A DNA stretch of 50,301 bases. Origin: Armatimonadota bacterium. Its GTDB lineage: Bacteria; Armatimonadota; Fimbriimonadia; Fimbriimonadales; GBS-DC. The notes beneath the pieces were generated by a model that worked only from the letters and a program-made list of their open reading frames with translations, did not search any database and was not told the DNA's origin. Location of the stretch: the NCBI GenBank assembly GCA_023511915.1, contig JAIMAN010000015.1:1-50301 (forward strand), written 5' to 3'. The translations under genes and the position numbers were made by a program. Of the stretch, positions 1 through 50,301 are shown one piece after another (position 1 is the first letter of the stretch; each line of letters opens with the position of its first letter).

Positions 1-123
1 GAAGGAGCGGTTGCAGGTGCGGCAGACCCAGCGTTGTCGCCCGTTTTTGCTGCCGTTTTTGACGATGTGGGTGGCGCCGCATCGGGGGCATGGGGGATTG
101 TCTGAACAAGGTTTTCGTGCCAT
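1..123 (-). CDS. Transposase N-terminal zinc-ribbon fragment (cut by window edge)
   Basis: The 41 visible codons begin at the ATG at 123 and run off the left edge of the window. The peptide contains CPRCG at residues 12-16, then KNGSKNGRQRW, then CRTC at 34-37. This CxxC-x(18)-CxxC zinc ribbon with a K-N-G-x-x-x-G-x-Q-R-W/Y linker is typical of the N terminus of IS1/IS1595/ISL3-type transposases (InsA-like). A good ribosome site (AGGAGG) and a TATAAT box lie just upstream, so the 5' end looks intact. The catalytic part would lie left of this window. Alternative: a short InsA-type regulator encoded by the element. Confidence 0.7.
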   Translation of the reverse strand, partial: MARKPCSDNPPCPRCGATHIVKNGSKNGRQRWVCRTCNRSF

Positions 124-149
124 CCTGTTTACCTCCTGCCTTGATTATA
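124..149 (-). promoter_or_regulatory. -10 box and ribosome site of the transposase
   Basis: On the minus strand a perfect TATAAT (149-144), preceded by GG, is followed by AGGAGG (136-131) and the ATG at 123. The -10 to start distance of about 20 bases leaves room for a short leader with a Shine-Dalgarno site, unlike the leaderless promoters of many resident genes here. Confidence 0.6.
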
Positions 150-193
150 CCATGAATCATTACTCGGAGGGGTGACTACCAGCGATTGTTTTA

Positions 194-994
194 GTGCTGC
201 ACAACTACAGCACGCGCCAGACGCGCTTGATACGGCTGAACGCGAGCGGCGCGCTGCAGTGGGACATAGAGTTGCCTGCCTCTTACGCGGCGTATATGGG
301 CTTCGACAGCGCAGGCGACCTCTACATCGTGTATCAAATGGACAGAAGCCGCGCACGCTTTGCGGTCTACACGCCAACAGGCGAACTGCGCTGGGAGCGT
401 GAGGAGCTGATGAACGCGCAGAGCCTGGCGGTTGCGCCGCGCGGACCCGTCTATATCGCTGCATTCGTGCAAGGAACTCTACGCCTGCGCGCCTACACCG
501 TCGCGGGACAGCTGATGTGGGAGCGCGAAGTGCCCGAAGTCCTTGCGGACGAATTCCCACGAGCCCGACTGCATGTGGACGCGCTCGGTCGAGTGTTCCT
601 GAGCGCGTCGACGACGCCTCAGCTGTCGATGCCGCGTCAAGCGCTTGTGGTTGGCTACACCGCGGAGGGTCGCCCGCTGGGGCAGCTGCTCTTCCCTAAC
701 CGCGCCGATGCCTACCTGATGTGGATTGACTCCGCATCTTTAGACCCGCGTGGACGTTTCCTGACTCTCGCGGGGCGACTCTGGACAGACATGGGCGATT
801 ATGACGGTTTCGTGGTGCACCATCGGCTTACCTCGCCCGATGTGGACGGCAACGGCTGCGTCGATGAGGCGGACTTGCTCGCCGTGCTGCTTAACTTTGG
901 CGGCAGCAACTCCGCGCCTGACCTGAACGGCGACGGCGTCGTGGACGACGCCGATTTGCTGACCGTGCTGTTCAGCTTCGGCGAGGGGTGCTAA
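194..994 (+). CDS. Dockerin-bearing beta-propeller protein, probably 5'-truncated
   Basis: The open frame begins at a GTG at 194; the same frame is stopped at 173, and no signal peptide or well-placed ribosome site precedes it. Residues about 1-210 show repeated blade-like segments (for example GALQWDIELP, GELRWEREEL, GQLMWEREVP), as in PQQ/WD-like beta-propellers. Residues about 214-264 hold two calcium-binding F-hand repeats, DVDGNGCVDEADLLAVLLNFG and DLNGDGVVDDADLLTVLFSFG, a type I dockerin. Dockerin proteins are normally secreted, so the missing signal peptide suggests that the 5' part was lost, probably when the neighbouring insertion sequence arrived. No cohesin partner is visible. It could be called a pseudogene. 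Confidence 0.6.
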   Translation: MLHNYSTRQTRLIRLNASGALQWDIELPASYAAYMGFDSAGDLYIVYQMDRSRARFAVYTPTGELRWEREELMNAQSLAVAPRGPVYIAAFVQGTLRLRAYTVAGQLMWEREVPEVLADEFPRARLHVDALGRVFLSASTTPQLSMPRQALVVGYTAEGRPLGQLLFPNRADAYLMWIDSASLDPRGRFLTLAGRLWTDMGDYDGFVVHHRLTSPDVDGNGCVDEADLLAVLLNFGGSNSAPDLNGDGVVDDADLLTVLFSFGEGC

Positions 995-1021
995 CCTGCG
1001 CCTGTAAGTCTCGACTTAGGG

Positions 1022-1027
1022 TATCAT
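1022..1027 (+). promoter_or_regulatory. -10 box of recG, leaderless type
   Basis: GGG followed by TATCAT, with 8 bases to the ATG at 1036. Transcription would start at or next to the A of the start codon, and no Shine-Dalgarno site is present. Confidence 0.5.
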
Positions 1028-1035
1028 AAACTGCT

Positions 1036-3120
1036 ATGGCAGCGCGCTACACGCTCGAAACCGAAGTGCAGTATGTCAAGGGGGTCGGGACGAAACTCGC
1101 CCAAGTGCTGAGCAAGCTCAACCTCTACACGCTGGGCGACCTGCTGTTTCACCTGCCGCGCCGCTACGAAGACCGCCGCCAGTTCCGCAAAATCGCCCAC
1201 GCCCGCGCAGGCGACGCCGTCACGGTGTCGGGCAAACTGGTCACGGTGGACAATATGAAGGTGCGCAACCTGACCCTCACCAAAGCCTACCTCGACGACG
1301 GGTCGGGCGTGCTGGAACTGGTCTGGTACAACCAGCCCTACATGAAGGACACCCTCAACAAGCTGCGCAACAGCCAGATTGTGGCGTATGGCGTGGTCAA
1401 GGAGTCGCCCTACGGACTGCAGATGGAGACGCCCGAATGGGAAGACCTGCCCGACGGCGCAGACCCCGACAGCCTGCTGAGCGTGAACCGAATCGTGCCC
1501 ATCTACCCGCTAACCGAGGGCATCCGCCAAAAGCGCATGCGCCAGATTCTCTGGAACACCGTGCAGTATGCGCACCTCGCGCCCGAAATCTTGCCCCGCA
1601 GCGTGCGCGAGCGACTGGGGCTGATGCCCATCCAGCACGCCCTACAGCAGATCCACTTCCCCGACAGCGAGCAGGCGATTGACCCCGCGCGGCAGCGATT
1701 GGTGTTCGAGGAGTTTTTCCTGATGCAACTCGGCGTTGGGATGCAACGCCAGCGCACGCGCCAAGAGCGCGGAATCGCCTTGCGCATCGACGCCGACCGC
1801 CTCAACGAGATGCTGCACCGTATTGTGCCCTTCGAACTCACCAACGCCCAGAAGCGCGTCATCCATGAGATTTGGAGCGACATGGCGCAGCCGCACCCGA
1901 TGAACCGCCTGCTGCAAGGCGATGTCGGGTCGGGCAAGACCATCGTCGCGGCGGCGGCGATCTTAGCAGCCGTCGACAACCAGTACCAAGCGGCGATTAT
2001 GGCGCCCACCGAGATTTTGGCGGAGCAGCACTCCATCAACCTGCACCGCCTGTTCCAGCCGCTGGGGATAAGCGTCGAACTGCTGGTCGGCAGGCTGAGC
2101 AACAAGCAGCGGCAGCAGGCGCGCGAGCGCATCGCCACAGGGCGCGGCATGGTCGCCGTCGGCACGCACGCGCTGATTCAGGAGGGCGTCGAGTTCGCGC
2201 GGCTAGGGCTTGCCATCGTCGACGAGCAGCACCGCTTCGGCGTGCTGCAGCGCGCCGCCCTGCGCGACAAGGGCGTCATGCCGCATGTGCTGGTGATGAC
2301 CGCCACGCCCATCCCGCGCACGCTGACCCTCACCCTGTACGGCGAGCTGGATGTGTCCATCATCGACGAGCTGCCCCCAGGACGCAAGCCCGTGCGCACC
2401 CACTGGAAAACGCCCGAAGAGCGACTCAAGGTGTACGCAGGCGTGCGCAAGCTGGTGGAGCAGGGGCGACAGGCGTATGTGATTTGCCCGCTGATCGACG
2501 AATCGAACAAGTTGCAGGTGCGCGCCGCCGAGCAGATGGCGGAACACCTGCAGAACGATGTGTTCCCCGACCTGCGCGTGGGGCTGCTGCACGGGCGCAT
2601 GAAGCCCGCCGAGAAGGAAGCCGTGATGGACGCCTTCCGCGCGGGCGAGCTGCAGATACTGGTCTCCACCACCGTGATTGAGGTCGGCGTCGATGTGCCC
2701 AACGCAGCGGCGATTGTGATCGAAGACGCCGACCGATTCGGGCTGGCGCAGCTGCACCAGTTGCGCGGGCGCGTCGGACGCAGCGAACACCAATCCTACT
2801 GCGTGCTGATTGCCAACCCCAAGTCGGACGACGGGCAGCGCCGCATGGAAATCATGACGCGCACCAACAACGGCTTCCTGATTGCCGAGGAAGACCTGCG
2901 CATTCGCGGACCGGGCGAAATCTACGGCACGCGCCAGAGCGGGATGCCCTCGTTCCGCGTGGCGGACTTGGTCAAAGACATGCGCCTGCTGGAGGTCGCC
3001 CGCCAAGAGGCGTTCCACCTGCTGGAGAGCGACCCCGACCTTAGCCGCCCCGAACATGCTGCGCTGCGCGAGGCGGTGGAGCGCTTCCGCCACCGCTTCG
3101 CGATTGCGACAGTGAGCTGA
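1036..3120 (+). CDS. recG: ATP-dependent DNA helicase RecG
   Basis: This is the superfamily 2 helicase that remodels stalled replication forks and Holliday junctions. The 694-residue length is normal for the family. An N-terminal helix-hairpin-helix-like stretch (VKGVGTKLAQVLSKL, near residue 14) leads into the OB-fold wedge domain (about 60-150). The helicase core has Walker A GDVGSGKT (about 295-302), the DEQH box (about 396-399), motif III TATPIPRT (about 423-430) and the motif VI region QLRGRVGR (about 575-582). The C-terminal TRG region contains the RIRGPGEIYGTRQSG segment. The start is set by a TATCAT box 8 bases upstream. It begins a run of five plus-strand genes. Confidence 0.97.
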   Translation: MAARYTLETEVQYVKGVGTKLAQVLSKLNLYTLGDLLFHLPRRYEDRRQFRKIAHARAGDAVTVSGKLVTVDNMKVRNLTLTKAYLDDGSGVLELVWYNQPYMKDTLNKLRNSQIVAYGVVKESPYGLQMETPEWEDLPDGADPDSLLSVNRIVPIYPLTEGIRQKRMRQILWNTVQYAHLAPEILPRSVRERLGLMPIQHALQQIHFPDSEQAIDPARQRLVFEEFFLMQLGVGMQRQRTRQERGIALRIDADRLNEMLHRIVPFELTNAQKRVIHEIWSDMAQPHPMNRLLQGDVGSGKTIVAAAAILAAVDNQYQAAIMAPTEILAEQHSINLHRLFQPLGISVELLVGRLSNKQRQQARERIATGRGMVAVGTHALIQEGVEFARLGLAIVDEQHRFGVLQRAALRDKGVMPHVLVMTATPIPRTLTLTLYGELDVSIIDELPPGRKPVRTHWKTPEERLKVYAGVRKLVEQGRQAYVICPLIDESNKLQVRAAEQMAEHLQNDVFPDLRVGLLHGRMKPAEKEAVMDAFRAGELQILVSTTVIEVGVDVPNAAAIVIEDADRFGLAQLHQLRGRVGRSEHQSYCVLIANPKSDDGQRRMEIMTRTNNGFLIAEEDLRIRGPGEIYGTRQSGMPSFRVADLVKDMRLLEVARQEAFHLLESDPDLSRPEHAALREAVERFRHRFAIATVS

Positions 3121-3146
3121 ACCTCAAGAATCCTCTGCAAATTTCC

Positions 3147-3152
3147 GATAAT
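3147..3152 (+). promoter_or_regulatory. Possible -10 box for the 3174 gene cluster
   Basis: GATAAT lies 21 bases before the ATG at 3174. It could drive the small-gene/chaperone/MazG cluster independently of recG. The -35 region is not convincing. Confidence 0.3.
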
Positions 3153-3173
3153 TCCCTGTGCGAGGCGACGGCG

Positions 3174-3365
3174 ATGCCCGAATCGGTGCGTTCGTCCGAG
3201 CGTGTGGCGTCGGTTCCGCCTGTGGGCGCGCGCACGCCGCGCGAGGAGCGCGAGCAACACGCGCGTCAGAAGCGAAAGGCGTTGCAGGGCAGCCCCGAAA
3301 AGGTGTCCCAATCGCCCGAACCGCCGTCCGACGAGACGCCGCACGCGCTGGATGTGGAGGTCTAA
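3174..3365 (+). CDS. Small basic/acidic hypothetical protein, 63 aa
   Basis: I do not recognise this protein. It is hydrophilic and low in complexity, with a basic middle (REEREQHARQKRKA) and an acidic Ser/Pro-rich end, and it has no membrane segment or cysteine. It is probably disordered. It sits 53 bases after recG and its stop is 3 bases before the ATG of the next gene (3369), so it looks like the first gene of a cluster with the membrane-anchored protein and the SurA-like chaperone. The start is supported only by a weak GAGGCG-type ribosome site. Confidence 0.5.
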   Translation: MPESVRSSERVASVPPVGARTPREEREQHARQKRKALQGSPEKVSQSPEPPSDETPHALDVEV

Positions 3366-3368
3366 GCG

Positions 3369-3905
3369 ATGTCCGAACTGATGGTGCTGCTGCAAGCCCT
3401 GCTACTCATTGCGGGCTGGCTGCTGTTTTTACGCGCCCAGACCGAGTTGCGCGCCCAAGCCGCGCGCCAATCGCTGACGGGCGAGCTGGAAGAGTTGCGC
3501 CAGACGATTGACGCCCTGCTGCAAAAACTTGCCGAAGACGCCGCGCGCGCCGAAGCGCGACTCGAGGCGCGCCTGCGCGAGCTGGAACGCTACACCCAGT
3601 ACGCGCCGCTTGCCTGCGAGCCTGCCGCAGGAAACGCCGACGCCTGCCTCACAGAGACACAGCCGACGCCACCCGCGCCGTTCGCCGACGCGGTTGACGC
3701 CACGCCCAACACAACCGCCGAAACTTTAACGCCCGATTCAGGGTATAACTCTACAGGTTCAGCAACTTCGCTGTATGGCGCGGTGCGTATGCTGGCGGCG
3801 CAAGGGCTTACCGTCGCCGAAATCGCCCGACAAACGGGCTACGCCGCGGGCGAGGTCGAGCTGATTCTGAACCTAACACGACATCGGACGGAGGAGAACG
3901 AATGA
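3369..3905 (+). CDS. Membrane-anchored coiled-coil protein with C-terminal helix-turn-helix-like motif
   Basis: The 178 residues fall into four parts. There is an N-terminal transmembrane helix (about 4-22, LMVLLQALLLIAGWLLFL). A charged heptad-like coiled coil follows (about 24-78, rich in Arg/Glu/Ala/Leu). Then comes a Pro/Ala/Thr-rich linker (about 85-130). The last part is a compact C-terminal module (about 138-172) with the pattern LAAQGLTVAEIARQTGYAAGE, resembling a helix-turn-helix. The architecture recalls small anchored proteins such as DUF2802/YlxL-like proteins, but that link is a guess. Its stop overlaps the ATG of the next gene by 4 bases, implying translational coupling. Confidence 0.75.
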   Translation: MSELMVLLQALLLIAGWLLFLRAQTELRAQAARQSLTGELEELRQTIDALLQKLAEDAARAEARLEARLRELERYTQYAPLACEPAAGNADACLTETQPTPPAPFADAVDATPNTTAETLTPDSGYNSTGSATSLYGAVRMLAAQGLTVAEIARQTGYAAGEVELILNLTRHRTEENE

Positions 3906-4984
3906 AATTATCGAGTTTCGTTGGGATTGGGTTTGCAACGCTGCTAACGGCGTCCCTTGTAAGCGGGTGCGGCGGCGGCAACCAGAAAGCTGTGGTCGCC
4001 AAAGTGGGCGACACCCCCATCGATCGAGAGATGTATATCCGCCGCTTGGAGCTGATGCCGACCCCCGTGCAAATCGGCGGCAACCAAGCGACCACCGCCC
4101 CCGCAGGCTACACGACCCTTGTGCAGATGATCCGCGAGCAGGTGCTGCTCGACATGGCGAAAGAGGAAGGCGTGCTGCCGACCGACCAACAGGTCGAAGA
4201 GCGCGTGCAGCGCGAGATGAAAAACAACCCGCAAATCAAGCAAGCCATCACCGAGGGGCGTCTGACCCTCGACGACTATCGCGAGCGGGTGCGCGTGGCG
4301 CTGGCGGAGTTCAACCTGCGCACCAAAGGCGTCACGGTCACGGAGCAGGAGGTCAAGAAAATCTACGACGAGAACAAGCGGGCGTTTTATCGCCCCGCCA
4401 GCGCGCGCGTGCGCACCATCCTCGTGCAGAACCCCGAAGTGCGCAAACAGATTGACGACGACCTCAAGCGCGGGTTCAACTTCCAGAGCATCGTGAACAA
4501 GTACGCGCAGAACCCTGTCGCAGGCGTGCAGTCGGGCGAGTCGGAGTTCGCGCTTGAGGGGCAAGTACCCCAGACGCCCGACGGGCAAGTCCTGCTGCGC
4601 GTTCGCAACATCCTCAAGAACGCCAAGCCGCAGCAGGTAACGGACTGGATTCCCGTGGGCAACGGCGTGGTCGCGCGCTTTGAAGTGCTGGCGAAAAGTC
4701 AGGGGCAGCAGCTGTCCTTCGAGGAGGTCAAAGACAATATCCGCGAGCAACTGATGCTGCAGAAAGGGTTGCAGACCAACCGCGACCTGAACATGGAGAT
4801 GGCGAAGCGGATGGCGAACACACCCGTAGAGATTACCTCCGAGGGGTGGAAGAAGCAGTACCAGAAGGATATCGAGGAGCTGAAGAAGACCCTCGCGCAG
4901 CTGGAGCCGCAGCAGGGCGGCAAGCCCGCCGAGCAGGGCGCCCAAGCCGCGCCTGCAGCGAATAAGCCCGCCGAGAAACGCTGA
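3902..4984 (+). CDS. SurA/PrsA-like peptidyl-prolyl isomerase lipoprotein
   Basis: This is a predicted extracytoplasmic folding chaperone of 360 residues. A lipoprotein signal peptide ends in LVSGC, with the lipidated Cys at 23. A SurA N-terminal-type helical region follows, opening with a VAKVGDTPIDREMYIRRLE-like segment and continuing to about residue 150. The parvulin-type domain (about 155-290) has the expected pattern ARVRTILV ... FNFQSIVNKYAQNP ... GVVARFEVL, and the C-terminal tail is Ala/Lys/Gln-rich. It overlaps the preceding gene by 4 bases, and its TGA shares one base with the ATG of mazG. In a diderm cell it would assist outer-membrane or secreted proteins, such as those encoded elsewhere in the window. 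Isomerase activity itself cannot be judged from sequence. Confidence 0.85.
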   Translation: MKLSSFVGIGFATLLTASLVSGCGGGNQKAVVAKVGDTPIDREMYIRRLELMPTPVQIGGNQATTAPAGYTTLVQMIREQVLLDMAKEEGVLPTDQQVEERVQREMKNNPQIKQAITEGRLTLDDYRERVRVALAEFNLRTKGVTVTEQEVKKIYDENKRAFYRPASARVRTILVQNPEVRKQIDDDLKRGFNFQSIVNKYAQNPVAGVQSGESEFALEGQVPQTPDGQVLLRVRNILKNAKPQQVTDWIPVGNGVVARFEVLAKSQGQQLSFEEVKDNIREQLMLQKGLQTNRDLNMEMAKRMANTPVEITSEGWKKQYQKDIEELKKTLAQLEPQQGGKPAEQGAQAAPAANKPAEKR

Positions 4985-6393
4985 TGCTATACCTTGTGGG
5001 GCTGGGCGCGGGCGGGGCGCAGGAGCTGAGCGAGCAGGCGTTGCACGCCCTGCGCCGCGCCCCGCGCGTGTTTGTGAGCCAGCCGACTCACCCCAGCACG
5101 CGCCTGCTGCAACTGGCAGGAATCGCATTCGAGCCGTGCCCCGCCGAGCCAGAGAAAGCCGTTGCGACGCTGCTGCACGCGCCCGAACGCACGATCGCCC
5201 TCGCTGTGCCTGGGCACCCGCTGTTGGGCAACCCCCTCGCAGCGCACGCGCTCGCCGCAGCGGCTGAGGCGGGACGCCCCGTGCGACTCGTGCCCAGCCG
5301 CAGTGCGCTGGAACCTGCGCTGGAGGCGACCCTGCACGCTGCGCCCGACGGCGTTCAGGTCATCAGCGCAGCGCGGCTGCCCCATGCCACCCCCGACCCG
5401 ACCCTGCCCGCCCTCTGGTTTGGTATCGAGACGCCCGAACGCCTGCGCGCCCTGCACGCCCACTTGAGCCTGCGCTACCCGCCCGACCACGAGGTGGTTC
5501 TGGTGCATGCGCCTGGCGATGTGAGCGTGGAGACGCGGCGCGTACCGCTGGCACAACTGACCGCGATGCCCTGCGACGCGCTGACCTATCTGCTGGTTCC
5601 TGCCTGCCCGCGCCGTGAGCAGACCTACGCGGGCTTTGAGGGGCTGGCGCGCGTGGTCGCCGCGCTGCGCGCCCCCGACGGCTGCCCATGGGATCGCGAG
5701 CAGACCCACGAGAGCCTCAAGCCCCACCTGCTGGAGGAGACCTACGAGACGCTGGAAGCGATTGACCGCGCCGACCCCGCCGAACTGCGCGAGGAACTCG
5801 GCGACCTGCTGCTGCAAGTGCTGATGCACAGCCAAATCGCCAGCGAAACAGGCGCGTTCGATATTGAGCAAGTGGTGCAGCATCTCACCGAGAAACTTAT
5901 TGCGCGCCACCCGCATGTGTTCGGCGATGCGCACGCCGAGACCGCCGCGCAGGTGCTGAAAAACTGGGACGCCACGAAACGCCAACAGAAAGGACGCGAC
6001 TCGGTGCTGGACGGCGTGCCGCGCGCGATGCCCGCGTTAGCGCGCGCCCAAGAGATCTCCAAACGCGCTGCCCGCGTCGGCTTCGAGTGGGACTCTATCG
6101 ATGGCGTGCTGGACAAACTGCGCGAGGAGGAGACCGAACTGCGCCAAGCAATTGAGTCGGGCGATAAAGGACGCATCGCGAGCGAGTTGGGCGACCTGCT
6201 GTTCACGGTGGTCAACATCGCCCGCCACGCTAAAGTGGACGCCGAGCAGTGCCTGCGCCAGATGGTCGATCGGTTCACGGTGCGCTTCCAGTGGATGGAG
6301 GCGGAAGCCACGCGCCAGAACCGCCTGCTGGAGAGCCTCTCCGCCGACGAGTGGGAAGATTTGTGGCAGCAGGCGAAGCGCGAGGCTCGCTAA
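4984..6393 (+). CDS. mazG: Tetrapyrrole-methylase-like/MazG nucleotide pyrophosphohydrolase fusion
   Basis: Residues about 1-210 form a tetrapyrrole (corrin/porphyrin) methylase-like domain beginning LYLVGLGAGG; from about 220 onward there is a full tandem MazG protein. Each MazG repeat has its metal-binding signature: EETYE with ELGDLL near residues 250 and 272, and EEETE with ELGDLL near 380 and 401. This domain order matches Bacillus YabN. MazG hydrolyses NTPs to NMP and pyrophosphate and is linked to nucleotide-pool cleaning and ppGpp control; the role of the methylase-like half is unknown. The TGATG overlap with the chaperone gene suggests coupled translation. Its stop overlaps the convergent Uma2 gene by 4 bases. 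Confidence 0.92.
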   Translation: MLYLVGLGAGGAQELSEQALHALRRAPRVFVSQPTHPSTRLLQLAGIAFEPCPAEPEKAVATLLHAPERTIALAVPGHPLLGNPLAAHALAAAAEAGRPVRLVPSRSALEPALEATLHAAPDGVQVISAARLPHATPDPTLPALWFGIETPERLRALHAHLSLRYPPDHEVVLVHAPGDVSVETRRVPLAQLTAMPCDALTYLLVPACPRREQTYAGFEGLARVVAALRAPDGCPWDREQTHESLKPHLLEETYETLEAIDRADPAELREELGDLLLQVLMHSQIASETGAFDIEQVVQHLTEKLIARHPHVFGDAHAETAAQVLKNWDATKRQQKGRDSVLDGVPRAMPALARAQEISKRAARVGFEWDSIDGVLDKLREEETELRQAIESGDKGRIASELGDLLFTVVNIARHAKVDAEQCLRQMVDRFTVRFQWMEAEATRQNRLLESLSADEWEDLWQQAKREAR

Positions 6394-7019
6394 CCTGTTT
6401 CGCGCGGCGGCAACAGGTCGTCGACGGCAATCACTGCCTCTGGTTGTGCTACAGGCGTAATCGACTCGCCCGCTTGATACACCGCCTGCTGGCGATACCC
6501 GTACCCATACGGGCGTCCTGCTATCGGCGCAGGCTCCCGAAACACCTCCTGCACGCCCTCCATAAGGTTCACAATCCAGTATTCAGGAATGCCTGCCCAC
6601 GCATAGAGGCTGGCTTTGGTGTGGCGGTCTAAACGCAGGGTGGCTTCGCTGACTTCCACCACCAGCACGGCGCGGGTGGGGTGGGCATAAGCGAAGTCGC
6701 GGATGCTGCCTTCTACGACGGCGACATCGGGTAGCGGCAGGTCGCGCTCGCTCAGTGCCAGCGGCAACTGCGTGTCTACCAAGTAGCCCGCCTCTTCGGG
6801 AAATGCTTTCTGCAGGGCGCGGACGCAAAGACGGATTGCAGTCGCGTGTGCGCTTTTCATAGGCAACTCCTTTGCGACCAGTTCGCCGCCGATGAGTTCG
6901 ATTGTCTCGTCGGGGTGCAGGATGCCTGCGTCGTACATCCGTTCCAACTCGGCGCGGGTGAACTTGCGCGTGTTTCCCCCGCGCACTATAGATTTCGGGC
7001 GCGACAACACTTTTGCCAT
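6390..7019 (-). CDS. Uma2 family (DUF820) putative restriction-like endonuclease
   Basis: The 209-residue protein shows the Uma2/DUF820 pattern: an N-terminal TRAELERMYDAGIL segment, IELIGGELV, a PDVAVV strand, the LVVEVSE core strand and ASLYAWAGIPEYWIVN. The D...E-x-S arrangement matches the PD-(D/E)xK nuclease fold assigned to this family. The family is expanded in cyanobacteria, Deinococcota and Armatimonadota; its biological role is unclear. The start follows a TATACT box by 6 bases. A second, divergent copy lies at 15348-15968. Confidence 0.88.
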   Translation of the reverse strand: MAKVLSRPKSIVRGGNTRKFTRAELERMYDAGILHPDETIELIGGELVAKELPMKSAHATAIRLCVRALQKAFPEEAGYLVDTQLPLALSERDLPLPDVAVVEGSIRDFAYAHPTRAVLVVEVSEATLRLDRHTKASLYAWAGIPEYWIVNLMEGVQEVFREPAPIAGRPYGYGYRQQAVYQAGESITPVAQPEAVIAVDDLLPPRETG

Positions 7020-7025
7020 AAACTC

Positions 7026-7031
7026 AGTATA
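7026..7031 (-). promoter_or_regulatory. -10 box of the first Uma2 gene, leaderless type
   Basis: GGG then TATACT on the minus strand, with only 6 bases before the ATG at 7019. Confidence 0.5.
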
Positions 7032-7042
7032 CCCCTGTAAAT

Positions 7043-7882
7043 CTACTGCACATCACGCCGCCAGAAGATGACCAGCCCCACAGTTAGAGCCACAAGGATA
7101 TACAGCGCGACATACGCCAAGTCCAGCGGCTGCACGGGCGGGTTCAGGAACTCCAGCACATCGGGGCGTCCGAAGCGCGGGCGCTCGCCAAACCCTGGCG
7201 GTAGGATGGTATCCACTTGAATCTGCACCAGTCGCTTCAGCGTTGCCATCGGCAGCGCCCACTCCGAAAGCCAAATCATCTGCTGCAGCAGGCGCACATC
7301 GAAAAACGCCGCAATCGGGCGCAGGAAATGGTCGGAGAAGTAGGCGAACGCGCCCAGCGCAACAGTGAACATCGAGGCAATCGACGCGCCCAGAAAACTG
7401 GAGAGCGCAAGCGCGAGCGTGCCATACAGAATCGGGTACAGCAGCACATAGGGCAGCGCGCGCCACATCTCCACGCGCGGCTCGCCCTGCAGCGCAACCG
7501 ACGCCCACAGCATCGCTGTCCAGAGCGTTGCGTTCGCCGCGCTGAACAGCATCACGCCCAGCCACTTGCCCAGGTAGAGTTCCCAGCGATAAAGCGGGCG
7601 GGGCAGAATTGCCGCCAGATACCCGCGCTCGATCTCGGCAGTGATTGCGCCTGCGCTGAGCAGAATCGCCAGCACCGCCGAGAAGAACTTGATGGCGTCG
7701 ATGCCGAACAACACGGCGATGTTCACGCCCAACTCGAACTGTCGTTCGTCGCCGCCGAACGCCTCCTTGAACGCGCGCGGCAGAAAACTCAGCCCGTACA
7801 GCGTCACTAAGATGATGAGCGTGCCCAGAAACGCGCGTCGGCGCATCGCCTCTTTGAGCGTGAGCGCGATGATGACTCCCAT
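7043..7882 (-). CDS. ABC-2 type transporter permease
   Basis: A 279-residue polytopic membrane protein beginning MGVIIALTLKEAMRRRAFLG. It has about six hydrophobic segments and the ABC-2 arrangement: a cytoplasmic N terminus rich in Arg, a second helix followed by an EIERGYLAAILPRPLYRWE loop, and a final helix at the C terminus. The start is placed at 7882, one base after the stop of the ATPase gene, instead of at a longer frame start, because the extension is Arg-rich and out of keeping with the family. Its substrate cannot be inferred; it forms an exporter with the ATPase upstream. Confidence 0.88.
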   Translation of the reverse strand: MGVIIALTLKEAMRRRAFLGTLIILVTLYGLSFLPRAFKEAFGGDERQFELGVNIAVLFGIDAIKFFSAVLAILLSAGAITAEIERGYLAAILPRPLYRWELYLGKWLGVMLFSAANATLWTAMLWASVALQGEPRVEMWRALPYVLLYPILYGTLALALSSFLGASIASMFTVALGAFAYFSDHFLRPIAAFFDVRLLQQMIWLSEWALPMATLKRLVQIQVDTILPPGFGERPRFGRPDVLEFLNPPVQPLDLAYVALYILVALTVGLVIFWRRDVQ

Positions 7883-7883
7883 G

Positions 7884-8813
7884 TTATCTGCCCTCCGCCT
7901 CCACTGTCTGGATGAAGAGGTCTTCCAGCGTTTCACGGTGCGCCTGCAAGCCAATCAGCGCGCCGCCCGCGTCCAGAATCGCGCGCGCGAGTTCGGGGAT
8001 GTCGTCCTCGCTGGCGACCTCGGCGGTGAAGCACCGCTCGTCGACGGGGTGTACCTTCTGGGCGACTTTCGCGGCGGCTTCCAGCACGCACGGCTCGACG
8101 CGCCGCAGCTCCACGCGCACCACCGAGCGGTTCACCAGCAACTCGTCCAGCGTGCCCTGCACGATCACGCGCCCCTTGTTGATAATCGCGACCTGGTCGC
8201 AACTGCGCTCGACTTCCGAGAGCAGGTGCGAGTTCAAAAACACCGTCTTGCCGCGCTCCTTGAGGTACTGCACGACCTCGCGCACGCGCCTGCGCCCCAG
8301 CGGGTCTAACGCGGAGGTCGGCTCGTCCAGAATCACGAGGTCAGGGTCGTGCAGGATCGCCTGCGCCAGTCCGACGCGCTGCTGCATGCCTTTGGAGAAC
8401 TCGCGGATTTTGCTCGTGCGTCGCTCAGCAAGCCCAACCAGTTCCAGCACCTCGTCGATGCGTCGCTGCAGGGTTGTTCGATCCATCTTGGCGAGGCGTC
8501 CGTGCATGCGCAGGAACTCCTCGGCGGTCAGAAAGTCGTGGAACTGGAACTTTTCGGGCAGGAATCCGAGTTTGCGCTTTGCGGCGAGCGCGCCCGCGCG
8601 ATGCCCCAGCACGAACGCCTCCCCCGCCGTCGGGTACACATTCCCAATCAGGATTTGGATGGTGGTTGTCTTGCCTGCGCCGTTGGGACCCAAAAAGCCG
8701 AACACTGTGCCTGCAGGCACTTGCAGGTTGAGGTTATCGACCGCTGTGATGGGGTTGCCCCCAAACAGCGGTCGGTACACTTTGCGCAGGTTGCGCGTTT
8801 CGATAGCCCACAT
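7884..8813 (-). CDS. ABC transporter ATP-binding protein
   Basis: A 309-residue ATPase. Walker A is GPNGAGKTT (42-50), the signature is FSKGMQQR (about 139-146), Walker B is VILDEP (160-165), and there is a switch-type His in NSHLL. The C-terminal extension of about 80 residues is common in ATPases that serve ABC-2 permeases (CcmA/NatA class). The start was chosen at MWAIETRNLRK because a TACAAT box lies 7 bases upstream and the longer frame has no family-like sequence. It is followed after 1 base by its permease. Confidence 0.93.
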   Translation of the reverse strand: MWAIETRNLRKVYRPLFGGNPITAVDNLNLQVPAGTVFGFLGPNGAGKTTTIQILIGNVYPTAGEAFVLGHRAGALAAKRKLGFLPEKFQFHDFLTAEEFLRMHGRLAKMDRTTLQRRIDEVLELVGLAERRTSKIREFSKGMQQRVGLAQAILHDPDLVILDEPTSALDPLGRRRVREVVQYLKERGKTVFLNSHLLSEVERSCDQVAIINKGRVIVQGTLDELLVNRSVVRVELRRVEPCVLEAAAKVAQKVHPVDERCFTAEVASEDDIPELARAILDAGGALIGLQAHRETLEDLFIQTVEAEGR

Positions 8814-8820
8814 CGGGCAT

Positions 8821-8826
8821 ATTGTA
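8821..8826 (-). promoter_or_regulatory. -10 box of the ABC operon, leaderless type
   Basis: TACAAT on the minus strand, preceded by GG and 7 bases before the ATG at 8813. It lies just outside the 3' end of the upstream secreted-protein gene (stop at 8828), so the two units abut. Confidence 0.5.
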
Positions 8827-8827
8827 C

Positions 8828-10525
8828 CTATCGCAGGCGGAAGGCGTAGAACGCGCCGCGGTTGGCGTCGCTGCCCGCGCCCCACGAGACCCACTGAATC
8901 GCGAGGTCTTGGTCGGTGTTGCCTGTGAACAGCCAGTGGCTACCGATGGGGGTGTTCACAAGCGTTGTGGGGTTCACGAAGCGGTTCAGCGGGTTGGTCG
9001 CCGTGATGAGCAGCGTGCGCACGGTACCGTCCGCCAGTTCCGCCTGCAGATAGAGGTAGGGCACCTCGCGGTCGGCGCGGGTGAGGCAACTGAGCGCGGC
9101 GCGAGCGACCCATGTTTCGAACATGCGTCTGGGGTACAGGGGTAGCGTCTCCCCGCGGGCGAGGGCGAACCCGTAGAGCCAGCCGCCTTCGGTGAGCGCG
9201 TAGCACGCCCCCTTGCTGCGCGTATCCAGCACAGGGGGCGCAACGATGGCGCTGTCCAGCGTGCGCACCCACAACCATTTGACGGTCTGCGTATCGTAGA
9301 CCGCGAGCGTGCTGCCCACTGCCAAAATGAGCAGGTCGTGATGCAGTCCGACAAACTGCACCGGCTGACTGCCCGCTCCGGGCACACGGAACCCGAACAC
9401 CAAGGGCGTTGCACCGTGGTAGATGTCCACCTGCCCATCGGCGCGCCCTACTGCCAGCAGATTGCCGTTCAGAACCGTGAGGTGGGTAATCGGCTGGCTG
9501 GAGAAGGCGGGCAGTGCTGTAAAGAGTCCCGTCGTATGGCTGAATGACCAGATACGGTTTTGCCTGTCCACGAAGCAGAGGTTGCCTGCGCAGTTGAGCA
9601 AAGGAAGGTTCGAGTCGGGCGTGACTCCACTCGGCAGGTTGACGAACTGCGCCGAGAGTGTGGTTGCGCCCTGCGCCTGCGAGAGCAGGAAGAATACGAT
9701 TTGCCCCGTGCGCGTGAGCAAGTACCAGTGGTCGCCAATCAGCACAGTCTGATGGGTTGGTTCAGGCATGTGGACGCGCGCCTCCAGGCTGGTGTTGTTC
9801 GAGAAGGTGGTGGTGACGCTGAGCGGGTTCGGCGTGCGGTAGAGGCGTAGCAGGTATCCGTCCCAAGTCAGCCAGTGGAGCCGCCCCTGAATCAGCACGG
9901 GCGCGCCGACAATACGATGGCTGGTGGGGGTGGAAGCGCTTGTGTGCGTCCCGCGCGACGCCTCGACGCCACAGGCGAAGTCGCGCGAAAAACTGATCTC
10001 CGAGGCGCGTTGCGAAAAGGCTGTCCAGTTAATCCACGCGCCGTCGGTGTTGCGGTCGCTGGGCGGACGGGCGCGCAGAAAGAGCCGACGCGACTCGCCA
10101 GGCATCAGCGGCGAAGTGGACTCCGCCAGCAGCGACCCGTTGCTAAAGCCCGAGCCGTCCTGCTGCTGCTCGAACAACGCGATGCCCCACGGGCTGGCGT
10201 CAACGCTCTCGTCGGTCTTGAGGCGCAGGGTGAGCGCGTCGACCGTGTTGCTGCGGTTTTGGATCAGCAGCGTGAACCAGCCTTCCGAGCCTGCAACGGT
10301 CAACGCGGGTTCGCCTTCAACCGCCACGCGCCAGTGAATCACTTCGCCGACGGTCACCGTCGCCGCGTTCGAGACGCTTAGCGGGCGTCCCTCCCGTGTC
10401 GTTGCAACCGCTCTTAGCGAAAAAGTGGAGCCTGCCCATAGCATGCCATCAGGCGTGCGTAGCGACTGGGCGGCTCCCGTCCAGTATGTCCCTGCCAGAA
10501 GCCCACATAACCAGAAAGCACGCAT
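8828..10525 (-). CDS. Secreted beta-propeller protein of unknown function
   Basis: The 565-residue protein begins with a signal peptide (MRAFWLCGLLAGTYWTGAAQS). Residues about 50-210 look like an immunoglobulin-like conserved-repeat domain (VTVGEVIHWRVAV, FTLLIQNRSNTVDALTLRL). The remainder contains repeated blades with TWDGYLLRLYR, GNLLAVGRADGQVDIYHG and TEGGWLYGFALARG, typical of a PQQ-like seven-bladed propeller. It has four or more Cys and no anchoring tail. The start was moved to 10525 because upstream codons carry promoter-like DNA (TATAAT at about 10630) and no signal-peptide features; an AGGG ribosome site lies 8 bases upstream. I cannot name a function. Confidence 0.75.
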   Translation of the reverse strand: MRAFWLCGLLAGTYWTGAAQSLRTPDGMLWAGSTFSLRAVATTREGRPLSVSNAATVTVGEVIHWRVAVEGEPALTVAGSEGWFTLLIQNRSNTVDALTLRLKTDESVDASPWGIALFEQQQDGSGFSNGSLLAESTSPLMPGESRRLFLRARPPSDRNTDGAWINWTAFSQRASEISFSRDFACGVEASRGTHTSASTPTSHRIVGAPVLIQGRLHWLTWDGYLLRLYRTPNPLSVTTTFSNNTSLEARVHMPEPTHQTVLIGDHWYLLTRTGQIVFFLLSQAQGATTLSAQFVNLPSGVTPDSNLPLLNCAGNLCFVDRQNRIWSFSHTTGLFTALPAFSSQPITHLTVLNGNLLAVGRADGQVDIYHGATPLVFGFRVPGAGSQPVQFVGLHHDLLILAVGSTLAVYDTQTVKWLWVRTLDSAIVAPPVLDTRSKGACYALTEGGWLYGFALARGETLPLYPRRMFETWVARAALSCLTRADREVPYLYLQAELADGTVRTLLITATNPLNRFVNPTTLVNTPIGSHWLFTGNTDQDLAIQWVSWGAGSDANRGAFYAFRLR

Positions 10526-10717
10526 AGCCGTACCCTGCCACAAGTGATGAAACAAACCCATAGAGAGCGTCGAGGCGAGAAACGTCCAGCCTTCCTTTAC
10601 CGCAAGCCAGAGGGCGAAGTGCTTGCGTGTATTATACACCATCTTGACGCGCAGTGCTGCCGTTTTTCGGGGAAATTCATCCTAATCCGCGGCTTTGGGC
10701 GCGGGCGCCGACACAGG

Positions 10718-10723
10718 TATACT
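10718..10723 (+). promoter_or_regulatory. -10 box of nuoN, leaderless type
   Basis: GG then TATACT with 9 bases to the ATG at 10733. It decides against the longer upstream frame. Confidence 0.5.
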
Positions 10724-10732
10724 ATCGGGCGC

Positions 10733-12220
10733 ATGGAAGCGTTCGTCACGCCCGAGATCGAATGGAGCGCGCTCGCGCCGATTGGCGTCGTGGTTGCGAC
10801 TGCGCTGCTGACGCTTGTGCTGGAGCTCTTTTTGCCCCCGACGCGCCGCACCCCGCTGATCGCTGTCGGGCTGCTGGGGCTGGCGCTCGCCGCCTATTTC
10901 CAGGTCGCCATTTGGCAGGGCGCCGTGGTGACCTTCGGCGCGATGGTGGTCGCCGACTCGCTGGGCGCGGTGTTGGGGTTGGCAGTGCTGGGGGCGACCG
11001 CGCTGACGCTGCTGGTCTCGGAAGATTACCTGCAGGCGCGCGGGCTGCGCTACGGCGAATTCTATCCGCTGGTGCTGTTTGCGAGCGCGGGCGCGCTGGC
11101 GATGCTGACCACCACGAATCTGATGGTGATGTTCATCGGACTGGAGATGCTCTCGCTCGCGCTGTATGTGTTGTCGGGGCTATCGCGCACGGAGGCGCGT
11201 TCGGAGGAGTCCGCGCTGAAGTATTTTCTGCTGGGCGCGTTCGCGTCGGCGTTCCTGCTGTATGGGATTGCGCTGCTGTACGGCGCACAGGGCACGGTGG
11301 ACATTCGGGCAGTCGCGCTCTCCACAGAGGAGGCATCGACAGGCGCGCTGCTGATGGCAAGCGCGATTCTGATTCTGATTGGTTTGGCGTTCAAGGCGTC
11401 GCTGGTTCCGTTCCACTTGTGGACGCCCGATGTGTATCAGGGCGCGCCGACGGTGGCTACGGCGTATATGTCGGCGGTGGCGAAGGTGGCGGCGTTCGGT
11501 GTGCTGATTCGCATCACGCTGAGTGTTGCGCCCGCGCTGGAGTTGTGGGGCGCGCTGCTGTGGTGGCTGAGCATGCTCTCGATGATTGTGGGCAACGCGG
11601 CGGCGTTGGTGCAACGGGACGCGAAGCGGATGCTGGCATACTCCAGCGTTGCGCACGCAGGGTATCTGACCGTCGGCTTGGTGAGTGCAAATGCAACGGG
11701 CGTGGCGGGCATGATTTACTATCTGGTCGCCTACAGCCTGATGACGGTGGGCGCGTTCGCGGTGCTGAGTCTGATGGCGCGCGCGGGCGACGCTACGACG
11801 GTAGACGCGCTGCAGGGGCTGTATCGGCGCAGTCCGTTCGCCGCGCACGCGATGGCGATTCTGTTGCTCTCGCTGGCGGGCATCCCGCCGACGGCAGGCT
11901 TTTGGGGCAAGTGGTACCTGTTTTTCGCGGCGGTGGAGGCGAACCAGTGGCTGCTGGCGAGCGTTCTCGCGCTGACCAGTGTGGTGGGCGCGGCGTACTA
12001 CCTACGGCTGGTGTTCAGCCTGTACGCCGAGCCGCGCATGCCGACGGTAGCATGGCGCGTGCCCGCGCCTGTGTCCGCCGCGCTGTTGGCGTGCGCGTTG
12101 GGGCTGATTGGGCTGGGCGTGCTGCCCACGAGCCTGACCGATGCGGCGCGCCATGCCGCACGGCAGGTGATGGTGGAACTGCCTGCCGATGCGCCGTCCG
12201 ACGCTCAGGCGCGGAAGTGA
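10733..12220 (+). CDS. nuoN: NADH-quinone oxidoreductase subunit N
   Basis: This 495-residue polytopic membrane protein is the antiporter-like proton-pumping subunit N of respiratory complex I. It has about 14 hydrophobic helices and family motifs such as LMVMFIGLEMLSLALYVLSG, ALKYFLLGAFASAFLLYGIALLYG (seen in parts), FKASLVPFHLWTPDVYQGAP and AYSSVAHAGY, which carry conserved Lys, Glu and His of the proton channel. The start follows a TATACT box. Unusually, it stands alone: no other nuo gene is adjacent and its neighbours are unrelated. Its last 16 bases overlap the convergent thiL. Confidence 0.95.
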   Translation: MEAFVTPEIEWSALAPIGVVVATALLTLVLELFLPPTRRTPLIAVGLLGLALAAYFQVAIWQGAVVTFGAMVVADSLGAVLGLAVLGATALTLLVSEDYLQARGLRYGEFYPLVLFASAGALAMLTTTNLMVMFIGLEMLSLALYVLSGLSRTEARSEESALKYFLLGAFASAFLLYGIALLYGAQGTVDIRAVALSTEEASTGALLMASAILILIGLAFKASLVPFHLWTPDVYQGAPTVATAYMSAVAKVAAFGVLIRITLSVAPALELWGALLWWLSMLSMIVGNAAALVQRDAKRMLAYSSVAHAGYLTVGLVSANATGVAGMIYYLVAYSLMTVGAFAVLSLMARAGDATTVDALQGLYRRSPFAAHAMAILLLSLAGIPPTAGFWGKWYLFFAAVEANQWLLASVLALTSVVGAAYYLRLVFSLYAEPRMPTVAWRVPAPVSAALLACALGLIGLGVLPTSLTDAARHAARQVMVELPADAPSDAQARK

Positions 12221-13203
12221 TCCCAGCCTGTGATTGCGAATGACTCGCGTCCCCCGTCCGCGCGCTGGAGCCATACCTCCTGCGCGGCGATTACCTCGCC
12301 GATGTGCGCAAGCGGCGCGCCCGTCTCGGCGGGGACGCGCTCCAGCAGCCGCTGGGCGACAGGCGGCGGCGCAGCGATGAGCAACTCGTAGTCTTCGCCG
12401 CCTGCAATCGCGAAGGCAACGGGGTCAAGCCCATGCGCTTGCGCCCAGTGCGTAGCAGCGGGATGCACGGGAACCTGCGCGGCGTAGACGACCGCCCCGA
12501 CGCCCGACGACCGCAATAATTTCGGCAAGTCCGCTGCCAGCCCGTCGCTGAGATCCATCATCGCCGTTGCGCCCAGTTCTCGCGCGAGCGCGCCGACCTG
12601 CAGGCGCGGAATCGGTCGGAAGTGCGGCGCGAGGTCTATCGCGGACGCTTCGCCCGCGATCAGCGCGTGCAGTCCTGCGCGTGAGCCGCCCAGCGCGCCC
12701 GTCGCCAGCAGCCAGTCGCCCGCGCGTGCGCCGCTGCGGGGCACTGGTCGCCCCGCCACGACGCCCAGCACCGACACATCGATGACGACCTGCTCGGCGC
12801 GGTTCGTGTCGCCGCCCAGCAGCGCGACGCTATAGGCGCGGGCACACTCTGCCAGCCCATCCGCAAGGGCGTCCAGCCACGCGCCCGTGCGTTCGGCGGG
12901 CAGCGCGAGGCTCAGCAGCGCGCCCACAGGCGTCCCGCCCATCGCCGCGATGTCGCTCAGATTCACCGCCAGCGACTTCCAGCCCAGCGAGGCGGGGTCG
13001 ATCCAGTCCAAGCGGAAGTGGATACCCTCCAGCAGCATATCCGCCGTCCACAGCAGCGTCTGCTCGCCGATTTGTAGCGCCGCCGTGTCGTCGCCGATGC
13101 CCAGCACAAGCCGAAAAGCGTCGGGCAGAGACGCCTGCCCGATCCGCCGCGCGATTCGTTCAATCAGCGCGCCCTCGCCCTCTGCTGGCGCGTCTAACCG
13201 CAT
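12205..13203 (-). CDS. thiL: Thiamine-monophosphate kinase
   Basis: It phosphorylates thiamine monophosphate to thiamine diphosphate, the last step of cofactor synthesis. The 332 residues carry the ThiL/AIR-synthase signatures: GIGDDTA (35-41), WKSLAVNLSDIAAMGG (75-90), GGDTN (130-134), MDLSDGLAADL (216-226) and GGEDYELL (268-275), which bind metal and ATP. The start is supported by TACACT 6 bases upstream; with such a short leader there is no room for a TPP riboswitch. No other thi genes are near. Confidence 0.96.
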   Translation of the reverse strand: MRLDAPAEGEGALIERIARRIGQASLPDAFRLVLGIGDDTAALQIGEQTLLWTADMLLEGIHFRLDWIDPASLGWKSLAVNLSDIAAMGGTPVGALLSLALPAERTGAWLDALADGLAECARAYSVALLGGDTNRAEQVVIDVSVLGVVAGRPVPRSGARAGDWLLATGALGGSRAGLHALIAGEASAIDLAPHFRPIPRLQVGALARELGATAMMDLSDGLAADLPKLLRSSGVGAVVYAAQVPVHPAATHWAQAHGLDPVAFAIAGGEDYELLIAAPPPVAQRLLERVPAETGAPLAHIGEVIAAQEVWLQRADGGRESFAITGWDHFRA

Positions 13204-13209
13204 GGCAGG

Positions 13210-13231
13210 AGTGTACCTGCTTAGGTAGAAT
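13210..13231. promoter_or_regulatory. Overlapping divergent -10 boxes for thiL and the PKD-protein gene
   Basis: On the minus strand TACACT (13215-13210) sits 6 bases before the thiL ATG. On the plus strand TAGAAT (13226-13231) sits 11 bases before the ATG at 13243. Only 39 bases separate the two start codons, so the polymerase footprints must overlap and initiation is likely mutually exclusive. Confidence 0.5.
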
Positions 13232-13242
13232 TAGGGCGAGGG

Positions 13243-14289
13243 ATGACGATGCGCATACGACACCTCGGTTGGCTAACGGGATTGGCGGCGGGGTTGGCAA
13301 GCGCGGGGTTCGCGGATGCGACCCTGTACGCGGGGCAGCCCACAGAGAACGCAGGCATTACCCTGCGCAGTTGGGGCGCAGGCACGATTGAAGACAGCAC
13401 GGAGACGACCTTCGTGGGCAGCCGCTCGATTAAGGTGCTGACGCGCGGGATGCTTTCAGGCGGCTGGGTGGTGTTCAGCACGCCTGTTGACCTCCGCGCC
13501 GATGTGAACGCTCCTGACAAAGCGATGCGGTTCACCCTGCGCTTTGCGGGCACAAGCGGCGGCGCGACGGGCGGCGGCGCAGGCGGTCCACAAGCGCCCG
13601 GCGGCTTGGGCGGTTCTGGCCGCGCGCCGCGCGGCGGTCCGGGCTTCGGCGGGGAAGGCGGTTTCGGCGCAGAGGGCGGCGGTCCGCAAGCGCCGGGCGG
13701 ATTCGGCGGACCTGGCGCGCCCGCAGGCGGCGGCGGGCAAACCACCACGCCCACCCTGCGCGAACTGCGCTTAGTCATCGAGACCAGCGACGGCAAACGC
13801 ACGGAGACCGTCGTGCCCTTGCAAAACCTGCGCACGGACGAGTCGGGCTGGCAGTCGCTAAGTGTGCCGCTGCGCGCCATTGCAGGCTTGCGCGAGACCA
13901 ACGGGCAAATCGCTAAAATCGGCTTCTTCGGCGACGCGACGGGCGTGTTCTATATCGGCGAGATTCGCACCCTCTCGGAAGGCGGCGCGCTGCAAGGCTA
14001 CATGGCAATCCAAAACACCTTCGGCTCGGTGTTCACCTCGCGCAGTCAGGAGCGACTGAGCATCGCGTCGGGCGACGAACTCATCTTTTTCGGCGTGGCG
14101 GAGAATGTCAGCACGCCTGTGGAGTACCGCTGGAGTTTCGGCGACGACCCCTCGCAGGTGGACGGCACGGGGCAGGTGGTGCGCCGTCGTTTCCCCAAGC
14201 GCGGCAACTACACGGTACACCTGACCATCGCTGACCCGCTGGGCGTGCGACCGCCAGCAACCGCCAAAATCCAGATCCAGGTGAACTGA
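13243..14289 (+). CDS. Secreted PKD-domain protein with Gly-rich loop
   Basis: The 348-residue protein has a signal peptide ([17 protein letters not shown], cleavage near residue 24). A beta-sandwich region follows (about 30-102 and 170-245, with [29 protein letters not shown] and [11 protein letters not shown]) that resembles carbohydrate-binding-type domains. The C-terminal PKD-like domain (about 262-347) contains the hallmark [10 protein letters not shown] and [15 protein letters not shown] low-complexity Gly/Pro insert at about 103-165 separates two strands. Its ligand is unknown. Its stop is 2 bases before hisI, although the functions are unrelated. Confidence 0.75.
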
Positions 14290-14291
14290 CG

Positions 14292-14669
14292 ATGGCGTGG
14301 CTCGACGCGCTCAAGTACGATGCGAACGGGCTTGTGCCCGCTGTGATTCAGGACGCCGACACAGGACAGGTGCTGATGGTCGGCTACATGAACCGCGAGT
14401 CGCTGCAGCGCACGGTGGAGACGGGGCTGTGTACCTACTGGAGTCGCTCGCGCCAGAAATACTGGGTCAAGGGCGAGACCAGCGGGCACTTGCAGCATGT
14501 GCGGCGCATCTTGGTGGACTGCGACGCCGACGCGGTGCTGATTCAAGTGGAACAGGTCGGCGTCGCGTGCCACACGGGGCATCGGAGTTGCTTCTACCGC
14601 GCGGCGGAGGGCGAGTCGCTGGTGGAGGTTGAACCCGTGCTGGTTGACCCCGAACAGGTGTACGGGTAG
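14292..14669 (+). CDS. hisI: Phosphoribosyl-AMP cyclohydrolase
   Basis: This enzyme catalyses the third step of histidine synthesis, opening the adenine ring of PR-AMP. The 125-residue length is that of the stand-alone enzyme. Metal sites are visible: the DCDAD motif (76-80, with D76, D78, D80 and Cys77), Cys93 and Cys100, plus the [17 protein letters not shown] substrate loop. There is no fused HisE domain and no other his gene in the window. It follows the PKD gene by 2 bases and ends 2 bases before the convergent trkA gene. Confidence 0.96.
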
Positions 14670-14671
14670 GC

Positions 14672-15337
14672 TTAGCGCGCCGTGCCGCGCATCACTCGCG
14701 CGAGTTGCTTCTCGTGCTGGGGCGGGGTCAGCGCGACGACCGTGTCGCCAGGCTGCAAAATCAGGTTCGCCAGCCCCAGCGTGAGTTGCCCGTTTCGCAC
14801 CACCGCCGCCAGCAGCGTCTTCGGCGGCAGTTCGATTTCGCCGATGCTCTTGCCCGCGACGGGCGATTCGGGCGTGACTTCCGCTTCAATCACCTCGATT
14901 TCACCGCGCATAATCGCGCCAATCGGCAGCACCTCGCCGTACTCCACTTCCTGCTCCAGGATGTTGAAGATGAACCGCGTGCTGCAGATGGTCTCGTGGA
15001 CGCCCAGTTTGAAAAACAGCGGTTCGTGGCGCGGGTCGCGCACGACCGCCAGCACGCGCTTGACTTTGAAAAAGTTCTGCGCCAGTTGGCTGATGATGAG
15101 GTTGTCCTCGTCGTCGCCTGTGGCGGCGACCACCACATCGGCGCGGCGTGCGCCCGCCTCGTTCAGCACGCGCACCTCGCAAGCATCGCCATACATCACG
15201 CGCTCGCCTAAATCGTCCGCCAGGTCCATCGCGCGCTTGCGGTTCTTCTCGATCAGCAGCACCTCGTAGCCGTGCTGATGCAACGCTTTCGTCAGATGGT
15301 AGCCAATGTCGCCGCCGCCTGCGATGATCACATACAT
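14672..15337 (-). CDS. trkA: TrkA/KtrA-like potassium uptake regulatory protein
   Basis: A 222-residue cytosolic regulator of K+ channels. An N-terminal Rossmann RCK domain with GGGDIG (7-12) binds nucleotide (AATGDDEDNL, ICSTRFIFNILEQEVEYGE), and a C-terminal RCK_C domain (about 135-215, SPVAGKSIGEIELP ... ILQPGDTVVALTP) senses ligands. The start at MYVIIAGGG is supported by TATAAT with 9 bases to the ATG. No channel gene (TrkH/KtrB) is adjacent. A second, shorter TrkA-N protein lies at 46061-46525; the two may pair. Confidence 0.9.
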   Translation of the reverse strand: MYVIIAGGGDIGYHLTKALHQHGYEVLLIEKNRKRAMDLADDLGERVMYGDACEVRVLNEAGARRADVVVAATGDDEDNLIISQLAQNFFKVKRVLAVVRDPRHEPLFFKLGVHETICSTRFIFNILEQEVEYGEVLPIGAIMRGEIEVIEAEVTPESPVAGKSIGEIELPPKTLLAAVVRNGQLTLGLANLILQPGDTVVALTPPQHEKQLARVMRGTAR

Positions 15338-15346
15338 AGCGCGTCT

Positions 15347-15352
15347 ATTATA
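15347..15352 (-). promoter_or_regulatory. -10 box of trkA, leaderless type
   Basis: GG then TATAAT with 9 bases to the ATG at 15337. The box overlaps the last codons of the upstream Uma2 gene (stop at 15348). Confidence 0.55.
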
Positions 15353-15968
15353 CCGCCTGCCCACCCTCCAACTCGTCCAGCACGGCGAACACTTCGACGG
15401 GCTTGAGTTCCAGCCCTGCCAACACCTGCGAGGCGACGACCTGCTCCCCACCAAACCACCCCAGCGACCGATAGCCGCCCGCCTCGCGCACCTGCACCTC
15501 TATCGCCCGCTTGTCTATGTCCACCAGCCACACTTCGGGCACGCCCAGCGCATAGTAGTCCTGCAGTTTCTCGCTCCAGTAGGTGTAGGTCTCCGACGGC
15601 GAGAGGATTTCAATCACCAAGTCGGGGGCGAACTCCAGTCGGGGCTGCTCTTGCAGGTGCGCCCAGTCGTGCAGGCGTTCGCGCGAGAGGAAAAACAAGT
15701 CAGGCTGGCGTGTGCGTACAGGCGCACGACGAATCACAAAGTCAAACGGGGCATAGAACAACTTCCCAAGTCTTTTGACGCTTGCGAATATGTCCAAGCG
15801 CTTGAACAGTTCCTGTGAAATCATCTGATGCTTCAGTGTTGGACCTGCCATAGGGATTACCTCGCCGTCGATGATTTCATAGTGTTTCAGGTCGTCGGGC
15901 AGGTTCAGGTAACCTTCCCAGTCCACCACAAGCCGTTCCGTCGTCGGTTGCGCTGTTGTGATTGCCAT
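15348..15968 (-). CDS. Uma2 family (DUF820) putative endonuclease, second copy
   Basis: The 206-residue protein has the canonical Uma2 layout: YLNLPDDLKHYEIIDGEVI, HQMISQELFKRL, a QPDLFFLS strand, the PDLVIEILSPSET core and DYYALGVPEVWLVD. It therefore carries the acidic D...E-x-L core of the PD-(D/E)xK fold. It starts 15 bases after the glnB stop with a GGGGGTG ribosome site and no -10 box of its own, so it is probably the last gene of the 3D/GDPD/glnB unit. It is clearly diverged from the copy at 6390-7019. Confidence 0.88.
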   Translation of the reverse strand: MAITTAQPTTERLVVDWEGYLNLPDDLKHYEIIDGEVIPMAGPTLKHQMISQELFKRLDIFASVKRLGKLFYAPFDFVIRRAPVRTRQPDLFFLSRERLHDWAHLQEQPRLEFAPDLVIEILSPSETYTYWSEKLQDYYALGVPEVWLVDIDKRAIEVQVREAGGYRSLGWFGGEQVVASQVLAGLELKPVEVFAVLDELEGGQAV

Positions 15969-15983
15969 AAGACACCCCCGTAT

Positions 15984-16322
15984 TTAGAGTGCGGCTTCGC
16001 CGCGTTCGCCTGTGCGGATGCGCACGGCATCGGCGACATCCGCGATAAAGATTTTACCGTCGCCGATTTCGCCCGTTTGGGCAGCCTCGATAATCACGCT
16101 GACGATCTCTTCGACGCGCTCGTCGGGCACGACGATTTCGAGTTTGATTTTGGGCAGCAGGTTCAGCGTGTAGGCGCCCCCGCGATATTTTTCGGTGTGC
16201 CCCTGCTGGCGTCCGAACCCGCGCACATCGGTAATCGTCATGCCGTAGACGCCGATGTCGTTCAGTGCCTCTTTGACCGCCTCGAATCGGATCGGGCGGA
16301 TGATTGCCTCGATTCGTTTCAT
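15984..16322 (-). CDS. glnB: Nitrogen regulatory protein P-II
   Basis: The 112 residues match the trimeric PII signal protein that reads 2-oxoglutarate and ATP/ADP. The T-loop has GHTEKYRGGAY with Tyr51, the classic uridylylation site, and the family patterns KLEIVVPDERVEEIV and TGEIGDGKIFI are present. Its ATG overlaps the stop of the GDPD gene by 4 bases. There is no adjacent amtB, glnA or glnD. The linkage to a phosphodiesterase gene is unusual and may be chance operon packing. Confidence 0.96.
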   Translation of the reverse strand: MKRIEAIIRPIRFEAVKEALNDIGVYGMTITDVRGFGRQQGHTEKYRGGAYTLNLLPKIKLEIVVPDERVEEIVSVIIEAAQTGEIGDGKIFIADVADAVRIRTGERGEAAL

Positions 16323-17065
16323 CGCTGCGTCGTCTTCAGTTTACCCCACATGAAGTCGCGCAGCGCATAGGGCAGGTCGGTGCCGATGAGATCGACGCCA
16401 GTGTCCCAGAGGGCGTCCCACACGGGCGGGATGTCGGGCGCGCCCCAGAAGCGGAGTTTGTAGCCTTTCGCGTGGGCACGGCGCAGGATCTGTTGCAGTT
16501 GCTCGCGTTCGGCGTCGGGGAACGCGCCTCGCCCGTTCCAGCGGAACAGGCGCGTCCAACTGTCGCTGACCCACGGGATTAGCGTCGGGGGCGCGTCGCT
16601 GTCCAAGTCGGGCAGGCGTCCGTCGTAGCCGACGAAGCGCACCCGCTCGCGCCCCAGCCGCTCCAGCGGTATGCGGTTGCCCGACAGCACCGCCGTCACC
16701 GCGCGGGGATAGGCGCGTGCGCCCTCGTAGCGGGTCAGCAGGTCGTCGTAGCGGGCGAGGGTCTTGTGCAGCGCGTCGTAGGTCGGTTGCGCGTCGCTTT
16801 TGACATCAATCAGCAGGTAGAAATGGGGCGCGTCGGGGTAGATGCGCCCGCGAAACTGGCGCGCGCGCTCGCGCAGGGGCGCAAGGTACAGCACCTCCAG
16901 CGTGCGTTCGGGACGCAACTCAGGCGGGTCGTGCCCCACCAGCAGTTGGTCGCCCACCCGAAAGATGTCCGCCTCCACACTGCAGAAGCCGCACTCCAGC
17001 GCGTCCTGCAGGGGGCGCTTGCGCCAGTAGTCGTTGTGCGAATGCGCGCGGGGTAGGGGCGTCAT
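16319..17065 (-). CDS. GDPD/AIM6-like phosphodiester phosphodiesterase
   Basis: The 248 residues form a PI-PLC-like TIM barrel. The first strand carries AHSHNDY (7-13), with the catalytic His typical of AIM6-like enzymes. SVEADIF supplies the metal-binding Glu and Asp, LLVGHDPPEL the second His, and FYLLIDVKSD a further acidic strand. The C-terminal RFWGAPD and LIGTDLP segments match the family. There is no signal peptide, so it is predicted cytosolic. It overlaps the preceding lipoprotein gene and glnB by 4 bases each, which implies coupled expression. The substrate (glycerophosphodiester or other) is unknown. Confidence 0.82.
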   Translation of the reverse strand: MTPLPRAHSHNDYWRKRPLQDALECGFCSVEADIFRVGDQLLVGHDPPELRPERTLEVLYLAPLRERARQFRGRIYPDAPHFYLLIDVKSDAQPTYDALHKTLARYDDLLTRYEGARAYPRAVTAVLSGNRIPLERLGRERVRFVGYDGRLPDLDSDAPPTLIPWVSDSWTRLFRWNGRGAFPDAEREQLQQILRRAHAKGYKLRFWGAPDIPPVWDALWDTGVDLIGTDLPYALRDFMWGKLKTTQR

Positions 17066-17838
17066 GACGAGTCCGCGTCGGGGTCTGGGGGCGCATCGTC
17101 GGCGTTCTCGGCGTCGTCGGGCGGTTTGGGCGGTGGGGCGGCGGGCGCGGCGCGCAGGATATGCACGCGCACTTTGCGCCTACCGAACTGTATCGCCTGC
17201 TGGCGCGTCGCGTAGCAGAGGTCGATCTTATGCCCGCGAATGGCGCGCCCCGTGTCGGCGGCGATTGCCATCCCGTAGCCTTCGATGTATAGCACTGTGC
17301 CCAGCGGGATCACGCGCGGGTCTACTGCGACCAGCCCGTAGCCTGCGGGCAGCCCTGTGGCGGTGCGTCCACTGCCTGTGCCGCCGCCGCTGCGGTGCGG
17401 GGTGTACGCGCTGGCGTGCATGGTAAGCACCTTCGCCGTGCGGAACGCACCGCTCCTGCCGACTGCGCCACGCGAGGCGATGTGCCCATGCACGCCGATT
17501 TCGTAGATGCGCGGCTGTGGCGGCTCCAGCACCTCCTCGCGCACCTTGACGCGCCGTACCTCTTTGCCGTTGCGGTAATACACGCGCCAGATGACGAGGC
17601 TCTCGCCGGGTCTGCCTTGCGCTTTCAGCACCCGATGGCGCGGGGGCAGGCGACGGTTCACCTCGAACAGGGTGGGCGGCGGCGTCTGCACGCGCGCCTC
17701 TACCGCTTTGGTCGTCGCGCCTTTCGAAGCCTGGCGTGGCGCCTTGGCGCAGCCCAGCGCACACAGCATCGCCACGCCCATAACCGCCAGCAGCCCGCGC
17801 CCAATTCCAACCCGAATAGCGTTGCTTCGCTGATGCAT
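17062..17838 (-). CDS. G5/3D-domain lipoprotein (cell-wall lytic transglycosylase-like)
   Basis: The 258-residue protein has a lipobox LCALGC with Cys30. A G5-like segment (about 78-115, GRPGESLVIWRVYYRNGKEV) follows, and then a 3D domain (about 138-228) with ASAYTP, GGTGSGRTATG, VAVDPRVIPLGTVLYI and ADTGRAIRG, where the three conserved Asp sit. The tail is Pro/Asp-rich. This order matches YabE/Rpf-like and YocH-type wall enzymes, with the 3D fold related to MltA. The start is fixed by AAAGGAGG 5 bases upstream. It is the first gene of an operon with GDPD, glnB and Uma2. Confidence 0.85.
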   Translation of the reverse strand: MHQRSNAIRVGIGRGLLAVMGVAMLCALGCAKAPRQASKGATTKAVEARVQTPPPTLFEVNRRLPPRHRVLKAQGRPGESLVIWRVYYRNGKEVRRVKVREEVLEPPQPRIYEIGVHGHIASRGAVGRSGAFRTAKVLTMHASAYTPHRSGGGTGSGRTATGLPAGYGLVAVDPRVIPLGTVLYIEGYGMAIAADTGRAIRGHKIDLCYATRQQAIQFGRRKVRVHILRAAPAAPPPKPPDDAENADDAPPDPDADSS

Positions 17839-17957
17839 TTTGCCTCCTTTGGTGTTTCACTGTGCGCCCACATCCGATGCAGGCGCAAACGCGCACGGTC
17901 GGCGACAGTTGCTATCGTGCATTTGCTATCGGTAGCGTACCCTGTGCGTATCATAGG

Positions 17958-17963
17958 AGTATA
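17958..17963 (-). promoter_or_regulatory. Probable -10 box of the 3D-lipoprotein operon
   Basis: GGG then TATACT on the minus strand, about 120 bases upstream of the ATG at 17838. A second, weaker candidate (TACGCT near 17934-17939) lies downstream. Unlike many neighbours, this unit would have a real leader of about 110 bases and it uses a Shine-Dalgarno site. Confidence 0.4.
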
Positions 17964-18008
17964 CCCGATGAGGCGTCTTATGACGAGTCTGCTCCGTCTG
18001 CAGCCGCC

Positions 18009-19085
18009 TTACAGCCCCTCGGCAGGCATCGGCGCGGGCGGGGTACAGGAACTGTCTAACGCCACATGCGCCCCCGACGCCGACGAGTCGTTGAATGCCA
18101 GCATGATGTCCAGCACATGGTACGCCAGTTGCCCGTTCAGGCGGTTCGGGCGACCCTCGTGGATGGCGCGGATCATCTCCGCCAGCCCCAAACCGCGGTA
18201 CTGTTCGGCGTAGGGGTGCGTGAGGGGCATCTCGCGCCACTCCGACTCGCCCGCCCTGCGCAGCAGCACGGGACCACCAAAACCGTTCGGGTCAGGCACG
18301 CCCAGCGTGCCCTCCGTGCCGTAGATTTCGATGCACGGCAGCCGATGCGCCCACACATCGAACGACATGATGACCGTCGCCAGCGCGCCGTTTTCGAACT
18401 CGATCGCGCCCGTGATGTGCGTGGGCGTCTCGACGGTGATGGTCTGCCCGCGCTTGGGTTCGCTGGTGATGGTGCGCACAGGGCGCGTGATGCGGCTAAT
18501 GCCCGCCACCCGCCGCGCCACGCCCAGCAGGGTAACGAGCGTGGTGATGTAGTAGGGACCCATATCGAGCATCGGTCCGCCGCCGACTTGGTAGAAAAAC
18601 TCTGGGTTGGGGTGCCAGCGTTCGTGTCCGGGGCTAAGCATGAACGCGCTTGCGCCGACGGGTTCGCCAATCGCGCCCTCGCGGATAAGGTGCAGGCAGG
18701 TCTGGATGCCCGCGCCCAGCACCGTGTCGGGCGCGCAGCCGATGTATCGCCCGCGCTGCTGCGCCAGTTCCAGCACTTCGCGCGCCTCCTCGCGGTTGAC
18801 GCCGAACGGCTTCTCGCAGTAGACATGCTTGCCCGCCTGCAACGCGGCTTTGTTGATCGGCGCGTGCGCTTTCGGGGGCGTCAGGTTCAGCACGACCTCG
18901 ATGTCGGGATGCTGCAGCAGCGCGTCCACCGCCAGCGCTTGCGGAACGCCGAACTGCGCTGCGCGTTCCTGCGCCAACTCGGGTAGCGCGTCGGCGACCG
19001 CGACCACCTCGATCTCTGGAAACCCTTGCGCCACCCGCAAATACACGGGGCTGATGTTCCCGCAACCGACGATTCCGACCTTCAT
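18009..19085 (-). CDS. Gfo/Idh/MocA family oxidoreductase
   Basis: The 358-residue protein is an NAD(P)-dependent sugar or cyclitol dehydrogenase. The Rossmann motif GIVGCGNISP is at 4-13 and the family signature EKPFG at 91-95, whose Lys acts in catalysis. The GGGPMLDMGPYYI segment supplies the C-terminal Asp/His-type substrate pocket. The start is supported by TATACT 9 bases upstream. It is a single gene, divergent from the small Cys-rich ORF. The substrate cannot be told. Confidence 0.92.
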   Translation of the reverse strand: MKVGIVGCGNISPVYLRVAQGFPEIEVVAVADALPELAQERAAQFGVPQALAVDALLQHPDIEVVLNLTPPKAHAPINKAALQAGKHVYCEKPFGVNREEAREVLELAQQRGRYIGCAPDTVLGAGIQTCLHLIREGAIGEPVGASAFMLSPGHERWHPNPEFFYQVGGGPMLDMGPYYITTLVTLLGVARRVAGISRITRPVRTITSEPKRGQTITVETPTHITGAIEFENGALATVIMSFDVWAHRLPCIEIYGTEGTLGVPDPNGFGGPVLLRRAGESEWREMPLTHPYAEQYRGLGLAEMIRAIHEGRPNRLNGQLAYHVLDIMLAFNDSSASGAHVALDSSCTPPAPMPAEGL

Positions 19086-19094
19086 AGCGACCGA

Positions 19095-19100
19095 AGTATA
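19095..19100 (-). promoter_or_regulatory. -10 box of the Gfo/Idh/MocA gene, leaderless type
   Basis: GGGG then TATACT with 9 bases to the ATG at 19085. Confidence 0.5.
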
Positions 19101-19123
19101 CCCCTGCTGCGTCCGCAGTGTGC

Positions 19124-19151
19124 TTGACTCAGTAGACTGATTGGGTATAAT
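19124..19151 (+). promoter_or_regulatory. Near-consensus promoter of the small Cys-rich gene
   Basis: TTGACT (19124-19129), 16-base spacer ending in GGG, then a perfect TATAAT (19146-19151). The GTG at 19158 follows after 6 bases. It is the best -35/-10 pair I found in the window. Confidence 0.6.
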
Positions 19152-19157
19152 AGGGGC

Positions 19158-19319
19158 GTGCGCGGCTGGCAGATTCTGCTACTGATCGCGGTTGTGCTGG
19201 GTCAGACGCCTACTGTGGGTTGGCGTGAGGCGTTTTCCCGTCCGCGTTGCGATGTGGCGGTATGCAAGTGTCGCGACTGTGCGGGGCGGTACGACCCTAC
19301 CCGCATCGAGAACCGTTAA
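19158..19319 (+). CDS. Small secreted or membrane-anchored Cys-rich protein candidate, 53 aa
   Basis: The frame starts with GTG 6 bases after a TATAAT box and ends with TAA at 19317-19319. The 53-residue product has a positively charged start (MRGWQ), a hydrophobic helix (residues 6-15, ILLLIAVVLG) and a GQTP cleavage-like site. A short tail then carries four Cys in the order C-x4-C-x-C-x2-C (near residues 34-42). I recognise no family. Promoter quality, start placement and signal-like organisation argue for a real gene; its length and lack of known homologue argue caution. A strong hairpin follows (19323-19355). Confidence 0.5.
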   Translation: MRGWQILLLIAVVLGQTPTVGWREAFSRPRCDVAVCKCRDCAGRYDPTRIENR

Positions 19320-19355
19320 AAACGCGCGGGGCGGACAGCGGTGTCCGCCCTCGCG
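19318..19355 (-). terminator. Intrinsic terminator of the PEP-CTERM gene
   Basis: On the minus strand GCGCG-A-GGGCGGACA pairs with TGTCCGCCC-CGCGC across a CCGC loop (14 pairs with one bulged base), followed by GTTTTT. It starts 23 bases past the stop at 19378. The same hairpin lies right after the plus-strand small gene but has no T-run in that direction. Confidence 0.75.
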
Positions 19356-19377
19356 CCGTTTCGGACTAAGGGCGCGT

Positions 19378-20105
19378 TTATCGCCGACGGCGACGCAGCC
19401 CCGCAACGCCCGCCAGACCAACGCCCAGCGCCAACAGCGACGCAGGCTCAGGGACATAGACTGCATACAGCCCCTGCCCCTGACTGAACACCAGCACTTC
19501 GTTGTTCGGGTTGGCAGGCTGCAGATCGATGATGCTGTTGCCGTTGTTCTGGTACAGTTGGCTCACACCCGCGAAGATAGGGTGCGGGCTGTTGATGGGG
19601 ATATTGCCACCGATGCCGTTGTAGGAGGGCGCGAAACTCAACCCGAAGGCGTTCAGGAACGGGTTCCAGAAGCCCGCCTCGTTCACTGCGCCGCCTACAC
19701 CTGTACCCGCCGCCAGATAGACATTCCCGCCGTTCTGCACATACTGGATGAGGTCGGCAATCACGATGTTCGTGTAGTAGCCGCCCAGAAAGATGGCGTC
19801 GTAGTTTTGCATCAGCGACAGGTTCAGCGTGCCCGCCGTCGAGACCGTCCAAGTGTGCCCAGCATTTGCCATGGTGTTGGCAAGCTGCGCTCCATATAGT
19901 CCGAAGTTGTTGGTGTAAGCGAGGAAGTTGCCCGACCCGCCGCCTGTGAACCAGTTGGCGACATTCCGAGCAAACCTGTCGGCGTCAGGGGCGAACGAGT
20001 AGCCAGCGTTGCTGAGCGTCCACTCGTCATTATTGACGACGATTTTGCCTTGAGCGAACATACTTGCTATCAGCAAGTTCCGAATGCTAAGCCAATTAAT
20101 CGCAT
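19378..20105 (-). CDS. PEP-CTERM anchored protein, frameshifted in its signal peptide
   Basis: The C terminus has the textbook sorting signal: VPEPAS, a hydrophobic helix (LLALGVGLAGVAGL) and a poly-Arg end, recognised by exosortase. The body (about 210 residues) contains DAIFLGGYY, LIQYVQNGGNVYLAAGTG and GVSQLYQNNG segments, a ThuA/GATase-like layout. The in-frame N terminus lacks a proper signal peptide. However, an ATG at 20105, 6 bases after AAGGAA, reads MRLIGLAFGT before a stop, and the other frame resumes with LLIASMFAQGK. Joined across one base near 20075-20080, these make a perfect signal peptide. So one base seems to have been lost, in the cell or in the read. No exosortase gene is in the window. 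Confidence 0.7.
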
Positions 20106-20205
20106 AGTGTCTTCCTTTGCGCATAGGCGCCTGTACGGGCACAGCAACTTTTGCGCCAAACAGACTTGTGGGGCGCTTCGGCGTCAGTTGACAGAGCGTT
20201 ACTGT

Positions 20206-20427
20206 TCATGTAGCGAGCAGCGGGTGGAGCGTCAGTTCAAGTGGCGGTACTTGCAGGTGGCAGTTGACCTGTTGACGGGTCAGGTGTGGTGGCGTGAGCG
20301 GATGCGCACGGCGGACGCGGTGGCGGCGTTGTCGGCGTGGCGGGCTTGCCGTGCGATTAACGAACTATGGTGCGGCGATTGGTATTACGCAGAGCGATCG
20401 CGCCTTCAAGCGGGCGAGCCGTGCGTA
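20206..20427 (+). pseudogene. Relic of an IS630-like DDE transposase
   Basis: The plus-strand frame reads VERQFKWRYLQVAVDLLTG, then QVWWRERMRTADAVAALSAW. This matches the order of the DDE core strand of IS630-family transposases (a K/W-W-Y-L pair, a V-D-x-x-T-G strand with the catalytic Asp, W/F, and a helix M-x-x-x-x-x-AFLxxL). The rest of the enzyme is missing or scrambled, and no Met with a ribosome site precedes it. It lies between the PEP-CTERM gene and the protease gene. The match is judged by eye only. Confidence 0.4.
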
Positions 20428-20433
20428 GAATGT

Positions 20434-20469
20434 GCTCCCACCCTCCCCCTTGAAGAGGCGGGTGGGAGC
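20434..20469. repeat. Perfect 10-bp inverted repeat
   Basis: GCTCCCACCC (20434-20443) pairs with GGGTGGGAGC (20460-20469) across a 16-base loop. It lies 36 bases beyond the stop of the M36 protease gene, so it may end that transcript, but there is no T-run on either side. It could also be an end of the adjacent transposon relic. Confidence 0.5.
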
Positions 20470-20504
20470 GAGGGTACTGCAGGGCGCGTCTACAGCCACT
20501 CCTA

Positions 20505-23063
20505 TCAGGGACACACAATCCGCCGCACGACGAAGTGGTCTACTCCTGCCTCCACGATGGAGTCGTTGGGGTTGTCGCTGGTTCCGAAGCGCACGCGCAC
20601 CTGCGCCGTCGGCGTGACATAGTCGCCCACGCGGAAACTGCGCGGGACCCAGCGGTTCTCCGCGCCCGTGAAGTTGACCGTCTCCACGCGCACCCAGGTG
20701 GCTCCGTTGTCGTTGGAGACCTCCACCCAGAAGGCGTCGTTGAGCGTCGTGCCGTTGTAGAACCAGCGCGAGTATTCGATGATGGCGTCGCTGCCCGCAA
20801 GGTTAATCACGGGCGAGGTGAGGTAGGTCGGTCCGCCGTCCACATCCGCCTCGCCGACGGAGCCGTTCACGCTGCCCTGCCCTGTGAAGTAGCATCGGCT
20901 GCCCGCGTCAGGCGAGTCGGCGTTCGGGTTCGCAGGCTGCCCGTTCTGACTTGTGCCGCGCGGGATGTCGCGCGCCCATGCGCCCGCCGTTAGCGACGAG
21001 TCGTTCTGCACACTCCAGCCGAGATTCGTCTCGAAGGTGTCCTCAAGGGTGACCGCCAGACCAATCGCCGCCAGCACGCTGATCGGCGCGTTCGCTCCGT
21101 TGCGGGGGTAGAAGCTCGCGCGTCCCTGCGTGTCGCGCGCCTCGAGGTAGTATTCGACGCTGCTGCCGCACGCGGGCACGGGAACCGCCGTTATCGCGCC
21201 GTTCGTGCCGAAGCGGTTCATGCGCACGGTCTGCCACGCGCCGCGATTGACCCGATAGTGCAGGAATACGGCGTTCATGTCGCGCTGCCCTGCGAGGTCG
21301 TTGATGCGCACGACGAAGCGCATCAGCGGCAGGGCGAAACTGCCAGGCACAGGCGGACTGACAAACCCGCTCGGCAGCGACACGGGTTCAATCTGCACCC
21401 AGTCGATCTGCGGCGCGGGTAGGTTGTGCCGCGCGAATCCCGTCGCTATCTGTTGGTAGTGCGGCGTGCCGTTGTAGATGTTGCCGTCATTGTCGTCCAG
21501 CGTCAGCACATCGATGGTAATCTGCGGCGAGATGCCCGTCGGGCGCAGCAGGATGCTGTTCAGGTACCACTCGCGCACGCGCTCCAGCGCGTATTGTGGG
21601 TTGCTCGCGTAGCGGTTGCGCATCTCCAGCCAAGTCTGCCAGAACGCGCCGCTAATCACTTGCCCGCAGAAATGCACCCCGCCCGAACATGGATGCAGGC
21701 GGTTGTTCACCGCGTTGCGGATACAGCCTGTGCCAACGCCTTGAAACTCGATGCCCAAGCAGGGGTCTACTGTCAGGAACGCCGCCGTCACATCCGCGAT
21801 GCCCTCATGGTAGTCGCCGCTGGCGTTGGGGTGTCCCATGTGAATGATAAAGTGCCCGTATTCGTGGTACACCACCGTCGAGTAGCAGGTGTTCACGCAG
21901 CCGCCGCCCGCACGGTAGAAATTAATCGTGCGGTTACTGTAGTAAGCGTTGCAGGTGTTGTTGATGTTCACATTACACGGGATTTGGATGTCCACACCGG
22001 GGTAGTTGGGGTTGATGGATTTGACGAAATCGTACACCAGTTGCGTGTGGATCAGCCCGTTAATCTGCGCCGTGTTGAGTTCGTTGGGCGTGCTGTTGAA
22101 CAGGAAGTCGACGAATGCGGGCGGGTTCACGGTCTGTTCCAGCACGAGCGTGCTGCCCGCTTGGTTGCTCACGCGCACGCCCGTGCCGATGAGTTCCGCG
22201 CGCACGGTCGCGCTGCCCGAGCCGCTAAACGGCAGGGTGAACCTGCCGTCAATGCCGCTGAAGATGCTGTTGCCGCCGACCACGCTCACGCGCAGTTTGG
22301 GAATGGTGCGCAGTTGGGGCGGGTTCGCGCTGGAGTCGGGGCGCAAGCCGGGCGTTGCGTAGCCGCGCGTCTGACCCGTGATGTCGGCGTAGTAGACCTC
22401 GGAGCGCCACTCCAGCAGTTCGCCCGTGTGCGCGTCCACAAACACGCGATACCGTTCGGGTTTTTCCAGCGAATGGCGGTCTACCGAGAACGCCCACGCG
22501 AGATGGGTCTGCTCTTCGGCAAGGTAGATGACCAGTTCGGGCTTGGTATCGGCGTGCAGGTCGGGACGCAGTTTCTGGGCGATTTGGATGGCGTCGTCGG
22601 CGTCCAGTTTCGGCGTCGTGTTGACAGGCGCGACGAAGCGCACCGCGCTGCTGGCAAGCACGAGCGGGTACCCCTCCACCTCGCGCACCAGCAAGGTCAA
22701 CTCGCCTTTGTCGACGGGGATGCCGTCCACCACCTGTTGGAAGTAGACGGCAGTGAACTTGCCGCGCATCACATCTTGGATGCCGTTCAGCACAAGCGCG
22801 CTCGCGCCAGGCGCGAACAGGTCGGCGTAGCGGTTCACGAACGCCTGCGCCGCGTCGATGGCGGAGCCGCCGTAGCCGAACGGCTTGCCCCATACACGGC
22901 GCACCTGGTCGCCCTCGGTGTAGACCAGCACGCCCGGATGCTCGCGCTGGAGTTGTCGCGTCAATTCGGCTTGCACTTGTAGCGCGTCAGGGGATTGCGC
23001 CTGCGCCAGAGCAAGCGTGCCTGCCACAAACAATAGTCCTAAAAACCCATAAGTAGAACGCAT
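20505..23063 (-). CDS. Secreted M36 (fungalysin)-like zinc metalloprotease
   Basis: The 852-residue protein starts with a signal peptide (MRSTYGFLGLLFVAGTLALAQAQ). A fungalysin/thermolysin propeptide region follows (about 40-215, with YADLFAPGA, VYFQQVVDGIPVDKGELTLLV and AHTGELLEW). The catalytic part has HEYGH (400-404), with two zinc His and the general-base Glu, and HEGIADV at 419-425, whose Glu420 is the likely third ligand. Paired Cys throughout suggest disulphides. An Ig-like region (about 550-640) and a C-terminal jelly-roll domain (about 670-850) follow. The start is fixed by TAAGGAGGT 6 bases upstream. It is divergent from rpmH. Confidence 0.88.
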   Translation of the reverse strand: MRSTYGFLGLLFVAGTLALAQAQSPDALQVQAELTRQLQREHPGVLVYTEGDQVRRVWGKPFGYGGSAIDAAQAFVNRYADLFAPGASALVLNGIQDVMRGKFTAVYFQQVVDGIPVDKGELTLLVREVEGYPLVLASSAVRFVAPVNTTPKLDADDAIQIAQKLRPDLHADTKPELVIYLAEEQTHLAWAFSVDRHSLEKPERYRVFVDAHTGELLEWRSEVYYADITGQTRGYATPGLRPDSSANPPQLRTIPKLRVSVVGGNSIFSGIDGRFTLPFSGSGSATVRAELIGTGVRVSNQAGSTLVLEQTVNPPAFVDFLFNSTPNELNTAQINGLIHTQLVYDFVKSINPNYPGVDIQIPCNVNINNTCNAYYSNRTINFYRAGGGCVNTCYSTVVYHEYGHFIIHMGHPNASGDYHEGIADVTAAFLTVDPCLGIEFQGVGTGCIRNAVNNRLHPCSGGVHFCGQVISGAFWQTWLEMRNRYASNPQYALERVREWYLNSILLRPTGISPQITIDVLTLDDNDGNIYNGTPHYQQIATGFARHNLPAPQIDWVQIEPVSLPSGFVSPPVPGSFALPLMRFVVRINDLAGQRDMNAVFLHYRVNRGAWQTVRMNRFGTNGAITAVPVPACGSSVEYYLEARDTQGRASFYPRNGANAPISVLAAIGLAVTLEDTFETNLGWSVQNDSSLTAGAWARDIPRGTSQNGQPANPNADSPDAGSRCYFTGQGSVNGSVGEADVDGGPTYLTSPVINLAGSDAIIEYSRWFYNGTTLNDAFWVEVSNDNGATWVRVETVNFTGAENRWVPRSFRVGDYVTPTAQVRVRFGTSDNPNDSIVEAGVDHFVVRRIVCP

Positions 23064-23129
23064 CGGTTGACCTCCTTAAGACAGCTATAGGTTTCGACGG
23101 CGGTTGCGCGAATCCCTCTCGCGATGGGG

Positions 23130-23150
23130 TACACTCTTGGGCGTTGGAGG
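23130..23150 (+). promoter_or_regulatory. Promoter and ribosome site of the rpmH cluster
   Basis: GGGG then TACACT (23130-23135), followed by GGAGG (23146-23150) and the ATG at 23160. This essential operon therefore has a short leader with a Shine-Dalgarno site. No DnaA-box cluster is visible between it and the protease gene. Confidence 0.5.
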
Positions 23151-23159
23151 AACGACACG

Positions 23160-23297
23160 ATGAAGCGAACCTATCAACCCAATAATCGTCATCGGCACAA
23201 GGTGCATGGGTTCCGCCGTCGGATGCGCAGCAAGGATGGGCGGAATGTGTTGAAGCGGCGTCGGCTGAAGGGGCGCTGGCGACTGACCGTCGAGTGA
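23160..23297 (+). CDS. rpmH: 50S ribosomal protein L34
   Basis: The 45-residue basic protein [18 protein letters not shown]... has the invariant L34 start and the [20 protein letters not shown] core. The length is normal. It is followed after 1 base by rnpA, the near-universal order. Confidence 0.98.
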
Positions 23298-23298
23298 G

Positions 23299-23637
23299 AT
23301 GCTACCGCGCGCGGGACGACTGCGCAACAAACGCGATTTTGAGCGGGTCTATCAGCAGGGGCGACGGGTGAGTATGGAATCGTTCACGATGTATGTCTAT
23401 CCGCGTGGGGACGACGCGCCGAGCCGACTGGGGTTCGTGGTCGGGCGGCGGTTTGGGATGCATGTCGCGCGCAATCGCGTCAAGCGGCGGCTGCGTGCGG
23501 TGGCGCGTGCGCTGTGGGAGCGTCTGCCGCACGGCTACGACCTCGTGTGCGTCGCCCGACCGCCCGCCGCGACCGCGCCGATGGACGCGCTCCGCGAGCA
23601 GTTCCAACGCGCCCTGCAGCAGGGAGGTGTGCAGTGA
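23299..23637 (+). CDS. rnpA: Ribonuclease P protein component
   Basis: The 112-residue basic protein assists the RNase P RNA in maturing tRNA 5' ends. It has the N-terminal [22 protein letters not shown] segment and the RNR signature ([18 protein letters not shown]). Its stop overlaps the GTG of yidD, so translation of the two is probably coupled. Confidence 0.96.
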
Positions 23638-23897
23638 GCCTGATGGCGCAGCTACTGGTAGGGGCGATACGCTTGTATCAGCGCGTCTCGCGCCTGACGC
23701 CCCCCACCTGTCGCTACTACCCGACCTGCTCGCAATACACGCTGGAAGCCATTCAGCGCTACGGCGCGCTGCACGGCGTATGGCTGGGGCTGAAACGCAT
23801 CCTGCGCTGCCACCCGTTCGCGCAAGGCGGCTACGACCCCGTGCCCGACGATTTGACCCAACGAGGCAACTATCATGGCGCAACAAGAACCCATTGA
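23634..23897 (+). CDS. yidD: Membrane protein insertion efficiency factor YidD
   Basis: The 87-residue protein has the conserved core [27 protein letters not shown] and [19 protein letters not shown], with the three invariant Cys. GTG at 23634 is chosen because it overlaps the rnpA stop and stands 6 bases after GGAGG; an ATG at 23643 is possible. The 3' end overlaps yidC by 23 bases. Confidence 0.94.
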
Positions 23898-25050
23898 TCA
23901 GAGAAAACTCTTCACGCAGACGCTGGTCATCTCGATGGTGATTTGGCTGCTGGTGCTGATGGGCTGGAGCTATTTTTCGCGCCCGCCCATGAGCGACAAG
24001 CCGCCCGACGAGATTGTACGCGAAATCGAGAAACTGCGAGCGGAGAAAGACTATGTCGAAGCCACGCGCCGTGCGCAGGAGCTGGCGACCCGCTATCGCG
24101 GCGCAGAGTTCGGCGCGCTCGGCATCCTGCTGGAGGCGAAAATCTTCTACGAAGATAAACAAGACGCGCGGGAAGCCTACAACCGCCTGCGCCAACTGGA
24201 GGAACTCTACCCCAACACGAAAGTGTACCAAGAGCAGGGACGCCCACTGCTGGATAAGGTCTCGGTGCAGATTGACCAAGAGAACCGCCAGCTGCCCAGC
24301 TATCAGGCGCTGGACGCCGTGATGCGCCTGTTCGGATTTGCAGGCGACGCGCGGTTCATTCTGGGCATCCTGTTCATCGCGGCGGTGGTGCGCCTGATTC
24401 AAGTGCCGCTGGTCAACCGCCAGTTCGCCAGCATGCGCAAAATGCTGAAACTCCAGCCGAAACTGCTCGAGCTGCAGGAAAAATACACAGGACAGGAACT
24501 GATGCAGCGGCAGATGGCGCTTTACAAAAAGTACGGGGTGAACCCGATGGGCGGCTGTCTGTACGCGCTGCTGCCTATCCCGTTCCTGATTCTGGTCTAC
24601 AACGCCTTTCTGGTCTACCAGGTGCAGTTCCGCGATGGGCACTTTTTGTGGGTGAACCCCGACATGGCGGCGCGGTTTCCGGGCATGGTGGGCGCGCACT
24701 TAGGGCAGTTCGACGCGCCGCTGGTGCTGATTTACGCGCTGAGTATGTATATCACCAGCCGCTTGACCATCACCGACCCGTCGCAAGCGCAGATGCAGAA
24801 GACGATGGCGGTCTTCACGACGCTGATGCTGATGGTCTTCTCGTGGCAGTTCCGTTTCCCCGCCGCGTTTATCCTGTACTGGCTGTTGACGAATGTGTTC
24901 TACACGGCGCATTACAAGCTGTATATGCGCACGCCTGCGCCTGAGTTGGTTCCTGTGGACGAATCAGACGAGGGGCGCAACGGCGTAGCGGAGAAACCCA
25001 AGCCGAGCGGGGGCTATCAACCGCCCAAGAAACGCTCGAAGCGCAAATAA
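23875..25050 (+). CDS. yidC: Membrane insertase YidC with TPR-like extracytoplasmic domain
   Basis: The 391-residue Oxa1/YidC insertase has a first helix at about 18-36. A soluble helical region of about 100 residues follows (45-140), where typical diderm YidC has a beta-rich P1 domain. Its [21 protein letters not shown] and [18 protein letters not shown] segments fit tetratricopeptide helices. The insertase core (about 145-345) has the groove Arg in [15 protein letters not shown], the cytoplasmic helical hairpin ([14 protein letters not shown]) and later membrane helices. A Lys/Arg-rich tail (KKRSKRK) may bind ribosomes. It overlaps yidD and is 19 bases upstream of jag. Confidence 0.95.
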
Positions 25051-25069
25051 TTCCTGAGTAAGGAGGGCA

Positions 25070-25699
25070 ATGGAGACGATGACGACTGTTGAAGCAACTG
25101 GCAACACTGTGGAAGAGGCGAAGAGCCGAGCGTTAGGGATGCTGGGCGTTGGGCGCAACGCGCAGGTGGCGTTTGAGGTGCTTGAGGAGAGCCCCGCCCG
25201 CGTGCGCGCGACGCTGCTGGAGGAGGAGCCGCCGTATATCGTGACGCCGCAGGTCGCCCGCAAAGCGGCGGACTACATCAGCCACTTTGTGCGCCGTTTG
25301 CCGCTGCAGGTGCAGGCGGTGCTGCGCGGCTCCCACGGGCGGTATGTGGAGGTGGAGCTGGTCGGGCGCGACGCGAATGTGCTGGTGGGCAAAAACGGCG
25401 AGGTGCTGGATCGGCTGCAGTTCCTGCTGAACAACATCGTGCCGCGCGTGACGGAGCCGCAGGTGCGCGTGGTGCTGGACGGCGCAGGCTGGCGCAGGCG
25501 ACGCACGGAACGGCTGCGCAATCAGGTCATCGCGATTGCCAACGAGGTCAAGGCGCGCGGCGAGGAGGCGGTGCTGCCCCCGATGCCCCCGCACGAGCGA
25601 CGGATTGTGCATCAGGCGCTGAAGGACGACCCCGAAGTGATGACCTACAGCGAGGGCGACGAGCCAAACCGCTGCGTGGTCATCTCGCCGCGCGGGTGA
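25070..25699 (+). CDS. jag: RNA-binding protein Jag/KhpB
   Basis: The 209-residue protein has three parts. The Jag N-terminal domain (TGNTVEEAKSRALGMLGV) is followed by a KH domain (about 65-135) with GRDANVLVGKNGEVLDRLQFLLN, where VGKNG is the GxxG loop. The R3H domain (about 140-207) has RRRRTERL, LPPMPPHERRIVHQAL and EGDEPNRCVVI. It forms an RNA-binding partner of KhpA in other bacteria. A second ATG at 25079 is possible. The last 20 bases overlap the convergent decarboxylase gene. Confidence 0.94.
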   Translation: METMTTVEATGNTVEEAKSRALGMLGVGRNAQVAFEVLEESPARVRATLLEEEPPYIVTPQVARKAADYISHFVRRLPLQVQAVLRGSHGRYVEVELVGRDANVLVGKNGEVLDRLQFLLNNIVPRVTEPQVRVVLDGAGWRRRRTERLRNQVIAIANEVKARGEEAVLPPMPPHERRIVHQALKDDPEVMTYSEGDEPNRCVVISPRG

Positions 25700-27098
25700 G
25701 CGACTCGGCAAACGCACTAAGCCGACGCACCGTCTCGCGCACATCGGCGTCTGTGGCGCGGTAGCTGAGCGTACACATGCGCAACGCGACGCGCCCACGC
25801 AGGATGGTGGAGCTGACCATCGCGTAGCCGTCGGCGATCATCGCGTCCACCAGCGCGCGGTTCAGCGCGTCCACGCGCGCGGCGTCCCAGCCCGACGGCG
25901 CATAGCGGAACGCCACGATGCCCATCGTCGCAGGCGAGACAATCTCCCAGTGGGGGCGCGCCCGCAGCGCCTGCTCCGCCAGCCGCGCTAAGCGCAGGTT
26001 GTGTTCCATCGCTTGGCGGAACGCCTCGACGCCGTGCGTCTTGAGCGACATCCACACTTTGAGGGCGCGGAAGTTGCGCGAGAGTTCGACCCCGTAGTCG
26101 CACAGGTCGACGCCGACCGCGCCGCGCTCCTTGTCCTGCAGGTACGGCGGCAGGATGCGGAAGGCGTCGCGCAGATGCTCGAACTCGCGCACCAACGCGC
26201 AGCCCGCCATCATCGGCTGGTACAGCCACTTGTGCGGGTCTACCGCCAGCGAGTCGAGCCGTTCGATGCCCTGCAGCCGTTGTCTGCCCTCGTCGGTGAG
26301 GATCGCCGCCGCGCCATACGCGCCATCCGCGTGCAGCCACAGCCCCTCCTCTGCGCACAGGTCTGCCAGCGCGTTCAGGGGGTCAACCGCGCCCGTGTTG
26401 GTCGTGCCCGCGTTCGCCACGACGCAAAACGGAAGCCAACCCGCCTCGCGGTCGCGCCGAATCTGCGCCTGCAGCGCGTCCAGCGGGATTTGGAACTGCT
26501 CGTCGGCGGGCAGCACACACATCTGCTCCTCGCGCAGCCCCAGAATGCGCCACGCGCGGGCGACGCACGAGTGCGTCTGGTCGGAATAGTAGACCCTGCC
26601 GCGCGCGAGGGCGTCGGGGTAGCGCTGGCGCGCCGCTGCAAGGCACACCAGGTTCGCAACCGAGCCGCCGCTCACGAACAGCCCGCCCGCCGTGTCGGGC
26701 AGCCCGAACCAGTCGCACAGCCAACGGATGACCACGCGCTCGACCTGCGTCGCTCCCGCGCCGACCATCCAAGTGCCCACGAAGATATTCATCCCCGCCG
26801 ATAGCAGGTCTGCCAGCACGCCGACATACTCGTTCGGCGCGGGCACAAACGCGAAATAGCGCGGGTGGTCTACCTTGATGATGTTGGGCAGCACCTTTCG
26901 CAGGAACTCGTCCAGCACCTGCTCGAACGGCTGGGGCGCGGTGGGCGTCGGCTCGGCGAGCAGTGGCTCCAGCGTGGCACGCGCCGCGCGCTTGCCAATC
27001 GGGCGGTCGGGCAGAGTCTGCCAGTAGTCCACCAGCAGGTCAATCACGCGATACCCCATCTGGCGCATCGTCTCGGCGTCCCACTCCAGCGGTTGCAT
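25680..27098 (-). CDS. Group II pyridoxal-dependent amino-acid decarboxylase
   Basis: The 472-residue protein has the DDC/tyrosine decarboxylase fold. VDHPRYFAFVP and NIFVGTWM are family segments, GGSVANLVCLAAAR contacts the cofactor phosphate, HADGAYG (256-262) holds the Asp that pairs with the pyridine nitrogen, and DPHKW (287-291) carries the Schiff-base Lys290. It probably decarboxylates an aromatic amino acid to an amine. It might be an amine-lyase relative; substrate residues cannot be settled by eye. The start follows TACAAT by 9 bases. No transporter for an amine/amino-acid exchange is adjacent. Confidence 0.92.
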   Translation of the reverse strand: MQPLEWDAETMRQMGYRVIDLLVDYWQTLPDRPIGKRAARATLEPLLAEPTPTAPQPFEQVLDEFLRKVLPNIIKVDHPRYFAFVPAPNEYVGVLADLLSAGMNIFVGTWMVGAGATQVERVVIRWLCDWFGLPDTAGGLFVSGGSVANLVCLAAARQRYPDALARGRVYYSDQTHSCVARAWRILGLREEQMCVLPADEQFQIPLDALQAQIRRDREAGWLPFCVVANAGTTNTGAVDPLNALADLCAEEGLWLHADGAYGAAAILTDEGRQRLQGIERLDSLAVDPHKWLYQPMMAGCALVREFEHLRDAFRILPPYLQDKERGAVGVDLCDYGVELSRNFRALKVWMSLKTHGVEAFRQAMEHNLRLARLAEQALRARPHWEIVSPATMGIVAFRYAPSGWDAARVDALNRALVDAMIADGYAMVSSTILRGRVALRMCTLSYRATDADVRETVRRLSAFAESLTRAAR

Positions 27099-27107
27099 AA
27101 CGGCTGG

Positions 27108-27113
27108 ATTGTA
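27108..27113 (-). promoter_or_regulatory. -10 box of the decarboxylase gene, leaderless type
   Basis: GGGG then TACAAT with 9 bases to the ATG at 27098. Confidence 0.5.
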
Positions 27114-27142
27114 CCCCTGCGTTGCCGATTCGTTCGGGCGGG

Positions 27143-27160
27143 TATACTGGTTCAGGAGGG
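27143..27160 (+). promoter_or_regulatory. Promoter and ribosome site upstream of the phage-like genes
   Basis: GGG then TATACT (27143-27148), followed by AGGAGGG (27154-27160) and an ATG at 27168. It is the only clear host-style -10 box ahead of the small phage-like operon. Confidence 0.5.
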
Positions 27161-27167
27161 AATCGCG

Positions 27168-27236
27168 ATGCGAGCATCACGACGGAAACGGCAAACCGCC
27201 CCAGAGAGAGTGAACGGCGTTGAATCGCGCCCGTGA
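27168..27236 (+). CDS. Possible 22-aa basic leader peptide
   Basis: MRASRRKRQTAPERVNGVESRP followed by TGA. The ribosome site is ideal (AGGAGGG, 7 bases) and the promoter is good, so it is likely translated if transcribed. It may be a leader peptide, or the remaining start of a decayed first gene of the phage-like operon. The next gene begins 149 bases later; that gap (27237-27384) holds nothing I recognise. Confidence 0.3.
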   Translation: MRASRRKRQTAPERVNGVESRP

Positions 27237-27384
27237 GGGCAAGCCGCCGCCCAAGCTGAGCGCGCGTCAACCCCGCAAATCGCCCTGCACAGACGCCCAA
27301 CGATAAGTGCCTAATGCCCTGCGCAGGCGGGTATGGGGGCGTTGACAGGCGCGGGGCAGCGTGTCCCCCTGCATGGTGAAACCG

Positions 27385-27798
27385 ATGCGACACTACCGCG
27401 TCTCTGCCGTACCGCATCCTGTGTTTCGCGGCTATCGCAAGGGGGGCGTCTGGTTCCCGAACGCGCCCGCGTTTGTGGCGCTGGACGAGTCTGCACTGAC
27501 CGAAGCGATACGCGCCTGCCCCTTGCTCCAGATTGAGGAGGTAGATCCCGATGCGAACGACGATTCTGCGCTGGGCATGGCAGATGCTCAAGCCGACGCT
27601 GATTCCGTGGCTGCGCGAGCGCGCCCTGCGCCTGCCCGCACATCAACGCGACGCGCTCGCCCAACGCCTGCGCCTGCCCCTACAGACCATCGAGCAGGTC
27701 GAAAACGCCCTGCGACAAGTCGTGCTGTACCGACTGGAACGCTGGGAACCCTGACGGAGGCAACCGATGGACTGGACGCAACTGATTCCCGTGATTAG
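27385..27798 (+). CDS. Mu-like phage small protein (HI1506/FluMu N-like start), probably frame-extended
   Basis: Residues 1-54 (MRHYRVSAVPHPVFRGYRKGG, then GVWFPNAPAFVALDESALTEA, then CPLLQIEEVD) resemble the short Mu-like N-terminal module whose members end near such an EEV. The remaining 80 residues are Ala/Pro/Arg/Thr-rich, resemble an out-of-frame reading of GC-rich DNA, and overlap completely the better-looking gene at 27551. A TAG at 27542 in the neighbouring frame would end the gene normally. The ATG at 27385 follows GGTGA; a GTG at 27361 and an ATG at 27373 are also in frame. Function unknown. Confidence 0.5.
   Translation: MRHYRVSAVPHPVFRGYRKGGVWFPNAPAFVALDESALTEAIRACPLLQIEEVDPDANDDSALGMADAQADADSVAARARPAPARTSTRRARPTPAPAPTDHRAGRKRPATSRAVPTGTLGTLTEATDGLDATDSRD
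27551..27754 (+). CDS. Small phage-operon protein, 67 aa
   Basis: The start is set by GAGGAGGT 8 bases upstream. The product has an amphipathic helical start (MRTTILRWAWQMLKPTLIPWLRERA) followed by a compact helical part (HQRDALAQRLRLP, IEQVENALRQVVLYRLERW). I do not recognise it. Its gene lies wholly inside the 3' part of the previous frame. Its composition is more protein-like than that of the competing frame, so I take this one as coding. Confidence 0.5.
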   Translation: MRTTILRWAWQMLKPTLIPWLRERALRLPAHQRDALAQRLRLPLQTIEQVENALRQVVLYRLERWEP

Positions 27799-28042
27799 CG
27801 CGCTGGTGGGCTGGGCGTTTTTGCTCACCCGCCAGATTCTCGCGCGGATGGACAAGTTGGTCGAGGCGGCGCAACGCCAAGAGCAGGCGATTACCGACGA
27901 GTTTATCGCCTACCTGCGCCAGAGTGTCGCCCGCACGGAGGCAAGCTACGAACGGCTGGAGCTTGCGCTGGACGATGTGCGCGACGCGCTGTTGAGCCTG
28001 CGCCAAGCCATCACGAACTGGCAGGAGATCGCCAAGCCGTAG
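27767..28042 (+). CDS. Holin-like membrane/coiled-coil protein, 91 aa
   Basis: An N-terminal transmembrane helix (LIPVISALVGWAFLLTRQIL) is followed by a long charged helix (residues 25-85) with heptad spacing, built like small phage holin-type or XhlA-like proteins but with the helix first. A ribosome site GGAGG stands 7 bases before the ATG. It lies between the 67-aa gene (12-base gap) and the connector gene (12-base gap), so it is part of the same operon. Role inferred only from layout. Confidence 0.55.
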   Translation: MDWTQLIPVISALVGWAFLLTRQILARMDKLVEAAQRQEQAITDEFIAYLRQSVARTEASYERLELALDDVRDALLSLRQAITNWQEIAKP

Positions 28043-28054
28043 GGGTGAACCGCG

Positions 28055-28453
28055 ATGCTCAGTGTCTCCCGCGCCGATGTGAAGCGCAAGTTGCGCCTGA
28101 CGACCAACGAGTACGACGCCGAGATCGACGCGCTGATTGCCGAGATGCTGCCTGCGCTGCGCTACGCGATTGAGCCGAGCTACCTGAACACGAGCGACCC
28201 TGATTTGCTGGCGACGCTGAACTTGGGCGCGTTGGAGGTGGTCGCGGGCGAGATGGGGGCGACCCTCTACCGCGAGCTTGGGGCGTGGACGGGCTTTCGA
28301 ATCGGTTGGCTGCAGGTGCAGCCGCCTGCCCTGCGCGAGCCTGCCGACCCGACGGGGCTAAAAGCGCAGGGCTACGCCCGTCTCAAGCCGTTTGTCAAGC
28401 GTGAGGCGCAGTTGCTGTTTGTGTACCGCGCCCGCGAGGAGGAATCGCCGTGA
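28055..28453 (+). CDS. Phage head-tail connector-like protein
   Basis: The 132 residues open with VSRADVKRKLRLTTNEYDAE, then IDALIAEMLPALRYAI. This is the helical pattern of gp6/gp15-type head-tail connectors (V-K-x-x-L-R-L ... Y-D-x-x-I-x-x-L-I). They continue with a second helical bundle (DLLATLNLGALEVVAGEMGATLY). The ribosome site is AGGGGTG. Its stop overlaps the next gene by 4 bases. No portal, capsid or terminase gene is nearby, so the virion module is incomplete. Confidence 0.6.
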   Translation: MLSVSRADVKRKLRLTTNEYDAEIDALIAEMLPALRYAIEPSYLNTSDPDLLATLNLGALEVVAGEMGATLYRELGAWTGFRIGWLQVQPPALREPADPTGLKAQGYARLKPFVKREAQLLFVYRAREEESP

Positions 28454-28758
28454 TGCTGCGCGAGTGTCTGAACCACTGGTTGCGTCGCTATGGCGAGCCG
28501 TTCCAAGCGGGCGCGCAGGGCTATCGCGGGCTGTTTTTCCAGCCGCCGGGGAGCCTGCTCCGCTGGCTGTTCAGCCCTGAAGCGTTGGGCGAGTTGCCGC
28601 GTCCGCTGTGGGCGGTCGCCGTCGCGCCTACGGTGAGCCTGCCCGATGCGACCGTGCTGACTTGGCGCGGGGCGAGCTATCGCGTGCTGTCGTCGCTGGA
28701 GTTCCGCTTCGATGCGACCCCCGTCTATCGCCTGATGCTGATTGCGCCTGTGGCGTAG
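28450..28758 (+). CDS. Phage head-closure or tail-adaptor-like protein, 102 aa
   Basis: A small beta-rich protein (LRWLFSPEAL, WAVAVAPTVSLPD, VLTWRGASYRVLSSLEFRFD, YRLMLIAPVA) that follows the connector directly with a 4-base overlap and a GAGGAGG ribosome site. In siphophages the gene after the connector encodes the stopper/adaptor, and this size and beta pattern (WRGxxYRVxS) fit. Identification is by position and pattern only. Confidence 0.5.
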   Translation: MMLRECLNHWLRRYGEPFQAGAQGYRGLFFQPPGSLLRWLFSPEALGELPRPLWAVAVAPTVSLPDATVLTWRGASYRVLSSLEFRFDATPVYRLMLIAPVA

Positions 28759-28772
28759 CGCGCGTCATGGGT

Positions 28773-28778
28773 TAAAAT
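28773..28778 (+). promoter_or_regulatory. -10 box of the membrane J-domain gene, leaderless type
   Basis: TAAAAT with 8 bases to the ATG at 28787; GGGGG right before the ATG could serve as a very close ribosome site. The box separates this gene from the phage-like operon. Confidence 0.4.
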
Positions 28779-28786
28779 ATAGGGGG

Positions 28787-29464
28787 ATGCGAATCGACCC
28801 GAAATTGGACGCTTACCGCGAGCTGGGGGTGTCGCCTGGCGCGTCGGGCGAGGCGATTCGGCAGGCGTATTTGGCGTTAGCGCGGCGGTATCACCCGGAC
28901 CGTGCGCCCACAGGACGCGCCGCCGAGTACGAGGAGCGGATGAAGCGCATCAACACCGCCTACGAGCTGCTGCGCGACCCCGAATCGCGCCAGCGGTACG
29001 ACAGACTGCGCGCGCCGCACGCCGCGCCGTCGCAGGCGACGCCCCGCACGCCGACTGCCCCGCGCGCCCAGCCGAACGACCCCTACACCCAGATGCGCGC
29101 GGGCTACCAGCAGCGTGTGTACCGCGTGCAGGCGTCCACGCGCGCGTTGCCCGCGTGGGCGCAGGCGTTGTCGGGGCTGTTCGCGGGGCTGGGACTGGTG
29201 GCAGGCTTCCTGCTGGGGCTGCCGTTCGGGATTGTCGGCTGCATTCCCGGCGCGATGGTCGGCATGGTGGTCGGGATGCTGGTCGGCTTGTGGGCGGTTT
29301 ATGTGCTGGCGTTGGGGCTGCCGACCGCGGTGCTGGGCTGGCTGGGGCTGCTGCTTGCCGACACGGTGGGCATGTGGGTCGGCGGTGGGATGGGTCTCGT
29401 GCTGGGCGCAGTGTGGGCGCGCCGCTTGTGGCGACGCGCCCGAATCACCTACCACTCCCGGTAG
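28787..29464 (+). CDS. Membrane-bound J-domain protein
   Basis: Residues about 8-72 form a J domain with YRELGVSPGASGEAIRQAYL, the invariant HPD in YHPDRAP, and RINTAYELLRDPESRQRYDR. A Pro/Ala/Thr-rich linker follows, and the last 95 residues form glycine-rich membrane helices (GLFAGLGLVAGFLLGLP, GAMVGMVVGMLVGLW) with glycine-zipper spacing. It would recruit DnaK to the membrane; the target is unknown. The start follows a TAAAAT box. The last 16 bases overlap the convergent pseudopilin gene. Confidence 0.85.
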   Translation: MRIDPKLDAYRELGVSPGASGEAIRQAYLALARRYHPDRAPTGRAAEYEERMKRINTAYELLRDPESRQRYDRLRAPHAAPSQATPRTPTAPRAQPNDPYTQMRAGYQQRVYRVQASTRALPAWAQALSGLFAGLGLVAGFLLGLPFGIVGCIPGAMVGMVVGMLVGLWAVYVLALGLPTAVLGWLGLLLADTVGMWVGGGMGLVLGAVWARRLWRRARITYHSR

Positions 29465-29877
29465 GGACGCCCGTCGCTGCCGACGCCCGCCGCAGGCGAG
29501 CGTACCTTCATCTCACCCGTCTGCGAGTCACAGTAATACTCCAACTCTTCGCCCGAAATCGGGCAGCGCGGAACCGCCTGCATATACGGTCCGCGATAAT
29601 AGTCAGGGTTCATCATGCTGGGACGCCCCCACCGATCCAGCCCGAACTGGGGCGGTTCGGTGGTTGTCAGGTCGCTCAGGTCGGTCGGGTACACGCCCGT
29701 GTCGTAGTAAAATACCAGAATCGCATGGCGCGCCTCTGCCAGTATGATGCGCAGGCGCGCCTCTGGGTCGCGCGGCAGATGATGCGACACGCGCGGCGCG
29801 AACGCCGCCAACACTGCCGTACTCATCACTGCCAGCGACAACAACTCCACAATCGTCATTCCCCGTAGCCAGCGCAT
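29449..29877 (-). CDS. Type II secretion/type IV pseudopilin-like protein
   Basis: The 142-residue protein carries a short prepilin leader (MRWLRG) cut before MTIVELLSLAVMSTAVLAAFAP; Glu at mature position 5 is present, but the usual Phe at +1 is Met. The soluble part has DTGVYPTDLSDLTT and GPYMQAVPRCP ... YYCDSQTG, typical of GspG-like globular domains with a Cys pair. The ATG at 29877 follows TGGAGG. No other secretion gene is adjacent. Confidence 0.82.
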   Translation of the reverse strand: MRWLRGMTIVELLSLAVMSTAVLAAFAPRVSHHLPRDPEARLRIILAEARHAILVFYYDTGVYPTDLSDLTTTEPPQFGLDRWGRPSMMNPDYYRGPYMQAVPRCPISGEELEYYCDSQTGEMKVRSPAAGVGSDGRPYREW

Positions 29878-29945
29878 AGAAGCCTCCACTCCACATCTAA
29901 GCGGGTTGTTCCACACTCCCGTAGGGATTCAACGGGATTATCGGG

Positions 29946-29966
29946 TATAATCTTGGATACTGGAGG
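29946..29966 (+). promoter_or_regulatory. Promoter and ribosome site of the HesB/IscA gene
   Basis: GGG then TATAAT (29946-29951), then TGGAGG and the ATG at 29972. A 5' leader of about 14 bases with a Shine-Dalgarno site. Confidence 0.55.
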
Positions 29967-29971
29967 ACGCT

Positions 29972-30355
29972 ATGGCAATCACGCTATCGGAGCGCGCCGC
30001 GCACGAGTTGAAGACATTGTTGGAAGAGTCGGGCATTCAGGACGCAGGGCTACGGGTCTGGGTCGCCGGCGGCGGCTGCAGCGGGCTGCAATACCAAATG
30101 GCGATCGACGACGCCCACCCCGAAGAGACCGACGCTGTGTTCGAATCGCACGGGGTCAAAATCTATGTCGACAGCCTCAGCATCCGCTACATGGACGGCT
30201 CGTGCATCGATTATGTGGAGGACATGTTCGGCGGGGGCTTCAAGATTGACAACCCGAACGCGGTCAACGGCTGCGGGTGCGGCTCGTCGTTCCAGACCGA
30301 GGACGAGATGGGCACGCCTGGCGCAGGCTGCGGGAGTTGCCGTTGCTGCGGGTAG
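29972..30355 (+). CDS. A-type iron-sulfur carrier (HesB/IscA/ErpA) with Cys-rich tail
   Basis: Residues 1-108 match A-type carriers that hand Fe-S clusters to target enzymes: LSERAAHELKTLLEE, GGGCSGLQY (first cluster Cys, near 36), VDSLSIRYMDGSCIDYVED, and NGCGCGSSF (the second and third Cys, near 100-102). After the normal end there is a 17-residue extension finishing GAGCGSCRCCG with four more Cys. That tail is unusual for the family. There is also a Cys in MDGSCIDY. No isc or suf operon is adjacent. Confidence 0.93.
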   Translation: MAITLSERAAHELKTLLEESGIQDAGLRVWVAGGGCSGLQYQMAIDDAHPEETDAVFESHGVKIYVDSLSIRYMDGSCIDYVEDMFGGGFKIDNPNAVNGCGCGSSFQTEDEMGTPGAGCGSCRCCG

Positions 30356-30361
30356 ATTGGG

Positions 30362-30367
30362 TATAAT
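30362..30367 (+). promoter_or_regulatory. -10 box of tRNA-Thr
   Basis: GGG then TATAAT, 12 bases before the mature tRNA 5' end. Confidence 0.55.
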
Positions 30368-30379
30368 GTTCGTTCGGAA

Positions 30380-30454
<75 letters not shown>

Positions 30455-30636
30455 GTGGTGTTTCTCCCCAGCTTTCGCCGCTCTTGTGCGCCATAGGTTG
30501 TGGAGCCGCGCATAAGAGGCGGTATGAAGACCGAAGCACTCACGAAGCGACAGCAGATGTAGGCTCCGCTGAGGCAGTCTGTCCTTCCTGACCCATCCCC
30601 TGAAAAATCGGGGCGTGTCCGCCGACAATTCCCCCG

Positions 30637-31398
30637 ATGCTGCCGATTGAGGTCTCGCATCTGGTGGTGGCGTATCGGCGCTGGTTCAAGCCGCCGTTCT
30701 GCGCGGTAGACGACCTGAGTTTCGTCGTGCGCGAGGGCGAGATTGTCGGCTTTCTGGGGGCGAACGGCGCGGGCAAGACCAGCACCATCAAGACGCTGAT
30801 GGGCTTCCAGCCGCCGACAGCGGGCACGGCGCGCATCTTCGGGATGGACGCCACCGACGCCCGCGCACGGCAACTGGTCGGCTTCCTGCCCGAAACCGCC
30901 CTCTACTCGCCGTATCTGACGCCCTACGAGACGCTGCGCCTGTACGGCGAACTGCACGGGCTGCGCGGACGACAACTCAAGGCGCAAATCGAAGCCCTGC
31001 TGGAGGCGGTCAACCTCAGCCACAAGGCGCACACACTGAACAAGAACCTCTCCAAAGGCATGCTGCAGCGCGTGGGGATTGCCCAAGCGCTGCTGGGCGA
31101 CCCGAAACTGCTGATCCTGGACGAGGTCTCGTCGGGCTTAGACCCCATCGGCAAGCGCGAGTTGCGCGACCTGCTGTCGACCCAACGCGCACGGGGCGCG
31201 ACCATCTTCTTCTCGTCGCACGAACTGGCGGAAGTCGCCTCCATCTGCGACCGCATCCTGATTATCCATCGCGGGCGGCTAATCGCCGAGCATTGGCTCA
31301 GCGACCTGACGGGGCGCGTGGAGTCGCTGGAGGACTACTTCATCCGCACGGTGCAGGCGGGACGCGATATCCTGCACGAGGAGGCAAGCGCAGCATGA
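30637..31398 (+). CDS. ABC transporter ATP-binding protein
   Basis: A 253-residue ATPase of the ABC-2 class. Walker A is GANGAGKTST (about 43-52), the signature LSKGMLQRVGIAQAL (near 139) and Walker B LLILDEVSSGLDP (near 158). The switch-type His is in SSHEL. The start follows GACAAT by 7 bases. Its TGA overlaps the permease ATG by 4 bases. Paralogous to the pair at 7043-8813 but only distantly similar. Confidence 0.93.
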   Translation: MLPIEVSHLVVAYRRWFKPPFCAVDDLSFVVREGEIVGFLGANGAGKTSTIKTLMGFQPPTAGTARIFGMDATDARARQLVGFLPETALYSPYLTPYETLRLYGELHGLRGRQLKAQIEALLEAVNLSHKAHTLNKNLSKGMLQRVGIAQALLGDPKLLILDEVSSGLDPIGKRELRDLLSTQRARGATIFFSSHELAEVASICDRILIIHRGRLIAEHWLSDLTGRVESLEDYFIRTVQAGRDILHEEASAA

Positions 31399-32174
31399 CA
31401 CGCACGCTACAGATCACCCGCGCGCTGGTGACCGCGGGGCTGTTGGAGACGCTGCGGCGCAAGGACTTGTATGTGGTGCTGATTTTGACGCTGCTGCTGA
31501 CGCTGGGCGCGTCGGCGTTCCGCGTGTTTGGCGTGCAGGGGCTGGAGATCTTCGTGAAGGATGTCGCACTGACGGCGATTGGCGTCATGACCACCGTGCT
31601 GACCGTGCTGATTGCCGCGCGGCAGATCCCCGAAGAGATGCAGCGGCGCACGATTTACCCGCTGATGGCGCGCCCGATTACGCGCGGGCAACTGCTGCTG
31701 GGCAAGTGGGCGACGGCGACGATGACGGCGAGCCTGTGCTTTGTGATCCTCGCGCTCACGACGCTGGGACTGCTGCTGACGCTGGGGATTGGCGTCAAGC
31801 CTATCTTCGTGCAGTATGTGCTGCTGAAACTGCTGGGCATCGGCTGGCTGTGCGCGATGGTGATTGCGCTCTCGCTGTATATGACCCCCGCGGCGAATGT
31901 GACGCTGTCGCTGATTCTGGCGTTCGGGTCGGGGTTATTTGGGCGGCTGCTGCTGATGGCGCACTGGGAGCATGACCTGAGCGCGCTGTGGCTGAACCTG
32001 CTGTACGGCGTGCTGCCGCACTACGACTACTTCGACATGAGTAAGAAGGTGGTGTTCGATTGGGATCTTGCGCCGTGGTGGGTGCTGGGCGCGATGGCGG
32101 GGTATGCGGTGCTAAACGGCGGCGCGTGGCTGCTGATGGGCTGGCTGCGCTTCCGCAAGCAGACGATTGGGTGA
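31395..32174 (+). CDS. ABC-2 type transporter permease
   Basis: The 259-residue membrane protein has about six helices: VVLILTLLLTLGASAFRVF, VALTAIGVMTTVLTVLIAA, and four more in the C-terminal half. The cytoplasmic loop EEMQRRTIYPLMARPITRGQLLLGKW is typical of ABC-2 permeases of the type that move lipids, antibiotics or Cu-processing factors. The start MTRTLQITR overlaps the ATPase stop (ATGA). Substrate unknown. Confidence 0.9.
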   Translation: MTRTLQITRALVTAGLLETLRRKDLYVVLILTLLLTLGASAFRVFGVQGLEIFVKDVALTAIGVMTTVLTVLIAARQIPEEMQRRTIYPLMARPITRGQLLLGKWATATMTASLCFVILALTTLGLLLTLGIGVKPIFVQYVLLKLLGIGWLCAMVIALSLYMTPAANVTLSLILAFGSGLFGRLLLMAHWEHDLSALWLNLLYGVLPHYDYFDMSKKVVFDWDLAPWWVLGAMAGYAVLNGGAWLLMGWLRFRKQTIG

Positions 32175-32181
32175 CGCCCAC

Positions 32182-32211
32182 TTGATTTTTTGCTTCGAGA
32201 TTGGGTACACT
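32182..32211 (+). promoter_or_regulatory. Promoter of rpoZ-dnaJ with structured leader
   Basis: TTGATT (32182-32187), 18-base spacer ending in GGG, TACACT (32206-32211). The rpoZ start lies 128 bases further on. The leader contains a GCGCG-rich hairpin near 32270-32290 and a possible 22-codon ORF (ATG at 32225). Confidence 0.4.
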
Positions 32212-32339
32212 TTGCAGACGCCGTATGGCATGGGCACATCGTGGGCGCTTACACACACGCGACGGGGGCGCGGCGCGCTTCCGCGCGTTCTGACGCATTC
32301 TGAAGCCTTCCAGACCCAACGCAGGAGGACGGTGACCGT

Positions 32340-32702
32340 ATGATTTATCCAGAGACAGACGAACTCAATCAGTATCCACGCTACATCTTGACGCTACTGG
32401 CAGCCGAGCGGGCGCGCCTGCTGCGCGAGGGCGCGAAACCGCTCGTGCCCGTCAACGGACTGGACTTCAACCCGTTGACCGTCGCGCTGCAGGAGATCGC
32501 CGAAGGCAAAATCAAGCCGCGCATCATCGACGACCGAACCGTAGAAGTGATTGTTCAAGGACCCGAACACACCTGGCAAGTCGCACGCGACCTCAAGCAA
32601 CTGAGCAAACAAGCCGAGGAAGAGGACGAGGAGACCTCGCAGGAGCTGATGGAGTTCTATCAGCAGGAGACGGCGTTGCGCGACTACTCAGAAGATGAGT
32701 AA
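32340..32702 (+). CDS. rpoZ: RNA polymerase omega subunit-like protein
   Basis: The 120-residue protein shows the omega pattern: [20 protein letters not shown], then [12 protein letters not shown] (the conserved A-x-x-RAR helix) and [15 protein letters not shown] (the conserved K-P-x-x-x-A-L-x-E-I segment in diverged form). The C-terminal tail is acidic ([18 protein letters not shown]). The ribosome site AGGAGG is 11 bases upstream. Its stop overlaps dnaJ by 8 bases. It is separated from gmk, a common partner in other bacteria. Confidence 0.75.
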
Positions 32703-33816
32703 ACCCGACTACTATGCGGTGCTGGGCGTCAGCCGAGACGCCAGCCAAGAGGAAATCAAGGCGGCGTTCCGCCAGCTGGCGCGCCAGTACCACCCCGATG
32801 TCAACAAGGACGACCCCGAAGCTGAAGAGAAGTTCAAACTCATCAACGAGGCGTACCAAGCGCTGTCTGACCCCGAAACGCGCGCCGTGTATGACCGATT
32901 CGGACACGCGGGCGCGCCCAGTGCAGCCGCCGCCGACCCGTTCAGCATGGCGGAGAACCTGTTCCAGATGTTTTTCGGCGGCGCAGTGGGCACGATGACG
33001 CGCGGACCCATCGACGGGGCAGACCGCCGCGTCGACTTGGTCATCACGCTGGAGGAGGTGCTGCACGGCGCGACGCACACGGTGGAGGTGGAGCGGCTGC
33101 GCCTGTGCCCGCGCTGTAAGGGCGTCGGCGCGGAGCCAGGCACGACGCCCGAACGCTGCCCCGACTGCGCAGGCTCAGGGCGCGTGCGCTTCACGCAGAC
33201 CACGATTCTGGGCACAGTGACGCGCGTTGCGCCCTGCGAACGCTGCCGCGGCGAGGGCGAAATCATCCGCACCCCGTGCCGCGAGTGTCGCGCCGAGCGG
33301 CTCGTGCGCCAACGCGACACAATCACCGTGAACATCCCGCCAGGGATTGAGGACGAGACCGCGCTGTTGCTGCGTGGGGAGGGCGATTCGGGGCTGCGCG
33401 GCGGACGCGACGGCGACCTGTATGTGGTCGTGCGCATCGCGCCGCACCCGCGCTTCAAACGGCGCGGCGACGACCTCGCCACGCAACTGAACCTCACCTA
33501 CCCGCAACTCGCGCTCGGCGACGAGGTGGAACTCGAAACGCTGGACGGCAAGGCGACGCTGGAAATCCCCGAACTGACCGAGCCATACAGCGAGCTGGTG
33601 CTGCCTGGGCGCGGCTTGCCGAACCCGCGCACGGGCAAGCGCGGCGACCTCTATGTGCGCATCGGGCTGAAGATGCCCAAAAAACTCACCGACGCGCAGC
33701 GCAACCTGCTGCGCCAGTACGCCGAACTCAGCGGCGTGCGCCTCAAAAAGTACGCCAGCGCCGAGCCGACCAGCTTCTTCGAAAAGGTCAAACGCAGCGT
33801 CAAGGGGGAGGACTAA
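32695..33816 (+). CDS. dnaJ: Chaperone protein DnaJ
   Basis: The 373-residue type I J protein has the J domain with HPD at 33-35, a short G/F-poor linker ([21 protein letters not shown]), and the zinc domain near 138-205 with CPRCKG, CPDCAG, CERCRG and CRECRA. The fourth repeat has Ala where Gly is usual. Two C-terminal substrate-binding barrels follow ([20 protein letters not shown]). It stimulates the ATPase of DnaK. The G/F region is reduced to an Ala-rich one. It overlaps rpoZ by 8 bases. Confidence 0.95.
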
Positions 33817-33819
33817 GCC

Positions 33820-34887
33820 GTGCGCCCTATCGCCTCGGTCGGCATCCTCGTCGCCGATGTGGTCGCCAAGCCCGTGAGCCACTACCCTGAGCGTGGCGTG
33901 TGCGCCCATGTGGAGCGGATGGAGCTGCATGTCGGCGGGTGCGCGTCCAACACGGGGCTTGCGCTGGCGAAGCTGGGGCTGCCCGTGCGCATCGTCGGCA
34001 AGGTCGGGCGCGACCCGTTCGGCGACTTCCTGCTTGCCGAGCTGCAACGCTACGGCGCAGACACGCGCGGCGTCCGTCGCAGCGACACCGCAGGTACCTC
34101 CAGCACGATGGTGATGGTGCATCCCGACGGCGAGCGGTCGTTCATCCACTCTCGCGGCGCGAACGCCGAGTTCACCCCCGACGACATCGACTGGTCAGTG
34201 ATTGGCGACTGCGCGGTGTTCCATCTGGCGGGGGCGTACCTGATGCCGCAGATGGACGGCGAGCCTGCCGCCCGCGTGCTGCAGGACGCCAAGCGACGCG
34301 GGATGACCACCTGCCTCGACACCACTTGGGACGCCAGCGGGCAGTGGATGCGCCTGCTGCAGCCGTGCCTGCCCCACTTGGACTACATCACGCCCAACTA
34401 CGGCGAGGCGAGCATGCTCACGGGCGAGACCGACCCCGAACGGATTGCCGACCGCCTGCTTGCCGAAGGCGTCGGCACAGCGGTCATCAAGATGGACGCG
34501 CAGGGCTGCTTCGTGAAGAACCGCGAGGTCGCCTTCCACCTGCCCGCCTGCAGCGTGGAGGTCGTCGATATGCTGGGCGCGGGCGACTGCTTCACGGCGG
34601 GCTGGCTGGCGGGCGTCTCGATGGGCTGGGACTTGCGTCGCACGGCGCGCTTGGCGAACGCTGTGGGCGCGTTGTGTGTCTCCGCGCTCGGTGCCACCAC
34701 AGGCGTGCGCCCGCTTGACGAAACCCTGCAGTTTATGGAACGACAGTGTCCTGATAAGTTGGCTGACTTCCTCGGCGACTATGTTGGGAGCGTGCGAGGC
34801 AGCGACGAGCCTGTCGCTGAGCAAGCGGAGGCGATTATTGGGGAAATTCTCGCCGAAAAAGCGCGAGCAGAGGGTTTGGATGTATAG
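33820..34887 (+). CDS. PfkB family carbohydrate kinase
   Basis: The 355-residue ribokinase-like protein has the N-terminal GGCASNTGLALAKLG (Gly-rich substrate motif, near 39-53), GRDPFGDFL, and the C-terminal PfkB signature DMLGAGDCFTAGWL (near 250-263), with the catalytic Asp in GAGD. The NYGEASMLTG segment also fits. The substrate (fructose, ribose, a nucleoside or another sugar) cannot be assigned. GTG start 3 bases after dnaJ. Confidence 0.9.
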   Translation: MRPIASVGILVADVVAKPVSHYPERGVCAHVERMELHVGGCASNTGLALAKLGLPVRIVGKVGRDPFGDFLLAELQRYGADTRGVRRSDTAGTSSTMVMVHPDGERSFIHSRGANAEFTPDDIDWSVIGDCAVFHLAGAYLMPQMDGEPAARVLQDAKRRGMTTCLDTTWDASGQWMRLLQPCLPHLDYITPNYGEASMLTGETDPERIADRLLAEGVGTAVIKMDAQGCFVKNREVAFHLPACSVEVVDMLGAGDCFTAGWLAGVSMGWDLRRTARLANAVGALCVSALGATTGVRPLDETLQFMERQCPDKLADFLGDYVGSVRGSDEPVAEQAEAIIGEILAEKARAEGLDV

Positions 34888-34915
34888 TACCCATCGCGCA
34901 GGCAGTTTTTTTGGA

Positions 34916-35164
34916 TTAGTCACCAAAAAGTTCACGGGTCAACTCTTCCTTACTGATTGCCAAATAGTCAGCAATGTCTTTCAGTATACTGTTGAGCGTG
35001 CCGACACGCAGATTCTTGTGACGCGGGATCGTGAGATGATGTTCGTCGCCTCGATAGGTAGAGGTCAGGCGCACATGACTTCCCGTTTGGCGCGTGGCTT
35101 GGTAGCCATACCGCCTCAACAGGCGTACAAGCTCATCACCGCTCACATCTCGTGGGAGCCTCAC
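34916..35164 (-). CDS. hicA: HicA-type mRNA interferase toxin
   Basis: The 82-residue protein has the dsRBD-like HicA fold: DVSGDELVRLLRRYGYQ, TGSHVRL with the catalytic His30, and HHLTIPRHKNLRVGTLNSIL. It would cut mRNA unless held by the neighbouring antitoxin. Its ATG overlaps the antitoxin stop by 4 bases; the antitoxin comes first, the reverse of classical hicAB. Confidence 0.9.
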   Translation of the reverse strand: MRLPRDVSGDELVRLLRRYGYQATRQTGSHVRLTSTYRGDEHHLTIPRHKNLRVGTLNSILKDIADYLAISKEELTRELFGD

Positions 35165-35370
35165 GCAAGCAGAACCTCCTCACGCACAAAGTGGAGGCGG
35201 ATAATCTTCGGTCTCTCTTCGTCCGAGAAGTGGCACTGCACAGCATCCTGCACCTGGCGGCGTAGCTCTTCTAAGGTGTCCGCCTCAGTATAGATGGAGT
35301 GCCCCAGCGCTTGCGCCTCAAAGCCGCCTTCCGACGACTCGCGCACCACGAAGATAATCTCCTGAACCAT
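35161..35370 (-). CDS. hicB: HicB-like antitoxin, 69 aa
   Basis: The short protein MVQEIIFVVRESSEGGFEAQ, followed by ALGHSIYTEADTLEELRRQV, has the HicB partial RNase-H-like fold. It belongs to the minimal HicB group lacking a DNA-binding domain, found next to HicA and often misnamed in databases as a dehydrogenase subunit. The start follows TACACT by 7 bases. Autoregulation by a C-terminal DNA-binding region seems unlikely since none is present. Confidence 0.85.
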   Translation of the reverse strand: MVQEIIFVVRESSEGGFEAQALGHSIYTEADTLEELRRQVQDAVQCHFSDEERPKIIRLHFVREEVLLA

Positions 35371-35377
35371 CGCCCTC

Positions 35378-35383
35378 AGTGTA
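35378..35383 (-). promoter_or_regulatory. -10 box of hicBA, leaderless type
   Basis: GGGG then TACACT, 7 bases before the ATG at 35370. It lies between the hicB start and the stop of the upstream yihY gene (35391). Confidence 0.5.
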
Positions 35384-35390
35384 CCCCGAA

Positions 35391-36278
35391 TCAGGACGCC
35401 GTCGGAAGCTCGTCTCCGCTTGGCGAAGAGAACCGTTCGTACCCCACCCGCGCCACCAACGCCCCCAAGAAGAACACCTGCGCCGAGAAGTAGACCCACA
35501 GCAGCAGCGCGACCAGCGACCCCGCCGAGCCGTACAGTGTGGCGACGCTGGAGTGCGCCAGATAGAGGCTAATCAGCGCGCGCAACCCCAGCAGCAACAG
35601 CGTCGCGACCACCGCCCCCAGTAGGGCGTACCGAAACGCGGGGCGCGTCGCGGGCAGCAACCAATAGAGCAGCGCGTTGCCCATTATCAGCAGCGCGGGC
35701 AGTAGCGAGCGGTTCATCGCCCAGCCGAGCCAGTAGACGCCTGGCAGATGGTCGGGCAGCCGCGCCCGCGCCGCCGACAGCGCAATCTCCAGCACCACGC
35801 TGCCCACCAACAGCACCGCCAGCGCCAGAATGCCCACCGCGCCAATCAGGCGACTGATGACCCAGTGCTTGACCCCGCTTTCGGAATGCGGTGGCGCGTC
35901 CCAGAGCGCGTCCAGCGACGCCTTGAGGCTCTGCATTAGCCCCGACGCGCCCCACAGCGCCAGCAGCAGCCCCAGCAGCGTCGCGCCCGCGCCCGAACCC
36001 TGCAGCACCGTGCGCTGAATCAGTTGCTCGACGCCCTGCGCCGCTTGCGCCCCAAGCCCGCGCCGTACAGCCGACAGAATCTGCGCGGCGACCTGCTCTG
36101 TGCCCAGAAAGTAGCCCGCAATGCCCGTGAGCGCGAGCAACATCGGCGCGAGGGTCAGCATCGTGAAAAAGGCGAGCGCGGCGGCATGACGCGGCACGGC
36201 ATGGCGCGACCAGAGTTCGGCGACCTGCGCCCCGAACCGATACAGCCACAGCCGCTGCAGGCGTTCCAGCACCCACAC
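35391..36278 (-). CDS. YihY/BrkB family membrane protein
   Basis: The 295-residue polytopic protein has the family signature AALAFFTMLTLAPMLLALTGI near residues 33-53 and about six helices, including YALLGAVVATLLLLGLRALI and SLVALLLWVYFSAQVFFLGA with the typical YGSAGSLVALLLWVY. Role poorly known in the family. GTG start shares a base with the stop of the NlpC/P60 gene (TAGTG), implying coupled translation. It is the last gene of the gmk operon. Confidence 0.9.
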   Translation of the reverse strand: MWVLERLQRLWLYRFGAQVAELWSRHAVPRHAAALAFFTMLTLAPMLLALTGIAGYFLGTEQVAAQILSAVRRGLGAQAAQGVEQLIQRTVLQGSGAGATLLGLLLALWGASGLMQSLKASLDALWDAPPHSESGVKHWVISRLIGAVGILALAVLLVGSVVLEIALSAARARLPDHLPGVYWLGWAMNRSLLPALLIMGNALLYWLLPATRPAFRYALLGAVVATLLLLGLRALISLYLAHSSVATLYGSAGSLVALLLWVYFSAQVFFLGALVARVGYERFSSPSGDELPTAS

Positions 36279-36937
36279 TATCGTCGGGCGGCGACCAGAC
36301 TGCGCCGATAGGTCGGGTGGTTCAGGTGGTCTACCTGCACGCCCCCACGCTGCCGCGAGCTGTGAATGAAGTACCCATCGCCGATATACAGCCCCGTGTG
36401 GTCGATCTCCTTGCCCTTGACGGCGAAGTAGAGCCTGTCGCCGGGGCGCAGGTCTTCAAAGCGGGTAATCGGCATGCCCACCTTCGCTTGGTCGCGGGCG
36501 CGGCGGGGCAAGCGGACGCCCATCTGCTCGTAAATCAGCTTCACGAAGCCCGAGCAGTCCATCCCTGTGCGCGGGTCGTTGCCGCCCCAGCGGTAGCGCA
36601 CGCCCAAGTAGCGCATCGCGAGGCGCGTCACATGCGCAGGGTCTGCCCCGCGCGGCAGCGTGTAGACCACATCATACGGGGTCAATTGCACGACGCGGCG
36701 GGGAACCCAGCCGACCGAGCCGTTGTTCATCAGCACGCCGCACCAGTCGCCCCGCTGCTGCGTCATCATCAGATAGAAGCGTGCGGGCGTCTGCGGATAA
36801 AGCACCGCGCTGCGCGTGTTGGGCTGCGCATAAATCGGTGTCGGGCGCAGCGTCTCGATGAGCCTTCCGATGCGATGCGTCACATACTCAGGCTCGCGCG
36901 GCGCGCCCCGACGAGACACCGAACGGCTCTGTGGCAT
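36278..36937 (-). CDS. SH3/NlpC-P60 peptidoglycan endopeptidase
   Basis: The 219-residue protein has an N-terminal SH3-like region (about 28-86, PIYAQPNTRSAVLYPQTPA, GSVGWVPRRVV) and a C-terminal NlpC/P60 domain with the catalytic Cys128 (MDCSGF), His180 (DHTGLYIGDG) and His192 (FIHSS). It would cut wall peptides. No signal peptide is seen in the reading from 36937, although the enzyme should act outside the cytoplasm. The ATG stands 1 base after the gmk stop with a GGAG site. Confidence 0.87.
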   Translation of the reverse strand: MPQSRSVSRRGAPREPEYVTHRIGRLIETLRPTPIYAQPNTRSAVLYPQTPARFYLMMTQQRGDWCGVLMNNGSVGWVPRRVVQLTPYDVVYTLPRGADPAHVTRLAMRYLGVRYRWGGNDPRTGMDCSGFVKLIYEQMGVRLPRRARDQAKVGMPITRFEDLRPGDRLYFAVKGKEIDHTGLYIGDGYFIHSSRQRGGVQVDHLNHPTYRRSLVAARR

Positions 36938-36938
36938 C

Positions 36939-37574
36939 TTACGCGCTCTCCACCTCCTGCAACGGCTGGGCGACCAGGTTCCGCACGCGATGACGCTCGG
37001 CAATCAAGATGCAGCGCAGCGTCTCCAGCGCGCGGTTCAAATCGTCGTTGACGACCAAGTAGTCGTAGCGCGGGATGTATTCCATCTCCTCGCGGGCGTT
37101 CATCAAGCGTAATTGGATGGATTCTTCGTCGTCGCGTCCGCGTCGGCGCAGCCGTTGTTCGAGTTCCTGCAGCGAGGGCGGCGCGACGAAAATCAGTATC
37201 GCTTCGGGGTACTGCTGGCGCACCTGCATCGCGCCTTGCACATCGATGCGCAGCACGACATCGCGCCCTGCCGCGCGCAGGTCTTCCATCTCGCGGCGCG
37301 GCGTGCCGTACCAGTTGCCGTGGACCTGCGCGTACTCGATGAACGCGCCCTGCTCGCGCAGCAGCTCGAACTCCTCTTCCGTCACGAAGTAGTAGTCCAG
37401 CCCGTGTCGTTCGGTCAGCGCCTGCGGGCGCGTGGTGTAGGTGACCAGTCGACGCACACTGGGCGCGACCAGTTGCCACTGCTCAATCAGCGTATCCTTG
37501 CCCACCCCTGCGGGACCCGATAGCACGATTAGCAGTCCCCGTGTGGGCGCGCCAGGTTTTGCGATGGCGTTCAC
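36939..37574 (-). CDS. gmk: Guanylate kinase
   Basis: The 211-residue protein converts GMP to GDP. P-loop GPAGVGKD (20-27), the GMP-binding TYTTRPQALTERHGLDYYFVTEEEF segment (in parts) and the DVQGAMQVRQQYP motif match the family. GTG at 37574 is chosen for its ideal AAGGAGGTG ribosome site 5 bases upstream. The normal downstream partner rpoZ is elsewhere; the genes after it encode a wall hydrolase and YihY. Confidence 0.95.
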   Translation of the reverse strand: MNAIAKPGAPTRGLLIVLSGPAGVGKDTLIEQWQLVAPSVRRLVTYTTRPQALTERHGLDYYFVTEEEFELLREQGAFIEYAQVHGNWYGTPRREMEDLRAAGRDVVLRIDVQGAMQVRQQYPEAILIFVAPPSLQELEQRLRRRGRDDEESIQLRLMNAREEMEYIPRYDYLVVNDDLNRALETLRCILIAERHRVRNLVAQPLQEVESA

Positions 37575-37587
37575 GATTGCACCTCCT

Positions 37588-37737
37588 TCACTTGGCGCGT
37601 CTGCAGCTTCGTCGCTCCAGCGCAGCACCCACCTGTACGCCGTCTCGGTCGCCCTTGCCCCGTAGCCGACGGTCAATCACGCCCCGCCGCACATACACCC
37701 GTATTATCGGCAGCGGCAGCGAATCCGCGCAGCCCAT
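37588..37737 (-). CDS. Possible 49-aa basic protein upstream of gmk
   Basis: The frame MGCADSLPLPIIRVYVRRGV, continuing with basic residues, ends 13 bases before the gmk start. A GGTG-TATCAT box lies about 20-30 bases ahead of the ATG, but the ribosome site is weak and no family is recognised. It may simply be the gmk leader. Confidence 0.22.
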   Translation of the reverse strand: MGCADSLPLPIIRVYVRRGVIDRRLRGKGDRDGVQVGAALERRSCRRAK

Positions 37738-37825
37738 ACCCGCGCACAAATGGCTTGCTTTAATGATACACCATCGACGCGCCAATTCCTGCACGCACGG
37801 TGAAACCCTCGCGCGCGAATTCGGG

Positions 37826-37831
37826 TATCCT
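37826..37831 (+). promoter_or_regulatory. -10 box of the outer-membrane-protein gene, leaderless type
   Basis: GGG then TATCCT with 9 bases to the ATG at 37841. It rules out the much longer upstream reading frame. Confidence 0.45.
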
Positions 37832-37840
37832 ACAAGTGGG

Positions 37841-39532
37841 ATGAGAGGGGCAGTTTGGACGCTATGGATGGCGTGGGTGTGTACGGCAGCAACGGGGCAG
37901 GAGATGGTCGCCGATACGCTTCAAGGGCGCGGCGTCGCGGGACCCTACACACTCACTTGGAACCGCCTCGCGGAGCGCTCCGAGATTGTGCTGCTGGAGA
38001 CGCGCTGGCTCACGCGCGACACAGACTACTGGATCGACTACGAGGCAGGGCAGATCCGCTTCGCCGAGCCGCTGCGCGCAGGTCAAACGGCGCGCGTGAG
38101 CTACCGCATTCAAAGCGGCGTCTCGCAACGCAACACCAGCACCGATGTCGCCCTTGAGACCGAGCTGGCGCGCTGGGGAGCCGCCGCGTTGAGCCTGCGC
38201 GGGCGCATCATCGGCGACCCGAACCGCCCGACAACCGATTTGGGGCTGCGCGCGGCTTGGCAGGAACCGACGCGCGAGGGCGAGGCGCTCTACCTGATGC
38301 GCAACCCGCGAGGCGACGACGCGCCCGCGCTGCTGCAGCTCCGCTCCCAGTGGCGCACCGACACGGGCTGGCAGGGCGCATTCCGCTTCAGCCGCGTGGA
38401 TACAGACTTCGGCGACGCCAAGCCCTACGGACTCGCCAGCGGACAACAAAGCGCGGAGGCGAGCCTGCTCTTCCAGCCCGATGCGCACCTGCGCACGCGC
38501 CTGCAGTGGAGCCTCGCCGAGCCGCTGCGCGCAGGCGCGCCCGCCCAGCAACGCTGGAACGCAGGGCTGGACTACCAGCTCCAGCAGGTGCGCCTCTCGC
38601 TGGAGCGACACATCGCCGCGCTGGGCAACCAGCCGACGCAAGCGACCGACCGCGCCGTCGTGCAGATGCGCCCAACCGACACGGTGCAGCTGCAGATGGA
38701 ACACCAGATCCAGACGCAAGGTGAGCGCGCCACGCAGCAGACGCAGGTGCGCGCCCAACTGGGGCAAGCGATGGAACTGCGCCATCGCACGCTGGATGAC
38801 TCGCAGCAGGGACGCACCGAAGAGAGCGGCGTCGCCATGCGCTTCGGCGCGCCGACCGTGCAGGGCACTGTCGGGCTGGAGCAGCGATGGCGCGAGGACG
38901 CCCAGCACCGCACGGCGCAACTCGGGCTGCAAGCGCAACTCGCCCCGCGCCTGCGCGTCAGCGGCGAGTTCGAAGCGGCCGAGAACGCAGGGCAGATGCG
39001 CGGCTACCACCTGCAGGCGCAGCCCATCAGCGGACTGCAGCTCAGCCTGCAGGCGCGCGAGTATCAGGGACTGCGCGGGCTGAACCTGCGCAGCCAGCAG
39101 GCGCAACTGGACTGGCAACTCGGCGGCGGACTGACGCTCAGCGGGCAACTCGCTCAGAACCCGCTGCACCAAGGCGCGCCGCAGCCCATCCAGCGCAAGC
39201 AGTACCAACTCCGCTGGCGACAGGGCGCATGGGACATCGAGGCGGGCTACACCGAGCAGAGCCAGCTGGGGCAGTCGCTCATCGAGCGACGCTACCTGCT
39301 GGGCGTGCGCCGACGCTTAGACGCCTACACCCTGCTGGGACTGAGCTACCAGCAGTCGGAATGGGAGCGGGACGCCTTCCTGCGTGAAGCCGCGCTGCGC
39401 TTGGGACTGACGCGCCAGATGGCGATCTTCTACATGTCGCTGGAGGCGCAATTGCAGCTGCCCCGCGCCGACGCCCAGCCCCAGCAACGCCCCAACTATT
39501 CGGGCAGCCTGCGGCTCGGCGTGCAGTTCTAA
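37841..39532 (+). CDS. Predicted outer-membrane beta-barrel protein
   Basis: The 563-residue protein begins with a signal peptide (MRGAVWTLWMAWVCTAATGQ). A small N-terminal beta domain (about 25-95) follows, with YTLTWNRL, DTDYWIDYEAGQIRFAEPLR and TARVSYRIQSG. After that come about 450 residues of alternating polar/hydrophobic strands, rich in Gln, Arg and Leu, for example LRTRLQWSLAEP and LDWQLGGGLTLSGQLAQ. The C terminus is SLRLGVQF, a last strand ending in Phe as in BAM-assembled barrels. Aromatic girdle residues are present. Its substrate or partner is unknown. The start follows a TATCCT box. Confidence 0.75.
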   Translation: MRGAVWTLWMAWVCTAATGQEMVADTLQGRGVAGPYTLTWNRLAERSEIVLLETRWLTRDTDYWIDYEAGQIRFAEPLRAGQTARVSYRIQSGVSQRNTSTDVALETELARWGAAALSLRGRIIGDPNRPTTDLGLRAAWQEPTREGEALYLMRNPRGDDAPALLQLRSQWRTDTGWQGAFRFSRVDTDFGDAKPYGLASGQQSAEASLLFQPDAHLRTRLQWSLAEPLRAGAPAQQRWNAGLDYQLQQVRLSLERHIAALGNQPTQATDRAVVQMRPTDTVQLQMEHQIQTQGERATQQTQVRAQLGQAMELRHRTLDDSQQGRTEESGVAMRFGAPTVQGTVGLEQRWREDAQHRTAQLGLQAQLAPRLRVSGEFEAAENAGQMRGYHLQAQPISGLQLSLQAREYQGLRGLNLRSQQAQLDWQLGGGLTLSGQLAQNPLHQGAPQPIQRKQYQLRWRQGAWDIEAGYTEQSQLGQSLIERRYLLGVRRRLDAYTLLGLSYQQSEWERDAFLREAALRLGLTRQMAIFYMSLEAQLQLPRADAQPQQRPNYSGSLRLGVQF

Positions 39533-39537
39533 GCGGG

Positions 39538-39543
39538 TATACT
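39538..39543 (+). promoter_or_regulatory. -10 box of pyrR, leaderless type
   Basis: GGG then TATACT with 7 bases to the ATG at 39551. With no leader there is no place for the classical pyr attenuator. Confidence 0.5.
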
Positions 39544-39550
39544 CCCTACG

Positions 39551-40108
39551 ATGACGGAGCAGGGCGAGGTTGTGGTGATGGACGCGGAGGACATGCGCCG
39601 CGCCATCACGCGCATCGCGCACGAGATTCTGGAACGCAATCGCGGCGCGAAAGATTTGGTGGTCATCGGCATTCAGCGACGCGGCGCGCCCGTCGCCCGA
39701 CGACTCGCGCTCGCCCTCTCGCAAATCGAAGGCGTCGGCATCCCCTGCGGTAGCGTGGACATTACCCCCTTCCGCGACGACATCGAGCGCAAACCCAGCG
39801 CGCTCACCCGCAGCCAGACCGATATGCCCTTCTCCATCACCGACAAGCGCGTGATTCTGGTCGACGAGGTCATCCAGACAGGGCGCACGGTGCGCGCGGC
39901 GATGGAAGCCGTGATGCAACTCGGACGCCCCGCGAGCATCCAACTGGCGGCGCTGATTGATCGCGGGCATCGCGAGCTGCCCATCCGCCCCGATTATGTC
40001 GGCAAGAACCTGCCCACCAGCCGCGCGGAGTTCGTGCTGGTGGAGCTGATGGAGTTGGAGGGGCGCGATCGCGTGGTGCTGCGCAAAGCGACGCCGCCGC
40101 TGCCGTAG
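39551..40108 (+). CDS. pyrR: PyrR bifunctional pyrimidine regulator/uracil phosphoribosyltransferase
   Basis: The 185-residue type I PRTase has the PRPP loop VILVDEVIQTGRT (101-113), DLVVIGIQRRGAPVARR and the PyrR-specific VDITPFRDDIE. In other bacteria it binds pyr mRNA anti-terminators or acts as a UPRTase. Here its promoter leaves no leader, so mRNA attenuation at its own start is unlikely. Followed by pyrB after 9 bases. Confidence 0.95.
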   Translation: MTEQGEVVVMDAEDMRRAITRIAHEILERNRGAKDLVVIGIQRRGAPVARRLALALSQIEGVGIPCGSVDITPFRDDIERKPSALTRSQTDMPFSITDKRVILVDEVIQTGRTVRAAMEAVMQLGRPASIQLAALIDRGHRELPIRPDYVGKNLPTSRAEFVLVELMELEGRDRVVLRKATPPLP

Positions 40109-40117
40109 GAGCGCGCT

Positions 40118-41032
40118 ATGCCCCATGTGCTGACCGCTGCTGAGTTGCCCGTCGCCGAGTTGCTGCGCCGCGCTGACGACTGGCGCACGCGCCTGCAGGC
40201 GAACCCCACACCGCCCGTCCAGCCGCGCGCCGCGCTGATTGCCCTGCTGTTCTACGAACCCAGCACGCGCACCCGCGCCGCGTTCGAGCAGGCATCTGTG
40301 CTGCTGGGCTATCACCCGCTGGTCATCACGGCGGAAGCGAGCAGCGTCGCCAAAGGCGAGAGCCTGCACGACACGGTGCGCACGCTGTGTGCGCAGGGGG
40401 TACGGGCAATCGTGATGCGCCATCCGCAGGCGGGCGCGCCGCAGGCTGCTGCGCAGGTCGCTACCGCGCCCATCCTTAACGCGGGCGACGGCGCACACGA
40501 ACACCCCACGCAGGCGATGCTTGACCTCTACACGCTGTGGCGGCACTTCGGGATGCCCGACCCCGCCACGCGCTGGCTAACAGGGCGTAAGGTCGCGATT
40601 GTGGGCGATATTCGGCACAGCCGCGTCGCGCGATCGAACCTGACGCTGCTGACGCAGGCGGGCGCGGAGGTGTGGCTCTGTGCGCCGCCGACGCTGATGC
40701 CCGACGCGCCGCTCCCGAACGCCATGCTCACCCACGACGCCGACGCCGCCGTCGCCAACGCCGATGTCGTCATGGCGCTCCGCTTGCAGACCGAGCGCAT
40801 GCAGCAAGGGCTGCTGCCCAGCCTGAACGCCTACCGCCGCGACTACCAGATCAACGCCGAACGCCTGCGCCGCGCCAAGCCCGAATGCATTGTGATGCAC
40901 CCTGGTCCCATCCAGCGCGGCATCGAGATCGACGACGCGGTCGCCGACGGCGCACAGTCGCGGATTCTGGAGCAGGTGCGCAACGGCGTCTATGTGCGCG
41001 CGGCGACGCTGGCGTACGCGCTCGGCGAGTGA
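40118..41032 (+). CDS. pyrB: Aspartate carbamoyltransferase catalytic subunit
   Basis: The 304-residue enzyme makes carbamoyl-aspartate, the committed step of pyrimidine synthesis. Carbamoyl-phosphate site STRTR is at 49-53 and HPTQ near 129-132, with VAIVGDIRHSRVARSN and the MHPGPIQRGIEI segment. The length is normal. No pyrC or pyrI follows; the transcript probably ends at the hairpin 41038-41057. Confidence 0.96.
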   Translation: MPHVLTAAELPVAELLRRADDWRTRLQANPTPPVQPRAALIALLFYEPSTRTRAAFEQASVLLGYHPLVITAEASSVAKGESLHDTVRTLCAQGVRAIVMRHPQAGAPQAAAQVATAPILNAGDGAHEHPTQAMLDLYTLWRHFGMPDPATRWLTGRKVAIVGDIRHSRVARSNLTLLTQAGAEVWLCAPPTLMPDAPLPNAMLTHDADAAVANADVVMALRLQTERMQQGLLPSLNAYRRDYQINAERLRRAKPECIVMHPGPIQRGIEIDDAVADGAQSRILEQVRNGVYVRAATLAYALGE

Positions 41033-41037
41033 GGGTC

Positions 41038-41057
41038 GGGGGCGCGGGCGCGCCCCC
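41038..41057. terminator. Strong hairpin between convergent pyrB and the 41065 gene
   Basis: GGGGGCGCG (41038-41046) pairs with CGCGCCCCC (41049-41057), a 9-pair GC stem with a minimal loop. It starts 6 bases after the pyrB stop and ends 7 bases before the stop of the opposite gene. There is no T-run either way, so it may act as a bidirectional stem barrier or mRNA end protector. Confidence 0.45.
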
Positions 41058-41064
41058 TGCAACG

Positions 41065-41865
41065 CTACTCGTCGCGGTCGTCGCCCTCGCCCAGCAGGGG
41101 CGCGCTGCGGAACATCTCCAGCACCGCGCGGTCGCACGGCGCCTCAACCAGCGCATCGACGCCCTGCGCCCAACGACGCAACAGCGTCGCGTAGCTCTTG
41201 CGGCTCCACGGCGGCGACTGCAAGTCCACTGCCCAGCGACGGAACAGCCCCACATCCATCAGCACGCCCCGCGCAGGATCGCCCTCGAACGGCTCGCTCA
41301 GCGACCTGCCCAGAATCAACGCGGTAATCTCTTGCCGTTTGGGCAGCATCAACAGGTCGTACTGCGCGCCGTTGATGAAGCAGACGCTGTAGAACGCCTC
41401 GCGGTACGCTAGCTCATCTTCGGGGAACCATTCGGATTCCGCCAGCCGCGCCTCCAACGGCGTGCACGCCACCTGCCCAAAGCCGAGCAGCGCAAGGCTG
41501 CGCATCCGATACGCCCCCGACGCCGACTCCAGATACGCCGCCAACAGATGGTAATACAGCGCAGGCGTCAGCTCAGGCGCACTCGACAGCACATACTCCA
41601 CCAACGGCGTCAGCTTCTCGAAATACTCCTCGTCGCAGCGTTCGCCCCGCCGCACCTCGACAAGGTACTCATAGCGGTGCGCACGCACAGGTCCGAGACA
41701 GTCCTCGAAGTCCTCGTCGATCACCTCGTGTGAATCGATGCTCAGCACAATCCCCGTCGGCTCAATCTCTCGGTACAGCTCACAAAACTCCTTCGAACCA
41801 ATCATCAAGTAGTAGGTCGCATCATACGGCGTTAGCACGCCCGTGAATGTTTTTGTGTTCTGCAT
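41065..41865 (-). CDS. Conserved-looking cytosolic protein of unknown function, 266 aa
   Basis: I do not recognise this protein. It is soluble and acidic, with an N-terminal alpha/beta part (NTKTFTGVLTPYDATYYLMIGS, SIDSHEVIDEDFEDCLG) and a helical middle (YFEKLTPLVEYVLSSA, LYYHLLAAYLESASG, LALLGFGQ). The C terminus is charged. ATG at 41865 has GGAG 5 bases upstream; in-frame ATGs at 41877 and 41904 are alternatives. A TATAAT box at 41983-41978 would give a leader of about 100 bases, one of the longest here. Confidence 0.65.
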   Translation of the reverse strand: MQNTKTFTGVLTPYDATYYLMIGSKEFCELYREIEPTGIVLSIDSHEVIDEDFEDCLGPVRAHRYEYLVEVRRGERCDEEYFEKLTPLVEYVLSSAPELTPALYYHLLAAYLESASGAYRMRSLALLGFGQVACTPLEARLAESEWFPEDELAYREAFYSVCFINGAQYDLLMLPKRQEITALILGRSLSEPFEGDPARGVLMDVGLFRRWAVDLQSPPWSRKSYATLLRRWAQGVDALVEAPCDRAVLEMFRSAPLLGEGDDRDE

Positions 41866-41977
41866 AGGTCTCCGCATCTGACCGTCTCCACAGCAGGGAT
41901 CCATAGGATCTACCTGCAGTGGCTGACCATTTCCGACTATGTCCCCATCGGGTGATGTGGTGGTGCTGGGGCGTGAA

Positions 41978-41983
41978 ATTATA
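41978..41983 (-). promoter_or_regulatory. -10 box upstream of the 41065-41865 gene
   Basis: GG then a perfect TATAAT on the minus strand, about 110 bases before the chosen ATG. The leader region (41866-41977) shows no recognised riboswitch. Confidence 0.4.
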
Positions 41984-42025
41984 CCTATATTCGCACCAAA
42001 AAGTTCCAGCGCCTTCCGATAGGTA

Positions 42026-43120
42026 TCATTCCAGTCGCCTGAGAATCACCAACCCGCCGACGCCAAACAGCAGGTTCGGCGACCACGCTGCCAACAGTGG
42101 GGGCAAGACGCCGTGATTGCCCAGAATCTGGAACAGCAGCAGCGTGTTCCAAAACACGAACACCAGCACAATCGCCAGCAGCACGCCCACGAACCCGCCC
42201 GCACGCGCCAGCAGGAAACTCAGCACGGGCGCGCACAACGCCAGCACCACGCACGCCACAGGAACCGCCGCCTTGAGGTGATAACTCACCTCCAGCGTGC
42301 GCGTGTCCAGCCCCATCTGGCGGTTGCGCCGAATCTGCTCGCCCAGTTGCGCCATCGTCTGCTCTTCGGGCGTCGGCGCGCTGAAAAAGTCCTGCAAGGC
42401 GACCTGCAGGTTGATCACCAAGCGCGTCGCCTGCTGCACATCGGCGACTGTGCCGTCGGGCTGATAGTAGTGCGCCGTCGGCTCGTAGAGTTCCCAGATG
42501 CCGTTTCGGTACTTGCCGCGCGGGGCTTTGACCACCAGCCAGCCGCCCTGCTCCCGCCGCTCCATCACCAACACATCCTCCAGCAGCACCGCGTTGCCCT
42601 GCTGCTGCGCCACGCCGATGCCAATCATGTAGTTCTGCGCCTTGATGACAGCGTTGCTGGTCAGGTTCGGCACGGGCGCGAGCAGGAACATCCGATTGCG
42701 CAGTTTGTTGAACTGCTGCATGCTGGGCGGCACGAGGTACTCGTTCAGCGCGAAGTTCGCCCCCGACAGCAGGACGCCAATCAGCAGCATCGGCGCGAAG
42801 ATTCGGCGCAGGCTCACCCCCGCCATGCGCATGACGGTGATTTCGCTGTCGCGCGTGAGGCGGTTGACCGTCAGCGCGGCGCCGACCGCCGCGCCCACAG
42901 GCAGACTTAGCACCAGCAGGTACGGCGTGTAATACAGCACCATCTGCAGCACGGCAGTCAACGGCACGCCGTAGTTGAAAAACCACGGCGCGTAAGTAAA
43001 CAGCAGGTTGCCAATCAGCATCAGCAGAATCGCGAAGATGCCGATGCCCAGCGGGATGAGCATCTCGCGGGCGATGTAGCGATCCAGCCGCGTGAAGGGG
43101 GGTAGCGTGCGCAGGCTCAT
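42026..43120 (-). CDS. LptF/LptG-family lipopolysaccharide export permease
   Basis: The 364-residue protein has the YjgP/YjgQ layout. An N-terminal LDRYIAREMLIPLGIGIFAI helix and two more helices are followed by TRDSEITVMRMAGVSLRRIF (the conserved cytoplasmic segment contacting the ATPase). A periplasmic beta-jellyroll follows (about 150-285), and then three C-terminal helices. It would extract LPS or another lipid from the inner membrane. The ATG overlaps the stop of the upstream gene (ATGA). Whether it is LptF or LptG cannot be told; neither LptB nor a second permease is in the window. Confidence 0.88.
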   Translation of the reverse strand: MSLRTLPPFTRLDRYIAREMLIPLGIGIFAILLMLIGNLLFTYAPWFFNYGVPLTAVLQMVLYYTPYLLVLSLPVGAAVGAALTVNRLTRDSEITVMRMAGVSLRRIFAPMLLIGVLLSGANFALNEYLVPPSMQQFNKLRNRMFLLAPVPNLTSNAVIKAQNYMIGIGVAQQQGNAVLLEDVLVMERREQGGWLVVKAPRGKYRNGIWELYEPTAHYYQPDGTVADVQQATRLVINLQVALQDFFSAPTPEEQTMAQLGEQIRRNRQMGLDTRTLEVSYHLKAAVPVACVVLALCAPVLSFLLARAGGFVGVLLAIVLVFVFWNTLLLFQILGNHGVLPPLLAAWSPNLLFGVGGLVILRRLE

Positions 43121-43875
43121 GACTTGCGCACCACCCACACGATGAGTCCCAGCGTCGCGCCCAGCGTGGTCAGGATGGCGACCAACGCGCTCAGCCCCAT
43201 CAGTTGCTCGCGCCAGAACAGGCTCAGCGCGCCGCCTGCAACGGCAATCGCCCACACCTTGACGGCGGCGTGCGCCAGTCGGCGCGGCACCCACCGCCCC
43301 TGTACCAGCAACGGCAGCAGCAGATGCCCACAACGGCTGCAACGCACCGCGCCGACCGCCGCGCGCGCCCCGCAATTGAGGCACGGCGTGTAGCCCTGCT
43401 TCCGATGATGCTGCAACTCGTCCTGCCACATCCGCAGCCGTCGCTTCTCGTTGGCTGCCATTATGGGCGCCTGCTGAATTGCGCACTCCAGATGATGCAC
43501 CGCCTGCTCCAGCAGCCCGTTCTTGTAGCACACCTCGGCGAGGTTGATGAGCGCGCCATAGTTTTTGGGGTCGAACTCGTAGGCGAGGCAGGCGCGCTCG
43601 ATGAGTTCCGCGTCCATCTGGGCGTGCGCTGCACGGTTGAGGTAGGCACGCAGCAACGGCAGCGCAATCGCCCCCCCGCCCAGCGTCGCCAGCGAGAACG
43701 GCACGACCTGCGGGAACGCCCGCTGCGCCGAGGCGAGTGCCAACAGCAGCGCGACGGTTGACCCCAGCGCCGCCTCCGCCGCGCTCACCTCGCCCGTAAT
43801 CGCCCAGTTCACCAGCAGAAAAATCCACGCCGCCGCCAGCAGCCACACCAGCATCACGGCGAACACCTGCTCCAT
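43117..43875 (-). CDS. Membrane protein with TPR and zinc-ribbon segments
   Basis: The 252 residues hold two N-terminal helices (VFAVMLVWLLAAAWIFLLV, AALGSTVALLLALASA), a TPR-like pair (AYEFDPKNYGALINLAEVCY, NGLLEQAVHHLECAIQQAP) and a zinc ribbon CLNCG ... CSRCG (Cys near 165, 168, 178 and 181). Two more helices end the protein. I know no family with this order. It is transcribed from TAGAAT, 9 bases upstream, and its stop overlaps the LptG-type gene, so it could serve lipid export or its quality control. Confidence 0.75.
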   Translation of the reverse strand: MEQVFAVMLVWLLAAAWIFLLVNWAITGEVSAAEAALGSTVALLLALASAQRAFPQVVPFSLATLGGGAIALPLLRAYLNRAAHAQMDAELIERACLAYEFDPKNYGALINLAEVCYKNGLLEQAVHHLECAIQQAPIMAANEKRRLRMWQDELQHHRKQGYTPCLNCGARAAVGAVRCSRCGHLLLPLLVQGRWVPRRLAHAAVKVWAIAVAGGALSLFWREQLMGLSALVAILTTLGATLGLIVWVVRKS

Positions 43876-43884
43876 ACGCAGGCA

Positions 43885-43912
43885 ATTCTACCCTGTGCAT
43901 TTCAGGTATAAT
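43885..43912. promoter_or_regulatory. Divergent leaderless -10 boxes for the TPR protein and gatB
   Basis: Minus strand: GGG then TAGAAT (43890-43885), 9 bases before the ATG at 43875. Plus strand: GG then TATAAT (43907-43912), 8 bases before the GTG at 43921. The start codons are 45 bases apart. Confidence 0.55.
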
Positions 43913-43920
43913 CCCTGCTG

Positions 43921-45369
43921 GTGGAAAACGCATCGCGCTACCTACCAAGCATCGGCATGGAGGTTCACGCGCAGCTCTTGACCGAGAGCAAGATGTTCTG
44001 CGCGTGCCCGACGCGCTTCGGCGACCTGCCCAACACGAATGTCTGCCCCATCTGTCTGGGGATGCCCGGCGTGCTGCCCGTGCCGAACAAAAAGGCGGTC
44101 GAGCATGTGATTCGCACCGCGCTCGCGCTCAACTGCCAAATCGCCCCCGTGGCGATGTTCTACCGCAAAAACTACTTCTACCCCGACCTGCCCAAAGGCT
44201 ACCAGATTTCGCAGTACGGCGAGGTGCATCCAATTGGCACGCGCGGCTATCTGGAGATCGAAGTGGAGGGCGAGCGGCTGCCCGTGCGCATCCGCCGCGT
44301 CCACCTTGAGGAAGACACAGGCAAACTGTTCCACTACCTGCCGGGCGAGAGCGAGGTGGACTTCAACCGCGCGGGCGCGCCGCTGATGGAAATCGTCACC
44401 GACTTCCCGCCCGACTTGCACTCCGCCGAAGCCGCCAAAGAGTACCTCGTGCAACTGCGCGCGGTGCTGACCTATTTGGGCGTGTGCGACGGCAAGATGG
44501 AGGAAGGCTCGCTGCGCTGCGAACCGAACATCAGCGTCGCGCCCGCGGGCAGCACGCAACTCGGCGTCAAAACCGAGCTGAAAAACCTCAACTCGTTCCG
44601 CTCCGTCGTGCGCGGCATCGAGTTCGAAGTGGAGCGGCAAATCAAGATTCTGGAATCGGGCGGGCAAGTGGTGCAGGAGACGCGCGGCTGGAGCGAGGAG
44701 GGCGCGTACAGCTTCCCCATGCGCACCAAAGAGTTCGAGCAGGACTACCGCTACTTCCCTGAACCCGACATCGTGCCGATACAGATTACCGACGAGTGGC
44801 TGGAATCGCTGCGGGCGACGATCCCTGAACTGCCCCTTCAGAAAGCCGACCGCTACCGCCGCGAGTACGGGCTGGGCGCGACCGAGACGCGCATCCTGAC
44901 CGCCGACATCCACACGGCGAGCTACTTCGAGCAGTGCGTCGCGCTGGGCGTCGAGCCGAAAACCGCCAGCAACTGGATCACCGTCGAGCTGCAGGCGCGC
45001 CTGAACGAGACCAACGCCGACATCCGCGATTCGAAGCTGCAGCCCGCTCACTTGGCAGACCTGATTGACCTGCTGCACAAGGGCACCATTTCGGGGCGCA
45101 TCGCCAAAGAGCTGTTCGACGAGGTGTTCCAGACGGGCGCGATGCCGTCGCAGATTGTGCAGGCGCGCGGGCTGGTGCAGATTTCGGACGAGGACGCGCT
45201 GCGCGCCGCTGCCCGCAAGGTCATCGCCGACAACCCCGATGTGGTCGCCAAATACCGTGCGGGCAAAACGAGCGTGCTGGGCTTCCTGGTCGGGCAGCTG
45301 ATGCGCGAGACGCAAGGGCGCGCAAATCCGAACCGCGCAGGCGAAATCCTACGCGAGGAGCTGGACTAA
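43921..45369 (+). CDS. gatB: Aspartyl/glutamyl-tRNA(Asn/Gln) amidotransferase subunit B
   Basis: The 482-residue kinase-like subunit of GatCAB activates misacylated Glu-tRNA(Gln) or Asp-tRNA(Asn). Landmarks are [48 protein letters not shown], the [10 protein letters not shown] segment, and a C-terminal YqeY-like domain (about 330-480) that grips the tRNA. GTG start, 8 bases after TATAAT. gatA and gatC are not in the window. Confidence 0.97.
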
Positions 45370-45370
45370 C

Positions 45371-45574
45371 ATGGGCGCACGCAAGTTCCTGCGGTACGGC
45401 GTTAGCCTCGTGATGATTGGGCTGGGGGTGGGGGTCATCTACTATGAGTATCTTTTGTACCAGCGCACCGAGGGGCTGCTGCTGGGCGGGATGCTGATTG
45501 CGTGGGCGTTCGTGCGCGTGTGGATGTTTCAGCGGTTTGTGGAGCGTCGCGCTCCGAATCGACCGAAGGAATAG
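45371..45574 (+). CDS. Small two-helix membrane protein, 67 aa
   Basis: Two hydrophobic helices (YGVSLVMIGLGVGVIYYEYLL and GLLLGGMLIAWAFVRVWMF, seen at about 9-29 and 35-53) with basic ends. I recognise no family. The ATG is 1 base after the gatB stop, and UspA follows after 2 bases, so it is co-transcribed with both. Confidence 0.65.
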   Translation: MGARKFLRYGVSLVMIGLGVGVIYYEYLLYQRTEGLLLGGMLIAWAFVRVWMFQRFVERRAPNRPKE

Positions 45575-45576
45575 CG

Positions 45577-46059
45577 ATGGGGCTAAAACTGTTCGGCTGG
45601 AGGAAATCGAAGCAGTCGTCGCTGGAGACGCCGAAGCGACTGCTGATGCCGTTTAGCAACACGGCGGACGACCGTGAGGCGTTGCGCTTCGCCTGCGAGC
45701 TGGCGCAGGTGTTCGACGCGCAGCTCACGGTGCTGTGCTTGGTGGAGACGCCGCGCTCGATTGAACTGGAGTGCTGCCCTCCAGAGCGCGTGCAGGAGAG
45801 CGAGTTGGCAGCCGCCGCCGCCCGCGAAATCGCCGACGAGCTGGGCGTGTCTGAGCCGCAGATTATCGTGCGCCCCGCGCACCACTGCGGCTACGCGATT
45901 GTGAACGCAGTAGACGAGTTCCAGACCGAGTTGCTGTTGATTACGGCGCGCTACCGCAACGGGCGCGCGCGACCCGCGCTGGACGACACCGTAGAGGTCG
46001 TGCTGCGCAAGGCGCGCTGCCCAGTGTGGCTGTACGGCGCGCCTCAGGAGGCAGATTGA
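45577..46059 (+). CDS. Universal stress protein A family
   Basis: The 160-residue protein shows the UspA alpha/beta core: RLLMPFSNTADDREALRFAC, AQLTVLCLVETP, AHHCGYAIVNAVDEFQTELLLI and VEVVLRKARCPVWL. The usual ATP signature GxxG-x9-GS is absent (ARYRNGRARPALDD is in its place), so it probably belongs to the non-ATP-binding group. Its ribosome site AAGGAA is 5 bases upstream. It lies directly before a TrkA-N gene; UspA proteins are known partners of transporters. Confidence 0.87.
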   Translation: MGLKLFGWRKSKQSSLETPKRLLMPFSNTADDREALRFACELAQVFDAQLTVLCLVETPRSIELECCPPERVQESELAAAAAREIADELGVSEPQIIVRPAHHCGYAIVNAVDEFQTELLLITARYRNGRARPALDDTVEVVLRKARCPVWLYGAPQEAD

Positions 46060-46060
46060 G

Positions 46061-46525
46061 ATGCGAATCGTGATTATGGGTTGCGGACGCACAGGCTCCA
46101 CGCTCGCCCTGCTGATGAGCTATGCGGGGCATCAGGTGACGATGATTGAGAAGTCGCAAGACGCGCTGCTACGACTGGGCAAGCGGCACACCTGCACGCT
46201 GGTCATCGGCGACGGGCTGGACGAGGACACCCTGCGCCGCGCGGAGGTGGACAAGGCGGACGCTTTTATCGCCTGCACCAACGGCGACAACACGAACCTG
46301 ATGGTCGTGCAGATGGCGCGGGAGTTGTTCGGGGTGCAGCGCGTCGCGGCGAAGGTGAACGACCCCGTGCGCGCCGAAGCCTACCGCGAATACGGCATCT
46401 TCACCGTCACGGGCGGCGCGCTGCTGGGCGGCTACCTGCGCGACTGGCTACTCGGCAACCCGACCCAGAATATTGAACACTACAATCAGTTCTACCCCGA
46501 ACTGCGTCAGCTGCTGGAGGACTAA
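46061..46525 (+). CDS. TrkA-N (RCK) domain protein lacking the RCK_C domain
   Basis: The 154-residue protein has GCGRTG at 7-12, an acidic end to strand 2 (VTMIEK), VIGDGLDEDTLRRAEVDKAD and FIACTNGDNTNLMVVQMARE, the NAD-binding pattern of K+-channel gating subunits. It stops after the Rossmann fold and a helix, with no RCK_C domain. It may pair with the full-length TrkA (14672-15337). It starts 1 base after the UspA stop. Confidence 0.88.
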   Translation: MRIVIMGCGRTGSTLALLMSYAGHQVTMIEKSQDALLRLGKRHTCTLVIGDGLDEDTLRRAEVDKADAFIACTNGDNTNLMVVQMARELFGVQRVAAKVNDPVRAEAYREYGIFTVTGGALLGGYLRDWLLGNPTQNIEHYNQFYPELRQLLED

Positions 46526-46529
46526 GCCG

Positions 46530-47399
46530 ATGCGACGCTTGGGCGCGCTGGTCGTGCTGTGCGCGACGCTTGCCGCCTGCCAAGACGCGCCGACGCCCCC
46601 CAGCGAATCGTTCCAGTTCCCGCTGGCGGTGTTCATTCAGGGCAAGCCGAACGACTTCTGGGACGGCGTACTCAACGGCATGCGCACACGGCTGGACTTG
46701 CCCGGCGTGCAACTGGAGACGGTCTTTTTCACGGCGGCGGAGCGCGAGGAGACTGCCCGACGGATGGCTGAGGGCGACTGGCGCACGGTTGCGTTCTGCG
46801 CCCCGAACGACGCTTGGGCGCGGCAGACCGTCGAGCAGGCGGTTCAGGCGGGCGCGCCTGTGGTGCTGGTGGGCGCGGACTTGCCGAACACGACGCGCTT
46901 GGGCTATGTGGGCACTTACTACTACGACGCGGGTCGGCGCGCGGGCGCGTGGTACGCCCAGCGCGTGCCTGCGGGCGAAATCGCCGTCGTCGCGGGGCAT
47001 CCTGTGCCGCGCGCCGTGTCCGAGTTCTGGGAGGGCTTTCGGCATGGGCTGCTGTTCAACCGCCGCCTGCGGGCGCGCCTCGTGCCCCTGAGCGACAGCC
47101 GAAACGCGCCGTCTGTGATTCGAAAACTGGACTCCGAACGGGCAATACAGGGTATCTTTCTGATGGGCGCGGAGGTCGCCCAGCAGGGAATCGGCGTCGC
47201 GCGGCGAAGGAACATCGGCGTCCTCAGTTGGCGCGAGTCGGCAAAGGACTGGTACTTTGCCCGACAGATTGACCTGCTGATTCTGGAGCGACCCGATGAG
47301 ATCGGCGTGCGCGCGGCGAACCTGATGCGCAACCTTAGTCAGGGGCGCGGCGGCGACCTGCAAATCGTCTATGTGCCCTACGAGTGGCGCGCCCGCTAA
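46530..47399 (+). CDS. Periplasmic sugar-binding-like lipoprotein
   Basis: The 289-residue protein has a lipobox LAAC with Cys17 and a type I periplasmic binding fold: FPLAVFIQGKPNDFWDGVLN, then VQLETVFFTA, GAPVVLVGADLP, YVGTYYYDAGRRAGAW and IQGIFLMGAEVAQQG. This matches LacI-like solute receptors (ribose/xylose type). No ABC permease or ATPase is adjacent, so it could serve a distant importer or act as a sensor together with the GGDEF protein downstream. Confidence 0.83.
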   Translation: MRRLGALVVLCATLAACQDAPTPPSESFQFPLAVFIQGKPNDFWDGVLNGMRTRLDLPGVQLETVFFTAAEREETARRMAEGDWRTVAFCAPNDAWARQTVEQAVQAGAPVVLVGADLPNTTRLGYVGTYYYDAGRRAGAWYAQRVPAGEIAVVAGHPVPRAVSEFWEGFRHGLLFNRRLRARLVPLSDSRNAPSVIRKLDSERAIQGIFLMGAEVAQQGIGVARRRNIGVLSWRESAKDWYFARQIDLLILERPDEIGVRAANLMRNLSQGRGGDLQIVYVPYEWRAR

Positions 47400-47446
47400 C
47401 CCAAAAACTGGTAGAATTAATGAAGCGTACCATGCGCGTTTCGGCG

Positions 47447-47452
47447 TATACT
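47447..47452 (+). promoter_or_regulatory. -10 box of the CBS-GGDEF gene
   Basis: TATACT about 30 bases before the GTG at 47482, which has GGAGG 8 bases upstream. A weaker TAGAAT lies near 47412. Confidence 0.4.
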
Positions 47453-47481
47453 TTAGTAAAGGACAGCGTGGAGGCGAGGCT

Positions 47482-48846
47482 GTGAACCCGAAGGCGTGGC
47501 GCGTGCTGGAGGGAGCCTCACAGCACGCACTGGAGTACGACGCCAGCCGCGCGAGGGGGAGCGAGCATCTGATGCGCACAATTCAGACACTCATCCAGCC
47601 CGTCCGCGTGTGGGTCAATCCCGACCACACGATTGAGACGGCGCTGATGTTGATGCGAGGGCATCGCTTACAAGGGCTGCCCGTCTACGAGAGTGGGCAA
47701 GTGCTGGGGCTTGTGGAGTTGGAGCAGTTGCTGGGCGTTGCTCCCGATACGCCCGTGCGCGAGGTGATGACCACCGAACTGATGGTCGCCACGCCGCAGA
47801 CGCCCCTGCGCGTCGTCGCCGAATGGCTGCAACGCCACCGCCAGCCGCTGATGCCCGTCGTGGAAGGCGACCGACTCATCGGCGTCATCAGCGTATACGA
47901 CCTGCTGTCCGAAATCGGGCGCAGTTATGACCCGATGACCGGGCTGCCCTGGTCGGACTACCTGCGCGAGTGGAGCATCGAGCGGCTTGCAGAAGGCAAC
48001 GAGATCACCATCCTGTTTTTTGACTTGGACAACTTCGGCGCGTTCAACAAGCGGTACGGGCATCTGGTCGGCGACGAGGTGCTGCGGCGCGTGGCGCAGT
48101 TGCTACTTAGCGAGATTGACCCGCAGACCGATGTGGTGTGTCGTTGGGGCGGCGACGAGTTCGCGATTGCCACCCTGCGCCGCCGCGAGGAGGCGGGCTT
48201 GCTGGCGCACCACCTGAGCCGACAGATTGCCAGCATCCAACTGCCCGATGTCGACATCCCCGTCACGGTCTCCTACGGCTATCAGGGCGGCAAGCGCACG
48301 CGCGAACGCGAACAGGTGCATTACGCCGCCACCGTCGATAACCTCGTCAGCCTCGCCAGCCAAGAGTGCTTGATGATGAAGGGGTTGACGCCGCGCGCGG
48401 CGCAGGGCGGGCAACTCGCGCTGCCCATTCAAGCGGTCGTGGAGACGCCCGCGCCGTCCGAGCGACGCATCAAAATCCAGAGCGTCTCCTACGAGCGCGA
48501 GGGACGCCGTGCCAAAGCGCGCGTCTACCTGCAAGCCGAAAGCCGCGTGCTGGAAGGCGCAGCCGAAGGCGACGCGCAACCGCAACGACTGGTCGCTGAA
48601 GCGACGCTCAACGCCCTCAAACCGCTCACCCCCGCCAGCGTGACCATCGCGCTGCTGCAAGTCGAAGAGACGCAAGGCGAGGCGGGACGCGCAATCGTGA
48701 ATGTGGTCGTGCTGTGGGAGAACGGCGAAACGCGCCAAGAGCTGGTCGGCAGCGCGCTCATGCGCGATGACCCGCACCGCGCCGTCGCCGCCGCCGTGCT
48801 GGACGCCCTCAACCGCCCCCTCGGACGCATGCTCGATCATGTCTGA
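47482..48846 (+). CDS. CBS-GGDEF protein with unusual C-terminal domain
   Basis: The 454-residue protein has a CBS pair (about 35-150, IETALMLMRGHRLQGLPVYE, VREVMTTELMVATPQTPL, MPVVEGDRLIGVISVYD). A diguanylate cyclase domain follows (about 153-310) with DPMTGLPWSDYL, FFDLDNFGAFNKRYGH and an intact GGDEF at 223-227. The inhibitory RxxD site upstream of GGDEF is missing. Residues about 325-450 form an extra alpha/beta domain with RIKIQSVSYEREGRRAKARV, LVAEATLNALKPL and VNVVVLWENGETRQELVGSA. GTG start with GGAGG. No EAL or PilZ gene is nearby. Confidence 0.9.
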   Translation: MNPKAWRVLEGASQHALEYDASRARGSEHLMRTIQTLIQPVRVWVNPDHTIETALMLMRGHRLQGLPVYESGQVLGLVELEQLLGVAPDTPVREVMTTELMVATPQTPLRVVAEWLQRHRQPLMPVVEGDRLIGVISVYDLLSEIGRSYDPMTGLPWSDYLREWSIERLAEGNEITILFFDLDNFGAFNKRYGHLVGDEVLRRVAQLLLSEIDPQTDVVCRWGGDEFAIATLRRREEAGLLAHHLSRQIASIQLPDVDIPVTVSYGYQGGKRTREREQVHYAATVDNLVSLASQECLMMKGLTPRAAQGGQLALPIQAVVETPAPSERRIKIQSVSYEREGRRAKARVYLQAESRVLEGAAEGDAQPQRLVAEATLNALKPLTPASVTIALLQVEETQGEAGRAIVNVVVLWENGETRQELVGSALMRDDPHRAVAAAVLDALNRPLGRMLDHV

Positions 48847-48848
48847 GC

Positions 48849-50216
48849 CTACCCTGCCACGCCCCACAACAGCAGCGTAATCAGCCCGTTGTTGATGGCG
48901 TGAATCACGATGCAGGGCAGCAGCGAGCGCGTGTGCGCGTACACCAACGCCAAAACCGCGCCCAGCACGGTAATCGGCAGGATACCGCCCAGAAACTGCG
49001 GGTGAATCACCGCAAACAAGTAGCCGCTGACGAACGCGCTGAGCCACACACGCCCCGTGCGCTGCCAGAACACTTTGAACAGCACCCCGCGAAACACAAA
49101 CTCCTCGATAATCGGCGCCAGCACCACCGCCTGCGCGAACAGCACCAGCCAACTGAGCGCGTCCTGCGCCTGCGTTGCGCGCTCGCCGACAGGGTTCGTC
49201 TGCTCGGCAGGCAGCGCGGGCGCAATCAGCAAAGTAATCGTCAGCAGCGCCGCCAGAAACGGCACATACGCCGCGTAGCCCATCAGCGCCGCGCCCAGTT
49301 GACGCCAGAAGCCCTCGCGAAACCACGCGATGCGCCCCAGCGCGTCCGCCTGACCCTGCAGCGACGCCAGATACATCAGCGGCAGCAGCACCGCCAGCAG
49401 ATAAATCGCGTTCGCGCCGCTCAGCCCCAAGTCGAGCAGCACTTGGTTGAGCGTAGATCCGTTGAGCATCACCAGCAGGAAAATCGCCAGCGCCCATAGC
49501 AGCGGGTCGTAGGCGAACGGCGACTCGTCGGGCGCAGGGCGCGCGGGCAACGGCGGGCGACTAATCAGATACCAGAGCAGGACGCCGAACCCTGCCAGCC
49601 CCATCACCCCGCCAAACAGCATCACCCCACCCAGCGTCAGCACGCCCCACACCGCCCGCTGCGCCAGCGACTGCCGAATCGCGTTCGCGCGTTCCGTGTC
49701 GCCCGCGCGCGCGTAGAGCGTCATCTCCAGCAGTGTGCGCGCGAACGGCGAAGGCAGCGCGCCCACCGACTCCAGCACGGCGGGCACGCGGTCAGCTTGT
49801 AGCGGTTGGGTGAGCGCGTCGCGCAAGCGCATCGCCTGCCAGCGGCGCGCCGAAGGCGTAAGTGTCTCCGACGGCAAATCGGGCAGGGCGCGGAGCGTCT
49901 CCGCCGCGTCGCGCTGCTGGAACGCATGCGCCACAATCGCGCGATACACCGCCGCTTCGTAGGGCGCGTATGCCTCCTCCAGACCTGTTAGGGCAGCCTC
50001 CTGCGCCATCTTGGTCGCGAAACCGCCCATGCCCAGCCGTTCCACCGCCAGCGCGTAGCGAATCTGGAACTCCGCGCCCAACCGCTGGTTGCTCGACGCC
50101 AGCCCGCGCCCCTCAGACCCGCGAAACAGCAGCCAAAACTGCACAACATTCCCAGCGATGATGAAGGCGAAGAGGACAATCAGGAGCCACCAAGCGTAGC
50201 GTGCGGAGTCTCTCAT
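48849..50216 (-). CDS. CPBP (Abi/CaaX) family intramembrane glutamic protease
   Basis: The 455-residue protein has an N-terminal anchor helix and a helical soluble domain (about 35-165) of TPR-like character. Two helices and then the CPBP core follow, with IIEEFVFRG (EExxxR motif), FAVIHPQF (His in motif 2) and HAINNGLI (H-x3-N, motif 3). This core occurs in prenyl-protein proteases and in bacteriocin-immunity proteins. The ATG at 50216 is 9 bases after the tRNA-Ser 3' end. It ends 2 bases from the convergent CBS-GGDEF gene. Confidence 0.87.
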   Translation of the reverse strand: MRDSARYAWWLLIVLFAFIIAGNVVQFWLLFRGSEGRGLASSNQRLGAEFQIRYALAVERLGMGGFATKMAQEAALTGLEEAYAPYEAAVYRAIVAHAFQQRDAAETLRALPDLPSETLTPSARRWQAMRLRDALTQPLQADRVPAVLESVGALPSPFARTLLEMTLYARAGDTERANAIRQSLAQRAVWGVLTLGGVMLFGGVMGLAGFGVLLWYLISRPPLPARPAPDESPFAYDPLLWALAIFLLVMLNGSTLNQVLLDLGLSGANAIYLLAVLLPLMYLASLQGQADALGRIAWFREGFWRQLGAALMGYAAYVPFLAALLTITLLIAPALPAEQTNPVGERATQAQDALSWLVLFAQAVVLAPIIEEFVFRGVLFKVFWQRTGRVWLSAFVSGYLFAVIHPQFLGGILPITVLGAVLALVYAHTRSLLPCIVIHAINNGLITLLLWGVAG

Positions 50217-50225
50217 GGTCAATTC

Positions 50226-50301
50226 TGGCGGAGGGTCTGGGATTCGAACCCAGGGTAGGGAGCATAACCTCCCTACAACCGCTTAGCAGGCGGCCCCTTT
50301 C
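50226..50301 (-). tRNA. tRNA-Ser (anticodon GCT), 5' part beyond the window
   Basis: The minus strand shows the D-arm end, the anticodon loop CTGCTAA (GCT, codon AGC), and a long class II variable arm (GTAGGGAG ... CTCCCTAC). A T-arm CTGGG/CCCAG with TTCGAAT follows, then acceptor ACCCTCC, discriminator G and encoded CCA. The long variable arm and GCT identify Ser. About 20 bases of the 5' end lie outside. Confidence 0.92.

Follow-up and report, generated by a model that had tools for sequence, protein, structure and literature searches.

Gene transfer agents (GTAs) are defined by tailed-phage-derived proteins that form phage-like particles, by genes that are fully endogenized, often at several loci, and mostly vertically inherited, and by the packaging of mostly random host DNA for delivery to other cells, their own genes being too large to be packaged whole (PMC9662315); the genes of RcGTA are spread over five loci (PMC9662315). 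The cfPICIs are phage satellites with self-made capsids that depend on a helper phage (PMC11389934). A hot-spring MAG survey lists "incomplete" prophage regions in Fimbriimonadales, one of which spans 7.1 kb and includes genes for portal, head, and capsid (PMC8597652). Head genes of the kind described here have probably been seen before and read as prophage remnants. We found no report in open-access full text of a gene transfer agent in Armatimonadota, Armatimonadetes, or a fimbriimonad, and the novelty of the present system is provisional to that extent.

We analyzed a stretch of 50,301 nt (here, the window) from a Fimbriimonadales (Armatimonadota) genome of 2.73 Mb (G000, contig C101) that carries a short plus-strand operon. 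With a probability of roughly 0.7, we read this operon as the neck module of a domesticated, vertically inherited tailed-phage head of the GTA type, whose genes occupy four unlinked loci. Support for a domesticated head-and-packaging system is good; among possible functions, gene transfer fits best but is unproven. The open reading frames of the operon comprise a block (g2 to g5, 27551-28758) and a short g1 upstream, preceded by a promoter-like element:

27341..27366, plus strand: promoter-like element GTTGAC-N15-TGTCC, 44 bp upstream of g1
27385..27798, plus strand: g1, small protein resembling Mu gp35/FluMu_N, constrained part about 27385-27550
27551..27754, plus strand: g2, 67-aa protein, dN/dS 0.20
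27767..28042, plus strand: g3, 91 aa, N-terminal hydrophobic helix and coiled coil
28055..28453, plus strand: g4, predicted head-tail connector (adaptor under the portal), from an AlphaFold model and VIA
28450..28758, plus strand: g5, predicted head-closure (stopper) protein, from AlphaFold, Foldseek, and VIA

The five-gene operon proposed in a preliminary description of this DNA proved to be real: orthologs of g4 occur in 13/13 genomes of the same genus, 18/18 of the family, and 41/61 of the order. The largely intact frames that had been noted in the window, and whose conservation had been proposed as a check, were found in these relatives as well, the g4 matches being without internal stops, with a frameshift in G001. 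The genes g2 to g5 travel as a block, and g3 is absent from G008 and G011. The most likely start of g1 is 27385, where an SD (GGTGA) is kept in seven species; its long frame continues past the constrained part to 27798, overlapping g2 and the start of g3, and protein-like evolution is limited to the first ~55 codons (dN/dS of 0.153 versus 0.64 for the long ORF). An alternative start of g5 is possible at 28453. A good ribosome site had been described for each gene, which holds for g2, g3, and g5 but not for g4, where the site is weaker. Ordinary host genes do lie on both sides, with YidC, Jag, and an aromatic-amino-acid-decarboxylase-like gene to the left and a DnaJ-domain gene, a pilin-like gene, and an IscA-like gene to the right (all named by sequence reading). 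These flanking genes vary between species, even inside the genus, whereas the operon is conserved together with its promoter; the same-locus synteny envisaged earlier was therefore not borne out, the exact site not being conserved. Nor is the TATACT promoter assigned at 27143 conserved, the conserved promoter-like element being instead the one at 27341-27366. A 22-codon ORF with a perfect AGGAGG site lies downstream of the TATACT box (27169-27237 of the window), without conservation in relatives.

Searching Pfam and PHROG with the five operon proteins as single sequences gave nothing usable, a PHROG scan of 21 g4 and 15 g5 orthologs returned no PHROG match, and sequence profiles compared with the PDB yielded only noise. 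Because these sequence-based searches were uninformative, structure prediction was needed, and AlphaFold models of g4 (pLDDT 82) and g5 (pLDDT 93) were built from 12 to 13 orthologs. The g5 model matched the stopper of siphophage R4C (Foldseek probability of 1.00), neck proteins of lambda, T1, and Pam3 (VIA Z of 10.1), RcGTA 6tba_3A (Z of 7.4), and also the head-closure protein SPP1 gp16; judged by its modeled fold, g5 is a stopper or head-closure protein of a phage neck. The g4 model had nine VIA matches at Z of 5.1 to 7.1, all to connector or neck proteins of phage type (Bxb1, SPP1 gp15, SaPI1, E217, and YqbG), and matched the gene-transfer-agent neck protein 6toa_D at a VIA Z of 4.8. Its Foldseek list was mixed with unrelated helical enzymes, so that the identity of g4 rests on VIA, gene order, and its neighbor g5; on this model g4 is a neck adaptor, with modest Z values and support from gene order. 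At the sensitivity used, no viral contig encoded a g4 relative.

The remaining operon genes have counterparts beside other head genes. A stand-alone 68-aa homolog of g1 follows the capsid gene in G020 (L100; PF17891 E value of 0.018, under the cutoff), and the phage contig L209 has a similar 70-aa FluMu_N-like gene in the same place, after the capsid. Family f19 has homologs of g2 within its head cluster, and a genuine prophage in G010 has one following its capsid gene. Small proteins homologous to g3 are found in head clusters of relatives. The hydropathy of g3 reaches a maximum of 1.64 over 19 residues, and this protein may be holin-like or membrane-anchored.

Terminase, portal, and capsid genes had been described as absent, which is true within the window but not for the genome, where all three are present elsewhere. 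Among the order relatives, g4 and g5 come after genes for a protease (phrog_976), for a cement protein (phrog_1731), and for a capsid protein of Mu gpT type (PF10124, E values of 1e-57 to 1e-62). A search of G000 for head families gave the following genes:

Contig C86, L092 10808-11587: protease
Contig C86, L092 10393-10806: cement protein
Contig C86, L092 9450-10379: gpT capsid protein (PF10124)
Contig C4, L163 3275-4342: portal (PF06074, E value of 1.3e-67; phrog_113, E value of 2.9e-68)
Contig C61, L162 9340-10497: terminase (phrog_2, E value of 5.2e-37)

The capsid, portal, and terminase genes of G000 are each present in one intact copy surrounded by host genes, and no integrase was seen adjoining the head loci of this genome. 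The same four loci recur in the complete genome G010, at about 1.23, 1.41, 2.27, and 2.56 Mb along the chromosome, and the neighbors of its terminase and portal genes match those in G000; loci unlinked in this way cannot enter one head as a single piece in either genome. The terminase matches solved phage terminase structures (nuclease 5m1f, E value of 1.7e-16; ATPase 4zni, E value of 1.3e-12), and Walker A, Walker B, the motif III core, and three nuclease aspartates are kept in 34/34 terminase orthologs from several families. The PF10124 matches on C86, like all other gpT matches including a prophage copy, are ordered 4-149, 219-289, 150-214, and the capsid segments thus seem permuted relative to the Pfam model.

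Nei-Gojobori dN/dS values within the window's genus were 0.153 for the N-terminal part of g1, 0.20 for g2, 0.072 for g3, 0.109 for g4, and 0.24 for g5 in the operon, and 0.062 for the capsid, 0.078 for the portal, 0.105 for the cement, 0.144 for the terminase, and 0.178 for the protease gene at the other loci. The nine genes (0.06 to 0.24) and the N-terminal part of g1 (0.15) are under purifying selection. The presence of g4, capsid, and portal is correlated across 51 good genomes (p of 3e-10, 2e-8, and 5e-9, values that are optimistic for related genomes). Terminase was not found in G016 (95% complete) by a PF03237 search, capsid was not found in G006 (93% complete), and portal and terminase are the only parts kept in G060; about a quarter of the order is without the set, which shows that it is dispensable. 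The capsid, portal, and g4 genes of G001 are frameshifted and its terminase has a stop, one lesion each at four unlinked loci (L032, L191, L192, and L193), while protease, cement, g2, g3, and g5 are open, as are four neighboring host genes comparable at full length. Either the whole system is being lost at once in G001, or assembly errors are confined to the system. Presence in a single strain, or frameshifts in close relatives, had been named beforehand as speaking against domestication; the former was not seen, and the latter were seen in this one species only, in four unlinked parts.

A capsid tree of 80 rows separates 49 host sequences from 12 families, together with two viral contigs, from 29 viral and prophage sequences (SH-aLRT of 99). 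Family labels change 12 times on the capsid tree and 14 times on the portal tree, in each case the minimum (12 and 14, respectively); both are quick trees with SH-aLRT as the only support. The two viral contigs, L209 and L210, are placed among the host capsids on long branches. Correlation with RecA distances was high for capsid (r of 0.89), portal (0.91), terminase (0.90), and g4 (0.82; 0/2000 permutations each), with r of 0.86 to 0.96 in family f1 and weaker values of 0.31 to 0.72 in f3 and f5. These sequence comparisons support vertical inheritance of the head set and its co-diversification with the host, as the definition of GTAs has it.

Set beside the described systems, the head set resembles the viriforms RcGTA, BaGTA, and BhGTA in its tailed-phage-derived head, portal, terminase, adaptor, and stopper, an origin for which the sequence and fold matches speak as far as homology is concerned. 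Like GTAs it is chromosomal, single copy, vertically inherited, and spread over several loci, being fully endogenized at four loci among host genes in both G000 and G010. It differs from these three viriforms in belonging to another phylum, in its Mu gpT-type capsid and Mu-type portal, in having no recognized tail or baseplate genes, and in that its packaging and transfer of DNA are putative. Both the gene families (gpI, gpT, gp29 portal, and gp35 to gp37) and the order protease-cement-capsid-gp35-like-connector-stopper are those of Mu-like phages; unlike these, the head loci have no transposase, tail, or replication genes, there being no contiguous genome of transposase, head, and tail but only dispersed head genes, and the terminase has its best matches in G20c/P74-26-type structures. 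The closest free relatives by capsid are the IMG/VR tailed-phage contigs L209 and L210 (47% and 44% identity), which share the head gene order, including the FluMu_N-like gene, but run on into tail genes and a tape-measure-like protein.

The preliminary description had considered a decayed prophage edge, a scattered gene-transfer agent, and a module retained for a cell function; the intact frames conserved in relatives and the scattered partner genes favor the latter two, and purifying selection and host-congruent inheritance argue against the first. Remnants of prophages being lost and kept by chance would share the phage homology of these genes, would decay as in G001, and would fit the "incomplete" prophage label given to Fimbriimonadales regions in the hot-spring survey (PMC8597652), but we consider this explanation highly improbable: it is already contradicted by the dN/dS values and by congruence with host families and RecA, the genes are single copies with invariant catalytic residues, and the genuine prophage in G010 looks different, with a long protein resembling a tape measure and a distant gpT of its own.

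A cfPICI-like satellite that makes and packs its own heads, uses helper-phage tails, and carries itself as cargo is also unlikely, if less so. Self-made capsids with reliance on a helper phage are known (PMC11389934), the clusters of other families are compact and tail-less, and head and packaging genes without tail genes, which do not encode the full particle, are what we found. The cfPICIs are, however, compact mobile islands, whereas the parts described here are dispersed, with no single mobile island and no integrase seen beside the G000 loci, and their inheritance tracks the host across families; four unlinked loci in the window's genus make self-packaging as one piece impossible. Somewhat better placed, though still improbable, is a cell function of the shell or motor that involves no DNA transfer, such as a storage compartment, antiphage decoy head parts, or programmed lysis. 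It would agree with the failure to recognize a tail and with the membrane proteins, as well as with the peptidoglycan hydrolases in the clusters of other families, but the nuclease and ATPase sites of the terminase have been kept, as has the full neck, and DNA packaging alone needs these; a PADLOC defense search gave no match.

Under our preferred reading of a domesticated head of the GTA type, protease/scaffold, cement, and Mu gpT-type capsid protein would build the head, the portal would occupy one vertex, the terminase would pump in DNA and then cut it, and g4 and g5 would close the portal as adaptor and stopper; the putative membrane protein g3 may serve in release. From these parts we infer particle formation, DNA packaging, release, and transfer. 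Since no phage genome is left to package, the particles would probably carry host DNA, as gene transfer agents do. Delivery could proceed through an unrecognized tail, a borrowed tail, or uptake through ComEC, a protein found in 59/61 order genomes and, being nearly universal, uninformative. If true, this reading would extend the few recognized gene transfer agents to a new phylum and to a new capsid lineage (Mu gpT), and possibly to a tail-less design, and the existence of such particles becomes directly testable in a cultured member.

No tail genes were recognized in or beside the head clusters, those of families f31 to f35 included, and profiles of sheath (PF04984), tape measure (PF10145), and Dit (PF05709) had no match in G000; across the order they matched 4/61, 4/61, and 0/61 genomes, respectively. 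No lysis gene was recognized in the window's genus, and the tail-fiber-like protein of G018 (L097 3825-6050) has no homolog in G000. The absence of a tail is supported by these searches, not proven, and tail genes may be unrecognized or distant. Four order genomes have sheath proteins of ~620 aa (L182, L183, L184, and L185), unlinked to head loci, which are possibly contractile injection systems. A broader interpretation would be a phylum-wide, ancient, tail-less viriform of head, motor, neck, and, in some families, lysis genes that packages and releases host DNA for tail-independent uptake; we offer it tentatively, with taillessness as the least secure point.

A GTTG[ACT]C-N15-T[AG]TCC-like element lies 38 to 46 bp before the start of g1 in 11/11 genomes and of the protease gene in 9/9 (loose form), its second half being imperfect before the protease gene in G000 and G010; its strict form is absent from all 239 control upstream regions of the same genomes. 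With a matrix made from g1 and protease, portal being held out, the best portal site fell at -41 to -49 in 11/12 genomes, and the portal median score was reached by 1.7% of controls. The terminase gene retains the first half alone (GTTGCC), at a conserved distance, and its median score was reached by 6.7% of controls. Over 0.9 Mb of G010 (30% of the genome), intergenic elements 38 to 47 bp before a gene start were found only at g1, protease, and portal, so that the scanned part revealed no further members. Promoter-like elements common to the loci make joint switching-on possible; as the GTTGAC half resembles an ordinary sigma-70 -35 box, its sharing among loci does not imply a dedicated regulon or sigma factor.

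A palindrome, TAGTAGA-N6-TCTACTA, overlaps the head promoter in family f3, and 12 of its 14 matches in 554 kb (up to 3 mismatches) fall immediately before the protease gene; the palindrome was found after the fact, and mononucleotide shuffles gave 4 to 12 matches in all. The other two matches lie before small homologous proteins whose HTH resembles sigma region 4 (phrog_3512 sigma factor, E value of 1.2e-6; Sigma70_r4_2 below the cutoff). Such proteins, encoded near head genes at L056 6576-7013, L172 1398-1814, and L319 16679-17080 (the last in f31, adjoining the small terminase), are candidate regulators of the head system; those in G050 and G026 have the f3 head-promoter palindrome in front of them. 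Similar palindromes near recA in f5 and f1 (L347, L341, L363, L351, and L358) are a possible SOS box. The palindrome is absent from the scanned f3 recA loci, so LexA control stays a lead, and the palindrome may be the operator either of the small regulator or of LexA.

Portal profile matches occur in 140/291 genomes of the phylum, as a single strong copy in many families. Families f31 to f35 have one cluster of small terminase (phrog E value of about 1.6e-4), terminase, portal, protease, cement, capsid, a variable gene, g4, g5, and a small membrane protein, with a peptidoglycan hydrolase (VanY/M15, Amidase_3, or M23) at its end in several of them, followed by host genes. The protease-to-g5 run of f19 is followed by the portal, directly or beyond other genes. 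Nine head genes are contiguous in G030 of f3, the rest of f3 and f5 mostly have two loci, and the window's genus has four. The ancestral arrangement seems to have been a compact head cluster that was dismantled step by step, and because dispersal varies by family (one cluster, two loci, or four loci), the break-up of a domesticated phage in the chromosome is traceable. The variable gene between capsid and g4 encodes 110 to 985 aa (L331 3915-6872, L327 970-3195, and L323 4564-5622), had no profile match in those scanned, and could specify a cell-binding head fiber. A more phage-like arrangement occurs on G018:C45 (L097 and L177), where a head cluster is accompanied by an amidase and by large proteins of 741 and 974 aa, and a portal and a different terminase-like gene lie about 24 kb away with host genes between. 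A separate, genuine Mu-like prophage (L094, G010:C1:668800-688700) has its own distant gpT, a tape-measure-like protein of 1094 aa, and, following its capsid, a g2-like gene of 61 aa.
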